Shown piece by piece: positions 1-54,268 of a DNA stretch of 54,268 nucleotides. Under the pieces are notes generated by a model. The model saw nothing but the letters and a program-made list of their open reading frames with translations. It was not told the DNA's origin and ran no database searches. How positions within the stretch are numbered: the stretch's first letter is position 1; each line of letters opens with the position of its first letter. The DNA comes from Gammaproteobacteria bacterium HGW-Gammaproteobacteria-1 (lineage in GTDB: Bacteria > Pseudomonadota > Gammaproteobacteria > Thiohalomonadales > Thiohalomonadaceae): positions 1 through 54,268 of the forward strand of contig PGZL01000009.1 of assembly GCA_002840095.1 (NCBI GenBank), written 5' to 3'. Made by a program: the position numbers and the translations under genes.

Positions 1-96
1 GACCTGACGGGGGCTGAGCAGGCCGGCGCCGACGGCAACGGCAATGGCGCTGCCGGCCAGGGTGCTCTTGAGAAAGATTCTGCGCTTGGTATTCAC
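1..96 (-). CDS. soxY: Sulfur-carrier protein SoxY, N-terminal fragment
   Basis: Only the first 32 codons are inside the window; the gene runs off the left edge. The start is a GTG at 94-96 with AGGAG about 9 bases upstream. The fragment begins with a twin-arginine (Tat) signal: RRIFLK followed by an Ala/Gly-rich hydrophobic stretch. SoxY is the periplasmic protein of the Sox system that carries sulfur intermediates on a C-terminal GGCG cysteine, in complex with SoxZ. The call rests on the Tat leader typical of SoxY and on its place directly downstream of soxX in the usual soxXYZA order. The diagnostic C-terminus cannot be seen. Confidence 0.75.
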   Translation of the reverse strand, partial: MNTKRRIFLKSTLAGSAIAVAVGAGLLSPRQV

Positions 97-124
97 GTTG
101 AGGGACTCCTATCGCTAGCTGAAA

Positions 125-493
125 TTAGAGGGTATAGATGTACTCGAGCACCTTATCGATCTGATCGTCGGTCAGGATCGCGTGCTTGCCGAAGGGCGGC
201 ATCATGGTGTTGGGGTTGGCCTTGGTGGAGTCCCAAATCTGCGCGCGCAGTTTGGCCTTGTCCGGGAAACGGGCCTGCATGCTGACCAGCGGGGGGCCGA
301 TGTTGCCCGGCATGTTGGCACCTTCGATTTGGTGGCAGGCAAGGCAGTTGCCCAGCTTGCGATCCTCTACGATCTTCTTGCCTTCGGCGACCGTTCCGGC
401 ATCGGCTGCGACGGCCGGTGCAGAGAGGGTCAGGACGCCGAGCATGGCCGCAACAGCACTGGCGGCGGTTATCAGTTGGGCGGGCTTCCGCAT
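125..493 (-). CDS. soxX: Sulfur-oxidation c-type cytochrome SoxX
   Basis: A 122-residue periplasmic monoheme cytochrome c. With SoxA it forms the SoxAX complex that oxidatively joins thiosulfate to the SoxY cysteine. Residues 1-30 form a Sec signal ending in an Ala-rich cleavage region. The heme motif CLACH is at 50-54. The SoxX-typical GNIGPPL follows at about 63-69, and NPNTMMPPFG near 93-102 supplies the distal methionine. The ATG at 491-493 was chosen over longer frames because a GAGGAGG site lies just upstream and the signal peptide starts there. SoxY follows after 28 bases, so the two are likely co-transcribed. I see no convincing promoter. Confidence 0.95.
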   Translation of the reverse strand: MRKPAQLITAASAVAAMLGVLTLSAPAVAADAGTVAEGKKIVEDRKLGNCLACHQIEGANMPGNIGPPLVSMQARFPDKAKLRAQIWDSTKANPNTMMPPFGKHAILTDDQIDKVLEYIYTL

Positions 494-839
494 TGTTTCC
501 TCCTCGTTGGTTTTCGTTGCACTCGCTGGTGCGCGTGTTGTTGTGGTTTTGGTCCGTGTTTCGGTGGCCGGTGGCGTTATGGTCGGTACCGGGATCTCCC
601 GAGTTGCCCACACCTTTTTTTACATATTACCGATAAAGCCGCGCGGAACAACCCCGACGAAAAACATAAACAATTGCCACTAATATATTAGAAAACAGTT
701 ATTTACTTCTTGAGCACCGGCAGGAATCAACCCTACGCGCCTGTTCTTATAGTGGATGTACCCGGTGGGTTTATTCCCATGGCAGGAAAAAAATATCGGT
801 CAGGCCGTAATGCCGATCAGTTGGGAGGTTCCAGGCTCT
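494..839. other. AT-rich intergenic region upstream of soxX
   Basis: No supportable gene. The stretch around 610-780 is clearly more AT-rich than its surroundings. It contains a perfect 12-bp palindrome, CTAATATATTAG (680-691), which could be an operator for soxX. No strong sigma-70 promoter reading toward soxX is evident; TTGTTC-N16-TAATAT on the minus strand near 620-650 is only a weak candidate. Confidence 0.4.
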
Positions 840-891
840 GTAGAGCCCAGTCCCTTGGGTGAATAGTTCGCCGAGGGGACCCGGCTCCTAC
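840..891. repeat. Paired inverted GTAGGAGCC-type intergenic element
   Basis: Two inward-facing copies of a roughly 26-base element. The left one begins TGTAGAGCC and the right one ends GGCTCCTAC; each has an inner hairpin. The same architecture recurs at 12064-12135 and a single copy is at 6701-6727. The arrangement resembles REP/BIME elements. Confidence 0.6.
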
Positions 892-923
892 CGGAGGCAT
901 TGGGCAGGCCGCGGCTGCCGGGG

Positions 924-987
924 AGTAGGGGAGTAGGGGAGTAGGGGAGTAGGGGAGTAGGGGAGTAGGGGAGTAGGGGAGTAGGGG
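924..987. repeat. Eight perfect tandem copies of AGTAGGGG
   Basis: Eight uninterrupted 8-bp units lie immediately 3' of the stop codon of the M48 peptidase gene (minus strand). Copy number in such an array could vary by slippage. Reading the minus strand gives runs of CCCC, so the array could affect the 3' end of that transcript. Confidence 0.95.
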
Positions 988-993
988 AGGGGG

Positions 994-2424
994 CTAGCGT
1001 TGCCGCAGCGGGGCGGTTTCGTCCAGCAGTTGGGTGAGTTTGGCCTCCAGCAGGGACTGATAGTAGAAATCCAGTCCGCCGGTGCGGCGCGCCATATTGA
1101 GCTGCTCGATGGCGGTCTGCGTTTCGCCCAGGCTGCGGTAATAGTCGGCCAGGGCGATGTAGGCCACCCCCTGGCGGCCGCTGCGGGTCTCGGCCTCGGC
1201 CAGCAGTTCATAGGCGCGGGGCGGTACGCTGCGGTTGCGGGTGAAGTCGCGCAGCAGGGGGGCGGCCTGGGCATGTTCGCCCTGCCGCAGCAGATGTTCC
1301 GCCAGCGCCAGGGTGAGCAGGGAGTTGCCCGGATAGGCGTGCAGGCCGTCCCGGTACAGGCGTTCTGCGGCGGCCGGCCGGTTGTCTGCCGCCTCCAGTT
1401 GCCCCAGCGCCAGCATGTAGGCGATGCGCTGCGGATCTTTGCGGTGCAAGGCTGACAGCAGGACCCGCGCCTGCGGGTAGTCATGCTGCCGCATCAGGGC
1501 CAGGGCATAGCCGTAGCGTTCCACAACCCCGTCCTCGCCCTCGAGATCGGCGCGATATTGCCCTGTCAGCGCGGCGGGATTTCGTGTTTCCAGCACGCGC
1601 AGCTTGGCCTGGATCAGGCGATAGCCGAGGCTGTCGCTGCCGGGACTGGGGGGATACTGATCGGCGCGGTTGCGGGCGTCGGCGATACGCTCCAGGGTGA
1701 CCGGGTGGGTGCTGAGAAACTCCGGCAGGCCGGTGCTGGCGTAGCGGTATTCCTGTTGCAGGCGCTCGAAAAAGCCGGGCATGCCCTGGGGGTCGAAGCC
1801 GCCGCTGGCCAGCATCTGAATGCCCACCCGGTCGGCCTCGCGTTCGTTGCTGCGGGTGAAGTCCAGCTGCATCTGGCTGCCGCCGGCCATGGTGGCGGCC
1901 AGCGCCGCCTCACCCAGCTGCGGGTTGCCGGCGCCGAGCAATATGGCGGCGATGACCGCGGCGGTAAGCGGCATGTTCATCTGGCTGGCTCGCTCGTAGC
2001 TGCGTGCCAGGTGGTGCTGGGTGACGTGGGCAATTTCATGGGCCATGACACCGGCCAGCTCGCTTTCCGTACGGCTGGCGGTGATCAGCCCGGAATGGAT
2101 GCCCACATATCCGCCCGGCATGGCAAAGGCATTGATGCTGGGGGCGCTGACCACGAAGAAGCGGAAGCCGGCCGCCGACTGGTTGCCGGCGGAGACCAGG
2201 CGGAAGCCGAGCTGCTGCACATACTCTTCCACTTCCGGATCCGTAAGCAGCATCCCCGACAGGGTGATGGAACGCATCATTTCGCGCCCGATGCGCTCCT
2301 CGTCGGCGGGGGTGAGGGCTGTGGCCGAGCTGTCGCCGATGTCGGGCAGGGTCAGGCTGTCGGTGGCTGCGTGCGCCGGCGCCGTGCCCAGAAGAAAGGC
2401 GAAGAGATAGGTGGCGAGTTTCAA
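994..2424 (-). CDS. M48-family periplasmic metalloprotease with TPR domain, BepA-type
   Basis: A 476-residue protein; the E. coli homologue BepA (YfgC) is about the same length. BepA acts in the periplasm as chaperone and protease for outer-membrane protein assembly around LptD and BamA. Residues 2-19 form a signal peptide ending AHA. The zinc motif HEIAH is at 129-133 and the distal acidic motif NEREAD near 193-198. The C-terminal half is Ala/Leu-rich and fits TPR helices. No ATG precedes the signal peptide in frame, so I take the TTG at 2422-2424; the Shine-Dalgarno there is poor and the start is uncertain. The gene is divergent from the rhodanese gene. The stop codon is followed directly by the AGTAGGGG array. 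Confidence 0.9.
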   Translation of the reverse strand: MKLATYLFAFLLGTAPAHAATDSLTLPDIGDSSATALTPADEERIGREMMRSITLSGMLLTDPEVEEYVQQLGFRLVSAGNQSAAGFRFFVVSAPSINAFAMPGGYVGIHSGLITASRTESELAGVMAHEIAHVTQHHLARSYERASQMNMPLTAAVIAAILLGAGNPQLGEAALAATMAGGSQMQLDFTRSNEREADRVGIQMLASGGFDPQGMPGFFERLQQEYRYASTGLPEFLSTHPVTLERIADARNRADQYPPSPGSDSLGYRLIQAKLRVLETRNPAALTGQYRADLEGEDGVVERYGYALALMRQHDYPQARVLLSALHRKDPQRIAYMLALGQLEAADNRPAAAERLYRDGLHAYPGNSLLTLALAEHLLRQGEHAQAAPLLRDFTRNRSVPPRAYELLAEAETRSGRQGVAYIALADYYRSLGETQTAIEQLNMARRTGGLDFYYQSLLEAKLTQLLDETAPLRQR

Positions 2425-2532
2425 GGAGTCCGTCCGTGTGAGTGAGGGCCGATCGTACCAGCTTTGAGACCGTGGGATTGACAGGTGGTTCTGCGGGAGG
2501 TCCTCGGGAAAGCAGGCTACCCTTGTGGGATA

Positions 2533-2562
2533 TTGAAAACGTGGAGAGGGCGCCGATAGAAT
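2533..2562 (+). promoter_or_regulatory. Candidate sigma-70 promoter for the rhodanese gene
   Basis: TTGAAA at 2533-2538, an 18-base spacer, then TAGAAT at 2557-2562, 40 bases before the rhodanese ATG. Both hexamers match the consensus well. This is a sequence match only. Confidence 0.5.
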
Positions 2563-2601
2563 ATTAGCATTCACTAATTCATTTGCAGGTATTGCAACAA
2601 C

Positions 2602-2922
2602 ATGTTCAATTTCCGAGAAATAGAGATTTTCGACGTCAAGCGCATGCTCGAAGGCGAGGGCAAGTCCGTGCGCCTGATCGATGTCCGCAGCCCGATGGAG
2701 GTCGTCTCCGGCATCATCCCAGGCGCCACCAATATTCCTCTGCACATGCTGCCGATGAGCGTGGAAAAAATCCCCGATGATTCCGAAGTCGTCATTTACT
2801 GCCGTACCGGTGCCCGTTCGGCACAGGCCTGCGCCTACCTGACTTCGTTGGGCAAGGACAACGTCTACAACCTCCGGGGCGGCATCATGGCCTGGCTGCA
2901 GGGCGGCCTGGCCGTCGCCTGA
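2602..2922 (+). CDS. Single-domain rhodanese-like sulfurtransferase
   Basis: A 106-residue cytoplasmic protein with one rhodanese domain and no signal peptide. It has the DVRSPMEV motif (27-34) and the active-site loop CRTGARS with catalytic Cys67. Rhodaneses move sulfane sulfur through a cysteine persulfide. The next genes are tusA and a dsrE2-type gene. The rhd-tusA-dsrE2 order is known from sulfur oxidisers, where these proteins relay sulfur toward Dsr or sHdr oxidation. I infer it is the entry enzyme of that relay. A 227-base gap with its own promoter candidate separates it from tusA. Confidence 0.88.
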   Translation: MFNFREIEIFDVKRMLEGEGKSVRLIDVRSPMEVVSGIIPGATNIPLHMLPMSVEKIPDDSEVVIYCRTGARSAQACAYLTSLGKDNVYNLRGGIMAWLQGGLAVA

Positions 2923-3060
2923 CGGCTTGCCGCTTTCCGGGCGGTCGTCACGGAAGCGGTCCGTTCCTGCAATCCATCAATTTATAAGAGGTTTTACCGT
3001 ACAAGAATTCCATCTACCCCTTTCGGGTAGGTCGGTCTGAACTTGCGTTCCCCCCGGGGT

Positions 3061-3088
3061 TTGTCATATAAGTTCGCTCTTGTATTCT
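3061..3088 (+). promoter_or_regulatory. Candidate sigma-70 promoter for tusA-dsrE2
   Basis: TTGTCA at 3061-3066, a 16-base spacer, then TATTCT at 3083-3088, 61 bases before the tusA ATG. A small hairpin, CTACCC/GGGTAG, lies upstream at 3013-3029. Confidence 0.45.
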
Positions 3089-3149
3089 AATAGTTGGGCC
3101 TATGGTGGCCCTTTTTTTCCAACTGTCGTAAAGCCCGAGGAGAGAAACA

Positions 3150-3380
3150 ATGGCGAACTTCGATCAAGAACTGGACGCTTCCGGCCTGAACTGCCCCCTG
3201 CCCATCCTGCGTGCCAAGAAGACCCTGGGCGGCATGGGTTCCGGCCAGGTGCTGAAAATCATTGCCACCGACCCCGGTTCCGTGAAGGACTTCGAAGCCT
3301 TTGCCAAGCAGACCGGCAACACCCTGCTGTCCTCCGGCGAAGAAGGCGGCAAGTTCGTATTCCTGATCAAGAAGGCATAA
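3150..3380 (+). CDS. tusA: TusA-family sulfur carrier protein
   Basis: A 76-residue protein with the family hallmark CPLP (Cys15 within LNCPLPILRAKK). The fold includes the ATDPGSVKDFEAF segment of the SirA/TusA family. TusA carries persulfide sulfur between cytoplasmic partners, here presumably between the rhodanese upstream and the DsrE-family protein 28 bases downstream. A strong GAGGAG site precedes the ATG. In sulfur oxidisers this TusA is linked to dissimilatory sulfur traffic rather than tRNA thiolation; the context supports that role, which is inferred. Confidence 0.95.
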   Translation: MANFDQELDASGLNCPLPILRAKKTLGGMGSGQVLKIIATDPGSVKDFEAFAKQTGNTLLSSGEEGGKFVFLIKKA

Positions 3381-3408
3381 AACAAGAAATTTAAGGAGGG
3401 GGCTCCAA

Positions 3409-3921
3409 ATGTCCGATCAGAAGAAACTGGCGATCATCGCTACCAAGGGTACCCTGGACTGGGCCTACCCGCCGTTCATCCTGGCGTCCACCGCTTCCGC
3501 TCTGGGCTATGAAGTGGAGATTTTCTTCACCTTCTACGGCCTGCAGCTGGTGCGCAAGGATCTGGATGGCCTCAAGGTCAGCCCGCTGGGTAACCCCGGT
3601 ATGCCGATGAAGATGCCGTTCGGCCCGAAGTGGTTCCGCGGCATCAACTGGAACATCCCGAACATCATCCAGGCCAACATCCCCGGCTTCGAGTCGCTGG
3701 CCACCGCGCTGATGAAGAAAACCATCGCCAACAACGGCGTGGCCACCATCGCTGAACTGCGCGAGCTGTGCCAGGAGGCTGAGGTGCGCTTCACCGCCTG
3801 CCAGATGACCGTGGAACTGTTCGGTTTCGATCACAGCGATTTCATCGACGGGATGGAGTATGCCGGTGCCGCCAAATTCTTCGAATTTGCCGGCGAATCG
3901 GACATCTGCCTGTACATGTAG
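3409..3921 (+). CDS. DsrE2-type DsrE/DsrF-family protein
   Basis: A 170-residue DsrE/F-like protein. The N-terminus KKLAIIATKGTLDWAYPPF and the later TACQMTVELFG motif with Cys131 are characteristic of the DsrE2 branch. Cys121 and Cys167 are also present. Hydrophobic stretches near 22-46 are moderate, so membrane association is possible but not clear. DsrE-type proteins hold or transfer sulfur on conserved cysteines. It follows tusA with a GGAGGGGG site and ends at a strong terminator, so tusA-dsrE2 is one transcript. Its precise partner is inferred from family context. Confidence 0.88.
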   Translation: MSDQKKLAIIATKGTLDWAYPPFILASTASALGYEVEIFFTFYGLQLVRKDLDGLKVSPLGNPGMPMKMPFGPKWFRGINWNIPNIIQANIPGFESLATALMKKTIANNGVATIAELRELCQEAEVRFTACQMTVELFGFDHSDFIDGMEYAGAAKFFEFAGESDICLYM

Positions 3922-3940
3922 TGTCCCGGAAGTGAACCCC

Positions 3941-3968
3941 AAAAAACCCCGCTCCGGCGGGGTTTTTT
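3941..3968 (+). terminator. Rho-independent terminator of the tusA-dsrE2 transcript
   Basis: CCCCGC-TCCG-GCGGGG stem-loop (3947-3962) preceded by an A-run and followed by six T's, 20 bases after the dsrE2 stop. It could work in both directions. From here to 4153 I see no gene, only AT-rich DNA from about 4040. Confidence 0.93.
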
Positions 3969-4153
3969 TATGCCCGGTGGAAAGTTGTTGCCCCCGGCGG
4001 CAGCGGGCCGGGCTTCGGCATTTTCGTGCGCGCGCCCTACGGACTTTCCTCAATATTTTATATCCATGACAAGTGTGATGTTTCTAAGCCCTTGTCGCCG
4101 CTTGCCGATAAGAAAACATTAATATTCACAAATACTTAAATGCTGTTGTTCTC

Positions 4154-4182
4154 TTGACACCCCAAAACCGCAGCAATATCGT
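4154..4182 (+). promoter_or_regulatory. Candidate promoter for the FadL-type gene
   Basis: TTGACA at 4154-4159 (perfect -35), a 17-base spacer, then TATCGT at 4177-4182. The AT-rich surroundings and about 75 bases to the ATG give room for an untranslated leader. Confidence 0.5.
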
Positions 4183-4257
4183 GTCCGCGTCATATAAAAA
4201 CCTAACAAGACAATAAACAACAAACATCGTTCCACAGTTAAACCAAGGAGATCCCGA

Positions 4258-5655
4258 ATGAAGAATTCCAAGCGCCTGCTCGCCTTGGCTGTTGCGGCAG
4301 CCTGCGGCGCCCCTATGGCGGCCTTTGCGACCAACGGCATGAATCTGGAAGGTTATGGCCCGATTGCCACCGCCATGGGTGGCGCCTCCATGGCCTATGA
4401 CAACGGCACCGCAGCCGTCATGAACAACCCGGCGACCCTGGGCCTCGCTGCCGATGGCAGCCGCCTCGACGTGGCCGTCGGTGTTCTCGGCCCCAACGTT
4501 GATGCGACCCATTCCATGGGCGGCAGCTGGTCGTCAGGCGGCGACTCTTACATGATGCCCGCCGTGGGCTGGGCCAAGAAGAACGGCCAGCTAACCTATG
4601 GCGTGGCGGCCTTTGCCCAGGGCGGCATGGGTACCGAGTACAACAGCGGCGGCCCGGGTACCGCGTTCGTGCAGATGGCGATGATGGGCGCCGGTGACAA
4701 TCCTGCGCTGGTAGCCGGCTGGAAGGAGCGCTCCGAAGTCGGCGTGATGCGCATTCTTTTCCCCCTTGCCTTCAACGTGAACGACAAGCTCACCGTGGGC
4801 GGCAGCATCGACTACGTCCGCGCGACCATGGACCTGCAGATGGCGATGCCGGGTAGCGTCATGGGCGACATGCTGATGAACCCCAGCTCGACGGTGGGCA
4901 CCATCACCACCAACATGGCCCTGCCGCCGACCATTTACGGCGGTTACTTTGATTTCTCCGACAACAGTGACTATGACGGCAAGACCTCCGGCGACGGCTT
5001 TGCCGCCAAGGTGGGTTTCACCTATCAGGTCAACGAACAGCTGACGGTGGGCGGTACCTATCACACTGAAACCAGCATCAGCGATCTGAGCGGCAATGCG
5101 GCGCTGGCCGTATCCTATGATGATGGCGGCACCGGCGCTGTACTGCCCATGGCCGGTACCATCAAGATCAAGGATTTCCAGTGGCCGGCCACTTACGGCG
5201 TGGGTCTGTCGTTCCAGCCCAATGACAAGTGGATGGTCGCCGGTGACGTGAAGTTCATCAACTGGTCCTCGGTGATGAAGGACTTCAAGATGTCCTTCAC
5301 CACTTCCGGCGGCGGCTACATGAACGCCACCATGTACCAAAACTGGGATGACCAGACCGTGTTCCAGCTGGGTGCGGCCTACAAGGCGACCGATGCCTTC
5401 ACGGTTCGCTTCGGTGCCAACTTGGGCAACAACCCCATCCCCGCCGACACCCTGCACTACCTGTTCCCGGCCACCATCGAGAACCACTACACTGCGGGCT
5501 TCGGCTACAAGACGAGCGCCGTCAGCGACATCAACTTCTCGCTGCAGTACGCGCCTGAAGTGGCTGTCACCGGTACCAACGCGACCAGCAACCAGGGCCT
5601 GAAGGTGACCCACGCCCAGACCAGCTGGCAGCTGATGTACAGCCACCGTTTCTAA
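4258..5655 (+). CDS. FadL/OmpP1/TodX-family outer-membrane transport protein
   Basis: A 465-residue predicted beta-barrel. Residues 1-24 are a Sec signal ending AFA. The mature N-terminus TNGMNLEGYGPIATAMGGAS and the following NNPATL motif are the FadL-family plug/hatch signature. The remainder alternates in beta-strand fashion and ends in a C-terminal phenylalanine (MYSHRF) as expected for BAM recognition. FadL proteins pass hydrophobic molecules such as fatty acids or aromatics across the outer membrane; the substrate here cannot be told from sequence. An AAGGAG site precedes the ATG. A hairpin separates it from the unknown periplasmic protein downstream. Confidence 0.9.
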   Translation: MKNSKRLLALAVAAACGAPMAAFATNGMNLEGYGPIATAMGGASMAYDNGTAAVMNNPATLGLAADGSRLDVAVGVLGPNVDATHSMGGSWSSGGDSYMMPAVGWAKKNGQLTYGVAAFAQGGMGTEYNSGGPGTAFVQMAMMGAGDNPALVAGWKERSEVGVMRILFPLAFNVNDKLTVGGSIDYVRATMDLQMAMPGSVMGDMLMNPSSTVGTITTNMALPPTIYGGYFDFSDNSDYDGKTSGDGFAAKVGFTYQVNEQLTVGGTYHTETSISDLSGNAALAVSYDDGGTGAVLPMAGTIKIKDFQWPATYGVGLSFQPNDKWMVAGDVKFINWSSVMKDFKMSFTTSGGGYMNATMYQNWDDQTVFQLGAAYKATDAFTVRFGANLGNNPIPADTLHYLFPATIENHYTAGFGYKTSAVSDINFSLQYAPEVAVTGTNATSNQGLKVTHAQTSWQLMYSHRF

Positions 5656-5680
5656 ACCGAAACATGCTGTACTGATGTAA

Positions 5681-5718
5681 CAGACAGGGGTGACGGAGCA
5701 ATCCGTCGCCCCTGTCTG
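5681..5718 (+). terminator. Long intergenic hairpin, probable terminator or attenuator
   Basis: A 17-bp stem with one G-T pair and a GCAA tetraloop, 25 bases after the FadL-type stop. No long T-run follows, so it may act as an mRNA 3' stabiliser or partial terminator between this gene and the next. Confidence 0.6.
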
Positions 5719-5774
5719 CTTATCCGGCTGGAAAAATTCAGTGTGGAAAATATAACGATAATTCGAGGTGTCTT

Positions 5775-6698
5775 ATGAATAGTGTGTGGAAGGGAGCACT
5801 TGGAGCAGTTCTGGCGCTTGCGGTCGCGATGACGGCGCAGGCCGAGGACAAGATGAAGCCGTTCGTCCTGGCCTACAAGGCCAAGGCCGACATGGCCGCC
5901 ACGGTGGCCGATGTGAAGCAGAAGTTGGCCGCCGGCGGCTTCGAGGTGGTGGGCAGCTACAGCCCCTATGACACGGCGACCATAGTCGCCGTCACCAACG
6001 AGCAGCTGAAGCAGAATGCCGCCCGTTCGCAGTTCGGCGGTTATGGCGCGGCCCAGCGCGTGTCGGTGACCAGCGTCAACGGCGAATTGCAGGTGGCCTA
6101 TACCAATCCGACCTATATGGCCCATGCCTACCGCATGGAAGGCGATCTGGCGGAGGTGAGCGCACAGCTGGCCAAGGTGCTGGGCAAGCAGGAGGAGTTC
6201 GGCCCGGCCGAGGGCCTGACCCCGAAGCAGCTGCGCAAGTACCACTACATGTTCGGCATGGAGTACTTCGACGATCCGTCCACCCACGCCATGTACCCGA
6301 GCCATGAGAGGGCGCTGAAGGCCGTGGTGGAGCGCCTGGCCCAGGGCAAGGCGGGCGTGAACCAGGTATACCGCATCGATATCCCGGGCAAGGACGAGGT
6401 GGTGTTCGGCGTGTCCATGAAGGCGCCCAGCGACGGCAAGAAGCCTATGGACGATGCCTACATCATGAGCGAAATCGACTTCAAGCCCCTGCGCTCGACC
6501 GCTCATCTGCCTTATGAAATCCTGGTGTCCGGCCGCAAGGTATATTCGCTCTATGCCCGCTTCCGCATCGCCATCAATTTCCCGGATCTGGCGATGATGG
6601 GCGACAACAGCTTCATGAATATCATGACATCGCCGGATGCCATCAAGAATGCGCTGACCGAGGTGAGTGACGACACCTATCAGGAAGCGCTGTACTAG
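5775..6698 (+). CDS. Exported protein of unknown function
   Basis: A 307-residue protein with a clear Sec signal (1-23, cleavage after AQA). I do not recognise it with confidence. The N-terminal part of the mature protein (about 30-130), with a GGFEVVG-type strand, faintly resembles a DUF302-like alpha/beta fold. The middle is rich in Lys/Met/Tyr and the C-terminus is non-repetitive. There are no Cys residues and no heme motifs. It is probably periplasmic. It lies 119 bases after the FadL-type porin, separated by a strong hairpin, so co-expression is possible but uncertain. A terminator follows at 6842. Confidence 0.75.
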   Translation: MNSVWKGALGAVLALAVAMTAQAEDKMKPFVLAYKAKADMAATVADVKQKLAAGGFEVVGSYSPYDTATIVAVTNEQLKQNAARSQFGGYGAAQRVSVTSVNGELQVAYTNPTYMAHAYRMEGDLAEVSAQLAKVLGKQEEFGPAEGLTPKQLRKYHYMFGMEYFDDPSTHAMYPSHERALKAVVERLAQGKAGVNQVYRIDIPGKDEVVFGVSMKAPSDGKKPMDDAYIMSEIDFKPLRSTAHLPYEILVSGRKVYSLYARFRIAINFPDLAMMGDNSFMNIMTSPDAIKNALTEVSDDTYQEALY

Positions 6699-6700
6699 TT

Positions 6701-6727
6701 GCAGGAGCCCGCTCCGCGGGCGAAGCG
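6701..6727. repeat. Single GTAGGAGCC-type hairpin element
   Basis: GCAGGAGCCCGCTCCGCGG and following bases form a GCCCGC/GCGGGC hairpin three bases after the stop at 6698. It matches the arm at 12111-12135. Confidence 0.55.
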
Positions 6728-6841
6728 GTGCCTACCCGGCACCTGCGCCAGTAAATACAACCCGGAAAGGGGGAGAGGAGAGAACAAGAAGCCCGCAAGG
6801 GCCCCAGGACTGTTGCCAGCGGATGGGTTCCATGACTTCAG

Positions 6842-6865
6842 GCCCCGCCTTGTGCGGGGCTTTTT
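6842..6865 (+). terminator. Rho-independent terminator
   Basis: GCCCCGC-CTTGT-GCGGGGC followed by TTTTT. It ends transcription of the exported-protein unit before glyA. The rest of 6728-7007 shows no gene. Confidence 0.9.
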
Positions 6866-7007
6866 CATTTCCGGCTCCCACCATGCAATATCGGCCCGGA
6901 TCGGGTAATATTCGTACCCTTTCCGTCAGGGTAGCGGCCAGCGCGGAGCCTCCGCGGGCGGAATGCATACTTCTGATTCTTCTACTGATTTCGCCAGGGG
7001 TTGCCGG

Positions 7008-8264
7008 ATGTTTACGACACAGATGCACATTGCCGGGTTTGACGACGAACTGTGGACTGCCATGGAGCAGGAGCGGGTGCGCCAGGAAGAGCACATCGAG
7101 CTCATCGCCTCCGAGAATTATGCCAGCCCGCGGGTGATGGAGGCGCAGGGTTCGTCCCTGACCAACAAGTACGCCGAAGGCTATCCCGGCAAGCGCTACT
7201 ACGGCGGTTGCGAATACGTCGACGTGGCCGAGCAGCTGGCCATCGACCGCGCCAAGCAACTGTTCGGCGCCGACTACGCCAATGTGCAGCCCCATTCCGG
7301 TTCCCAGGCCAATGCCGCCGTGTACATGGCGCTGCTGGAGCCGGGCGACACCGTGCTGGGCATGTCCCTGGCCCACGGCGGCCACCTGACCCACGGCGCC
7401 AAGGTCAATTTCTCCGGCAAGATTTATCACGCGGTGCAATACGGCCTGAACGAAAAGACCGGCGAGATCGATTACGAGCAGGTCGAGGCGCTGGCTCTGG
7501 AGCACAAGCCGAAGATGATCGTCGCCGGCTTTTCCGCCTATTCCCGCGTGGTGGACTGGCAGCGCTTCCGCGCCATCGCCGACAAGGTGGGTGCCTTCCT
7601 GTTCGTGGACATGGCCCACGTGGCCGGTCTGGTAGCCGCCGGCGTGTACCCCAACCCGGTGCAGATCGCCGACGTCACCACCACCACCACCCACAAGACC
7701 CTGCGCGGCCCGCGCGGCGGCATCATCCTGGCCAAGTCCAATCCGGACCTGGAGAAGAAGCTGAACTCGCTGGTGTTCCCCGGCATCCAGGGCGGCCCGC
7801 TGATGCATGTCATCGCCGCCAAGGCGGTGGCCTTCAAGGAGGCTCTGCAGCCGGAGTTCAAGACCTACCAGCAGCAGGTGGTGGTCAACGCCCGCGCCAT
7901 GGCCAAGGTCTTCATCGAGCGCGGTTTCGACGTGGTGTCCGGCGGTACCGACAATCACCTGTTCCTGGTCAGCTTCATCAAGCAGGGCCTGACCGGCAAG
8001 GATGTGGACGCCTGGTTGGGCAACTCCTACATCACCGTGAACAAGAACTCCGTGCCCAACGATCCGCAGTCGCCCTTCGTCACCAGCGGCATCCGCATCG
8101 GCACCCCGGCGATCACCACCCGCGGCTTCAAGGAAGCCGACGCCACCGCACTGGCCGGCTGGATTTGTGATGTGATCGACGCGCGCGGCGACGCCGCCAT
8201 GATTGCGCAGGTGAAGGCCAAGGTGCTCGACGTGTGCAAGCGCCTGCCGGTTTACGGCCAGTAA
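7008..8264 (+). CDS. glyA: Serine hydroxymethyltransferase
   Basis: A 418-residue PLP enzyme, the usual length of bacterial GlyA. It interconverts serine and glycine while loading one-carbon units on tetrahydrofolate. The PLP lysine is Lys230 in [28 protein letters not shown] and [10 protein letters not shown] are family signatures. The ATG at 7008 was preferred over an in-frame ATG 45 bases upstream because AGGGG lies 8 bases before it and the protein then starts at the usual place. nrdR follows after an inverted repeat. Confidence 0.98.
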
Positions 8265-8327
8265 CAAGTATCAAGTGACAAGTGGCAAGAAAACAGCTTG
8301 CAACTTGTAACTTGCCACTTGGAACTT
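8265..8327. repeat. CAAGT-word inverted repeat between glyA and nrdR
   Basis: Built from repeats of ACAAGT/CAAGTGAC words. Perfect arms AAGTGGCAAG (8280-8289) and CTTGCCACTT (8311-8320). Same word family as 29356-29472. Confidence 0.8.
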
Positions 8328-8331
8328 AGCG

Positions 8332-8838
8332 ATGCGCTGCCCCTTCTGCGACGCCCCCGACACCAAGGTCATCGACTCGCGCCTGGCCAATGACGGTGAT
8401 GCCGTGCGGCGCCGGCGCGAGTGCCTGACCTGCGGCGAGCGTTTCACCACCTTCGAGATCGCCGAGCTGGTAATGCCGCGCATGGTCAAGCAGAGCGGGG
8501 TGCGCGAGCCGTTCAACGAGGACAAGCTGCGCGCCGGCTTCCTGCGCGCGCTGGAAAAGCGTCCGGTAGACACCGAGGCCATCGAGGCGGCCATCGGCCG
8601 CGTCCAGCACCGCATCCGCAGCAGCGGCGAGCGCGAACTGGCGACCCGCCTGGTGGGCGAATGGGTGATGGAAGAATTGCGTGAACTGGATGAGGTGGCC
8701 TATGTACGCTTTGCCTCGGTGTATCGCCGCTTCCAGGACGTCAATGCCTTTCGTGAAGAGATCGAGCGCCTGCAGAACGAACCGCCGGCCCAGGTGAAGC
8801 GCAGCCAGCTCACCCTGCTGGACGGCGACAAAGAATAA
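8332..8838 (+). CDS. nrdR: Ribonucleotide reductase regulator NrdR
   Basis: A 168-residue repressor that senses ATP/dATP and controls ribonucleotide reductase genes. It has an N-terminal zinc ribbon (Cys3, Cys6, Cys31, Cys34) with the conserved DSR and CGERFTTFE, then an ATP-cone from about 47 to 137 ([17 protein letters not shown]). It is slightly longer than the E. coli protein at the C-terminus. nrdR at the head of a riboflavin-nusB cluster is typical of gammaproteobacteria. Confidence 0.97.
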
Positions 8839-8847
8839 AACGCAATC

Positions 8848-8969
8848 AGTCCGCGAATGAACGCAAATAGACGCGAATATTCATGGCGTGACACAAGGCA
8901 GGCTATTGGCTCGGCAGGGGCCCTGCCTCTTTGCCCTGATTTGCGACCATTCGCGTTCATTTGCGGACT
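8848..8969. repeat. Intergenic inverted repeat of CGAATGAACGC words
   Basis: 21-base arms at 8848-8868 and 8949-8969 differ at two transition positions that can still pair in RNA. The loop is about 80 bases and contains a second small hairpin (GGCAGGGGCCCTGCC). Confidence 0.75.
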
Positions 8970-8994
8970 TAACTGTTTTTCTTAGGATAGTCGG

Positions 8995-10104
8995 ATGTCC
9001 GAATTTTCAGCCGCCGATCACGCCCATATGGCCCGCGCCCTGCAACTGGCGGAACGCGGCCTGTATACCACCACGCCCAACCCGCGGGTCGGCTGTGTCA
9101 TCGTCAAGGATGAGCTGGTGGTGGGCGAGGGCTGGCACGAGGTGGCCGGCGGTCCCCATGCCGAGGTGCATGCGTTGGCCCAGGCCGGGGCGCAGGCGCG
9201 CGGTGCCACCGCCTACGTGACCCTGGAGCCGTGCAGCCATCATGGCCGTACGCCGCCCTGTGCCGATGCCCTGCTGGCCGCCGGTGTGGGCCGTGTGGTG
9301 GCGGCGATGGAGGATCCCAATCCGCTGGTGGCGGGGAAGGGACTGCAGCGCTTGCAGGAGGCTGGTGTCACGGTTGCCTCCGGCCTGTTACGGGCCCAGG
9401 CCGAGGCGCTCAATCCCGGCTTCATCCGCCGCATGCGCGACGAGCGGCCCTATGTGCGCTGCAAGCTGGCGATGAGTCTCGACGGGCGCACGGCCATGGC
9501 CTCGGGCGAGAGCAAGTGGATTACCGGCAGCGATGCGCGCGAGGATGTGCAGCGTCTGCGCGCACGCAGCTGCGCCATCGTCACCGGTATCGGCACGGTG
9601 CTGGCGGACGATCCGAACCTGACCGTACGCTTTCCGCTGCCGGGTGGCCACGAACGGCAGCCGCTGCGCGTGGTGCTCGACCCGCGCCTGTCCATGCCGG
9701 AGTCCTCGCGCCTGCTGACCCAACCGGGCGGCGTGCTGGTGGTGACGGCCTGTGACGAAACTGCTGCACGCCGACGGCTGGAGCAGGCCGGTGCCGAAGT
9801 GGTGCACATGCCGCACGGCCTGGACCGTGTCGATCTGGAGGGGACGCTGCGCCTGCTGGCCGAGCGCCAGGTGAACGAGGTGCTGCTGGAAACCGGTGCC
9901 ACCCTGAGCGGCGCCATGCTGCAGGCCGGCCTGGTGGACGAACTGGTCATCTACATGGCCCCGCTGCTGATGGGTGACGCCGCGCGCGGCCTGTTCCGCC
10001 TGCCGGGCATGGAACGCATGGAGCAGCGCATCGAACTGAACATCACCGACCTGCGTGCGGTCGGCAAGGACTGGCGCATTACCGCGCAGGTTGTGCAGAA
10101 ATGA
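8995..10104 (+). CDS. ribD: Bifunctional riboflavin deaminase/reductase RibD
   Basis: A 369-residue enzyme performing the second and third steps of riboflavin synthesis. The N-terminal cytidine-deaminase-like domain has the zinc motif HAEVHAL (55-61) with Cys80 and Cys89 (PCSHHGRTPPC). The C-terminal reductase domain (from about 150) has KLAMSLDGRTA and the NADPH-binding region. It heads the ribD-ribE-ribBX-ribH set. Spacing to ribE is 119 bases and is filled by an inverted repeat. Confidence 0.97.
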   Translation: MSEFSAADHAHMARALQLAERGLYTTTPNPRVGCVIVKDELVVGEGWHEVAGGPHAEVHALAQAGAQARGATAYVTLEPCSHHGRTPPCADALLAAGVGRVVAAMEDPNPLVAGKGLQRLQEAGVTVASGLLRAQAEALNPGFIRRMRDERPYVRCKLAMSLDGRTAMASGESKWITGSDAREDVQRLRARSCAIVTGIGTVLADDPNLTVRFPLPGGHERQPLRVVLDPRLSMPESSRLLTQPGGVLVVTACDETAARRRLEQAGAEVVHMPHGLDRVDLEGTLRLLAERQVNEVLLETGATLSGAMLQAGLVDELVIYMAPLLMGDAARGLFRLPGMERMEQRIELNITDLRAVGKDWRITAQVVQK

Positions 10105-10118
10105 CGTTGGAAAATCTC

Positions 10119-10187
10119 AACGCGGAGGCGCAGAGGCGCAGAGGGGAGCTGTTCTCTGTGGCCTCTGCGTCTCTGCGACTCTGCGTT
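10119..10187. repeat. CGCAGAG-word inverted repeat, terminator-like
   Basis: 26-base arms (10119-10144 and 10162-10187) match at 23 of 26 positions, and G-T pairs rescue the rest in RNA. A T-rich tail (GGTTTTTC) follows, so it could attenuate between ribD and ribE. Same word family as 27861-27990. Confidence 0.8.
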
Positions 10188-10223
10188 GGTTTTTCTGGGT
10201 TCTATTAAGGCAGCGATGGGACA

Positions 10224-10883
10224 ATGTTTACCGGGATCATCCAGGCCATCGGCGAAGTCGCCGCCCTGCAACATCAGGGCGTCGATTACCGTCTGCGCAT
10301 CCGCAGCGGCGCGTTGGATCTGGGTGACGTGCAGCTCGGCGACAGCATCGCGGTCAACGGCGTGTGCCTGACCGTTGTGGAACTGCCCGGTGACGGCTTC
10401 TGGGCCGACGTGTCCGGCGAGACCCTGGCGCATACCAGTTTCGCTGAGTTGCGCGTCGGCAGCCGCGTCAATCTGGAAAAGGCGCTGACGCCCACTTCGC
10501 GCCTCGGCGGCCATCTGGTCAGCGGCCATGTCGACGGCGTGGGCGAGGTGTTGAGCCGCGGCAGCGACGGCCGTTCGGTCCGTTTTCGCATCAAGGCACC
10601 GGCCGAACTGGCGAAATACATCGCCGCCAAGGGCTCGATTACCATCGATGGCGTCAGCCTCACTGTCAATGCAGTGCACGGCGCCGAGTTCGAACTGAAC
10701 ATCGTGCCGCACACCCTGCAGGAAACCACCCTGGTGGATTTTTCCGCCGGGCGACGGGTAAACCTGGAAGTGGACGTCATCGCCCGCTACCTGGAGCGGT
10801 TGCTGCTCGGCGAACGTGCGGCACAGCCGTCCGGCGGCGGCATGACGGCGGAGTTTCTCGCCCAGCATGGCTTCATGAAATAA
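10224..10883 (+). CDS. ribE: Riboflavin synthase alpha chain
   Basis: A 219-residue protein that dismutates two lumazine molecules to riboflavin. It opens with the invariant MFTGIIQ and has two homologous lumazine-binding barrels (about 1-97 and 98-200). The second barrel carries the SGHVDGVGEV motif and SLTVNAVHG. It lies between ribD and ribBX on the same strand. Confidence 0.97.
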   Translation: MFTGIIQAIGEVAALQHQGVDYRLRIRSGALDLGDVQLGDSIAVNGVCLTVVELPGDGFWADVSGETLAHTSFAELRVGSRVNLEKALTPTSRLGGHLVSGHVDGVGEVLSRGSDGRSVRFRIKAPAELAKYIAAKGSITIDGVSLTVNAVHGAEFELNIVPHTLQETTLVDFSAGRRVNLEVDVIARYLERLLLGERAAQPSGGGMTAEFLAQHGFMK

Positions 10884-10947
10884 CTGAAAATATACAACAG
10901 CGCCGCAGAGCGCGACCTCAAACTCGAGCACCGGACAGAAGACGACA

Positions 10948-12060
<1,113 letters not shown>

Positions 12061-12063
12061 GAC

Positions 12064-12135
12064 GTAGGAGCCGAGTCCTCTCGGCGAACGGCGCCCGAGG
12101 TTGACGCGGCATTCGCCCGCGGAGCGGGCTCCTAC
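12064..12135. repeat. Paired inverted GTAGGAGCC element between ribBX and ribH
   Basis: GTAGGAG (12064-12070) and CTCCTAC (12129-12135) bound two inward-facing hairpin elements, as at 840-891. Confidence 0.7.
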
Positions 12136-12177
12136 AGTGGCACAGAGACATAATTAACCGGAAACAAGGAAAGCATC

Positions 12178-12651
12178 ATGAGCGAGATCAAGACCTACGA
12201 AGGCAGCATGGTGATCAACAATGCCCGCTTCGGCATCGTGGTGGGCCGCTTCAACAGCTTCGTCGTGGAAAGCCTGCTGGAGGGCGCCCTCGATACCCTG
12301 CGCCGTCATGGTGCGGTGGACAAGAACATCGAGATCGTGCGCGTCCCAGGCGCTTTCGAGATCCCGCTGGCGGCGCAGCGCATGGCCCAGGCCGGCAAGT
12401 ACGACGCCATCATCGCTCTCGGCGCGGTGATCCGCGGCGGCACACCGCACTTCGAGTACGTGGCCGGTGAATGCACCAAGGGTCTGGCCGCGGTGATGAT
12501 GCAGCATAGCGTGCCGGTTGCCTTCGGCGTACTGACCGTCGACACCATCGACCAGGCCATCGAGCGCGCCGGCACCAAGGCGGGCAACAAGGGCGCCGAG
12601 GCGACCCTCTCCGCCATCGAAATGGTGAACCTGCTGGGACAGATGAAATAA
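12178..12651 (+). CDS. ribH: Lumazine synthase RibH
   Basis: A 157-residue enzyme that condenses the ribD product with the butanone phosphate from RibBX. Conserved features are [35 protein letters not shown] with the catalytic His, and FGVLT. It forms icosahedral or pentameric shells in this family. nusB starts two bases after its stop, so the two are probably coupled. Confidence 0.98.
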
Positions 12652-12653
12652 CC

Positions 12654-13079
12654 ATGAGCAAGGCGCGCAGCCGTGCCCGCCAGCGTGCGGTGCAGGCACT
12701 TTATCAATGGCAGCTCACCGCACAGAACCTGGGCGAGATCGAAACCCAGTTTTTGGAAGAGCGGGAGATGGGCAAGGCCGACCTGGAGTTTTTCCACGAG
12801 CTGCTGCACGAGGTGCCGGCACGCCTGGATGAGCTGGACGGCCTGCTCACACCGCTGCTCGACCGTCCCCTGCCGCAGGTGGATCCGGTGGAGCGCGCCA
12901 TTCTGCGCATGGGCTGCTATGAGCTGAAGTTCCGCCTCGATACCCCCTACCGCGTGGTCATCAACGAGGCGGTGGAACTGGCCAAGGTGTTCGGCGGCGA
13001 GCAGGGCCACAAATACGTCAACAGCGTGCTGGACAAGGTGGCGCGCCAGGTACGCACGGCGGAAATGAAGGCTCGTTAG
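12654..13079 (+). CDS. nusB: Transcription antitermination protein NusB
   Basis: A 141-residue all-helical protein that binds boxA RNA with NusE (S10) in rRNA antitermination. The start SKARSRARQRAVQALYQWQ and the late VVINEAVELAKVFGGEQGHKYVNSVLDKVA are diagnostic. The length is normal. Position after ribH and before thiL is the usual gammaproteobacterial order. Confidence 0.98.
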   Translation: MSKARSRARQRAVQALYQWQLTAQNLGEIETQFLEEREMGKADLEFFHELLHEVPARLDELDGLLTPLLDRPLPQVDPVERAILRMGCYELKFRLDTPYRVVINEAVELAKVFGGEQGHKYVNSVLDKVARQVRTAEMKAR

Positions 13080-13081
13080 AT

Positions 13082-13136
13082 GTAGGGTGCGCACTGCGCA
13101 CCTGCATCGTGCAAAGGTGCGCAGTGCGCACCCTAC
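13082..13136. repeat. Perfect 22-bp inverted repeat, GTAGGGTGCGC type
   Basis: Arms 13082-13103 and 13115-13136 are perfectly complementary, with an 11-base loop. Each arm is itself nearly palindromic (TGCGCACTGCGCA). A degenerate lone arm, GGTGCGCGGCGCGGACCCTA, lies at 13288-13307 before thiL. Confidence 0.95.
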
Positions 13137-13159
13137 GAACCGCCGGAGTCGACGGCATC

Positions 13160-13255
13160 ACATCAGGTACAGGATGAACAGGGTATCGCAAGCTAAACAG
13201 GATGCGGTTTCATCTTGTGCATCCTGGGACGTCTTGTTCATCTTGTCGAAGGTTC
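13160..13255. repeat. Degenerate ACAGGATGAACAGG-word repeat
   Basis: Left words AGGATGAACAGG and AAACAGGATG face right words CATCTTGTGCATCCTG and CTTGTTCATCTTG. The same vocabulary forms the perfect hairpin at 14781-14852. Confidence 0.6.
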
Positions 13256-13319
13256 TTCATATCGCACGCCGCCGCCGAGTCTCTGGTGCGCGGCGCGGAC
13301 CCTACCTGCGGACTTTCCC

Positions 13320-14294
13320 ATGAGCCTGTCCGAGTTCAACCTCATCGAACGCTACTTCTCTGCACGCGGCGTGCGGCGGGACGACGTCGCGCTGGGGGTG
13401 GGCGACGATTGCGCCCTGCTGCGCGTGCCGGAGGGCATGGAGCTGGCGGTGTCCATCGATACGCTGGTGGAGGGGGTGCACTACCCGGCAGGCACCGATG
13501 CCGCCGCCGTGGGGCACAAAGCGCTGGCCGTGGGCCTGAGTGACCTCGCCGCCATGGGCGCGGAACCTGCCTGGGCCACCCTGGCGCTCAGCCTGCCCGC
13601 CGCCGACGAGGTCTGGCTGCATGGGTTTGCCGCAGGCCTGTTTGCCCTTGCCTCTCGCTATCAGGTGCAGCTGGTGGGCGGCGACACCGTGCGCGGACCC
13701 CAGGTCATTTCCCTGCAGTTGCACGGCTTCGTGCCGCAGGGCACAGCCCTGCGCCGTGACGGCGCCAAAGTCGGCGATCTGATCTACGTCACCGGTACGC
13801 CGGGCGATGCCGGCCTCGGCCTGGAACTGGCGCTGGGCAAACGCACGGCCGGTGATGCGGATGCCCATTATTTGCGCGGCCGGCTGGATCGACCCGAACC
13901 GCGCGTAGCGGCCGGCCGGCAACTGCGCGGCATCGCCAGCGCCGCCATCGATGTCTCCGACGGCCTGGCGGCCGATCTCGGCCATATTCTGCAGCGCAGC
14001 GGTGTCGGTGGGCGCTTGGAGCTGGCACAGCTGCCGCAGTCGCCCGCGCTGCAACGTCTGCTGCCCGACGCGCACGAGCGTTGGCGCTATGCCCTGGGTG
14101 CGGGCGACGACTATGAACTGTGCTTCACCGTGCCGCGTACGCGCCGTGCCGCCGCCGAGCGGCTGTGCGCGAAACTGGAGTGCGGTTGCCAGGTCATCGG
14201 TCATATCGAGGCGGAGCCCGGGCTGCGCCTGTATCAGCCCGACGGCACGCTGCTGGAAGACTCACCTCACGGCTTCGATCACTTCGGCGGGTAA
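13320..14294 (+). CDS. thiL: Thiamine-monophosphate kinase
   Basis: A 324-residue ATP-dependent kinase making thiamine diphosphate. It has the N-terminal LSEFNLIERYF, the nucleotide loop GVGDDCALL, DLAAMGAEP, and DVSDGLAADLGHI. The ATG at 13320 gives the standard N-terminus; the 35 extra upstream codons of the open frame are non-homologous and lie in repeat DNA. The Shine-Dalgarno is weak. pgpA follows after four bases. Confidence 0.96.
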   Translation: MSLSEFNLIERYFSARGVRRDDVALGVGDDCALLRVPEGMELAVSIDTLVEGVHYPAGTDAAAVGHKALAVGLSDLAAMGAEPAWATLALSLPAADEVWLHGFAAGLFALASRYQVQLVGGDTVRGPQVISLQLHGFVPQGTALRRDGAKVGDLIYVTGTPGDAGLGLELALGKRTAGDADAHYLRGRLDRPEPRVAAGRQLRGIASAAIDVSDGLAADLGHILQRSGVGGRLELAQLPQSPALQRLLPDAHERWRYALGAGDDYELCFTVPRTRRAAAERLCAKLECGCQVIGHIEAEPGLRLYQPDGTLLEDSPHGFDHFGG

Positions 14295-14298
14295 TCCC

Positions 14299-14772
14299 AT
14301 GCAACCTACGGCACGCCTGTTGCGCAATCCGGCCCACCTGCTGTCCTTCGGCTTCGGCAGCGGCCTCGCACCCAAGGCCCCCGGCACTTTCGGTACTCTC
14401 GCCGCGGTCCCTTTGTACTTGTTGCTGAGCGGCGTGAGCCTGCCGGTCTATCTTGCGGTGGTGGTGCTGGGGGCATTGCTCGGCATCTGGTTGTGCGGCT
14501 ACACCGCTCACCGCCTGGGTGAGCACGACCATCCTTCCATCGTGTGGGACGAGGTGGTGGGCTATTTCATCACCATGATCGCCGCGCCCGCCGGTTGGCC
14601 GTGGCTTTTGCTGGGCTTCCTGCTGTTCCGCCTGTTCGATATCCTCAAGCCCTGGCCCATCCGCTGGGTGGACCGACATGTGCACGGTGGTTTCGGCATC
14701 ATGTTGGACGACGTCCTGGCCGGCGCGATGGCCTGGCTGGTATTGCAGGGCGTGGTGTTGTTCGCGGGTTAA
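14299..14772 (+). CDS. pgpA: Phosphatidylglycerophosphatase A
   Basis: A 157-residue inner-membrane phosphatase that makes phosphatidylglycerol. It has GFGSGLAPKAPGTFGTL near the N-terminus, the acidic catalytic WDEVVGYF, and LFRLFDILKPWPI. Three or four hydrophobic helices are visible. The order thiL-pgpA is conserved. The coding region ends just before a nested hairpin. Confidence 0.96.
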   Translation: MQPTARLLRNPAHLLSFGFGSGLAPKAPGTFGTLAAVPLYLLLSGVSLPVYLAVVVLGALLGIWLCGYTAHRLGEHDHPSIVWDEVVGYFITMIAAPAGWPWLLLGFLLFRLFDILKPWPIRWVDRHVHGGFGIMLDDVLAGAMAWLVLQGVVLFAG

Positions 14773-14780
14773 AAATATCC

Positions 14781-14852
14781 GACAAGATGAACAAGATTTC
14801 GCAAGATTAACAAGATATCTTGTTGATCCTGTTAAATCTTGTTCATCTTGTC
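14781..14852. repeat. Nested perfect hairpin of ACAAGATGAACAAGAT words
   Basis: Perfect 19-bp outer arms (14781-14799 and 14834-14852) enclose a second perfect palindrome, AACAAGATATCTTGTT (14809-14824). Confidence 0.95.
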
Positions 14853-14895
14853 AGGAGCCGGGTTCTCCGGTCCGTGGTCTGGGAGAAGGGATGCA

Positions 14896-15534
14896 ATGAA
14901 ACACTTGTGGATGGTGCTGCTGATGTTGTTGATGCTGCCCGCTGAAGCTGTGGAGCAGGTATCCGTAGTGGGCCTGTTCAGCGGCCGGGCGGTGCTGGAG
15001 ATCGACGGTGCGCGCCGGATTCTGAAGGTGGGTGAGCGCAGCCCCGAAGGGGTGAAGCTGCTCGCCGCGGACAGCGAGTCGGCGCTGCTGGAAATCGACG
15101 GCAAGGAACAGCGCATGACGCTGGGCAGCCAGATCAGCGGCAGCTACAAGGCGCCGCAGCGGGCCGAGGTGCAGGTCTGGCCCGACAAGGGCGGTATGTA
15201 CCGCACCACGGGCAGCATCAACGGTCAGACCGTGGATTTCCTGGTGGATACCGGCGCAACCCATATTTCCATGAATGCGGCGCAGGCGCGCCGCCTGGGT
15301 ATCGACTATCGCGTGCGCGGCGAGCGCGGCATGGCCAGCACCGCGTCCGACGTGGTGCCGGTATTCCGCGTGACATTGGACCGGGTGCAGGTGGGAGACA
15401 TCACCCTGCGCCAGGTGAGCGCCATCGTGATGCAAGGGACGCAGCCCCCGGACGTGCTGCTGGGCCAGTCCTTTCTCAATCGCCTGGAGATGCAGCGGGC
15501 GAATGAGGCGATGGTGATACGGGAAAAATACTAA
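14896..15534 (+). CDS. Exported retropepsin-like aspartic protease (TIGR02281 type)
   Basis: A 212-residue protein with a signal peptide (about 1-18, ending AEA). An N-terminal domain of about 80 residues (SVVGLFSGRAVLEIDG) is followed by a single retropepsin-like domain. Its active-site Asp118 is in FLVDTGATHISM and a flap region follows. The C-terminal LLGQSFLNRLEM matches the family end. Such bacterial clan AA proteases act as dimers in the periplasm or at the membrane; their substrates are largely unknown. Start ATG 14896 was chosen because the signal peptide begins there. Confidence 0.88.
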   Translation: MKHLWMVLLMLLMLPAEAVEQVSVVGLFSGRAVLEIDGARRILKVGERSPEGVKLLAADSESALLEIDGKEQRMTLGSQISGSYKAPQRAEVQVWPDKGGMYRTTGSINGQTVDFLVDTGATHISMNAAQARRLGIDYRVRGERGMASTASDVVPVFRVTLDRVQVGDITLRQVSAIVMQGTQPPDVLLGQSFLNRLEMQRANEAMVIREKY

Positions 15535-15540
15535 AAGCAG

Positions 15541-15600
15541 TTTCGAGTTCCAAATTTCGAGTTCCGAGTTCCGGGTTTCGAAACAGGAAACTCGAAACCC
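15541..15600. repeat. TTCGAGTTCC-word intergenic repeat
   Basis: Direct copies of TTCGAGTTCC/TTCCGAGTTCC lead into a hairpin GGGTTTCG (15573-15580)/CGAAACCC (15593-15600). It lies between two convergent genes and may serve as a bidirectional terminator. Confidence 0.7.
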
Positions 15601-15604
15601 TAAA

Positions 15605-16405
15605 CTATTTTTTGGTTTTGTCTTTCTCGATCAGCGCGTAGGCCGAGTGGTTGTGGATGGACTCGAAGTTCTCCGACTCCACCACATAGGCCTCGATGCG
15701 TTCCTCGCGGTTCAGTTGCACGGCCACGTCGCGCACCATGTCTTCCACGAACTTGGGATTGTCGTAGGCGCGCTCGGTGACGAACTTTTCGTCCGGGCGC
15801 TTGAGCAGGCCGAACAGTTCGCAGGAGGCCTGCTTTTCCACCAGGTCGATGATGTCCTCGATCCACATGAAGCCGCGCAGGCGCGCCGCCACGGTGACGT
15901 GGGAGCGCTGGTTGTGGGCGCCGCGCTCGGAAATCTTCTTGGAGCAGGGGCACAGGCTGGTGACCGGCACGATGACCTTGAGGGTCAGCACCGGTTCGCC
16001 GTTGCTGATTTCGCCGATGAAGGTGACTTCATAATCCATCAGGCTCTGCACGCCGGACACCGGGGCGGCCTTGTTGACGAAGTAGGGGAAGGACATCTCG
16101 ATATGGCCGGCCTCGGCTTCGAGGATCTGCACCATCTCCTTGAGCATTTCCTTGAAGGTCTTGACCGAGATCTCGCGTTCGTGGCGGTTGAGGATCTCCA
16201 CGAAGCGCGACATGTGCGTGCCCTTGAAGTTATGCGGCAGGTTCACGTACATGTTGAAGTTGGCGACGGTGTGCTGTTCGCCGCCGCTGCGTTCCTGGAT
16301 CCGCATCGGGTGGCGGATATCCTTGATGCCCACCTTGTTGATGGGAATGCGGCGGGTATCCTCGCTGCTCTGGACGTCGGCGATGGTCTCGCAGGCATGG
16401 GTCAT
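15605..16405 (-). CDS. folE2: GTP cyclohydrolase I type 2 (FolE2/GCYH-IB)
   Basis: A 266-residue enzyme converting GTP to dihydroneopterin triphosphate, the first step of folate and queuosine synthesis. It is the COG1469 type, unrelated in detail to FolE. Key residues are Cys152 in [11 protein letters not shown] and the His-rich AHNQRSHV (163-170). FolE2 tolerates metals other than zinc, and many bacteria use it under zinc limitation. It begins three bases after queD, so the pair is coupled and FolE2 here probably feeds QueD. No Zur-like palindrome was visible upstream. Confidence 0.96.
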
Positions 16406-16408
16406 GCT

Positions 16409-16792
16409 TCAGGCTTCCTCTGTGTAGCGGACACAGGCACGTTCGGTCTCCCAGAGGGTGACGGCGCTGACCTTGGCGCGGGTGTCGTTGAGCTCTTCGG
16501 ACAGGCGGCGAAAGAAGTGGGCGGCGATGTTCTCCGCCGTGGGATTGAGACGGTCGAAGGGCGGGATGTCGTTCAGGTAACGATGGTCCAGCTCGTCGCC
16601 TACCTTGCGGGCGGCCTGACGGATCGTCTTGAAATCCAGCACCATGCCGAGCTCGTCCAGGCTGGCCGCCTGGACCTCCACTTCCACCTTCCAGTTATGA
16701 CCGTGCAGCCGGTTGCAGTCCCCGGGGTAGTCCCGCAGGGAATGGGCAGAGGCAAAGTCCGTAACGACCTTGAGGTCAAATCTGGCTGTCAT
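16409..16792 (-). CDS. queD: 6-carboxytetrahydropterin synthase QueD
   Basis: A 127-residue pterin enzyme of the queuosine/7-deazaguanine pathway. Zinc ligands His17, His30 and His32 and the catalytic Cys26 are present in the CxxxHGH motif (CNRLHGHNW) that marks QueD rather than the folate PTPS-III type. Near the C-terminus ETERACVRY carries the substrate-binding Glu. It is followed at once by folE2, giving GTP to CPH4 in two adjacent genes, and is preceded by dxs after 22 bases. Confidence 0.95.
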   Translation of the reverse strand: MTARFDLKVVTDFASAHSLRDYPGDCNRLHGHNWKVEVEVQAASLDELGMVLDFKTIRQAARKVGDELDHRYLNDIPPFDRLNPTAENIAAHFFRRLSEELNDTRAKVSAVTLWETERACVRYTEEA

Positions 16793-16814
16793 GGTTTAAT
16801 AGTTGAGTGATTCG

Positions 16815-18716
16815 CTAAGAATTTACATCAGCGGCGGGGGGGATGGCAAGTGTTCCCTGCAGGCGCGTCTGAATGGCCCGCAGTATACCATCGGCATCCA
16901 GGCCGCATTCCGCCAGCAGTTCGTCGCGGCCGGCCTGTTCCAGGTAGCGGTCGGGCAGGCCCAGGTTCAGCACTTCCACGTGCACGCCGTGGGCCGCCAG
17001 GCATTCGTTGACGGCGCTGCCGGCCCCGCCCAGTACGGCATTGTCCTCCACCGTCACCAGCAGCTTGTGCCGTTCCGCCAGGCTGAGTACCAGTTCGGCA
17101 TCCAGCGGCTTGATGAAACGCATGTTGGCCACGGTGGCGTCCAGCTCGTCGCCCGCCGCCAGGGCGGCGCCGAGGGGGGCGCCGAAGGCGAGTATGGCGA
17201 TGTCCCTGCCCTGACGGCGCACTTCGCCCTTACCGATGGGGAGGGGGGTGAGCGCCTCTTCGACACGGGTGCCGAGGCCGCTGCCGCGCGGGTAGCGTAC
17301 CGCCGCCGGACCGTCGTGGCGGAAGCCGGTGGTGAGCATCCGGCGGCATTCGTTCTCGTCGCCGGGTGCCATCAGCAGCATGTTGGGGATGCAGCGCAGA
17401 TAGCTCACGTCGAAACTGCCGGCGTGGGTGGCGCCGTCGGGGCCGACCAGACCGGCGCGGTCGATGGCGAACAGCACCGGCAGGTTCTGCAGGGCCACGT
17501 CGTGGATGAGCTGGTCGTAGGCCCGTTGCAGGAAGGTGGAGTAAATGGCTACTACCGGCTTGAGCCCTTCGCAGGCGAGGCCGGCCGCCAGGGTGACGGC
17601 ATGCTGCTCGGCGATGCCGACGTCGAAATAACGATCGGGGTACTCCTCGGAAAACTCCACCATGCCCGAGCCTTCGCGCATGGCCGGGGTGATGCCCATC
17701 AGGCGCTCGTCGTGGGCCGCCATGTCGCGCAGCCACTGGCCGAACACCTGGGTGTAGGTGGGGCCGCCGCTGCGGCTGCCGCGCATGGCGCCGGTGGCCG
17801 GGTCGAAGGCGGTGACGCCGTGGTAGGCGCAGGGATTTTCCTCCGCCGGGGCGAAACCCTTGCCCTTGCGGGTGACGATGTGCAGGAACTGCGGGCCGGA
17901 CAGGGAGCGCAGGTTGCGCAAGGCCTTGATGAGCTGGTCGATGTCGTGGCCGTCGATGGGGCCGGCGTAGTTGAAGCCCAGTTCCTCGAACAGGGTGCCG
18001 GGCACCATCATACCCTTGGCGTGCTCCTCCATGCGCCGCGCCAGTTCCCATACCGGCGAGGGCATGGTCTTGAGCACCTTCTTGGAGCCCTCGCGCATGG
18101 AGGAATAGAACTTGCCGGAGAGGATGCGGCCCAGGTAGTTGGACAGCCCGCCCACGTTGGGCGAGATGGACATGTCGTTGTCGTTGAGTACCACCAGCAG
18201 GTCGGCGTCCAGGTCGCCGGCGTGATTGAGCGCCTCGAAGGCCATACCGGCGGTCATGGCGCCGTCGCCGATCACCGCCACCACCTTGCGGTTGGCGGCC
18301 TCGCGCCGGGCCGCCAGGGCCATGCCCAGGGCGGCGCTGACGGAGGTGCTGGAATGGCCGACGCCGAAGGTGTCGTAAGGGCTTTCCTCCCGGCGCGGGA
18401 AGCCGGACAGGCCGTTCTTCTGCCGCAGGGTGTGCATGCGCTGGCGGCGGCCGGTGAGGATTTTGTGCGGATAGCTCTGGTGGCCCACGTCCCACACCAG
18501 GCGGTCGTTGGGGGTGTCGTAGACGTAGTGCAGGGCGATGGTCAGCTCGACGGTGCCGAGGCCGGCGGACAGGTGGCCGCCGGTGTGGCTGACCGAGCGC
18601 ACCATATAGTCACGCAACTCGTCCGCCAGCTGCCTGAGCTGGGCGAGGTCGAGCTGGCGGAGCTGTTCAGGCGTGTCGACCTGTTCAAGCAGCGGATAGG
18701 CGCGCGAGCTGGGCAT
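16815..18716 (-). CDS. dxs: 1-deoxy-D-xylulose-5-phosphate synthase
   Basis: A 633-residue thiamine-diphosphate enzyme starting the MEP isoprenoid pathway. The TPP-binding motif [18 protein letters not shown] is complete, as is the [19 protein letters not shown] signature. The central pyrimidine-binding domain has [17 protein letters not shown]. The length is normal. It forms xseB-ispA-dxs on the minus strand, the classical arrangement supplying IPP/DMAPP and farnesyl diphosphate. The ispA-dxs gap is 55 bases with AGGA before the ATG. Confidence 0.98.
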
Positions 18717-18771
18717 TACGATCCTGGAGCGGCGGGAAAGCCGCTAATGATGGAACGCCGGGCGTTCCGGG

Positions 18772-19662
18772 TCAACTGACACGTTCGACAATGAAGTCGG
18801 CAATCGCTGCCAGCGGCGCCGCATCCGGGCCCAGCGGGGCGAGGGCGGCGCGGGCGGCGGCGTGAACCTCGCGGGCCTTGGCCTTGGCGCCGTCGAGGCC
18901 GAGCAGGGCGACGTAGGTGCTTTTGGCCAGGGCCTGGTCGGCGCCCTGGCGCTTGCCCAGTTGCTCGGTGCTGCTTTCCACGTCGAGGATGTCGTCGCGG
19001 ATCTGGAAGGCCAGGCCGATGGCGGCGGCATAGTCGTCCAGGGCCTGGAACAGCGCCGGGTCGAGGCCGGGCCGGCTCAGGGCGCCGAGGCGCACCGCGG
19101 CACGGATCAGGGCGCCGGTCTTGAGGCTGTGCATCTGCTGCAGTTCGGGCAGGGACAAGGCGCCGCCGGTGGCGGCCATATCTATGGCCTGGCCGCCGGC
19201 CATGCCTTGCGAACCGGAGGCCAGGGCCAGTTCCCGTACCATGGCGAGGCGCTGGGCGGGGGCGGCGGTCATCGCCGGGTCCTCGGCCAGCACCTGGAAG
19301 GCGAGGGTTTGCAGGGCGTCACCGGCGAGGATGGCGGTGGCCTCGTCAAAGGCCCGGTGGCAGGTGGGTTTGCCGCGGCGCAGGTCGTCGTCGTCCATGG
19401 CCGGCAGATCGTCGTGTACCAGGGAATAGGCGTGGATCAGTTCCACTGCACAGGCCGGCCCGTCCAGTTGTGCCAAAGGCACGCCCAGCACCTCGCCGGT
19501 GGTGTAGACCAGCACCGGACGGATGCGTTTGCCGCCGTCCAGGGCGGCATAACGCATGGCGGCGTGCAGCCGGGCGGGGAGTTCGTCGGCGGCTGGCAGC
19601 CGGTGGTTCAGGGCGGTTTCGGCGCGGGCGGCGTGGGCCCGCAGCAACTGTTGCAGATCCAT
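18772..19662 (-). CDS. ispA: Farnesyl diphosphate synthase
   Basis: A 296-residue polyprenyl synthase. The first Asp-rich motif is in LVHDDLPAMDDDDLRRGKPT and the second in FQIRDDILDVE; GGKRIRPVLV is the N-terminal substrate site. Residues before the first Asp-rich motif fit a short-chain C15 enzyme. It starts six bases after the xseB stop. Confidence 0.97.
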   Translation of the reverse strand: MDLQQLLRAHAARAETALNHRLPAADELPARLHAAMRYAALDGGKRIRPVLVYTTGEVLGVPLAQLDGPACAVELIHAYSLVHDDLPAMDDDDLRRGKPTCHRAFDEATAILAGDALQTLAFQVLAEDPAMTAAPAQRLAMVRELALASGSQGMAGGQAIDMAATGGALSLPELQQMHSLKTGALIRAAVRLGALSRPGLDPALFQALDDYAAAIGLAFQIRDDILDVESSTEQLGKRQGADQALAKSTYVALLGLDGAKAKAREVHAAARAALAPLGPDAAPLAAIADFIVERVS

Positions 19663-19668
19663 CGGGGA

Positions 19669-19917
19669 TTACTCGTCCCCCTCGAAGGGCTCCAGTTCTT
19701 CCTTGCCGCTCTGGCTGGTGAGGATTTGCACTTTCTGCTCCGCTTCCTTCAGCGCGCCCTGGCAGGCGCGGGTAAGGGCGATGCCGCGCTCGAAATCCTT
19801 GAGCGACTGCTCCAGGGACAGTTCGCCCTGTTCCATGCGCTCGACCAGTTGTTCCAGCTCGGCCAGGGCCTGTTCGAAATCAAAGGGTTCGCTGTTGGTG
19901 CTGCTCTTTTTGGCCAC
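19669..19917 (-). CDS. xseB: Exodeoxyribonuclease VII small subunit
   Basis: An 82-residue helical protein with the signature [26 protein letters not shown] and the following FERGIAL. XseB packs with XseA to form exonuclease VII. The start is GTG (19915-19917) with GGAG upstream. It heads the xseB-ispA-dxs unit. The 247 bases between it and the histidine kinase stop (19918-20164) show no supportable gene. Confidence 0.95.
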
Positions 19918-20164
19918 GTCTCGTACTCCGGTGTCGGGCGGCTAACTTACCCCAGGCCGGGGGCAGAATCAAACCCGGTCCAGACTCAATGACAGGGCGG
20001 CTTTGCAGCGCATTCCACAGGACCGGAATGAGGGTAACCAATGATGAAAAATCCCGAAAAGGAGGCTGATCGAGGCGCGGAGCAGGGGCCTGGAATGGGA
20101 GTGCGCGCTGGGGGGAAAAGAGCACAGGTGCGACTTGCTCACCGTGCTCGGCAAACAGCCCCGC

Positions 20165-21493
20165 TCAGCCGCGGGGCGGCAGCTGCACGTCGACGCTGAG
20201 TCCGCCCAACTCTTTGGAACGGGCGAAGTGCATGCGGCCGGCATAGCTGGTCACAATGTCGCAGGCGATGGCCAGACCCAGGCCGTGACCGGCGATGGAT
20301 TCATCAATGCGCACGCCTCGCTCGGTCAGCGTCTCCAGTTGCTCCGGCGTACAACCGGGGCCGTCGTCCTCCACCCGCAAGTACGGACCCGCTTCGCTGT
20401 CCACGGTGATCCGGATATGGCCGCGGCACCACTTGCAGGCGTTGTCGAGCAGGTTGCCCAGCAATTCCAGCATGTCTTCCCGATCGGCGGAAAGGGTCAT
20501 ACCCGGCGCTAGGCGGCAGTCGAAGGTCAGTTCCTTGTCATGGTAAATGCGGCGCAGTACCTCGAGCAGGGGCGGGATTTCCTCTTCCGGTGTGAAGCGT
20601 CGTCCCGGCACGCTGCCGCCGGCGAGGCGTGCCCGCTTGAGTTCGCGATCGATGAGGTTGCGCATGGTGTCGATCGGGGCGACAAGGCGCTCGCCCAGCT
20701 GTGGTGCCGCCTTGAAGGTCGCATCGCCGGCCAGCTGGGTGAGCAGGCTGAGAGGGGCTTTCAGGGCATGGGCGAGATTGCCCAGCGCATGGCGCGAGCG
20801 CACCAGCCGATCGGCATAAGCGCCCAGCAGGCGGTTGATTTCCCGCGTCAGGGGCACCAGCTCCGTCGGCACCTGCTCCGGCAGTACGGCAATTTCGCCG
20901 CGTTCCAGGCTGGCAATGTCGGTGCGCACCTGTGCCAGCGGGCGCAGGCTGCGCCGGACCAGCAGGCGTTGCAACAGGATCAGGCCGCTCACCACGCCCA
21001 GTGACAACAGCAGGAACAGCCATTGGAAATGCCGCACGGTCTGTTCGATCAGCCCCAGGTCCTCCGCCACGGCGATGGTCAGGGCTTCGCCGGCCTTGCG
21101 GTAACCGCGGGCGACGATAAGCAGCGGTTGCCGTTCGGGTCCGCGCAGGGTCTGGCGCTGGAAGGCGCCGACCGGCAGCGGCGCAAGTGACATGTCCTGA
21201 TCCCACAGGGAACGCGAGCGCAGCAATTGCCTGGCAGACTCTATGCGGTAGTAGTGGCCGGAATAGGGGCGCTGATAGATGGGATCGGTGCGGGAGGTGT
21301 CGAGGGTGACGCTGCCGTCGGACAGTATTTGCAGGGCGGCCAGCAGGCTCTCGGCATCGTGTTCAAGGCGCGAGGCGATGTAATCCTCGGTCATGTGGCG
21401 CAGGAACAGGCTGACGGCAATCCCCTGCATCAGGAAGACCACCAGCAGAGTCGCCACCAGCCCGGTACTGAGGCGCCCTTGCAGGGAATTCAT
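20165..21493 (-). CDS. Membrane sensor histidine kinase, QseC/PhoQ-like
   Basis: A 442-residue kinase. Transmembrane helices are at about 10-31 and 157-177, flanking a periplasmic sensor of roughly 120 residues. HAMP-like residues follow. The phosphorylated His242 is in GNLAHALKAPLSLL, and the ATPase domain has NLLDNACKW, DDGPG and GHGLGLAI. It overlaps the response regulator by one base, and is the last gene of the cytochrome operon. The sensor signal is unknown; the PepSY protein next to the pair may take part. Confidence 0.95.
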   Translation of the reverse strand: MNSLQGRLSTGLVATLLVVFLMQGIAVSLFLRHMTEDYIASRLEHDAESLLAALQILSDGSVTLDTSRTDPIYQRPYSGHYYRIESARQLLRSRSLWDQDMSLAPLPVGAFQRQTLRGPERQPLLIVARGYRKAGEALTIAVAEDLGLIEQTVRHFQWLFLLLSLGVVSGLILLQRLLVRRSLRPLAQVRTDIASLERGEIAVLPEQVPTELVPLTREINRLLGAYADRLVRSRHALGNLAHALKAPLSLLTQLAGDATFKAAPQLGERLVAPIDTMRNLIDRELKRARLAGGSVPGRRFTPEEEIPPLLEVLRRIYHDKELTFDCRLAPGMTLSADREDMLELLGNLLDNACKWCRGHIRITVDSEAGPYLRVEDDGPGCTPEQLETLTERGVRIDESIAGHGLGLAIACDIVTSYAGRMHFARSKELGGLSVDVQLPPRG

Positions 21494-22158
21494 CAGCCGC
21501 GTTCCCCGAACATGTATCCCTGGCCGCGGTGGGTGGCGATGATGCCCTTGCCCAGCTTCTGCCGCAGGCGGTTCACGTAAACCTCGATGACGTTGCTGTC
21601 CTTGTCGGAATCGTTGTCATAAACATGTTCGGTGAGGCGGGACTTGGACAGCAGCTGGCCCGGGTGCAGCATGAAATAGCGCAGCAGACGGAATTCGGTA
21701 CCGGTGAGCGGATGCACCGTGCCCCCGGCGTCGGTGACGGTCTGGCGCTGCTCGTCGAGCGTGAGGCCGGGGGCTTGCAGGGTACCCGTGACGAGGGTGG
21801 TGGCGCGCCGCGTCACGGCCAGCAGGCGGGCGACCAGTTCCTCGGTGTGAAAGGGCTTGGCCAGATAGTCATCGGCCCCTGCGCGGAAGCCTTCCACTTT
21901 TTCATGCCAGGCATCGCGCGCCGTCAGCACCACTACCGGTACGGCATTGCTGCGCCGGCGCCAGTTGGCCAGCACCTCCAGGCCGGGACGCCCGGGCAGG
22001 CCCAGGTCAAGCACCACCGCATCATAGGGTTCGATGTCGCCCAGGGCCTCGCCGTCGATGCCGTTGGCGGCCAGATCGACGGCGAAACCGGCGCGTTCCA
22101 GATCGCAGCGCAGCTGGGCGCTCAGGGCGTTGTCGTCCTCCACCACCAGCAGACGCAT
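21493..22158 (-). CDS. OmpR-family response regulator, QseB/PmrA/PhoP subgroup
   Basis: A 221-residue regulator. The receiver domain has the acidic pocket EDD (7-9), phospho-acceptor Asp51 in VVLDLGLPG and Lys101. The winged-helix DNA-binding domain follows (LTGTEFRLLRYFMLHPG ... VIEVYVNRLRQKLG). This subgroup binds 11-bp-spaced direct repeats. Two TTAAG-N6-TTAAG sites occur upstream of the first gene of the same operon, suggesting autoregulation. It starts one base after the PepSY gene stop. Confidence 0.95.
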   Translation of the reverse strand: MRLLVVEDDNALSAQLRCDLERAGFAVDLAANGIDGEALGDIEPYDAVVLDLGLPGRPGLEVLANWRRRSNAVPVVVLTARDAWHEKVEGFRAGADDYLAKPFHTEELVARLLAVTRRATTLVTGTLQAPGLTLDEQRQTVTDAGGTVHPLTGTEFRLLRYFMLHPGQLLSKSRLTEHVYDNDSDKDSNVIEVYVNRLRQKLGKGIIATHRGQGYMFGERG

Positions 22159-22159
22159 C

Positions 22160-22471
22160 TCAGTCTTCCTGCTTGGCCTTGACCAGATCGCCGCTGCGCG
22201 CGTCGAAGTACAGCTCCCAGACGATGCCCTGCTCGTCCACCAGTTCCACTTCATACAGCATGCGATTTCTTTTCTCTTCCAGATGGAGTTCCAGTATCCG
22301 CCCGGGGCGCTCCCGCTGCGCACGTTCGATGATGACCTCCAGCGGCAGGATGTCGCCGGCATCGCGCAGGCGGCGGGCGCGGTCATGCTCATCCTCGGCG
22401 TGGGTGCCGAGGCTGAATATCAGCAGCGCGGTGCCGAGCAGAGCGCCGGAAAGAGCGCTCAGTCGTCCCAT
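22160..22471 (-). CDS. Exported PepSY-domain protein
   Basis: A 103-residue protein with a signal peptide (1-25, THA cleavage) and one PepSY domain, with RILELHLEEKRNRMLYEVEL and the characteristic WELYFDARSGDLVK end. Such small PepSY proteins are often encoded next to two-component systems and cytochromes; their role is unproven. I use the Met at 22471 because the signal starts there. It overlaps the diheme cytochrome gene by 13 bases. Confidence 0.9.
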   Translation of the reverse strand: MGRLSALSGALLGTALLIFSLGTHAEDEHDRARRLRDAGDILPLEVIIERAQRERPGRILELHLEEKRNRMLYEVELVDEQGIVWELYFDARSGDLVKAKQED

Positions 22472-22995
22472 CGGCCGTGCCCCGGGACGTTGATTTCCCG
22501 CTCGCTGTAGGAACCGGTCTCCGCACGGGTGTGGCAGGCGTTGCAATTGCTCAGGCTGCCGATCTGCGTGTTGCCCTTGATGACGGACGACGGGATCTCG
22601 CGGTGCTTGTGCACGATGTAGGGAACCTCGGTGATGCGCATGGGCGTCTCCTCCGGATACAGCGAACGGGCAATCTTCACGGCGCGATATTCGCGGGCGT
22701 GGTCGGCTGCATTATAGAGCAGGTAATTCTCAATGGCGTCGCGATCCGTCGCGGCCAGCGCGGCATTGTCGCCAAAGTGATCATCCAGGCCGGCCATGAT
22801 TTTTTTCCATGAGGTGGCTGGCAGCAGACCGGGCTGGTAGGCGAAGTGGCAGCTGCCGCATTCCTGCTGATACAGCGGCAGGCTTGCCGGGGCCACATCG
22901 AGCCCGCGGCGGCGATCGTCTTCGCCCACCACCGCCAGGCTGGTGAATACGAGGCCGACGCCGGCCAGTACAGACCAGAGATTTTTTATTGCCAT
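22459..22995 (-). CDS. Periplasmic diheme cytochrome c (DHC family)
   Basis: A 178-residue protein with a signal peptide (1-24) and two c-heme motifs, CGSCH (46-50) and CNACH (151-155). The first half resembles the DHC family (LYQQECGSCHFAYQPGLLP, SWKKIMAGLDDHFG). DHC is known from Rhodobacter sphaeroides as the electron partner of SHP. The frame is open far upstream, but the ATG at 22993-22995 has AAGGAG and begins the signal, so upstream sequence is discarded. The SHP-like gene lies just upstream. Confidence 0.93.
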   Translation of the reverse strand: MAIKNLWSVLAGVGLVFTSLAVVGEDDRRRGLDVAPASLPLYQQECGSCHFAYQPGLLPATSWKKIMAGLDDHFGDNAALAATDRDAIENYLLYNAADHAREYRAVKIARSLYPEETPMRITEVPYIVHKHREIPSSVIKGNTQIGSLSNCNACHTRAETGSYSEREINVPGHGRWDD

Positions 22996-23009
22996 GGTGA
23001 GTGTCTCCT

Positions 23010-23390
23010 TCATTGGGTCCTGATGTAGGTGAGAATGTCGCCTTTTTCCTGCGCCGTGCAGGCGCGGCCCCAGGCACTTTCGCAGTTGCGCCGGAACCAC
23101 TTTTCGATGAAGTAGTCGTCGGTGATCCGCTTGGGATTGACCGAGGGCGCCATGGGGTCGATGGCCTTGCCGGTCTTGGCGTGCTTGCCGACGGTACGCA
23201 GGTCGGTGTTGTGGCAGGTGGCGCAGGTCTGCGCGCCGCCCTCGCGAGTCCACAACGCCGCACCGGCGGCGGCGCTGAACGGGCCGGCCCCGGCGGCGCG
23301 GTACTCCTGCAACAGTTGGTCCAGGGTGGCGGCGTGAACGGTGCCGGTAGACAGGACGGTGATGATCAGCACGATAGTGGGCAGTTTCAT
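23010..23390 (-). CDS. SHP-like monoheme cytochrome c (DUF1924)
   Basis: A 126-residue exported protein (signal 1-20, cleavage VHA). The single heme motif is CATCH (56-60). By comparison from memory with R. sphaeroides SHP, whose heme has an unusual asparagine ligand next to a disulfide, the equivalents here are Asn102 in RRNC and Cys103/Cys111. SHP binds oxygen or nitric oxide when reduced. It lies between the cytochrome b and DHC genes, four bases after the former, as in the known shp clusters. Confidence 0.9.
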   Translation of the reverse strand: MKLPTIVLIITVLSTGTVHAATLDQLLQEYRAAGAGPFSAAAGAALWTREGGAQTCATCHNTDLRTVGKHAKTGKAIDPMAPSVNPKRITDDYFIEKWFRRNCESAWGRACTAQEKGDILTYIRTQ

Positions 23391-23393
23391 GGC

Positions 23394-23978
23394 TCAGTCC
23401 TCGCTGGGTACATGGGGTTTGCGACCGGTCAGCATGGCCAGTACCAGGTTCTCGTGATGCAGCCAGCCGCTGACGAAGACCCCGGCGACGTGCACGAACA
23501 CCATCAACAGGGTGAGATTGGCCAGTGCCTCGTGGATTTCCTCCAACGCCTCGCTCCAGAAGCCGCCGGGGTTGCCCGCCAGCAGGGCGAAGGGACCGGA
23601 TGCAGCCTCGCCGGCGCCGTAGGTCAGCAGCCCGGTCAGGGTGGTGAGCAGCAGGGCCACCAGCAGCGCCACTACCATCCAGCCGCCGGCGGGATTGTGG
23701 CCCAGGTAATGAGTCGGACGGCGGCTGAACAGGCTTTTCAGGTAATCCATTACGGCGCGCGGACCGCGGACAAAATCGGTGAAGCGCGCATGGCGCGTCC
23801 CGAACACGCCCCACAGCAGGCGGAACAGCACCAGGCCGATAATGGTGTAGCCGGCCTGAACGTGCAGGGCGAGGTAATGATCCTCAGTGACGAAGGCGAC
23901 GATGAATGCCGTCACCAGGCTCCAGTGGAACACGCGCACCAGCGGGTCCCACACCTTCAATTCCTTTGCTGTTTGCAT
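23394..23978 (-). CDS. Cytochrome b561-type membrane protein
   Basis: A 194-residue four-helix membrane protein. Candidate heme-b ligands are His18 (VFHWS), His39 (LALHVQAGY), His149 (IHEALAN) and His163 (VFVHVAGV). It likely passes electrons from the quinone pool to the periplasmic DHC and SHP encoded next. A GGAGAC site precedes the ATG. It is the first gene of a six-gene minus-strand operon, with a regulator box 62 bases upstream. Confidence 0.95.
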   Translation of the reverse strand: MQTAKELKVWDPLVRVFHWSLVTAFIVAFVTEDHYLALHVQAGYTIIGLVLFRLLWGVFGTRHARFTDFVRGPRAVMDYLKSLFSRRPTHYLGHNPAGGWMVVALLVALLLTTLTGLLTYGAGEAASGPFALLAGNPGGFWSEALEEIHEALANLTLLMVFVHVAGVFVSGWLHHENLVLAMLTGRKPHVPSED

Positions 23979-24039
23979 GACGATGTCTCCTCGCAGAATC
24001 CCGGTCGTCCGGGTGTTGAGGCTACTATTCCACCGCTGC

Positions 24040-24056
24040 CTTAATTCACGCTTAAC
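24040..24056 (-). promoter_or_regulatory. PmrA/QseB-like response-regulator box, proximal
   Basis: On the minus strand it reads GTTAAG-CGTGA-ATTAAG, fitting the 11-bp-period direct repeat (HTTAAK-N5-HTTAAK) bound by PmrA/QseB-type regulators. It is 62 bases upstream of the cytochrome b start. The operon encodes a regulator of this class. Confidence 0.65.
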
Positions 24057-24239
24057 AGGAACTGAAGGCGGGAAACACGGTGGTGAGGACGTTGAAAGCC
24101 GGCTCCCCCTGGTCCCCGGGGGAGGGGAGGGGAGGAGGAGCCGGGTACTGCAACAGGGTTTATTGGTGCGCCGGCGTGCGGGGATGCCGGGACGGGCGGG
24201 AGTTTTTTTGCGGAAGCGGCCCTACTGTTGCACCGCCGC
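24057..24239. other. Segment between two copies of the regulator box
   Basis: No supportable gene. It holds G-rich tracts (GGGGAGGGGAGGGGAGGAGG near 24119-24140) and lies between two near-copies of a 40-bp sequence that includes the box and the adjoining GGTGGAATAGTAG-like region. Confidence 0.5.
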
Positions 24240-24256
24240 CTTAACTCAAGCTTAAA
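24240..24256 (-). promoter_or_regulatory. PmrA/QseB-like response-regulator box, distal
   Basis: Minus strand reads TTTAAG-CTTGA-GTTAAG. The adjacent CACCGCCGCC/CACCGCTGCC and CTACTGTTG/CTACTATTC bases are also duplicated relative to the proximal copy, so the similarity extends over about 36-40 bases. Confidence 0.6.
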
Positions 24257-24275
24257 AACGGCGGGGCGGAAAAAC

Positions 24276-24310
24276 AAAAAGGCCGGTCATCAAGCGATGA
24301 CCGGCCTTTT
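24276..24310 (-). terminator. Rho-independent terminator of tRNA-Glu
   Basis: Perfect 11-bp stem GGCCGGTCATC (24281-24291)/GATGACCGGCC (24296-24306) with a T-rich tail on the minus strand, directly 3' of the tRNA. Confidence 0.93.
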
Positions 24311-24318
24311 GATTTGTG

Positions 24319-24394
24319 TGGTACTCCCAAGGGGAATCGAACCCCTGTTTTCGCCGTGAGAGGGCGACGTCCTAGACCGCTAGACGATGGGAGC
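24319..24394 (-). tRNA. tRNA-Glu, anticodon CTC
   Basis: A 76-base cloverleaf with encoded CCA. The acceptor stem pairs GCTCCCA with TGGGAGT. The anticodon loop CTCTCAC gives anticodon CTC, and the T-loop is GGTTCGATTCC. It reads GAG codons. A promoter match overlaps the start of pcnB upstream and a terminator follows. Confidence 0.96.
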
Positions 24395-24430
24395 ATAATT
24401 CGCGCTGTCAGACGACGAAAAGCGCGTGGT

Positions 24431-24458
24431 ATTATACCCGGATGCTCTCACGGCTCAA
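24431..24458 (-). promoter_or_regulatory. Promoter for tRNA-Glu overlapping the pcnB start
   Basis: On the minus strand TTGAGC (24453-24458), a 16-base spacer and a perfect TATAAT (24431-24436) lie 36 bases before the tRNA. The -35 hexamer sits inside the pcnB coding start, so the two divergent units share this DNA. Confidence 0.65.
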
Positions 24459-25839
24459 GCAATCTTTGGCGAAAAAATTAGGACTGGGTTCCCGCAAGGA
24501 ACACGCTCCCGCCGCCCGCCCCGCCGTTCGCATCATTCCCCGCGGCGAACACGGTCTGTCCCGATCCAACATCAGCGAAAGCGCCCTCAAGGTGCTGTAC
24601 CGCCTGCACAAGGCCGGCTACGAAGCCTACCTGGTGGGCGGCGGCGTGCGCGACATGCTGCTGGGACGAGAGCCCAAGGATTTCGACATCAGCACCAACG
24701 CCACCCCCGAGGAAGTGAAGGCGCTGTTCCGCAACTGCATCCTCATCGGCCGCCGCTTCCGCCTGGCCCATGTGCGCTACGGCAGCGAGGTCATCGAGGT
24801 GGCCACCTTCCGCGCCCATCACGAGGCGGGCGAGGAAGGCGAGGGGGTGATGGAAAACGGCATGATCCTGCGCGACAACGTCTACGGCACCCTGGAAGAC
24901 GACGCCTGGCGCCGCGATTTCACCATCAACGCCCTGTATTACAACATCGCCGACTTCTCGGTGGTCGACCACACCGGCGGTATGGACGATATCAAGGCCG
25001 GCCGCCTGCGCATGATCGGTGACCCACCGTCGCGCTACCGCGAGGACCCGGTGCGCATGCTGCGTGCCGTGCGCTTCGCCGGCAAGCTCGGCTTCCGCAT
25101 CGACGAGGCGAGCGAGCAGGCCATCCAGGAACTGGCCGCCCTGCTGGAGGAGGTGCCGTCGGCGCGCCTGTTCGACGAATCCCTCAAGCTGTTCCTGAGC
25201 GGCTACGCGGTGGAGACCTACGAACTGCTGCGCCACTACCGCCTGTTCGGCCAGTTGTTCCCCGAGACGGAGAAGTGGCTGCGCTACGAGGAACAACACT
25301 ATCCGCGCACCTTCGTGGCGCGGGCGCTGGACAACACCGACAAGCGTTTGCAGGACGGCAAAACGGTCACCCCGGCCTTTCTGTTCGCCGCCCTGCTGTG
25401 GGAGCCGGCGCGCAAGGAGGCCGAGCGCCTGCGGCAGAAGGGCGAGGGCGGCCTGCAGGCCATGCAGCAGGCCGGCGATACCGTGGTGGCGCGGCAGGTA
25501 AAGCGCGTCGCCTTTCCCAAGCGCTTCACCCTGCAATCGCGCGAAATCTGGGAGATGCAGGAGCGCCTCACCGCCACCGGCGGACGGCGGCCGTTCCGCC
25601 TGCTGGAGCATCCGCGATTCCGTGCCGCCTACGACTTCCTGCTGCTGCGCGCCGAAAGCGGCGAGGACGTGGCGGAGCTGGCCGGCTGGTGGACCCGTTT
25701 CATCGAGGCCGACGAGGCCGGGCGGCAGGAACTGTCCAGCGGCCCGCGCAGCGGCGGCGGCAGCGGCAGTGGCAAGAAGCGCCGTTCCCGCGGCGGCCGC
25801 CGCGGCAAGCCGCGCCAGACTACCCCTGCCGAAAGCTGA
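24442..25839 (+). CDS. pcnB: Poly(A) polymerase I
   Basis: A 465-residue nucleotidyltransferase that adds A-tails to RNA 3' ends, promoting decay. The catalytic core has LVGGGVRDMLLG and the metal-binding DFDIS, then RRDFTINALYYN. NISESALKVLYRLHKAGYEAYLVGG is the PcnB rather than CCA-enzyme signature. The C-terminus is a Gly/Arg/Lys-rich basic tail (GGGSGSGKKRRSRGGRRG) suited to RNA binding. It heads pcnB-folK-dNK-panB. Confidence 0.96.
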   Translation: MLSRLKQSLAKKLGLGSRKEHAPAARPAVRIIPRGEHGLSRSNISESALKVLYRLHKAGYEAYLVGGGVRDMLLGREPKDFDISTNATPEEVKALFRNCILIGRRFRLAHVRYGSEVIEVATFRAHHEAGEEGEGVMENGMILRDNVYGTLEDDAWRRDFTINALYYNIADFSVVDHTGGMDDIKAGRLRMIGDPPSRYREDPVRMLRAVRFAGKLGFRIDEASEQAIQELAALLEEVPSARLFDESLKLFLSGYAVETYELLRHYRLFGQLFPETEKWLRYEEQHYPRTFVARALDNTDKRLQDGKTVTPAFLFAALLWEPARKEAERLRQKGEGGLQAMQQAGDTVVARQVKRVAFPKRFTLQSREIWEMQERLTATGGRRPFRLLEHPRFRAAYDFLLLRAESGEDVAELAGWWTRFIEADEAGRQELSSGPRSGGGSGSGKKRRSRGGRRGKPRQTTPAES

Positions 25840-25846
25840 TCCCGTA

Positions 25847-26356
25847 GTGGTCCGCGCCTATATCGGGCTGGGCAGCAACCTGGACGACCCGGCGCAGCAG
25901 CTGCGCCGGGCGCTGGAGGCGCTGGCGCAGTTGCCGCAGACCCGCCTGGCCGGCTGTTCCCGTTTTTACCGCAGCGCGCCCCTCGGCCCGCAGGATCAGC
26001 CGGACTATATAAATGCCGTGGCGGCCCTCGACACGGCCCTGGAGGCCGAGGCGCTGCTCGATGCCCTGCAGGCCATCGAGGCGGCCCAGGGCCGGGTGCG
26101 CCTGCGGCGCTGGGGGCCGCGTACCCTGGATCTGGATCTGCTGCTGTACGGCCGCGAAACTCTGACCACGCCGCGCCTCACCGTGCCCCACCCCGGCCTC
26201 GCCGAACGCAACTTCGTGCTCTATCCTCTGGCCGATCTGGCACCGGAAATGGTGCTGCCCGACGGCCGTGCCCTGACGGACCTGCTGAAGCAATGTGACG
26301 CCGCCGGCCTGGAAGCGCTGGATCCCAGGCGCAACACGACGACCGGGCCGGCGTGA
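25847..26356 (+). CDS. folK: HPPK, 2-amino-4-hydroxy-6-hydroxymethyldihydropteridine diphosphokinase
   Basis: A 169-residue folate enzyme. The N-terminus AYIGLGSNLDDP, the SRFYRSAPLGPQDQPDYINAV motif and RWGPRTLDLDLLLYG with the metal-binding Asp pair are diagnostic. The start is GTG at 25847, seven bases after pcnB; no ATG is available in frame near the conserved start. The Shine-Dalgarno is poor, suggesting translational coupling to pcnB. Confidence 0.95.
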   Translation: MVRAYIGLGSNLDDPAQQLRRALEALAQLPQTRLAGCSRFYRSAPLGPQDQPDYINAVAALDTALEAEALLDALQAIEAAQGRVRLRRWGPRTLDLDLLLYGRETLTTPRLTVPHPGLAERNFVLYPLADLAPEMVLPDGRALTDLLKQCDAAGLEALDPRRNTTTGPA

Positions 26357-26368
26357 TATCCTGATGCC

Positions 26369-27052
26369 ATGAATCGGCCCGTGCGTTTGGACACACCTGC
26401 GGAAAAACAGTCGGCCCCCCGCTTCGTCGTGGTGGAGGGACCTATCGGCGTGGGCAAGACCACCCTGGCACGGCGCCTGGCCGAGACCTTCGGTAGCGAA
26501 TTGATGCTGGAGGGGGCGGACGAAAATCCCTTCCTGGAGCGTTTCTACCAGGACCCCCGCGCCGCCGCCCTGCCTACCCAGCTTTTCTTTCTGTTCCAGC
26601 GTGCGCGCCAGTTGCAGTCCTGGCGCCAGGGCGACATGTTCGCCCCGGTGCGGGTGGCGGATTTCCTGATGCAGAAGGACCGCCTGTTCGCCCAGCTGAC
26701 CCTGGATGACGACGAGCTGCGCCTGTACGAGCAGGCCTACGAACATCTGACCCTGGATGCGCCGCTGCCCGATCTGGTGATCTACCTGCAGGCGCCGGTG
26801 GAAGTACTGCTGGAACGCATCGCCCGACGCAGCCGCAGCTACGAACGCCAGCTGTCGTCCGAATATCTGCACAAGGTCGCCGAGGCCTATACGCAGTTCT
26901 TCTATCAATACGACGCCACGCCGCTGCTCATCGTCAATGCCGCCGAAATCAATCTGGCGCAGGGCGATGCCGACTACGCCCAACTGCTGGAGCGGGTGCG
27001 CTCGATACGCAGTGGACGCCACTATTTCAACCCGATGTCGCTGGCCCTGTAA
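26369..27052 (+). CDS. Deoxynucleoside kinase family protein (dGK/dCK-type)
   Basis: A 227-residue P-loop kinase with [16 protein letters not shown] (about 29-44), the [12 protein letters not shown] substrate region and the LID-like [12 protein letters not shown]. The family phosphorylates deoxynucleosides; specificity cannot be assigned. It sits between folK and panB, a very common gammaproteobacterial order. Spacing is 12 bases to folK and 4 to panB. Confidence 0.92.
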
Positions 27053-27056
27053 CGCC

Positions 27057-27854
27057 ATGAACAATGTCACCCTGAGCACACTGCGCCGCATGAAACAGGC
27101 GGGCGAGAAATTCACCTCGCTCACCGCCTATGACGCCGCCTTCGCCCGCATCCTCGCCGAGGCGGGAGTGGAAATCCTGCTGGTGGGCGATTCCCTCGGC
27201 ATGGTGGTGCAGGGCAGGGACACCACCCTGCCGGTCACCCTGGACGAAATGGTGTATCACACGCAGATGGTGTGCCGCGGCAGCGGGCATGCACTGGTGA
27301 TGAGCGACATGCCGTTTCTCAGTTACGCCACCCCGCAGCAGGCGCTGGACAACGCCGCCCGCCTGATGAAGGAGGGCGGTGCCCACTGCGTCAAGCTGGA
27401 AGTGCACGGCGGCATGGTGGATACCGTGCGCCTGCTGGCCGATTACGGCGTGCCGGTGTGCGCCCACCTCGGCCTGCTGCCGCAGACGGTGCACAAGCTG
27501 GGCGGCTACAAGGTACAGGGCCGTGACCGCGACAGCGCCAACGAAATGCTCGCCGCGGCCCAGGCCATGGCCCATGCCGGCGCCGACCTGCTGCTGCTGG
27601 AGTGCGTGCCGGGCGTGCTCGCCGCCGAGATCACCGCCGCGGTGGACATACCGGTGATCGGCATCGGTGCCGGTGCCGACACCGACGGCCAGGTGCTGGT
27701 GCTGTACGACATGCTCGGCATCACGCCGGGCAAGCGGCCGAAGTTCTCCATGGACTTTCTTGCCTCGTCCGGCTCCGTTGCCGGCGCCGTCGGCGCCTAT
27801 GTCCAGGCAGTGAAGGAAAAACGCTTCCCCGGTCCGGAGCACTGCGTCGACTGA
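27057..27854 (+). CDS. panB: 3-methyl-2-oxobutanoate hydroxymethyltransferase
   Basis: A 265-residue enzyme, first step of pantothenate synthesis, using methylene-THF. Signatures are [24 protein letters not shown] and [20 protein letters not shown]-like residues with the metal-binding Asp and Glu. The ATG at 27057 follows the kinase gene by four bases. An inverted repeat separates it from panC. Confidence 0.97.
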
Positions 27855-27860
27855 GTAAAA

Positions 27861-27990
27861 CCTGTCGCAGAGACGCAGAGTTGTTATGTCATTAGAATGA
27901 TGACCTGACAGCTGATTCCCCCTGCCGCTCCGGGGGCAATCTCACCTAATACTCAATTTCCACACTGCGCCTCAGCGTCTCTGCGACAGG
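27861..27990. repeat. CGCAGAGACGC-word inverted repeat between panB and panC
   Basis: 20-base arms at 27861-27880 and 27971-27990 match at 19 positions, enclosing a 90-base loop. Same word family as 10119-10187. The loop shows no gene. Confidence 0.85.
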
Positions 27991-28010
27991 GTGTTTTTCA
28001 AAAGAAATAC

Positions 28011-28862
28011 ATGCAAACCGTAACCACCATCGCTGAAGTCCGTTCCGCCGTCGCCGCCTGGCATGCCGCCGGCGCGCGCGTCGCCTTCGTGCCCACCATG
28101 GGCAATCTGCACGCCGGGCATATCCATCTCGTCAGCGAGGCGCGCAAACGCGCCGATCTGGTGGTGGCCAGCATCTTCGTCAACCCCCTGCAGTTCGGCC
28201 AGGGCGAGGACTTCGCCGCCTATCCGCGCACCCTGGCGGCGGATCAGGAAAAGCTGACGGCAGCGGGTTGCGACCTGCTGTTCGCGCCGGGTGAACGGGA
28301 GATGTATCCCCTCGGCCGCGACGGCCTGAGCTTTGTGGAGGTGCCGGGTCTGTCCGACATTCTGTGCGGCGCGTTCCGTCCCGGCCATTTCCGCGGCGTG
28401 GCCACGGTGGTGAGCAAGCTGTTCAACATCGTGCGCCCCGACGTGGCCCTGTTCGGCGAGAAGGACTACCAGCAGCTGCTGGTGATCCGCCTGATGGTGC
28501 GCGACCTCGACATGGACCTGGAGATCGTCGGCGTGCCCACGGTGCGCGAGGCCGACGGCCTGGCGATGAGTTCGCGCAACGGCTACTTACAGACCGGCGA
28601 GCGGCAACCGGCGACGGAGCTATACGCCACCTTGCAGGCGCTGGCGGCACAGATACGCGGTGGGGTGCGCGATTATGCGGCGCTGGAGGCGGCCGCCACG
28701 GCACACCTTGAGCAGGCGGGATTCCGCCCCGATTATGTGAGTGTGCGGCGGGCGGAGGATCTGGGCCTGCCGCAGATGAATGATCGCCGCCTGGTGGCGC
28801 TGGCGGCGGCGCGCTTGGGCAAGACGCGCCTTATAGATAACCTGCTGATTGACTTGGATTAA
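28011..28862 (+). CDS. panC: Pantothenate synthetase
   Basis: A 283-residue ligase joining pantoate and beta-alanine. The HIGH-like motif is in [15 protein letters not shown], with [17 protein letters not shown] and the KMSKS-like MSSRNGYL. The length is standard. It follows panB across the repeat and probably shares its transcript if the hairpin is read through. Confidence 0.97.
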
Positions 28863-28896
28863 TTTTGCGGAAAGCGGGGTTTTCGGCGTTCATCCG

Positions 28897-28925
28897 TTGA
28901 ACCGGAGGCGGCAAAGCCCCATAAT
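28897..28925 (+). promoter_or_regulatory. Candidate promoter for panD
   Basis: TTGAAC (28897-28902), a 17-base spacer and CATAAT (28920-28925), 37 bases before the panD ATG. Confidence 0.5.
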
Positions 28926-28961
28926 TAGCGCCCCTGTTTTGTGACCAAACGAGCTTGACCC

Positions 28962-29342
28962 ATGCACCTGACCATGCTCAAAGCCAAACTGCACCGCGCC
29001 CGGGTGACCCACTCGGAGCTGGAGTATGAAGGCTCATGCGCCATCGACGGCAAGCTGCTGGATCTGGCAGGGATCCGCGAGTACGAACAGATCCAGATCT
29101 ACAACGTGACCAATGGCGAGCGTTTCACCACCTATGCCATTCGGGCCGAGGACGGCTCGCGCGTCATTTCCATCAACGGCGCCGCCGCGCACAAGGCGTC
29201 CCCCAGGGACGTGGTGATCATCTGCGCCTTTGTCGGCCTGACCCAGCAGGAACTCGCCACCTACAAGCCCACCCTCGTCTATCTGGACGAGAACAACCAG
29301 GTCATCCGCACCGCCAATACCATTCCTGTACAAGCCGCGTAG
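28962..29342 (+). CDS. panD: Aspartate 1-decarboxylase proenzyme
   Basis: A 126-residue pyruvoyl enzyme making beta-alanine for PanC. Self-cleavage occurs between Gly24 and Ser25 in YEGSCAID, generating the pyruvoyl group. Lys9 and the [12 protein letters not shown] region match the family. Translation could also start at Met5. It completes panBCD in one locus. Confidence 0.97.
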
Positions 29343-29355
29343 CGGCTTGTCGTCG

Positions 29356-29472
29356 CAAGTTACAAGTTTCAAGTTGCAAGCGAATGAGTTCGCTGCGCTC
29401 ACGGTTAATTAGATTCAACCGTGCGCGCAGCGCGCTCCAACCACTTGAAACTTGAAACTTGTAACTTGAAAC
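29356..29472. repeat. Composite element: CAAGTT-word arms around a GCTGCGCTC/AACCGTGCGCGCAGC core
   Basis: The left arm (29356-29380) has CAAGTTACAAGTTTCAAG words and the right arm (29442-29472) the complement. Inside is a core inverted repeat, 29392-29406 against 29417-29431 (14 of 15). The 18 bases at 29416-29433 are identical to 43259-43276. The ppc stop codon lies at the edge of the right arm. Confidence 0.85.
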
Positions 29473-32268
29473 TTATCCCGTATTTCGCATCCCCGCCGCA
29501 ATCGCATTGATGGAACGCAGCAGCGGTTCCAGCCAGACGTTGCGTTCCTCTTCGCTTTGCGAGGGATCGCGGTAGCGCTTGAGCAGCATGATCTGGATGT
29601 GGTTGAGCGGATCCAGGTAAGGATTGCGGCGCGACAGCGACAGCAGCAGGCCCGGAGTCTCTTCCAGCAGCCGGCCCAGCTGCGCCACCTGCAACACATT
29701 GCCCACGGTGCGTTGATGCTCGTCGCGGATCATGCCGAACACCCGCTCCGCCACGGGCCGGTCGGTATAGAGCTCGGCATATTGCGCGGCGATGCCCATG
29801 TCGGCCTTGAACAGCGACATCTGCGTGTTGGAGAGCAGGGCGCGGAAGAAGGGCCACTCGCGGTACATGGTCTGCAACTGCGCCATACGCTGCGGGTCGT
29901 CGCCGCACCAGCGCGCCAGGGCGCCGCCGATGCCGTACCAGGCGGGTATGGTGTGACGCGACTGCGCCCAGCCGAACACCCAGGCGATGGCGCGCACCGA
30001 GGTCTTGGACAGATCCCCTTTCTTGCGGTGCGACGGCCGTGAGCCGATGTTGAGCATGCCGATTTCGTTGACCGGTGTGGCCTCGTAGAAATAATTGAGG
30101 AAGCCGGGCGTGCGATCGGTGAGCTCGCGGTAGGTGTCCTCGCCGTGGTCCGCCAGCTCCTGCATGATGGCGGTGTAGTCGCCGCGATCGGGCGCCGGCG
30201 GCGTGATCAGGCCACGGCTGGCCTTGAGCAGGCCGGATACGCCCATGGTCAGTTCGAACACTGCGGTTTCGGCGTTGCTGTACTTGTAGGACAGCACCTC
30301 GCCCTGCTCGGTGAACTTGATCTGGCCATGCACCGTGCCGGCGGGCTGCGCCAGGATCGATTCATGGGTGGGGCCGCCGCCACGGCCGATGGTGCCGCCG
30401 CGGCCGTGAAACAGGCGCAGGGCGATGCCGCGCGCGCCGGCCAGCTCCGCGATCTTCTTCTGCGCCTGGTACAGGTTCCAGGAGGAGGCGAGGATGCCGC
30501 CGTCCTTGCAGGAATCGGAGTAGCCCAGCATCACTTCCTGCCGGTTGCCCGAGGCCTTGAGCAGGGCGGCATAGGTGGAGCTGTTGAGCAGGGTGGTCAT
30601 CACCGGCTCGATGTGCTCCAGGTCGACGATGGTTTCGAACAGCGGCGAGACGCGGATGTCGCAGAACCATTCGTCGCCGCGCCGGCCCACCAGTCCGGCC
30701 TGCTGCGCCAGCAGCATCACTTCCAGCACGTGGCTGGCGGCGTGGGTCATGGAGATGACGTAATTGCCGAAGGCCTTGGGGCTGACCTCCTTGCGCATGC
30801 GCGCCATCGCCTTGAACACTTCCAGAGTCTCGCGCGCACTGTCGCTGAGCGTGGCGCGCTCCACCTGCAGGGGATTGAGGCCGATGAGATCGGACAGCAG
30901 CGCCATGCGCTGCATTTCGTCCAGCGCCTTGTAATCGATCGGTTCCGGTTGCTGCGCCAGCAGTTCGGCCACGGCGTCGCTGTGGCGGGTCGATTCCTGC
31001 CGCACGTCGAGGTGGACCAGGAAGAAGCCGAAGGTCTCGGTGAGACGGATCAGGTCCGTCAAATCGCCTTCGGCGATGATGCTATCGCCGTGGGCGATGA
31101 GGGAGTCGCGGATCAGGTACAGGTCGTGCAGGAAGCCGCTCTCGGAATGGTAGCCGGCGGTGGCGCCTTCCACTTCGCTGCCGTTGAGGCGGGCATCCAC
31201 CGTGCGCAGGTTCTGCATCAGGCGGTGGCGCATGATGTACAGCTTGCGGCGGTAGGGCTCGCTGAGGAAGCGGTGCGGCTTGTCGCTGAAGGCTTCGTCG
31301 GTGAAGGAGACTTCGTCGCGCTCCAGGCTGGCGCGGAAGGCCTCGCTCGGCGAGCACAACAGCTGCGAGTGGGTCAGCACGTGGCTCAGGTGAGTGATGC
31401 GATCGACGTATTCGCGCAGGATCTCGCGCTGGTGCAGGCGTACCGCCATCACCGTGGTTTCCGGCGTGACGAAGGGATTGCCGTCGCGGTCGCCGCCGAT
31501 CCAGGAGCCGAAGCGCAGGAAACTGGGCACGGTGATGCCGGAATCGTCGCCGTAGATGCGGCGCACGCCCTTTTCCATGTTGCGATAGGTGGTGGGCACG
31601 GCCTGGAACAGGCTTTCGCGGAAGTAGAACAGGCCGTTCTTGATCTCGTCGCGCACCTGCGGGCGCTGGGCGCGCACTTCGTCGGTCTTCCACAGGATGA
31701 GGGTTTCGCTTTCCAGCTGCTCGCGGATGTCCTGCTGTTCCTCGCGGCCCACGCGCGGATCGTCGAGGCGTTCGCTGAGCAGGAAGATGCGACGCAGTCC
31801 TTCCATCAGCGTGCGGCGCTTGGCCTCGGTGGGGTGGGCGGTGAACACCGGCATGTAGGCCAGGCGGTCGAGCAGGGACTGCAGCTGTTCCGGCGTCACG
31901 TCGCGCGACTTGAAATCGCGCAGCGCCTCGTCGAAGGAACCGGTCCACAGTGGGCCGCCGGTGCGCAGGGCGCGGCGGCGGCTGCGGTACTGCTGCGCCT
32001 CTTCGGCTATGTTGGCGAGGCTGAAATAGGTGCTGAAGGCGCGCACCACATGGGTCAGCGTTTCCGCATCGAGATTGGCGATGAAGCGGCCGAGGCGCTG
32101 GCGCTGACGCGGCGTGTCCTCGCGGCGCAGCGTGATGTACCCCTTGCGCAGCGTTTCCACTGCGGCGTAGACCTTCTCGCCCGCCTGGGAGCGCAGCGTC
32201 TCCCCCAACAAGGAGCCAAACAGTTTGACGCGGCTCCGCAGCTGCTTGTCGTTCAAGCTGATCATCAT
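29473..32268 (-). CDS. ppc: Phosphoenolpyruvate carboxylase
   Basis: A 931-residue anaplerotic enzyme making oxaloacetate from PEP and bicarbonate. The catalytic His is in VFTAHPTEAKRR, the second signature in VMLGYSDSCKDGGILAS, and the Arg/Gly loop in FHGRGGTIGRGGGP. It ends in the invariant RNTG. Two consecutive ATGs begin the frame, so the start may be one codon shorter. Its stop overlaps the composite repeat. Confidence 0.98.
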   Translation of the reverse strand: MMISLNDKQLRSRVKLFGSLLGETLRSQAGEKVYAAVETLRKGYITLRREDTPRQRQRLGRFIANLDAETLTHVVRAFSTYFSLANIAEEAQQYRSRRRALRTGGPLWTGSFDEALRDFKSRDVTPEQLQSLLDRLAYMPVFTAHPTEAKRRTLMEGLRRIFLLSERLDDPRVGREEQQDIREQLESETLILWKTDEVRAQRPQVRDEIKNGLFYFRESLFQAVPTTYRNMEKGVRRIYGDDSGITVPSFLRFGSWIGGDRDGNPFVTPETTVMAVRLHQREILREYVDRITHLSHVLTHSQLLCSPSEAFRASLERDEVSFTDEAFSDKPHRFLSEPYRRKLYIMRHRLMQNLRTVDARLNGSEVEGATAGYHSESGFLHDLYLIRDSLIAHGDSIIAEGDLTDLIRLTETFGFFLVHLDVRQESTRHSDAVAELLAQQPEPIDYKALDEMQRMALLSDLIGLNPLQVERATLSDSARETLEVFKAMARMRKEVSPKAFGNYVISMTHAASHVLEVMLLAQQAGLVGRRGDEWFCDIRVSPLFETIVDLEHIEPVMTTLLNSSTYAALLKASGNRQEVMLGYSDSCKDGGILASSWNLYQAQKKIAELAGARGIALRLFHGRGGTIGRGGGPTHESILAQPAGTVHGQIKFTEQGEVLSYKYSNAETAVFELTMGVSGLLKASRGLITPPAPDRGDYTAIMQELADHGEDTYRELTDRTPGFLNYFYEATPVNEIGMLNIGSRPSHRKKGDLSKTSVRAIAWVFGWAQSRHTIPAWYGIGGALARWCGDDPQRMAQLQTMYREWPFFRALLSNTQMSLFKADMGIAAQYAELYTDRPVAERVFGMIRDEHQRTVGNVLQVAQLGRLLEETPGLLLSLSRRNPYLDPLNHIQIMLLKRYRDPSQSEEERNVWLEPLLRSINAIAAGMRNTG

Positions 32269-32362
32269 GTGTATGCCCGGTTTCCGGTGCGTGCAGGATT
32301 CTTGGTTTATGTGACGGCGTTCGCCGTCCGCACAGGGGGCGGTAGTATACCCGAAAGGGCGG

Positions 32363-33814
32363 TTATTGGCCGGTCTGGCGGTAGAGTTCCTGATAGTGGC
32401 GGGCGCTCTGCTCCCAGCTGAAGTCCTGCCGCATGCCGGAGACCATCAGCCGGCGCCAGCGCGGCGGCTGGCCATAGAGCTCCAGGGCCTGTTGCAGGGT
32501 CTCGCCCAGGGCGGCGCTGTCGGCAGCCTCGAAGCTGAAGCCGGTGGCGCTGCCGTCGGCCAGGGTGGCCGCGTCGGCGTGCACCACGGTGTCGGCCAGC
32601 CCGCCGGTGCGGCGCACCACCGGGACGGTGCCGTAGCGCAGGCTGTAGATCTGGTTGAGGCCGCAGGGCTCGAAGCGCGAAGGCATGAGGAAGATGTCGG
32701 CGCCGGCCTCCACCAGGTGGGCATGCCCCTCGTCATAGCCGATGAATAATCCCACCCGCTGCGGGTAGTGTGCCGCCAGGTCGCGGAAGGCTTGCTCGAA
32801 GGCGGCCGTGCCGGTGCCGACCACCGCCAGCTGCAGGGGGTGCTGCTCCAGCAGCGCCGGCAGGGCGTCCAGCACCAGGTCTATCCCCTTCTGTTCCACC
32901 ATTCTTCCCACTAGGCCGACCAGCGGCGTAGCGGCTTCCGCGACCAGGCCGAACTGCTGTTGCAGCACGGCCTTGTTCTTCTTCTTGCCGGCCGGCCGGG
33001 TCGGGCCGAAGTGATGGGGGATGAGCGGGTCGTGGGCGGGATCCCAGATGGCGTAGTCGACGCCGTTGAGGATGCCGCGCAGGCGGGCGGCGCGGTGATT
33101 GAGCACACCCTCCAGGCCGTAGCCGAAGGCGGGCATGCGGATTTCCTGGGCATAGGTGGGGCTGACGGTGGTGATCCAGTCGGAAAAGACCAGCCCGCCC
33201 TTGAGGAAATTGAACTGACTGTAGAACTCCATGGCCTCCATGTGCCACAGGCCCTCAGGCAGGTTCAGGGTGTCGAAGACGGCGCGCGTAAACAGCCCCT
33301 GGTAGGCCATGTTGTGGATGGTGAACACGGTGCCGGGGCGTTGCGGCTCCTGCGCCAGCAGCGCCGGCACCAGTCCCGTCTGCCAGTCGTTGCAGTGCAC
33401 CACATCGGGGCGCCAGGCGAGTCCGGCGCGGTCCTGCGCCAGTTCCACCACGGCGCGGGCGAACAGGGTGTAGCGCGCGGCGTTGTCCGGCCAGTCGTGG
33501 CCGTCCGGGCCCAGGTAAGGGCCGCCGTCGCGGTCGAAGTACGCCGGTGCATCCACCAGCCATACTGTTACGTCGGTCTGCGGCAGCGTGGCCTCGAGGA
33601 TACGTACCGGTGCGGCGCTGCCGGGCAGGTTCAGTTCGGCCGCCACCGGCAGTTGCGGCAGGCGCTGCAACACCTGGCGGTAGGCGGGCAGCACCAGGCG
33701 TACGTCGTCACCCAGGGCCTGCAGCACGGGCGGCAGGGAGCCGCTGACATCGGCCAGGCCACCGGTCTTGATGAGCGGATGGGCTTCACTGCAGGCAAAC
33801 AGGATACGCGACAT
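32363..33814 (-). CDS. glgA: Glycogen synthase
   Basis: A 483-residue GT5 glycosyltransferase elongating glycogen from ADP-glucose. The ADP-glucose site KTGGLADVSGSLP is at about 16-28. The C-terminal domain has VGRMVEQKGIDL and the PSRFEPCGLNQIYSLRYGT motif with the catalytic Glu. The start was set at 33814 since MSRILFACSEAHPLIKTGGL is the conserved N-terminus; the frame extends further into non-homologous sequence. It is 94 bases from ppc. Confidence 0.97.
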   Translation of the reverse strand: MSRILFACSEAHPLIKTGGLADVSGSLPPVLQALGDDVRLVLPAYRQVLQRLPQLPVAAELNLPGSAAPVRILEATLPQTDVTVWLVDAPAYFDRDGGPYLGPDGHDWPDNAARYTLFARAVVELAQDRAGLAWRPDVVHCNDWQTGLVPALLAQEPQRPGTVFTIHNMAYQGLFTRAVFDTLNLPEGLWHMEAMEFYSQFNFLKGGLVFSDWITTVSPTYAQEIRMPAFGYGLEGVLNHRAARLRGILNGVDYAIWDPAHDPLIPHHFGPTRPAGKKKNKAVLQQQFGLVAEAATPLVGLVGRMVEQKGIDLVLDALPALLEQHPLQLAVVGTGTAAFEQAFRDLAAHYPQRVGLFIGYDEGHAHLVEAGADIFLMPSRFEPCGLNQIYSLRYGTVPVVRRTGGLADTVVHADAATLADGSATGFSFEAADSAALGETLQQALELYGQPPRWRRLMVSGMRQDFSWEQSARHYQELYRQTGQ

Positions 33815-33975
33815 ATTTTGTTTAAATGGGAGTGGTAGGGTCGGAGGGCATATATGATGTTGATGCCTATGGTAACCCGAACATTCCATAAATTCGCATT
33901 CCCCGCAGGTGCGGGCGGTTGCCGTATGGACTTTCGGGACAGACGGGACACACTGTAGAGGTGGAGGGACGGCTA

Positions 33976-34878
33976 ATGAGACTGGCGATAATCGGTTTGG
34001 GCAAGATGGGCGGCAACATGGCGCGCCGCCTGTGCCGCCACGGTATCGAGGTGGTGGGCTACAACCGTTCGGCGGACATCGTGCAGCAGCTGGCGGCGGA
34101 GGAGGGGATGATTCCGGCCGCCTCGGTGCGCGAGGCGGTGCAGGCCCTGGCGGCACCGCGCGTGGTGTGGCTGATGCTGCCCAGCGGCAACCCCACCGAG
34201 CAGACGGTGCAGCAGCTGATTCCGCTGCTGGAGGCCGGGGACATCGTGGTGGACGGCGGCAACTCCAACTACCACGACTCCCAGCGTCGCGGCGCGCTGC
34301 TGGCCGAACACGGCGTTCGCTTCGTCGATGCCGGCACTTCCGGCGGGGTGTGGGGGCTGGACAACGGCTACTGCCTGATGGCCGGCGGCGAGGCGGCGGC
34401 GATCCAGGTGCTGGAGCCGGTGCTGCGCGCTCTGGCGCCGGAAAACGGCTGGGCCCACGTCGGCCCCGTCGGCGCGGGCCACTTCACCAAGATGGTTCAC
34501 AACGGCATCGAGTACGGCATGATGCAGGCCTATGCCGAGGGGTTCGCGCTGCTGCGCGGCAAGCAGGAGTTCAACCTCGACCTGGCCCAGATATCCGAGC
34601 TGTGGCGCCACAGCTCGGTGGTGCGCAGCTGGCTGCTCGACCTCACCGCCGAGGCCTTGGCCGACGATCAGGACCTCAAGGATATTTCCCCGGTGGTGGC
34701 CGATTCGGGCGAAGGCCGCTGGACCGCCATCGAGGCCATCGACCAGGGCGTGGCCCTGCCGGTGATTTCCCTGGCCCTGCAGATGCGCTTCACCAGCCAG
34801 GACGCGGAAGGCTATCCCGCCAAATTGCTGGCGATGATGCGCAATGCGTTCGGCGGACACAAGGTGGAGAAGGGATAA
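33976..34878 (+). CDS. gnd: 6-phosphogluconate dehydrogenase, decarboxylating, short form
   Basis: A 300-residue member of the short Gnd/YqeC branch rather than the ~470-residue E. coli type. It has the Rossmann motif GLGKMGGNMARRL, DGGNSNYHDSQRR, GTSGGVWGL and the catalytic Lys in GAGHFTKMVHNGIEYG. It oxidises 6-phosphogluconate to ribulose-5-phosphate. The ATG at 33976 starts the Rossmann fold; GGAGGGAC precedes it. It forms gnd-zwf-pgi with the next two genes. Confidence 0.95.
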   Translation: MRLAIIGLGKMGGNMARRLCRHGIEVVGYNRSADIVQQLAAEEGMIPAASVREAVQALAAPRVVWLMLPSGNPTEQTVQQLIPLLEAGDIVVDGGNSNYHDSQRRGALLAEHGVRFVDAGTSGGVWGLDNGYCLMAGGEAAAIQVLEPVLRALAPENGWAHVGPVGAGHFTKMVHNGIEYGMMQAYAEGFALLRGKQEFNLDLAQISELWRHSSVVRSWLLDLTAEALADDQDLKDISPVVADSGEGRWTAIEAIDQGVALPVISLALQMRFTSQDAEGYPAKLLAMMRNAFGGHKVEKG

Positions 34879-34909
34879 AAGCTGAGTCTCGAACAATACC
34901 GATGAAATC

Positions 34910-34977
34910 GTCGCCAGGACGCCAAGTACGCAAAGAAGCCGTTGCACATTTTCTTGGCGTTCTTGGCGTCTTGGCGA
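34910..34977. repeat. CGCCAAG-word inverted repeat between gnd and zwf
   Basis: The left side has TCGCCAGGACGCCAAGTACG and the right side TTCTTGGCGTTCTTGGCGTC, forming a long imperfect hairpin with a short loop. A half copy of the same words is at 46749-46768. Confidence 0.8.
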
Positions 34978-35020
34978 GAGCAAGATCATTTTGGAAATAA
35001 ACCAGCGGAGCGGTGAACAG

Positions 35021-36514
35021 ATGATCGACCCATGCACCTTTGTAATCTTCGGCGCCACCGGCAATCTGGCGGCCAACAAACTGCTGCCGGCGTTGTATCA
35101 CCTGGAAGAGGCGCAGCGTCTGCCCGACGCGATGCGCATCCTCTGCTTCGGCCGGCGCGAATATGACGACGACGCCTGGCGGGCGGAGGTGGAGACGATG
35201 CTGGCGCCGCGGGCGCGGCACGGACTGAAGCCCGAGGTGATGCACCGTTTTGGACAGCGGGTGCATTATTTCGAGGGCGACCTCGGCGACGTGGAATCCT
35301 ACCACCGCCTGCGCCGGACCCTGAGCGAGACCTCACACTTCCCCGACAACGTGGTGTTCTACATGGCGATCCGCCCGGCGGAGTTCGGCATGGTGGGCGA
35401 ACTGCTGGCGCAGAGCGGACTCAATACCGAGGATAGCGGCTGGCGCCGGGTTGTGATCGAGAAGCCCTTCGGCTACGACCTGGAGAGCGCGCAGATACTG
35501 GAAGAAAAGCTGCACCGCAGCTTCAACGAATCGCAGCTGTACCGCATCGATCACTACCTGGGCAAGAGCACGGTGCAGAACGTGCTGGTGTTCCGCTTCG
35601 CCAACCTGATGCTGGAGCCGCTGTGGAACCGCAATTACATCGACCACGTGCAGATCACCCATGCCGAGTCGAAGGGCATCGAGAGCCGGGCCGACTACTA
35701 TGACGGCGCCGGTGCTCTGCGCGACATGCTGCAAAGCCACCTGTTGCAGATGCTGACCCTGGTGGCGATGGAGCCGCCGGCGGCCATGGACGCCGAGTCG
35801 CTGCGCGACGAGAAGGTGAAGGTGCTGAAATCGATCCGGCCGATCCATCCCAGTGCGGTGCACGCCCACGCCTTCCGCGCGCAGTATGCCCGCGGCACGA
35901 TGGGCGGCGGCAAGGTGCCGGGCTATCTGGATGAGGAGGGTGTGGCATCGCACAGCACCACGGAAACCTACGCCGCGCTCAAGTTCTACATCGACAACTG
36001 GCGCTGGCGCAACGTGCCGTTCTACATCCGCACCGGCAAGCGCATGGCCGCCGACACCTCGCTCATCGCCATACGCTTCAAGCATCCGCCGCAGCAGCTG
36101 TTCCGCCGCACCCAGGTGGATCAGCTCAAGCCCAACTGGCTGCTGCTGTCCATTCAACCGCAGGAGTGCCTGCGTGTGGAGTTGCAGGTGAAGGTGCCGG
36201 GGCTGGAAATGCGCACCGGAACCACCCGGCTGGATGCGGCCTATTGCGGCCTGGCGCAGCGCCAGCTCGATGCCTACGAGGCGCTGCTGCTGGACGTCAT
36301 CGAAGGCGATCACTCGCTGTTCCTGCGTTACGATGAGGTGCGCTGGGCCTGGCAGGTGGTGGATCCGATCCTCAAGGTCTGGTCGATGGAGCGCGATTTT
36401 ATTCATACTTACCCGGCGGGTTCCATGGGACCGCTGGAAGCCAACCGGTTGTTCGACCGGGACGATCAATATTGGCGCGATTCACTGGATGCGCCGGATG
36501 AAGACAACGAGTGA
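35021..36514 (+). CDS. zwf: Glucose-6-phosphate 1-dehydrogenase
   Basis: A 497-residue enzyme, first step of the oxidative pentose phosphate pathway. It has the NADP motif [15 protein letters not shown] and the active-site RIDHYLGK with EKPFGYDL. The ATG at 35021 has GGAG about ten bases upstream and is preferred over an in-frame TTG at 34991. pgi follows after 14 bases. Confidence 0.97.
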
Positions 36515-36528
36515 GAAAGGACACCTGA

Positions 36529-38172
36529 ATGACTGACCTGACCCAGTCCGCGGCGTGGAAGGCGCTGGCGGCGCATTACCAGGACGTGGCCCACATCCAC
36601 ATGCGCGACCTGTTTGCCCACGACCCGCAGCGCTTCGACAATTTATCGCTACAGTTCGACGACCTGCTGCTCGACTATTCGAAGAACCGCGTCACCGCGG
36701 AAACCATGCGCCTGTTGTTCGACCTGGCGCGGCAACAGGACGTGACCGGCTGGTGCGATCGCATGTTCCGCGGCGAGGCCATCAACAACACCGAGCGCCG
36801 CTCGGTGCTGCACGTGGCCCTGCGCCGGCGTGATGCCCAGCCGATCCTGGTGGACGGCGAAAACGTCATGCCCCGGGTGACGGCGGTGCTGGCCAAAATG
36901 CGCGAATTCAGCGCCGCCGTGCGCGGCGGCCGGTGGACCGGTTACAGCGGCAAGGCGATCACCGACGTGATCAATATCGGCATTGGCGGTTCCGACCTCG
37001 GACCGCTGATGGCCTGCGAGGCGCTGAAGCCCTATGCACAGGACGGCCTGCGGGTGCATTTCGTCTCCAACGTCGACGGCACCCACATCGCCGAAACGCT
37101 GAAAAAGGTGCAGCCGGAGACCACGTTGTTCATCGTCGCCTCCAAGACCTTCACCACCCAGGAAACGCTCACCAATGCGCGCAGCGCGCGGCAGTGGCTG
37201 GTGCAGGCGGCGGGCAACGAGGAGGCCGTGGCAAAACACTTCGTCGCCTTGTCCACCAATGCCGAGGCGGTGGCCGCCTTCGGCATCGATACGCGCAACA
37301 TGTTCGAATTCTGGGACTGGGTCGGCGGCCGTTATTCGCTGTGGTCTGCCATCGGCCTGTCCATCGCCGTCTACATCGGCATGGACAATTTCGAGGAGAT
37401 GCTGGCCGGCGGCCACGACATGGACAGCCATTTCCACAGCGCGGCGCCGGAGAAGAACATGCCGCTGATCCTGGCGCTGCTCGGCATCTGGTACAACAAC
37501 TTCTTCGGCGCGCAGAGCCACGCCATCCTGCCCTATGATCAGTACCTGCACCGCTTTCCCGCCTACCTGCAGCAGCTCGACATGGAGAGCAACGGCAAGC
37601 GGGTGACGCGCGTCGGCGAAAACCTGACCTGGTCCACCGCGCCGGTGATCTGGGGTGAGCCCGGCACCAACGGCCAGCACGCCTTTTATCAGCTGATCCA
37701 TCAGGGCACCAAGCTGGTGCCGGTGGATTTCCTCGCCCCGCTGCAGAGCCAGAATCCCCTGGGCGAGCATCACGCCATCCTGCTGTCCAACGTCTTCGCC
37801 CAGGGCGAGGCGCTGATGAAGGGCAAGAACGATGCCGAGGCACGGGCCGAACTCAAGGCGCAGGGACTGGGCGATGACGCCGTGACGGAATTGCTCAACC
37901 ACAAGATTTTTCCCGGCAACCGCCCGAGCAACACCCTGCTGTTTCACAAGCTGACGCCGCGCACCCTGGGGCGCCTGATTGCATTGTACGAACACAAGGT
38001 CTTCGTGCAGGGCGTGATCTGGCAGGTGAATTCCTTCGATCAATGGGGCGTGGAACTGGGCAAGCAGCTGGCCCAGGCCATCCTGCCGGAGCTGGCGGCG
38101 CCGGACGCAGCGGACAGTCACGACAGCTCCACCAACGGCTTGATCAACTATTACCGCGCCCGCAAGGCATAG
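36529..38172 (+). CDS. pgi: Glucose-6-phosphate isomerase
   Basis: A 547-residue enzyme. Both family signatures are present: [19 protein letters not shown] and [15 protein letters not shown], along with [11 protein letters not shown]. It links fructose-6-phosphate to glucose-6-phosphate, the substrate of Zwf and precursor for glycogen made by GlgA. It is the last gene of gnd-zwf-pgi. Confidence 0.98.
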
Positions 38173-38275
38173 GAGCGGCAAGCCATCCTGCGCGCGGAAA
38201 TTAACCGGGTAGCCGCCTACGCGGCTGCACCGGCCACCACCGAATCCCCAGCGGCACACTGTGTTACCGGCGGTA

Positions 38276-38303
38276 TTCATTTCGCCGGCCCGCTTGCTAT
38301 AGT
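38276..38303 (+). promoter_or_regulatory. Candidate promoter of the DUF805-RDD-SpoIIM module
   Basis: TTCATT, a 16-base spacer and TATAGT (38298-38303), about 97 bases before the DUF805 start. A strong GC-rich hairpin, GGCGTCG/CGACGCC (38351-38370), lies in the presumed leader. The -35 match is weak. Confidence 0.35.
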
Positions 38304-38399
38304 AGCCGCCGGCGGCCCCGCAGCGGGTCCGCTTCCACTATCAGGGGGATGGCGTCGCCTGCGCGACGCCGCCAACAACAATAAGCAAGGAGCTGTGTC

Positions 38400-38927
38400 A
38401 TGGAACCGATGAATCCCTACCAGGCGCCGGCCGCCGACGTTTCCGCCATTCCGAACCAGGGGGGCTTTGATGAGTCCGGGCCGTTCTCGCCCAGCGGCCG
38501 TTTCGGCCGCCTGAGCTACATCGCCTGGGGCATGTTGATGGGTTTCGCGATGTGGGGCGTCATGCTGGTGTTCGGCGGCGGCATGGCGGCCATGAGGCCG
38601 GAGAATCTCACCGCGATGGGGCCGCTGCTCATCGTGGTGCAGCTGGTGGTGCTGGTGCCGACGATACTGTTCGCCATCCGCCGCCTGCACGACATCAATG
38701 CCGCCGGCTGGTGGAGCCTGCTGTTCCTGGTCCCCATCGTCAACTTTTTCTTCATCCTGGTGCTGTTGTTCAAGGCCGGCAGCGAAGGCGCCAACCGTTT
38801 CGCTGCGCCGCGCGTTACCCGCGGCTGGGAGAAGGTGCTTGGCTTCATCGGCATCGGCGTCATAGTGCTCCTGTTGGTCATGCCGTTTGTCCTCTGGTTC
38901 GCCAACACGCTGATTTCCTCCTCCTGA
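38400..38927 (+). CDS. DUF805 membrane protein
   Basis: A 175-residue inner-membrane protein. The cytoplasmic N-terminus starts with MEPMNPYQAPAADV, a short motif often seen ahead of such membrane domains. The DUF805 core runs from GRFGRLSYIAWG (about 36) through four helices and contains RRLHDINAAGWW. Function is unknown. Its TGA overlaps the ATG of the RDD gene by one base, so translation is coupled. It opens a seven-gene module ending at DUF58. Confidence 0.88.
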   Translation: MEPMNPYQAPAADVSAIPNQGGFDESGPFSPSGRFGRLSYIAWGMLMGFAMWGVMLVFGGGMAAMRPENLTAMGPLLIVVQLVVLVPTILFAIRRLHDINAAGWWSLLFLVPIVNFFFILVLLFKAGSEGANRFAAPRVTRGWEKVLGFIGIGVIVLLLVMPFVLWFANTLISSS

Positions 38928-39601
38928 TGTTGCAACTGGATACGGTTCACACCTTCGAGACTCCCGAAGGTGTGGACCTCAGCCTGCGGGTGGCGGGGCC
39001 GTTGCCGCGCGCCCTGGCCTGGGTGCTGGATACGCTGATTCGCTATACCGTGCTGTTTGTGCTGTCCATGGTGTTGCTGCCCCTGGCCGAGCTGGGCGTC
39101 GGCACCTTTCTCATCATGCTGTTCCTGATGGAATGGTTTTATCCCGTGCTGTTCGAGGTGACGCGCGGCACCACGCCGGGCAAGAAGGCCATGGGCCTGG
39201 CGGTCGTGCACGATAACGGCACCCCCATCGGCTGGCCCGCCTCCCTGATCCGCAACCTGTTGCGGGTGATCGATTTCTTTCCCGTGTTGTACGGCCTCGG
39301 CCTGCTGTCGATGCTGATCAATCGCCAGTCCAAGCGCCTCGGTGATCTGGCCGCCGGCACCCTGGTGGTATATGCGGAAGCGGCACGCCGCGCGGATACC
39401 ACCATCGACGCCGAGGCCCGTACCCTGCCGGTGCCGCTGGCGGTGGAGGAGCAACGCGCGCTGCTCGACTTCGCCGAGCGGAGCAGCAAGCTGGCGCCGG
39501 GCCGGGTGGAGGAACTGGCGGAGATCATCAGCACGGAGCGGGGACCGGCGGCGGTGCAGACCGTACTCGGTTACGCGCGCTGGCTGGGGAACGGCCGATG
39601 A
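38927..39601 (+). CDS. RDD-family membrane protein
   Basis: A 224-residue protein. The RDD domain (about 17-150) has the hallmark Arg in PRALAWVLDTLIRY, the TRGTTPGKKAMGL turn and RNLLRVIDFFP. A soluble C-terminal region of about 70 residues follows. RDD proteins have diverse or unknown roles; some are linked to ion transport. It overlaps the SpoIIM gene by four bases. Confidence 0.9.
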   Translation: MLQLDTVHTFETPEGVDLSLRVAGPLPRALAWVLDTLIRYTVLFVLSMVLLPLAELGVGTFLIMLFLMEWFYPVLFEVTRGTTPGKKAMGLAVVHDNGTPIGWPASLIRNLLRVIDFFPVLYGLGLLSMLINRQSKRLGDLAAGTLVVYAEAARRADTTIDAEARTLPVPLAVEEQRALLDFAERSSKLAPGRVEELAEIISTERGPAAVQTVLGYARWLGNGR

Positions 39602-40581
39602 AGCAGCAGCAGTTCATCGATCAGCAGCGCCCGCTGTGGGACGACTTCCGCCGTCTGGCCGACGAGCTGGACAAGCCGCCGCGCCGCCGCGCCCAGGCGG
39701 AACTGGCGCGACTGCCCGAACTGTACCGGCGCCTGTGTGCCGACTACGCCCTGGCGCGGCACCGCCATTACAGCTCCGGCCTGGTGGAGGAACTGCATGA
39801 TCTGGTGCAGCGCGGCCATCGCCTGCTGTACCAGCGCAAGAGCATCTGGTTGTGGCGCATGGTCGCCTTCGTGTGGAGCGGCTTTCCCAATACCCTGCGC
39901 CGCCACAGCCGCGCCTTCTGGCTGGCCACCGCGCTGTTCTACGGCCCGGCCCTGGCCATGGGGCTGGCCTGCTATTTCGACGGCGACTTCATCTACACCC
40001 TGCTCGATCCCTTCGAAGTGGCGTCGATGGAGTTCATGTACGACCCGGCCAATCCGCTGCCGGGCCGCAGCGAGGATCGCGCTTCCGCCAGCGATTTCGC
40101 CATGTTCGGCTATTACATCTGGAACAACATCGGCATCGGCTTCCGCACTTTTGCCAGCGGCATGCTGGCCGGTGTCGGCACCGTGTTCCTGCTGCTGTTC
40201 AACGGCGTTGCCATCGGTGGCGTCGCCGGCCATCTCACCCAGCTCGGTTTTTCCGCCACCTTCTGGACCTTCGTCGCCGGCCACAGCGCCTTCGAGCTGA
40301 CCGCCATCTGCATCAGCGGCGCCGCCGGCCTGCTGCTGGGCAAGGCGATCCTGGCGCCGGGGCGGCGCAGCCGCGGCGAAGCGCTCAAGTGGGCCGCGCT
40401 GGAGGCGGTGACGCTGGTGATGGGCGCGGCGCTGCTGCTGCTCGGCGCCGCCTTCATCGAGGCCTTCTGGTCGTCCAACGGCGCCGTCGCACCCACCGTG
40501 AAGTACATGGTGTCGGCCGTACTGTGGACGGCGCTGATCCTGTATCTGGGTTTCGCCGGGCGGGGTCGCGATGCAACTTGA
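39598..40581 (+). CDS. SpoIIM/DUF95-family membrane protein
   Basis: A 327-residue protein with a charged N-terminal helical region (about 1-95) and five or six membrane segments. SRAFWLATALFYGPAL and GFRTFASGMLAGVGTVFLLLFNGVAIGGVAGHL match the stage II sporulation protein M family. HSAFELTAICISGAAGLLLG is another conserved block. The organism shows no sign of sporulation, so the role is different and unknown. It overlaps both neighbours. Confidence 0.9.
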   Translation: MKQQQFIDQQRPLWDDFRRLADELDKPPRRRAQAELARLPELYRRLCADYALARHRHYSSGLVEELHDLVQRGHRLLYQRKSIWLWRMVAFVWSGFPNTLRRHSRAFWLATALFYGPALAMGLACYFDGDFIYTLLDPFEVASMEFMYDPANPLPGRSEDRASASDFAMFGYYIWNNIGIGFRTFASGMLAGVGTVFLLLFNGVAIGGVAGHLTQLGFSATFWTFVAGHSAFELTAICISGAAGLLLGKAILAPGRRSRGEALKWAALEAVTLVMGAALLLLGAAFIEAFWSSNGAVAPTVKYMVSAVLWTALILYLGFAGRGRDAT

Positions 40582-42025
40582 TCGGATCAGCGCCAACGTT
40601 CGTTACCGCACGCCTTGGGAAGGCGTCGATCTCGGCTTCGTCATGGCGCGGCAGTGGTTCTGGCCGCTGTGGCGCCTGTGGTTCGTGACCGCGCTGCCGT
40701 TGACCCTGCTTGCGGTGGTGCTGCTGCACCAGTGGCCGTGGGCCACGGTGCTGATGGTGTGGTGGTTCAAGCCCCTGTACGAACCGTTGCTGCTGTTCTG
40801 GCTCAGCCGGCGCCTGTTCGGCGAAGAGCTGACGCTGCGTGAGACGTTGGGACAATGGCGCAGCGTGTTGCGTCCGCGCCTGTTCTCCAATCTGACCCTG
40901 CGGCGCCTGAGCCCCAGCCGCTCCTTCTTCATGCCGGTGTCGCACCTGGAGGGGCTGCGCGGCGCCGAGCGCCGCAAACGCCTGCAGGTACTGTCCGGGG
41001 GGCAATCGGCCGCGACCTGGCTGACCGTCGGCGGCATCCACTTCGAGAGCGTGCTGCAGTTTTCCTTCCTGCTGCTGGTGCTGTTCCTGATCCCGGACGA
41101 GCTGCGCCCCGGCGACTGGATGGAAATGCTGGCGGGCGAGGAGCCGCTTGTCACCTGGCTGAGCAATGCCTTTTCGCTGCTGGCCATGTCCGTCATTGCG
41201 CCGTTTTACGTGGCCGGAGGCTTTGCCCTGTACCTGACGCGCCGCTCGGTACTGGAGGCCTGGGACCTGGAGCTGGCCTTCCGCCGCATGGCGCCGCGTT
41301 TCAAGCCGGCGCGCACCGCGGCAGCGCTGCTGCTGGGTTGCGCGCTGCTGTTCGGCATGGCCTGGCCCGCCGCCGACACCTGGGCACTGGATCATGCCGA
41401 GGCCGGGCAGGTCATCGGCGAGGTGTTGCAGCACGAGGATTTCGGCAGCAGGCAAACGGAAAAATACTGGCGCTATATCGGCGACAGCAGGAAGGAGGAG
41501 GAGCGGGAGCGGCCGCAGTGGGATATGTCCTGGGTGCCCATCGTCGCCGAGCTGTTCGAGTACCTGCTGTGGATCGGTGCCGCCGTGCTGCTCGGCTGGC
41601 TGCTGCTGTATCTGCTGCGCCTCACCGACTGGCTGCCGCAGCGACGCGCCGCGCGCGCCGCGGCCGCGCCTTCCGTGCTGTTCGGCCTGCCGGTGACGCC
41701 GGAGTCGTTGCCGCAGGACGTGGCCGCCGCCGTCGCCGCGTTGCTGGGCGAGGGGCGTGTCCGCCCGGCGTTGAGCCTGCTTTATCGCGCCACCCTGGTA
41801 CGCCTGATCCACGACCATCATGTGCGCATCCCCGACAGCGCTACCGAAGGCGAATGCCAGCGCATCGTCGGCGGCCAGCGGCCGGCGGCGGAGGGTGACT
41901 TCTTTTCCCGCCTGACCCGCGCCTGGGTGTGGTGCGCCTACGGCCATGCCGCACCCGCGGCGGACGATATCGCCGCACTGACCGCCTCCTGGCAAGCACT
42001 GTACGGAGCGCCGGCCCATGAATGA
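40571..42025 (+). CDS. Multi-pass membrane protein with C-terminal DUF4129
   Basis: A 484-residue protein. Hydrophobic helices occur at about 32-58, 155-180, 200-222, 253-268 and 325-350. The C-terminal cytoplasmic part (about 375-475) looks like DUF4129: ALSLLYRATLVRLIHDHHVRIPDSATEGEC. DUF4129 is often found with transglutaminase-like or MoxR-linked proteins. It overlaps SpoIIM by 11 bases and DUF4350 by eight. Confidence 0.82.
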   Translation: MQLDRISANVRYRTPWEGVDLGFVMARQWFWPLWRLWFVTALPLTLLAVVLLHQWPWATVLMVWWFKPLYEPLLLFWLSRRLFGEELTLRETLGQWRSVLRPRLFSNLTLRRLSPSRSFFMPVSHLEGLRGAERRKRLQVLSGGQSAATWLTVGGIHFESVLQFSFLLLVLFLIPDELRPGDWMEMLAGEEPLVTWLSNAFSLLAMSVIAPFYVAGGFALYLTRRSVLEAWDLELAFRRMAPRFKPARTAAALLLGCALLFGMAWPAADTWALDHAEAGQVIGEVLQHEDFGSRQTEKYWRYIGDSRKEEERERPQWDMSWVPIVAELFEYLLWIGAAVLLGWLLLYLLRLTDWLPQRRAARAAAAPSVLFGLPVTPESLPQDVAAAVAALLGEGRVRPALSLLYRATLVRLIHDHHVRIPDSATEGECQRIVGGQRPAAEGDFFSRLTRAWVWCAYGHAAPAADDIAALTASWQALYGAPAHE

Positions 42026-43178
42026 ACCGCGGTTGGTACGGCTCCTGGTCGGCGGCGCGCTCAGCATCGGCACGCTGCTGGCGCTGATCTGGTTCTTCAA
42101 CAATTTCGAGCTGGCCGAGCGCGAAGTGACCGGCGGCTATTCGCAGGAGGCACGGCGCAATCCCTTCCTCGCCGCCGAGCGTTTCCTGACGCGCATCGGC
42201 CGCGACGCAGCCAGCGTGTCCAGCTCCGATCTGTGGCGCAACCTGCCGGAGAGCAATGACGTCCTGGTGGTGTACCGCTACGTGCCGCCGGCAGGCGAAG
42301 AGCGGCAACAGCTGCTGCGCGACTGGATCGAGGCGGGCGGTCATCTGATCGTCGGTGCCGACAGCACGCTGCGAGTCGGCAAGGACAAGGATCGCAAGAT
42401 TCCCGGCCTGCTGGCGGAACTGGGCGTACGCGTGCACGAAGACGCACCGTCCCTGATGCCCACCGCTCCGGTACAGGAGCGTATCGAGATCGAATTCGAG
42501 GACGTGGAGGAGCCGGTCGGCGTGACCATGTCCACCCAGCGTTACCTGGAAGACACGGAAGAGCAGGCCAGCGCCGGCGTGTTGCTGGAAGACGGCTATG
42601 GCCTGTTGCAATACGAAGTAGGCGAGGGGCTGGTGACGGTACTGGCCGACAACACCTTCCTCACCAACCGCCGTATCGGCGACGACGACCATGCCCTGGC
42701 GCTGGCGCTGCTGGTGGGCCCGGAACCGGCGGGCAAGGTGTGGCTGGTCCACGACGTGGTGATGCCCTCGCTGCTGGACCTGGCCTGGCAAAATGCCGCC
42801 CACGCAGTAGTGGCGCTGCTTGCCGCGGCGCTGCTGTGGCTGTGGAAGCTGGGCACCCGCCTCGGCCCGCTGCTGCCGCCGGCGCAGTTGCCGCGGCGCG
42901 ACATCAGCGAACACCTGACCGCCAGCGCCACCTATCTGTGGCGGTTGGACCGCGCCCAGGCGCTGTTCCAGCACAACCGCCAGCGCATCGAACAGGCCTG
43001 GCTCGGCAAGCACTACGTGCTGCGCGCCATGAACCCGGCGGAGCGCTGCCACTGGATCGCCGCCCGCAGCGGCATGAGCCCGCGCGCGGTGGAGCGCGCG
43101 CTGTATGCGGAGTACGCGGCGGAGAGCGACTTCATCGAATTGAGCAGCTATTTGCAGGTGCTGCGAACGGAACTTTGA
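42018..43178 (+). CDS. DUF4350-domain protein with two membrane anchors
   Basis: A 386-residue protein with an N-terminal helix (8-27), a periplasmic or cytoplasmic alpha/beta region (about 40-245) resembling DUF4350 (NPFLAAERFLTRIG, DWIEAGGHLIVGADS), a second helix near 256-276 and a C-terminal helical domain. DUF4350 has a glutamine-amidotransferase-like fold without an obvious catalytic triad here. It is followed by a composite repeat before moxR. Confidence 0.85.
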   Translation: MNEPRLVRLLVGGALSIGTLLALIWFFNNFELAEREVTGGYSQEARRNPFLAAERFLTRIGRDAASVSSSDLWRNLPESNDVLVVYRYVPPAGEERQQLLRDWIEAGGHLIVGADSTLRVGKDKDRKIPGLLAELGVRVHEDAPSLMPTAPVQERIEIEFEDVEEPVGVTMSTQRYLEDTEEQASAGVLLEDGYGLLQYEVGEGLVTVLADNTFLTNRRIGDDDHALALALLVGPEPAGKVWLVHDVVMPSLLDLAWQNAAHAVVALLAAALLWLWKLGTRLGPLLPPAQLPRRDISEHLTASATYLWRLDRAQALFQHNRQRIEQAWLGKHYVLRAMNPAERCHWIAARSGMSPRAVERALYAEYAAESDFIELSSYLQVLRTEL

Positions 43179-43186
43179 GAAACGAG

Positions 43187-43316
43187 ATGCAAGATACAAG
43201 TGACAAGATACAAGGGAAGGAGCCCGCTGCGCTCGGCTTATTTGATATTCAAATCAAACAACCGTGCGCGCAGCGCACTCGTCCACTTGTATCTTTCCTC
43301 TTTACTTTTGTATCTC
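43187..43316. repeat. Composite element with CAAGATACAAG-word arms and shared core
   Basis: The left arm (43187-43214) repeats ACAAGATACAAG-like words and the right arm (43284-43316) the complement. The inner core GCTGCGCTCGGC and CAACCGTGCGCGCAGCGC (43259-43276) shares 18 identical bases with the element at 29356-29472. The core also contains TTTGATATTCAAATCAAA. Confidence 0.85.
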
Positions 43317-43379
43317 ACGGCATATGGCGGACGCGCTGCGCTTATTCGCCTGCGTTCTGTCTTCGTTGATTAGGGAGGA

Positions 43380-44366
43380 ATGATGAGCGAAACAAGTACA
43401 CAGAATCCGGTCCTGGCCCAGGCCAGTAGCCAGGTGCGCAACCTGGAGGCGATGGTCGGCCGTGCGGTGATCGGCCAGCGGCAGGTGATCCGCGAGGTGA
43501 TCGTGGCGCTGGTGGCCGGCGGCCACGTGCTGGTGGAGGGCCTGCCTGGCCTGGGCAAGACGCTGCTGGTGCGTTCCCTGAGCAAGGCGGTGGGCGGCAA
43601 CTTCTCCCGCGTGCAGTTCACGCCGGACCTGATGCCGAGCGACATCAGCGGCCATGCCATGTTCGACATGAAGTCGGAGGAATTCCGCATCCGCCGCGGC
43701 CCGGTGTTCTGCAACTTCCTGCTCGGCGACGAAATCAACCGCGCTCCGGCCAAGACCCAGTCGGCGCTGCTGGAGGCGATGCAGGAGGAGCAGGTCACCA
43801 TCGAGGGCAAGCCGTTCCGGCTGGAGCAGCCCTTCCTGGTGATGGCGACGCAGAACCCGGTGGAGCAGGAAGGCACCTATCCGCTGCCGCAGGCGCAGCT
43901 GGACCGTTTCCTGCTCAACGTTTACATCGACTATCCCAGCGAACAGGAAGAGGGCGCGATGATCCGCCAGGTCACCGCCAATGCGGTGGGCAACCAGCTC
44001 GATGTGTCCACCATCGAAGCGGTTCTGACTCCGGCACAGGTGGTGGAGGTGCAGAAGGCGGCGGCGCAGATCCAGGTGGACGAGGCGATCCTCGGCTACA
44101 TCGTGCGCATCGTGCGCGCCACCCGCGACTGGCAGGGCATCGAGACCGGTGCCGGCCCCCGCGCCGGCATCGCGCTGCTGCGTTGCGCCCGCGCCCAGGC
44201 GCTGGCCAACGGCAATTACTTCGTCACCCCGGACGACGTGAAATCCATCGCCCCGGCAGTGCTGCGCCATCGCGTCAAGCTGTCCGCCGATCTGGAGATC
44301 GAGGGCTACCGTCCCGACGACGTGCTGAAAGACCTGCTCGCCAACGTCGAGGCGCCGCGGCAGTGA
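43380..44366 (+). CDS. MoxR-family AAA+ ATPase
   Basis: A 328-residue ATPase with Walker A GLPGLGKTLLVR, Walker B LLGDEINRAPAKTQSALLEAMQE and sensor residues near ATQNPVEQEGTYPLPQAQLDRF. MoxR proteins act as chaperone-like activators of partner complexes, usually with DUF58/VWA proteins. Two adjacent ATGs begin the frame; GGGAGG precedes them. It overlaps DUF58 by four bases. Confidence 0.96.
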   Translation: MMSETSTQNPVLAQASSQVRNLEAMVGRAVIGQRQVIREVIVALVAGGHVLVEGLPGLGKTLLVRSLSKAVGGNFSRVQFTPDLMPSDISGHAMFDMKSEEFRIRRGPVFCNFLLGDEINRAPAKTQSALLEAMQEEQVTIEGKPFRLEQPFLVMATQNPVEQEGTYPLPQAQLDRFLLNVYIDYPSEQEEGAMIRQVTANAVGNQLDVSTIEAVLTPAQVVEVQKAAAQIQVDEAILGYIVRIVRATRDWQGIETGAGPRAGIALLRCARAQALANGNYFVTPDDVKSIAPAVLRHRVKLSADLEIEGYRPDDVLKDLLANVEAPRQ

Positions 44367-45673
44367 GATTCACCCCGTCGCCGCTGCTGGTCGCCCTGGC
44401 GGCCCTGTGGACCGCGCTCGGCATCGGCGCTGCATTGCAGCCCGATGGCGTGGTGCTGTGGCAGGGCGGCGGCGTGCTGCTCGGCGCCGCGGCACTGGCC
44501 GATGCGCTGCGCCAGCGGCGGCGACCGACGCCGCAGGTGACGCGACGGCTGAACCGCAACCTGCCGGTGGGCGCGTGGTCCACGGTGACACTGGAAGTAC
44601 GCAACAGCGACACCCTGCCGCTGCGGTGCGAGGTGCACGATCTGCATCCGGCGGAATTCGAGGTGCGCGGTCAGCCGGCCGGCCTGACCCTGGTGCCGGG
44701 GCAATGGGCCGAGCTGCGCTATCAGTTGCGCCCGCCCACCCGCGGCGCGTTTTACGCCACCGGCACTGAATTCCTGATCCGCTCGCCCTGGGGGCTGTGG
44801 CGCGAGCGGCGCGGCGACGGCAGCGCGCAAACGCTGCGCGTCTATCCCAACTTCGCCGAGATCGCCCATTACACCCTGCTCGCCACCGACAACCGCCTGA
44901 GCCAGATGGGTGTGCGTCGCCGCCAGCGCCGCGGCGAGGGCAGCGATTTCCACCAGCTGCGCGAATACCGCGTCGGCGACACCCTGCGCCAGATCGACTG
45001 GAAGGCCACCTCGCGCTACCGCAAGCTGATCTCGCGCGAATACCAGGACGAGCGCGACCAGCAGATCCTGTTCATGGTCGACTGCGGCCGCCGCATGCGC
45101 CACGCCGACGCCGGCCGCGTCCACCTCGATGAAGCGCTCAATGCCGTCCTGCTGCTGTCCTATGTTTCGCTGCGCCAGGGCGACTCCGTCGGCTTCATGA
45201 CCTTCGGCGGCGTGCGCCGCTGGTTCGCCCCGCGCAAGGGCCAGCACGTGGTCAACGGTCTGCTCAACGCCACCTACGATCTGCAATCCACCACCGACGC
45301 CGCCGACTACCGCGCCGCCGCCAGCGAACTGCTCGCCCGTCAGCGCCGCCGCGCCCTGGTGGTACTGATCACCAATACCCGCGACGAAGACCAGACCGAT
45401 CTGGAGGCGGCGGTAAAGCTGCTGCGCACCCGCCACCTGGTGTTGGTCGCCGACCTGCGCGAATCGCTACTGGATGAAATCATCGCCGGCAGGGTCGGCA
45501 CCCTGGACCAGGCCCTGCAATTCCACGCCACCGAAGATTACCTGGCACGTCGCCGCCACGCCCATGAACGCCTCTCCTACCACGGCGCCCGCCTGCTCGA
45601 CCTGCGCCCGGCGCAACTGCCGGTGGCGCTGGTAAACCAGTATTTCGCCATCAAGCGGGGTGGGGCGTTGTAG
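44363..45673 (+). CDS. DUF58-domain protein, VWA-like
   Basis: A 436-residue protein with two N-terminal hydrophobic stretches, a beta-rich region (about 50-150) and the DUF58 core GEGSDFHQLREYRVGDTLRQIDWKATSR (about 193-220). A VWA-like region follows (ILFMVDCGRRM). The start is GTG at 44363, overlapping the moxR stop (GTGA); the open frame extends upstream in shadow sequence. It is the usual MoxR partner and closes the membrane module. Confidence 0.93.
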   Translation: MRFTPSPLLVALAALWTALGIGAALQPDGVVLWQGGGVLLGAAALADALRQRRRPTPQVTRRLNRNLPVGAWSTVTLEVRNSDTLPLRCEVHDLHPAEFEVRGQPAGLTLVPGQWAELRYQLRPPTRGAFYATGTEFLIRSPWGLWRERRGDGSAQTLRVYPNFAEIAHYTLLATDNRLSQMGVRRRQRRGEGSDFHQLREYRVGDTLRQIDWKATSRYRKLISREYQDERDQQILFMVDCGRRMRHADAGRVHLDEALNAVLLLSYVSLRQGDSVGFMTFGGVRRWFAPRKGQHVVNGLLNATYDLQSTTDAADYRAAASELLARQRRRALVVLITNTRDEDQTDLEAAVKLLRTRHLVLVADLRESLLDEIIAGRVGTLDQALQFHATEDYLARRRHAHERLSYHGARLLDLRPAQLPVALVNQYFAIKRGGAL

Positions 45674-45731
45674 GAGACCGGCGCATGCGGCCCCTGCGTC
45701 ACGGAAAGACACGGAATTTCTTGGAGCTGAA

Positions 45732-45986
45732 ATGCCTGGCGAAGCAATCGGCGAACTTGCCGCAGCGATCCTTCGAATGTTTGGCAGAGTATTTGTCGAG
45801 GTTGCTGTGCATGCTCTGGGTGAGGTAGCCATTCAAGGGATGGGCTATCTCGTCTGTCGACCCTTTAAACATGACGTCAAGCCGGATGGTCTGTTGGCGA
45901 CGGTCGTTGGACTGTCGTTCTGGACGGTTTTTGGCGTACTTGTGTACCTTGCTTTTAGATACGTTGGGGAAAATGGCAATCCGTAG
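45732..45986 (+). CDS. Small hypothetical membrane protein
   Basis: An 84-residue protein with a helical N-terminus (MPGEAIGELAAAILRMFG) and one strong membrane segment near the C-terminus (about 55-77). TTGGAGCTGAA precedes the ATG. I do not recognise a family. Its stop codon lies inside a GTAGGTTG repeat. Upstream, 45698-45722 holds another intergenic word, CACGGAAAGACACGGAA. It may be unrelated to the DUF58 module 58 bases before it. Confidence 0.55.
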   Translation: MPGEAIGELAAAILRMFGRVFVEVAVHALGEVAIQGMGYLVCRPFKHDVKPDGLLATVVGLSFWTVFGVLVYLAFRYVGENGNP

Positions 45987-46020
45987 GTTGGACTTCCTGC
46001 GTCAGCCCACATCAACCTAC
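45983..46020. repeat. GTAGGTTG/CAACCTAC inverted repeat
   Basis: Eight-base arms (45983-45990 and 46013-46020) with a degenerate centre. The TAG of the preceding small gene is contributed by the left arm. Confidence 0.65.
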
Positions 46021-46052
46021 AGCTGCATAATGCCGCCAATGCGTTAAAGAGC

Positions 46053-46274
46053 ATGATGAAATATCTGGTGGCCATATCTCTCGGTGCCTTGATCGTCGGC
46101 GGTGCCCTCACGGCGGTCATCCATTACCTGTTCGGCACCAACCCAGGCTACTTCTTCGCCAAATTTGTCGCCGCGCCGGTGGGGTTGGTTGTCTCGGTGG
46201 TCGGCTTCCTGGTTTATGACACCCTGTGGCCCAGGAGAAAGACGCAGGAGCGGTCGGGACGGAAGGATGAATAG
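46053..46274 (+). CDS. Small hypothetical membrane protein
   Basis: A 73-residue protein with two predicted membrane helices (about 5-25 and 36-58) separated by FGTNPGYFF, and a basic C-terminal tail. No family recognised. It lies between the repeat and the cold-shock gene, with no strong Shine-Dalgarno. Coding is plausible because its codon pattern is like its neighbours. Confidence 0.5.
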   Translation: MMKYLVAISLGALIVGGALTAVIHYLFGTNPGYFFAKFVAAPVGLVVSVVGFLVYDTLWPRRKTQERSGRKDE

Positions 46275-46454
46275 CCGGCTCCGGGAGGGTGTAATTAGTT
46301 GTAGCTATCCGGTTCGAATTGGCATACAGTGACTCCCGCGTCAGATTATTGCTATTGGCAGTTTAAGTAGTTCCCTTCTGGATACTTCTCGAATTCCCCA
46401 GTTCATTACCTGTACGCACATTTCTCTATTAATTGTTATTAAAGGTAATTCATC

Positions 46455-46658
46455 ATGGCTACAGGTACTGTAAAGTGGTTCAACGAGTCCAAGGGTTTCG
46501 GTTTCATTACCCCCGATGACGGCAGCGCCGACGTGTTCGCGCATTTCTCCGCCATCCAGGGCACCGGTTTCAAGACCCTGCCGGAAGGCCAGAAGGTCAG
46601 CTACGACGTGACCAAGGGCCCGAAGGGTCTGCAGGCGAGCAACATCGTCTCCTGCTGA
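46455..46658 (+). CDS. Cold-shock-domain protein
   Basis: A 67-residue single cold-shock domain with RNP1 KGFGFIT and RNP2 DVFAHFS, binding single-stranded RNA or DNA. The aligned start [17 protein letters not shown] is canonical. The preceding roughly 180 bases (46275-46454) are AT-rich and without a gene, fitting the long leader typical of csp mRNAs, though no cold-box was identified. A strong terminator follows. Confidence 0.96.
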
Positions 46659-46676
46659 GCCGCTCGCGGTTGAGTC

Positions 46677-46710
46677 AAAAGAAACCCCGCTTCGGCGGGG
46701 TTTCTTTTTT
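46677..46710 (+). terminator. Rho-independent terminator of the cold-shock gene
   Basis: Fourteen-base arms (46677-46690 and 46695-46708) around a TTCG tetraloop, A-rich on the left and T-rich on the right. Confidence 0.95.
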
Positions 46711-46832
46711 TGGGGCCTCGCAGGCGTGGGTGCCGCGGAAAAGACAGGACTCTCGCCAAGAGCGCCAAGGAAAGGCAAGGTTCTGCGGCCGGGGCAAGAG
46801 GGCGATAGCAGCGATATACTGGGCAAGGAAGC

Positions 46833-47879
46833 ATGCCACCATGGTGGATAAGGATGATGAACAGCGTTCTGGATGAACTGACAGCGATAAGCCGCGCAAT
46901 CCTCGCCCCGGAAAGGGGATTGCCGGATCTGATTCCCCAGGCGCAGGCCTTGCGGGACATATTCGAAGAACTCGCTCATTTCCGCATCGATCACGGCCGC
47001 GACATCGGGGCAGGGGAAACCCGGCTCGACTGTGGACTGGCCATTTCCCCGACCCTCGCCGCCATGTGCCTGCGCGAGCCGTTCAGGACGCTGGCCTTCA
47101 TCCGCGGGCTGGCCGAGGCGATAGGCGATGCGCTGCGTCCGGAGCGGGCGGTCCGTGTCCTGTATGCGGGCTGCGGCCCCTATGCCTTGCTGGCCGTTCC
47201 GCTGATGACGGTGTTTCCCCGCGAGCAAGTCACGTTCACGCTGCTGGACATACATCAGGAATGTCTCGATAGCGCCCTGGCGCTCATCGATATACTCGGC
47301 CTCGCCGGCCATGTGGCCGGCGGTGTCTGCGCCGATGCGACCCGATACGAGATCCCGGCGGACGGGAAGCCGGACGTCATCGTCAGCGAAACCATGGCCG
47401 TTTGCCTGCGCAACGAACCCCAGGTCTCCATCGCCCGGCATCTGCTGGCCCAGGCCCCCGAGGCGCGGATGGTGCCCCGGTCGGTCAGCGTGGAGGCCTG
47501 CCTGCTGAACGGGGACAGGGAGCACGTCCTGGTGCCCCCGGATCACCTGGGCGAAATTCCGGCACCGGAGCGGGACAGGATTCATCTGGGGAAGCTCTTC
47601 GCGCTGGATGCCGCCGCCATCCGCAGTTGGCGGGACATGGACGGCGACCGTCTGCCTGCCGGCCGGGTGCGGATCCCCGATCCGGTGGAGGGCAGATACC
47701 GGCCCTATCTTCTGACCCGCATTGTCGTGTACGGAAACCATCGCCTGCACGATTATGATTGCAGCCTGACCGTTCCCCAACCGCTGCGCGGCAAGCCGCA
47801 GCTCACCGGCGGCGTGGCCTTGCAGTTTCACTATAAACTGGGGCCTCGCCCCCAACTGGAGTACGAAGTGCAGGGCTGA
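46833..47879 (+). CDS. Class I SAM-dependent methyltransferase, PRMT-like
   Basis: A 348-residue protein, or about 340 if translation starts at the paired ATGs near 46854. The SAM motif I is VRVLYAGCGPYALLAVPL, followed by an acidic strand end (LLDIHQE). IVSETMAVCLRNEP resembles the SExM double-Glu loop of protein arginine methyltransferases. A beta-rich C-terminal half (about 215-345) is also PRMT-like. It has no recognised specific family. Neighbours are a GNAT enzyme and a hydroxylase/sulfotransferase operon, so protein modification is a reasonable guess. The start site is uncertain. Confidence 0.72.
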   Translation: MPPWWIRMMNSVLDELTAISRAILAPERGLPDLIPQAQALRDIFEELAHFRIDHGRDIGAGETRLDCGLAISPTLAAMCLREPFRTLAFIRGLAEAIGDALRPERAVRVLYAGCGPYALLAVPLMTVFPREQVTFTLLDIHQECLDSALALIDILGLAGHVAGGVCADATRYEIPADGKPDVIVSETMAVCLRNEPQVSIARHLLAQAPEARMVPRSVSVEACLLNGDREHVLVPPDHLGEIPAPERDRIHLGKLFALDAAAIRSWRDMDGDRLPAGRVRIPDPVEGRYRPYLLTRIVVYGNHRLHDYDCSLTVPQPLRGKPQLTGGVALQFHYKLGPRPQLEYEVQG

Positions 47880-47934
47880 GGCGGGGCTTAGCGGCCACGC
47901 ACAATCAATGTAAAAACATGGCAAGGAGCAAGGC

Positions 47935-48441
47935 ATGCTGACAGGGAGCATGAAATTCCAGAGCGGCTTGAGTCTGCGGCCGATGAGCGCGGCGGACCAT
48001 GCGTTCAACGAGAGCCTGTATCGCAGCACCCGTGACGATTTGCGCCTGCTCGATGCGGAGGACGATTTCATCGAGGCGCTCATCGATGCCCAGCGCCAGG
48101 CGCAAACCCAGGGCTATGGCGACATGTTTCCCAATGCCATGTATTTCGTGGCGGAGCACCACAACGAGCGTATCGGCCGCGTGGTGCTGGATTTCGGCCA
48201 GAACGAAATCCGGGTGGTGGATATCGCCCTGATTCCCGCCGCGCGCGGCAAGGGCTACGGCAGCGAGATATTGCAGGCGGTACAGATGGTGGCCGGCAAG
48301 GTGATGGCGCCGGTGGCGCTCAGCGTGCGCTTCGATCACCTGCCCGCCAAACAGCTGTACGGGCGCCTGGGCTTCGTGGTGGAGGAGGCGCAGATCCCCT
48401 ACCAGCGCATGGTCTGGTATCCGCCCGGCGGGGTCAGGTAG
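47935..48441 (+). CDS. GNAT-family N-acetyltransferase
   Basis: A 168-residue acetyltransferase. The acetyl-CoA loop is ARGKGYGSEILQ, preceded by the strand VVDIALIPA, and LYGRLGFVVEE is the usual late motif. Substrate unknown. Translation may start at 47935 or at Met6 (47950). It is convergent with the sulfotransferase gene, seven bases away, and follows the methyltransferase in the same direction. Confidence 0.88.
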   Translation: MLTGSMKFQSGLSLRPMSAADHAFNESLYRSTRDDLRLLDAEDDFIEALIDAQRQAQTQGYGDMFPNAMYFVAEHHNERIGRVVLDFGQNEIRVVDIALIPAARGKGYGSEILQAVQMVAGKVMAPVALSVRFDHLPAKQLYGRLGFVVEEAQIPYQRMVWYPPGGVR

Positions 48442-48448
48442 GGCGGGG

Positions 48449-49453
48449 TCAGCGGGCTGCCTGCGCGAGGGGATGAGGCCCGCTGCGCAGGCGCTCCAAA
48501 GCCTGGTATGGCTCCTCCAGCCAGCGTGCCGCCAGCAGTCTTACCTCGCTGTCGGCGGCAGCGCGCTTCTCGGCCGCGTCGGGCTGAAATGCCGCATGCG
48601 GCTGCTTCGCATGGCGTCCGGCGACGGCGCGGAGGGCCGCGCTGTCCCGTGCCTCCGGTGCGATGCCGAAATGCCCGGGCACGCGATCTTCCAGTGCATC
48701 CGTCAACTCGGAGTAGTTCAACAACAGGCCGTTGCCGTGGCATCGGATGGCGTCTGCCGCTTGTTTCAGAATCGTGGAGAACAGCCAGGCTCCGTGCCCC
48801 AGCGGATGGTTCATCACTTCGTCGGGGGCATGCAGGCCATGACCGGCCATGGTCCCAGGCACCAGCTGCCAGCCGGGCATCCTTTGCTGCGACACCAACA
48901 CCTCCAGCGGATCGCGATACAGGAATATCCAGGGCGTGCCGGGAAAGGCGGCCAGCAAACGATCGATGTGCAGCATGTGCCAGCAATCGGTTTTCAGGTA
49001 CAGGGCCCGGTCGCCCTCGCGCCGCGGCTGGCCCAGTGCGGCGAGCAGGGCACGCACCGTTTGCGTATCGCCGTCGGGCCCCGGCCATTGCAGCAGGGTG
49101 TCCAGCGGCTCGGGCTCCGACAGCACCACGCTGTCCGGCAATGCCGCCAGCCGTTGCGCCGCCAGGGTGGAGCCGCAGCGGCTCATGTGGAACACCATGC
49201 CTCGCAGCGGCAGGCCGGGATGGCTTTGTGCCCGCCGGCGCAACAGGTCCAGGCCGCTCCGGCGGCGGAACAAGCGGTTGAACGGCAGCGCGGCGAGTCT
49301 TTGCAAGGTGTCGTGGCAGAACGGCTCGGTGAAGCGTTCGCTGCCCATATAGCCCCAGTCCACCGTGGCCTGTCCGCCGGGTGCCGCCAGGAACAGCGGA
49401 ATCCATCCGGCCAGCGCGTCCCGCTCCACTACGGCAGTTTCCTGTCGGACCAC
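48449..49453 (-). CDS. Sulfotransferase-like protein
   Basis: A 334-residue protein. The PAPS 5'-phosphosulfate loop is MVFHMSRCGSTLAAQRL (residues 86-102), and a 3'-phosphate-binding segment WIFLYRDPLEVLVSQQ follows. This is the architecture of sulfotransferase-family proteins commonly encoded beside aspartyl hydroxylase-like genes. It overlaps the Nif11-like gene by 25 bases and is the last gene of a five-gene operon. I infer it sulfates a product of the upstream enzymes; the acceptor is unknown. Confidence 0.85.
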   Translation of the reverse strand: MVRQETAVVERDALAGWIPLFLAAPGGQATVDWGYMGSERFTEPFCHDTLQRLAALPFNRLFRRRSGLDLLRRRAQSHPGLPLRGMVFHMSRCGSTLAAQRLAALPDSVVLSEPEPLDTLLQWPGPDGDTQTVRALLAALGQPRREGDRALYLKTDCWHMLHIDRLLAAFPGTPWIFLYRDPLEVLVSQQRMPGWQLVPGTMAGHGLHAPDEVMNHPLGHGAWLFSTILKQAADAIRCHGNGLLLNYSELTDALEDRVPGHFGIAPEARDSAALRAVAGRHAKQPHAAFQPDAAEKRAAADSEVRLLAARWLEEPYQALERLRSGPHPLAQAAR

Positions 49454-49647
49454 GCCTTGCGTCCGGCGCGCATCGCTGTGAGTACGTCCTCGTCCTGCAA
49501 CGTGTGGCCCGACGCCGACGCCAGCCGGCGCACGGCAGCGACGAACTCCGCGGTATCGGTCAGGCCAAACAGCTGCGCTTGCAGGGCGGGGTCGCCATGG
49601 ACGGCGTGGCGCAGTGCCTGGAAAACAGCGTCGAGGTCGTCCGCCAT
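49429..49647 (-). CDS. Nif11-domain-like small protein
   Basis: A 72-residue protein: LDAVFQALRHAVHGDPALQA, then a TAEFVAAVRRLASASGHTL segment and a final RAGRKAWSDRK. The pattern of Asp-Pro-Leu, EFV and LA..G positions fits Nif11-like domains. These occur as RiPP leader peptides and as small stand-alone proteins. There is no glycine-rich or Cys-rich core here, so it may act as a carrier or adaptor rather than a peptide precursor. The ATG at 49647 follows the hydroxylase stop by five bases. Confidence 0.75.
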   Translation of the reverse strand: MADDLDAVFQALRHAVHGDPALQAQLFGLTDTAEFVAAVRRLASASGHTLQDEDVLTAMRAGRKAWSDRKLP

Positions 49648-49652
49648 GGGGC

Positions 49653-50207
49653 TCAGGCCGTGAGCAAATTGCGCAGCCAGTCGTTCAGCCCGCAATCGAG
49701 CACGATGTGCACCCGCTCGGTGTCGCCGCGGTTGGCAAAGCTGTGCGGTTTGGTGAAGTCGGCGTACCAGCACTCGCCTGCGGCCCAATGCCCGGCCATG
49801 CCGTCGATGCGTGCCTCCACCTGGGGATTGGTGGCCAGCACCACGTGGATGCGTACCTCGTCGTGATCCAGGCTCAGCATGGGGTCGCAGTGTTCCTTGA
49901 TCGTCGCGCCCGCGCCCAGCCGCAGCAGCCGTACCGATGCCAGCGGGCAGCGGAAGGCCGCCAGCACCTGCTGGAAATATTCACAGCTGCGCAGCAGCGG
50001 CGTGTCTTCCTGGCGCGTTTCGTGGGGCAGCGAGAATGCGGGAATGGGACTGCCGGGCACCGCGCGCAGCGGCACGACGCTCCAGTCGCCTTCGTAAACA
50101 CGCTCGTTGAAGTGAGGCGTCCAGGCCGACTGTTGCACGCGGTTCAAATCCGTTTGCAGGCGGGCGGCGTCGAAATTCAACGGCAGGCGGATGATGGACG
50201 GATGCAT
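49653..50207 (-). CDS. Aspartyl/asparaginyl beta-hydroxylase-like 2OG-Fe(II) enzyme
   Basis: A 184-residue soluble enzyme of the AspH domain family. Candidate iron ligands are His106 (with Asp108 in EHCDP, so an HxD pair is kept) and His155 (KPHSFANRGD). Arg119/His121 (VRIHVVL) and Arg165/His167 (ERVHIVLD) would bind 2-oxoglutarate. W147 also matches the family. It hydroxylates Asp/Asn side chains in known members; the substrate here is unknown. It sits between DUF6916 and the Nif11-like gene. Confidence 0.9.
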   Translation of the reverse strand: MHPSIIRLPLNFDAARLQTDLNRVQQSAWTPHFNERVYEGDWSVVPLRAVPGSPIPAFSLPHETRQEDTPLLRSCEYFQQVLAAFRCPLASVRLLRLGAGATIKEHCDPMLSLDHDEVRIHVVLATNPQVEARIDGMAGHWAAGECWYADFTKPHSFANRGDTERVHIVLDCGLNDWLRNLLTA

Positions 50208-50223
50208 GGCGGGCCTCCTGCCC

Positions 50224-50544
50224 TTAACCGAAGATCACCTGGTAGAAAGCGCCCGTGCCGTCGGAGCTGGCCGGCGGAATGATGCGATTCAAATAACAGC
50301 TTTCCAGGCGCCAGCCGTCCGTACCGTCCGTGCGCAGGTGATAGCAGCCGTCGGCAAGGCTGGGGGAGTCCGGTCCCCGCAGCGTTACGTTGAAAGGCGT
50401 GCGCTGGGCATTGGGACCGGCGGCCAAAGGGTTTTCCTTCACGCCGATCACCTCCAGCGTCAGCTCCGCCTCGGCGGCCTCCACGGTCACATGGGCACCG
50501 ATGCGCGCGGTAAACGGCGCGCTGGTAAGCGTTTCGAGTTTCAT
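50224..50544 (-). CDS. DUF6916-type small protein
   Basis: A 106-residue beta-rich protein: AELTLEVIGVKENP, RTPFNVTLRGPDSP, and GAFYQVIFG at the end. Such proteins are recurrently encoded directly downstream of tail-collar proteins. The ATG at 50544 has AGGAG eight bases upstream. There is no signal peptide. The role is unknown; it probably works with the tail-collar protein. Confidence 0.8.
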   Translation of the reverse strand: MKLETLTSAPFTARIGAHVTVEAAEAELTLEVIGVKENPLAAGPNAQRTPFNVTLRGPDSPSLADGCYHLRTDGTDGWRLESCYLNRIIPPASSDGTGAFYQVIFG

Positions 50545-50600
50545 GAATTCATCTCCTGCCGCCATGCACGCCCGAAGGCGCGCATGGCGGTTTGTGCCGG

Positions 50601-51158
50601 TCAGTTGCGGCTGGGGAAGATGCCCATCAGGGCGATGCAGAAGTTGAGGCACAAGGCCGGCGGCATGGTTGTAACCGGCAGGCCGTTGCCGGCAGAGGAG
50701 GTCGGCGCGCTTTGCACCGGAGTGCCCGGGTTAGGTGGGCCGTACATTTGGACCGGCGTAATGACAGGTTCGCGATCACCGCTGACAGAGGATGCCGCAC
50801 CTAGCGTCCAGTTATTTGCCGGGGACTGGGTCAAACTGCTGTAGGCCGTGTTGCTGGCGGTCAGCGTGTGGTTGTGCGGCGGCAGGTTGTTCGCGGTCAG
50901 CGTCACGGACTCGGTGCCAAACGCCTGTCCCACGATTCTGTTGGTGAGTCCAGGTCCCTGTCCCATGCCGATAATCTGCCGGCCGCGCAGGTCGGGCAGG
51001 CCGAAGGTGGTTGTTCCGTTGCCGCCGAAGGTGGGGCCGATCAGGGCGTATAGCGCGCTGTATTGCTGAATTTGCATCAGGGACCCGTTGCACAGGGTCC
51101 AGTTTTGCGGTGCCCAATTCCAGGGGAACGGTGTGATGAAGCCGAGGTAGGTATCCAT
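50601..51158 (-). CDS. Phage tail-collar-domain protein (MdpB-like)
   Basis: A 185-residue protein. The tail-collar domain (LGFITPFPWNWAPQNWTLCN, TFGLPDLRGRQIIGMG) is followed by an Asn/Ser/Thr-rich middle, NNLPPHNHTLTA, and the typical end LNFCIALMGIFPSRN. No phage genes surround it, so it is a stand-alone bacterial homologue like the microcystin-related MdpB proteins. The first gene of the operon; GGAAAGG precedes the ATG. There is no signal peptide. Confidence 0.93.
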   Translation of the reverse strand: MDTYLGFITPFPWNWAPQNWTLCNGSLMQIQQYSALYALIGPTFGGNGTTTFGLPDLRGRQIIGMGQGPGLTNRIVGQAFGTESVTLTANNLPPHNHTLTASNTAYSSLTQSPANNWTLGAASSVSGDREPVITPVQMYGPPNPGTPVQSAPTSSAGNGLPVTTMPPALCLNFCIALMGIFPSRN

Positions 51159-51188
51159 GTTTTTCCTTTCCGTTTGAGTAGATTCCTA

Positions 51189-51213
51189 AGTCCGCCTCTC
51201 CGTGAGGCGGACT
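51189..51213. repeat. Perfect hairpin upstream of the tail-collar gene
   Basis: AGTCCGCCTC-TCCGT-GAGGCGGACT (51189-51213), about 30 bases upstream of the tail-collar start. It may lie in the 5' untranslated region. No T-run follows on either strand. Confidence 0.7.
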
Positions 51214-51827
51214 GTGGGTGACGAGCCACCGTTTGGGCTTGCAGGCCCATGGCCGATGCATCGTCCAGACGATTGTAGCGTGTACTTACAAAAAAAATAG
51301 GGTTACCGATCCTCGTTTCCGTGACCGGGACGTGGGACCGGGTTACTTGCCTGCGGTGCGGCAGTCGCCGCGGTGGGCGGGAGAAAAACACATCGCGAAA
51401 AACACGATTTCCTGATGCGGTTTCAAGGGAATTTTTCAGGGCAGAAACGTCCCGGGCGGCGATGGCACGGGTGTATTGACGGGGCGCCGTTTATCCTTCA
51501 GTCTGTGTTTACCGCCGTTCCTGCTTCGCTGTCGATGGTATCGTGATAGCAGTGGTCGGTGTCGCAGGAGCATGTCGTGCCGGTACAGGCCGGTATCTGC
51601 GCCTTGCCCTCATGGTTATAAATGGAGCTGGTCGCCTTTTCATTGGGTGACGGTATGAAATGGAGCAATTCGAACCTGCCTTCCCATCTTTGTATCGACA
51701 CTCGTATCAGGCGCGTGGATTGTGATTTGGCTTTGCGTACGGGTAACCGAAACTAGTTGAACAAGCGCTAGCGCCGATTCGGCGGAGTGGTCGTATTGTT
51801 TGCATTGGATGCTGGAAGGAGAGGGAA
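51214..51827. other. Divergent intergenic region, lower GC
   Basis: No gene of known family. GC content falls relative to flanks (for example around 51270-51310 and 51600-51760). It contains the candidate Cys-rich frame at 51498-51701, a GCGCTAGCGC palindrome (51767-51776) and, near its right end, GGAAGGAGAGGGAA before the DUF4347 ATG. No promoter is clear. Confidence 0.4.
51498..51701 (-). CDS. Candidate Cys-rich small protein (uncertain)
   Basis: A 67-codon frame with GTG start, hydrophilic (PNEKATSSIYNHEGKAQ) and ending with a Cys/Asp/His-rich stretch, CTGTTCSCDTDHCYHD. It lies on the same strand as the tail-collar operon, 340 bases upstream. No good Shine-Dalgarno is seen and no homologue is known to me. 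It could be a chance frame. It is listed because four cysteines and a charged leader-like first half could fit a modified peptide substrate. Confidence 0.2.
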   Translation of the reverse strand: MSIQRWEGRFELLHFIPSPNEKATSSIYNHEGKAQIPACTGTTCSCDTDHCYHDTIDSEAGTAVNTD

Positions 51828-53843
51828 ATGGTCCGCACGAAGCGCTTTTGGACGGCGTCGCATAACGTTGTATCGTTACTTGTATCGCTACCCTTGCTTA
51901 TTTTGTCGTTCCTGATGGCGTCATCGTCGTATGCCTCGACCTACGGTGATGAGTACCCCGTCGCAAGACATCAGTCTCCCTCCGCTCCAATTGCCCATAT
52001 CCTGTTCATCGACACGGACGTTCCGGACAGGCAGGCCCTGCTCGCAGGTATGGCAGATGACGTCAAAGTAGTCACGCTGCGGCGCGGCGTCGACGGTGTG
52101 CAGCAGATTACCTCGGTCATGGACGACTATCACGGCCTTGACAGCATCCAGATCATTTCCCATGGCGCTCCGGGGCGACTGGTGCTCGGCTCCGCATCCC
52201 TTACCGACGTCAATATTGACCGCTACCAATCGGCGCTGAAAGGCTGGGGCAGGGCGCTGAATGCGCACGGTGCCATCCTCTTGTACGGGTGTAACGTCGC
52301 ACAAGGAGCGGTGGGCGAACGCTTTGTCGAACGTATCGGCTGGATCGCCGGTACGGCGGTTGCAGCATCAACCGACAACACCGGCTCACAGGCCAGGGGT
52401 GGAAACTGGCAACTGGAGAAGGTGACCGGCATTGTCGCCGCGGCGCCGGCGATTAGTGAGCGGGCAATGTCCCGATACGGGCATTTGTTGGTGTTGCCGC
52501 CGAACGGCGTGCAGGATATTACCGCCGCAATGGCCAACGATACGCCGACCCTGATCAGCTTCCTCCCGGCCTTTACGTTTACCAACAACACTGGCTATAA
52601 CCTGAAGCCGGACACAGCGCCGGGTGCCGATGGTTTCTATTCCAGTTCGACAGAACAGGGCGCCACCACGACCTATACCGTCAATGCAGACGGCACCAAT
52701 TTGGGCAGTTTCGATCTGACGGCCATCAGCTTTACAAACTTTTCGCCGACCGCCAATTACAACTTCACGATGACGGGATACAAGCTGGGCGGTGGGACCG
52801 TAAGCACCACATTTACCGCCAGCGGCCAATCCTTCACGGCCGGCAACTACGCCTCGTTTACCGGGTTGACCGGTTTTCAGGTTTCATATGTCAGTACCAA
52901 CAGCGCTAACCCTTCGAATATCACCTTCGACAGCTTCACCGTCGCGAATGTGGCCGCCCCGGCTGCCGCGCCCACGGTGACGGGCATTGCGCCCAACAGT
53001 GGTCCTACCTCGGGCGGCACCGCGGTAACCATCACCGGCACCGACTTCACCGGTGCGACCTCGGTGACCATCGGCGGCGCGGCCGCCACCAGTGTCACGG
53101 TGGTCAATCCCACGACGATCACCGCCACCACCCCGGCGGGCACGGCAGGTGCGCGTGACGTGGTGGTGACCACTCCGGGCGGCACGGGCACCGGAACCGG
53201 TTTGTTCACCTATGTCGCGGCACCCACGGTGACCGGCGTGTCGCCGACCAGCGGCCCCACTGCGGGCGGCACCTCGGTCACCCTTACCGGCACCAACTTC
53301 ACCGGCGCCACGGCGGTCATGTTCGGCGCCAACCCCGCCGCGTCCTACACCGTCGACTCGGCCACCCAGATCACGGCCACCTCACCGGCGGGTAGTGCCG
53401 GTGTCGTCGACATCACCGTCACGACAGTCGGCGGCACCAGTGCCACCGGTGCTGCCGATCAATTCACTTATGTCGCGGCGCCGACGGTGACCGATGTGTC
53501 GCCGACCAGCGGCCCCACTGCGGGCGGCACCAGCGTGACCATTACCGGCACCAACTTTACCGGCACGACTTCGGTCACCATCGGCGGCGCGGCCGCCACT
53601 AGCATCACGGTGCTCAATCCCACGACGATCACCGCCACCACCCCGGCGGGCACGGCAGCGCCACGGCGGTCATGTTCGGCGCCAACCCCGCGGCGTCCTA
53701 CACGGTCGACTCGCCCACCCAGATCACAGCCACCTCACCGGCGGGGTCGGCCGGTCTCGTCGACATCACCGTCACGACGGTCGGCGGCACCAGTGCCACC
53801 GGTGCTGCCGATCAATTCACTTATGTCGCTGCACCCACGGTGA
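51828..53843 (+). CDS. Secreted DUF4347/IPT-TIG repeat protein, frameshifted
   Basis: The first 45 or so residues contain a long hydrophobic leader (LLVSLPLLILSFLMASSSYAS), probably a signal peptide. Residues about 50-210 are a DUF4347 domain (ILFIDTDVPDRQALLAG, IQIISHGAPGRLVLG, LYGCNVAQG) as found at the N-terminus of large adhesins. A beta-rich region follows, then IPT/TIG repeats of 84-86 residues. Near 53657 the frame shifts: the last 60 residues after PAGTAAPRR are out-of-frame. The true protein continues in the frame starting at 53660. It is divergent from the tail-collar operon and has a good AGGAG. Confidence 0.88.
   Translation: MVRTKRFWTASHNVVSLLVSLPLLILSFLMASSSYASTYGDEYPVARHQSPSAPIAHILFIDTDVPDRQALLAGMADDVKVVTLRRGVDGVQQITSVMDDYHGLDSIQIISHGAPGRLVLGSASLTDVNIDRYQSALKGWGRALNAHGAILLYGCNVAQGAVGERFVERIGWIAGTAVAASTDNTGSQARGGNWQLEKVTGIVAAAPAISERAMSRYGHLLVLPPNGVQDITAAMANDTPTLISFLPAFTFTNNTGYNLKPDTAPGADGFYSSSTEQGATTTYTVNADGTNLGSFDLTAISFTNFSPTANYNFTMTGYKLGGGTVSTTFTASGQSFTAGNYASFTGLTGFQVSYVSTNSANPSNITFDSFTVANVAAPAAAPTVTGIAPNSGPTSGGTAVTITGTDFTGATSVTIGGAAATSVTVVNPTTITATTPAGTAGARDVVVTTPGGTGTGTGLFTYVAAPTVTGVSPTSGPTAGGTSVTLTGTNFTGATAVMFGANPAASYTVDSATQITATSPAGSAGVVDITVTTVGGTSATGAADQFTYVAAPTVTDVSPTSGPTAGGTSVTITGTNFTGTTSVTIGGAAATSITVLNPTTITATTPAGTAAPRRSCSAPTPRRPTRSTRPPRSQPPHRRGRPVSSTSPSRRSAAPVPPVLPINSLMSLHPR
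53559..53657 (+). repeat. 99-bp exact repeat, copy 1 (copy 2 at 54170-54268)
   Basis: These 99 bases are identical to the last 99 bases of the window. The bases just before differ (T at 53558, C at 54169). Copy 1 ends exactly at the frameshift junction. A related earlier unit ends at 53147 and continues differently. Confidence 0.95.
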
Positions 53844-54268
53844 CCGGCGTGTCGCCGACCAGCGGCCCCACTGCGGGCGGCACCAGCGTGACCATTACCG
53901 GCACCAACTTCACCGGAGCCACGGCAGTCATGTTCGGCGCGAACCCCGCCGCGTCCTACACCGTCGACTCGGCCACCCAGATCACGGCCACCTCACCGGC
54001 GGGTAGTGCCGGTGTCGTCGACATCACCGTCACGACGGTCGGCGGCACCAGTGCCACCGGTGCTGCCGATCAATTCACCTATGTTGCGGCACCCACGGTG
54101 ACCGGCGTGTCGCCGACCAGTGGCCCCACCGCAGGCGGCACCAGCGTGACCATCACCGGCACCAACTTCACCGGCACGACTTCGGTCACCATCGGCGGCG
54201 CGGCCGCCACTAGCATCACGGTGCTCAATCCCACGACGATCACCGCCACCACCCCGGCGGGCACGGCA
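53660..54268 (+). CDS. Continuation of the IPT/TIG repeat protein in shifted frame, open at the right edge
   Basis: 203 codons without a stop, in a frame +2 relative to the upstream part. They encode ATAVMFGANPAAS and further IPT units ending ITATTPAGTA at the last base. Without the junction at 53657 it would fuse in frame with the upstream gene. The C-terminal part, including any secretion signal, is outside the window. Confidence 0.85.

What the first reader, a model, noticed from the sequence alone, without database searches (positions are those of the whole stretch)
20165..24056. Six-gene SHP-DHC-cytochrome b operon with its own PepSY protein and two-component system
The SHP-like protein keeps the Asn next to a Cys pair that in R. 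sphaeroides SHP provides the unusual heme ligand and disulfide. The circuit combines an O2/NO-reactive cytochrome, its diheme donor, a quinol-linked cytochrome b and a private sensor-regulator pair. The signal sensed and the physiological reaction remain unknown in the family.
Basis: partly seen in the sequence, partly recalled or inferred. Interest (0 to 1): 0.6.

Follow-up and report, generated by a model that had tools for sequence, protein, structure and literature searches.

The report
Iron-sensor-type switch controls oxygen-binding cytochrome
A known six-gene cytochrome operon of proteobacteria carries a regulatory switch of the same family as a bacterial ferrous-iron sensor, plus the DNA site that this switch is expected to bind, so the old question of what turns the cytochrome on can now be tested directly.

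Summary
Window 20165-23978 (minus strand) is one compact operon: cytochrome b (PF01292), SHP (PF09086), diheme DHC (PF09626), a PepSY protein, an OmpR-type regulator and a sensor kinase. The arrangement is not new: Meyer et al. 2010 describe it (Orf1/RR/SK1), and the kinase carries their SK1 motifs.

What is added concerns the regulators. (1) The promoter holds TTAAG-N6-TTAAG, the published BqsR operator; the only two exact copies in the 4.23 Mb genome both lie there. Of 58 co-linear SK1-SHP operons scored, 39 have TTMAG-N6-TTMAG upstream and 53 with at most one mismatch (shuffle means 0.08 and 2.24; exact in 2 of 302 other ORFs). (2) Kinase, regulator and PepSY protein are 45, 58 and 41% identical to a Pseudomonas BqsS-type locus, and such kinases nest inside the SHP-linked clade. 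(3) BqsS binds Fe2+ through E45/E48; the aligned residues here are H45/E48.

Most likely this is an autoregulated, metal-responsive (probably Fe(II)) operon making a quinol-to-SHP chain that acts on O2 or NO. Signal and chemistry are inferred. Against: the V. cholerae orthologue ignored iron, one same-genus genome lacks the box, and QseC-type SHP operons also have it.

The parts
24240..24255 (-). upstream operator copy TTAAGCTTGAGTTAAG
   Evidence: exact match; one of only two in the 4.23 Mb genome
24040..24066 (-). promoter-proximal operator: three half-sites in phase, TTCAG-N6-TTAAG-N6-TTAAG
   Evidence: the 16-mer TTAAGCGTGAATTAAG is identical in two of three other genus members that have this six-gene operon
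23394..23978 (-). cytochrome b (Ni_hydr_CYTB/b561 type), conserved His18, 39, 149, 163
   Evidence: PF01292 4.9e-25; His kept in 122 to 125 of 125 rows
23010..23390 (-). SHP, monoheme cytochrome (CATCH), predicted Asn102 ligand and C103-C111 disulfide
   Evidence: PF09086 2.5e-34; 1dw0 1.6e-21
22459..22995 (-). DHC, soluble diheme cytochrome c, two CxxCH, His73 and His131
   Evidence: PF09626 2.6e-39; 3u99 8.2e-36
22160..22471 (-). small PepSY protein with an apparent N-terminal signal peptide (Orf1; BqsQ/DbfQ-like)
   Evidence: PF03413 1.8e-8; 40.9% over 93 residues to the PepSY protein beside the Pseudomonas kinase L370; signal peptide read by eye
21493..22158 (-). OmpR-type response regulator (BqsR-like)
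   Evidence: best NCBIfam scores PmrA and QseB, below their cut-offs; 58.3% over 216 residues to the regulator at L370
20165..21493 (-). SK1-type sensor kinase (BqsS-like): H45 D46 x E48, SGHYY, RSRSLWD
   Evidence: 45.4% over 436 residues to L370; sensor model pLDDT 90.7

Best explanation
This is an SK1-type SHP operon whose regulators form a BqsRS/DbfQRS-type three-part switch. Shown by sequence: one compact operon; intact heme ligands in three cytochromes; kinase, regulator and PepSY protein homologous to a Pseudomonas BqsS-type locus; the BqsR-type operator at the operon's own promoter. Inferred: the periplasmic part of the kinase binds a divalent metal, most likely Fe(II), through H45/D46/E48 in the helix that leaves the membrane. 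The PepSY protein binds the sensor and sets its kinase/phosphatase balance. The phosphorylated regulator binds TTMAG-N6-TTMAG and switches on the operon, itself included. The product is a chain from quinol through cytochrome b and DHC to SHP, which keeps SHP reduced so that it binds O2 or NO and removes it (for example by NO dioxygenation) where Fe(II) meets oxygen or nitrite.
For: Operon anatomy and intact ligands. Operator: only two exact copies in the genome, both here, against five of the reversed control; 39 of 58 scored co-linear SK1 operons exact and 53 of 58 within one mismatch, shuffle means 0.08 and 2.24; other spacers 0-4 of 58, opposite strand 0 of 58, other ORFs 2 of 302. Published BqsR operator TTAAG(N)6TTAAG (PMC4682146). 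Kinship with a Pseudomonas BqsS-type locus. BqsS binds Fe2+ with E48 as key ligand (PMC12666569); E48 is E in 50 of 60 co-linear SHP-linked kinases, H45 in 58, D46 in 60. A PepSY protein binds the sensor in the Vibrio relative DbfS (PMC12714742). A. vinosum SHP cluster Alvin_0020-0026 and FieF are induced on pyrite (PMC11267869). SHP NO dioxygenase activity as cited in PMC2909971.
Against: The V. cholerae orthologue DbfS did not respond to Fe(II) or Fe(III) in a reporter (PMC12714742). Position 45 is His, so the ExxE motif is not met to the letter. QseC-type SHP operons also have the box (5 of 10 exact). Same-genus genome G001 has a different upstream region without it. Neighbouring genes show no iron theme. 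Pyrite growth changes sulfur as well as iron, and the A. vinosum sensor type is unknown here; two Thiodictyon loci (Chromatiaceae) have the other sensor type.
Confidence: 0.55

Rival explanations
1. DbfQRS-like envelope-stress switch: the kinase senses outer-membrane damage through the PepSY protein, and the SHP chain is part of a general envelope or redox stress response; metal is not the cue.
For: DbfQ, a PepSY protein encoded beside dbfRS, binds the DbfS sensor; DbfRS answers envelope damage and not iron (PMC12714742). Same three-gene module here.
Against: In the kinase tree the window sits in the 70-row half with the Pseudomonas BqsS-type kinases.
Confidence: 0.22
2. Redox loop: the operon senses NO, O2 or the redox state of its own cytochromes, directly or through the PepSY protein.
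For: SHP binds O2 and NO (PMC2909971) and is encoded with the regulators.
Against: The Pfam scan shows no heme, Fe-S or PAS domain in the kinase at E <= 0.001. The same kinase type occurs beside cytochrome b alone, or beside two PepSY genes without any of these cytochromes, so sensing does not need SHP.
Confidence: 0.12
3. SHP is an oxygenase for an organic amine or other substrate (the 2010 proposal), and the kinase senses that substrate.
For: Proposal and amine binding in PMC2909971.
Against: No substrate gene family recurs beside the operons in the neighbour survey (clusters were not annotated). The sensor model has no confident PDB match at E <= 0.001, so no ligand can be read from it.
Confidence: 0.1

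Closest known systems
SHP/DHC/cytochrome b operon with Orf1/RR/SK1 (Meyer, Kyndt and Cusanovich 2010, PMC2909971)
   Same: Same six gene families in one operon; SHP with Asn ligand and Cys pair; SK1 motifs (SGHYYR, RSRSLWD).
   Different: Nothing essential. The operator and the link of SK1 to BqsS are not in the sections of that paper that I read (abstract, Background, second part of Results, Discussion).
BqsPQRS (CarRS) of Pseudomonas aeruginosa (PMC4682146, PMC12666569)
   Same: PepSY protein upstream of RR and HK, operator TTAAG-N6-TTAAG, acidic/His metal-site position 45-48, 41-58% identity to a Pseudomonas locus that shows the BqsS residues.
   Different: BqsS has E45 where the window has H45; in the Pseudomonas-type loci no SHP, DHC or cytochrome b was found in the operon, and there are two PepSY genes.
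DbfQRS of Vibrio cholerae (PMC12714742)
   Same: Small PepSY protein encoded directly upstream of RR and HK.
   Different: Answers envelope damage and not iron; probable Vibrio sensors fall in the other half of the kinase tree.
QseBC (SK2) SHP operons
   Same: SHP-DHC-cytb with an operon-borne RR and HK and the same kind of box (5 of 10 exact, 9 of 10 within one mismatch).
   Different: Different sensor (no match to the SK1 sensor profile), no PepSY gene in these ten operons as labelled; the QseC identity rests on PMC2909971, not on a call.

Membership tests
SHP (sphaeroides heme protein, PF09086) | PF09086 match, CxxCH, Asn sixth ligand | tested here: met
SHP (sphaeroides heme protein, PF09086) | Cys pair following the Asn ligand | tested here: met
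   C103 and C111; that they form a disulfide was not tested
SHP (sphaeroides heme protein, PF09086) | binds O2 and NO when reduced | not testable with these tools
   needs spectroscopy
SK1-type SHP operon (Meyer 2010) | cytB, SHP, DHC, Orf1, RR, SK1 in one operon | tested here: met
SK1-type SHP operon (Meyer 2010) | sensor motifs SGVYWQ and RSRSLWD or variants | tested here: met
   SGHYYR and RSRSLWD
BqsRS family | sequence kinship of kinase and regulator with Pseudomonas BqsRS | tested here: met
   45.4% over 436 and 58.3% over 216 residues to L370, an unnamed Pseudomonas-type genome with REEAEN at 44-49; Pseudomonas clade nests among SHP-linked kinases
BqsRS family | operator TTAAG-N6-TTAAG at a regulated promoter | tested here: met
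   binding itself not tested
BqsRS family | ExxE iron motif in the periplasmic domain | tested here: not met
   HDAE at 45-48: E48 kept, E45 replaced by His. I therefore do not claim that it is an Fe2+ sensor, only that it works like one
BqsRS family | activation by Fe2+ | not testable with these tools
   needs a reporter or kinase assay
DbfQRS module | PepSY protein directly upstream of RR and HK | tested here: met
DbfQRS module | PepSY protein binds the sensor domain; response to envelope damage | not testable with these tools
   needs binding and reporter assays

The most novel reading that the evidence does not exclude
SK1-type SHP operons are the setting from which the BqsRS family arose: Fe(II) outside the cell, read by a His/Glu metal site and tuned by a PepSY protein, switches on a quinol-to-SHP chain that removes the O2 or NO formed where Fe(II) meets oxygen or nitrite. 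P. aeruginosa BqsRS would be a derived branch that kept sensor and operator and lost the cytochromes.
Probability: 0.3. Interest if true: 0.7.

Novelty: new member of a known kind. Interest (0 to 1): 0.5.

Why it matters
SHP has had no settled physiological role since its discovery (more than 24 years before the 2010 paper, PMC2909971), and that paper left the SK1 signal open. Placing SK1 in the family of a characterised Fe2+ sensor, with an operator conserved upstream of dozens of SHP operons, gives a cheap test (metal panel plus promoter reporter). It also points to Fe(II)-rich, oxidant-exposed settings, such as the iron-oxidising Mariprofundus family, as the place to look for SHP function.

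Tried and rejected
A neighbour survey (1,081 unlabelled ORFs within 7.5 kb of SHP, clustered by BLAST) showed no obvious iron or metal family; the largest clusters (17 and 15 loci) were judged by eye only and not annotated. Foldseek of the sensor model against the PDB gave nothing at E <= 0.001; a zinc-sensor domain (CzcS, 5gpo) at rank 13 was not used as evidence. The sigma-70 scan found 0 promoters in 19900-24420, which says little for an activator-dependent promoter; it also marked terminator-like sites at about the chance number. I first took the box for SK1-specific and dropped that, because SK2-type SHP operons have it. I dropped membership by a strict ExxE motif (H45). Searches of the held library for a paper that joins SHP or DUF1924 with BqsRS showed none in their listings; most subscription papers are not held.

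Rows dropped before counts; loci with the same last 90 residues of SHP were counted once (135 kept); loci whose first ORF begins within 120 bases of a contig end were not scored (3 of 61 SK1 co-linear, 5 of 52 without kinase). Gene starts are mechanical, so box distances are rough: 26 of 39 exact boxes end 45-67 bases before the called start, the other 13 lie nearer or inside the called ORF. Some loci in the 'no kinase' group are short and may have lost their kinase at a contig end; the 11 'other' kinases include four (L035, L118, L186, L197) that have H45 and H80; L118 and L186 are co-linear types mislabelled by the script, L035 and L197 are divergent; the other seven lack both His; 21 co-linear kinases on a hand-written list were left out of the tree as near-duplicates or to thin large groups (40 used).
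Full report
WHAT IS THERE. The minus strand of 20165-23978 holds six genes in one tight series: cytochrome b (23978-23394), SHP (23390-23010), DHC (22995-22459), a PepSY protein (22471-22160), an OmpR-type response regulator (22158-21493) and a sensor kinase (21493-20165). The junctions are 3 nt, 14 nt, 13 nt overlap, 1 nt and 1 nt overlap. Pfam places each of the six above its cut-off. The upstream neighbour is a tRNA-Glu followed by a terminator-like hairpin (24277-24310), so the operon's own promoter region is about 24276-23979.

THE CYTOCHROMES LOOK INTACT. SHP aligns with R. sphaeroides SHP (1dw0, 1.6e-21); the Trp, Asn and two Cys fall on W98, N102, C103 and C111. Across 134 SHP loci these are 134, 134, 133 and 133, in a sample chosen by similarity. 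DHC matches solved DHC chains (3u99, 8.2e-36); its two CxxCH motifs and H73 and H131 are kept in 128 or 129 of 129 rows. Cytochrome b keeps His 18, 39, 149 and 163 in 122 to 125 of 125 rows, as expected of a two-heme cytochrome. Quinol oxidation and O2/NO binding were not tested.

THE OPERON ITSELF IS KNOWN. Meyer et al. 2010 (PMC2909971; abstract, Background, second part of Results and Discussion read) describe SHP operons of 3-6 genes, with a single six-gene operon including Orf1, RR and SK1 in Magnetococcus, Reinekea, Mariprofundus and Shewanella. Their SK1 motifs are variants of SGVYWQ and RSRSLWD; the window kinase has SGHYYR and RSRSLWD. They leave the SK1 signal open.

AN OPERATOR AT THE PROMOTER. 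Two exact copies of TTAAG-N6-TTAAG lie upstream of cytochrome b, at 24040-24055 and 24240-24255. They are the only two in the 4.23 Mb genome; the pattern read backwards has five matches. With one mismatch allowed there are 23 sites in the genome against 93 for the control. With TTMAG half-sites there are seven against eight, so sheer number is not above chance; the clustering is what stands out. Three of the seven are here (24040, 24051, 24240). One lies before a second PepSY-RR-HK operon of the same genome, upstream of two His-rich small ORFs (L136:5465). Of the other three, two lie inside ORFs of over 100 codons and one between ORFs. In the genus the same 16-mer stands 59-61 bases before cytochrome b in the window, G002 and G003, while most of the flanking DNA differs; G001 has another upstream region and no box. 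G004, also in the genus, has a different SHP operon (two cytb genes, SHP, DHC, no kinase seen) with TTAAGGCGGGGTTCAG upstream.

THE OPERATOR IS CONSERVED ACROSS SHP OPERONS. Of 135 distinct SHP loci, 61 are co-linear SK1 operons and 58 of these could be scored: 39 have TTMAG-N6-TTMAG exactly and 53 with at most one mismatch. Shuffle means are 0.08 and 2.24, maxima 2 and 6 in 100. Spacers of 2-5 and 7-12 give 0-4 of 58, the opposite strand 0 of 58, and 302 other ORFs of the same loci 2. In the other groups exact boxes are found in 2 of 7 (divergent SK1), 5 of 10 (SK2-type), 2 of 5 (other kinase) and 17 of 47 (no kinase seen). The box is thus typical of the regulator subfamily and of SHP promoters, not unique to SK1. 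PMC4682146 (passages read) gives the P. aeruginosa BqsR operator as TTAAG(N)6TTAAG, with extra half-sites adding to output.

THE REGULATORS ARE RELATIVES OF BqsRS. Pseudomonas-type genomes (unnamed) carry PepSY-PepSY-RR-HK with a box upstream (L297-L300, L305), the order of bqsPQRS; PMC12714742 says that PA2658 and PA2659 are PepSY proteins (passages read). One such kinase (L370) reads REEAEN in the place where PMC12666569 gives R44 E45 xx E48 N49 for PaBqsS (passages read). The window kinase is 45.4% identical to it over 436 residues, the regulator 58.3% over 216 and the PepSY protein 40.9% over 93. In a tree of 91 kinases (quick IQ-TREE) the eight Pseudomonas-type rows form one clade (support 93) inside a 70-row half that holds all 40 SHP-co-linear rows used; the other 21 rows, among them the window genome's second kinase, form the other half (SH-aLRT 98). 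26 of 88 inner branches are under 80, the root is not inferred, and the exact sister group of the Pseudomonas clade is open.

THE SENSOR SITE. PaBqsS binds Fe2+ with E48 as key ligand and E45 in support, and its ATPase is stimulated by Fe2+ alone among the metals tried (PMC12666569). The window kinase has H45, D46, A47 and E48 in the aligned place. In 60 co-linear SHP-linked kinases H45 is kept in 58, D46 in 60, E48 in 50 and the His of SGHYY (H80) in 57. Of eleven others, seven lack both His; the four that have them are described under Tried and rejected. A model of the sensor from 17 sequences (mean pLDDT 90.7) puts 45-48 in a helix (2-53) that continues from the membrane; no PDB entry matches at E <= 0.001.

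THE SAME SWITCH WITHOUT SHP. Kinases of this type also occur beside cytochrome b without SHP (L277, L278, L282, L283, L285, L303, L312), beside cytochrome b and DHC (L280) or DHC alone (L315), with an exact box upstream in each of these nine loci.

LINK TO IRON. In A. vinosum, Alvin_0020-0026 (both DHC, cytochrome b, SHP, a membrane protein-like ORF, RR and HK) and the adjacent FieF Alvin_0019 are induced on pyrite against sulfide, SHP second on the list (log2FC 7.10), while 0020, 0022 and 0023 were suppressed on elemental sulfur in an earlier study (PMC11267869, passages read). Pyrite brings sulfur as well as iron, and the sensor type of A. vinosum is not known to me. SHP is found in 45 of 74 genomes of the Mariprofundus family, 26 of 36 good ones. 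By my own count the other genomes of the phylum sample give 41 of 324 (86 of 398 less the 45 of 74). The genomes are related, so this is a hint only.

AGAINST. DbfS of V. cholerae, called an orthologue of BqsS, did not respond to Fe(II) or Fe(III) and reports envelope damage (PMC12714742, abstract and passages read). The ExxE motif is not met. One genus member with the operon has no box. The box also marks SK2-type operons.

VERDICT. The new, testable content is the operator and the place of SK1 in the BqsRS family. From these, a divalent metal, most likely Fe(II), is the best guess for the signal, and O2/NO removal the best guess for the product's task. The Fe(II)-nitrite-NO idea is my inference from general chemistry and comes from no call.

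Noticed in passing
L136:5465-8715 (window genome, contig C1 about 282964-286214): Second SK1-like operon: a TTMAG-N6-TTMAG box, two His-rich small ORFs (one with a lipobox-like start), PepSY, RR and HK. It may be another metal-responsive switch.
   Followed up: partly
window 24031-24066 and 24230-24262: The two operator copies share further sequence downstream (GGCRGCGGTGSAAYAGTAG on the minus strand), as if a promoter piece had been duplicated about 200 bases apart (sequence).
   Followed up: no
L284 and L288: BqsS-like PepSY-RR-HK sets preceded by an ORF with nine CxxCH motifs (with cytochrome b in L284) instead of SHP.
   Followed up: no
L310: A kinase of the other SK1 half is followed by ORFs with eight and seven CxxCH motifs.
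   Followed up: no
L293 (G087:C52), upstream of the kinase: Fourteen copies of TTAAGAAGGGATTAAG at 68-73 base spacing, which looks like a CRISPR array and not a set of operators.
   Followed up: no
L147:1616-2281: A 221-aa ORF between cytochrome b and SHP belongs to a family found near SHP in ten loci; not annotated.
   Followed up: no
window 46340-46709 (+): cspA thermoregulator RNA (RF01766, 107 bits).
   Followed up: no
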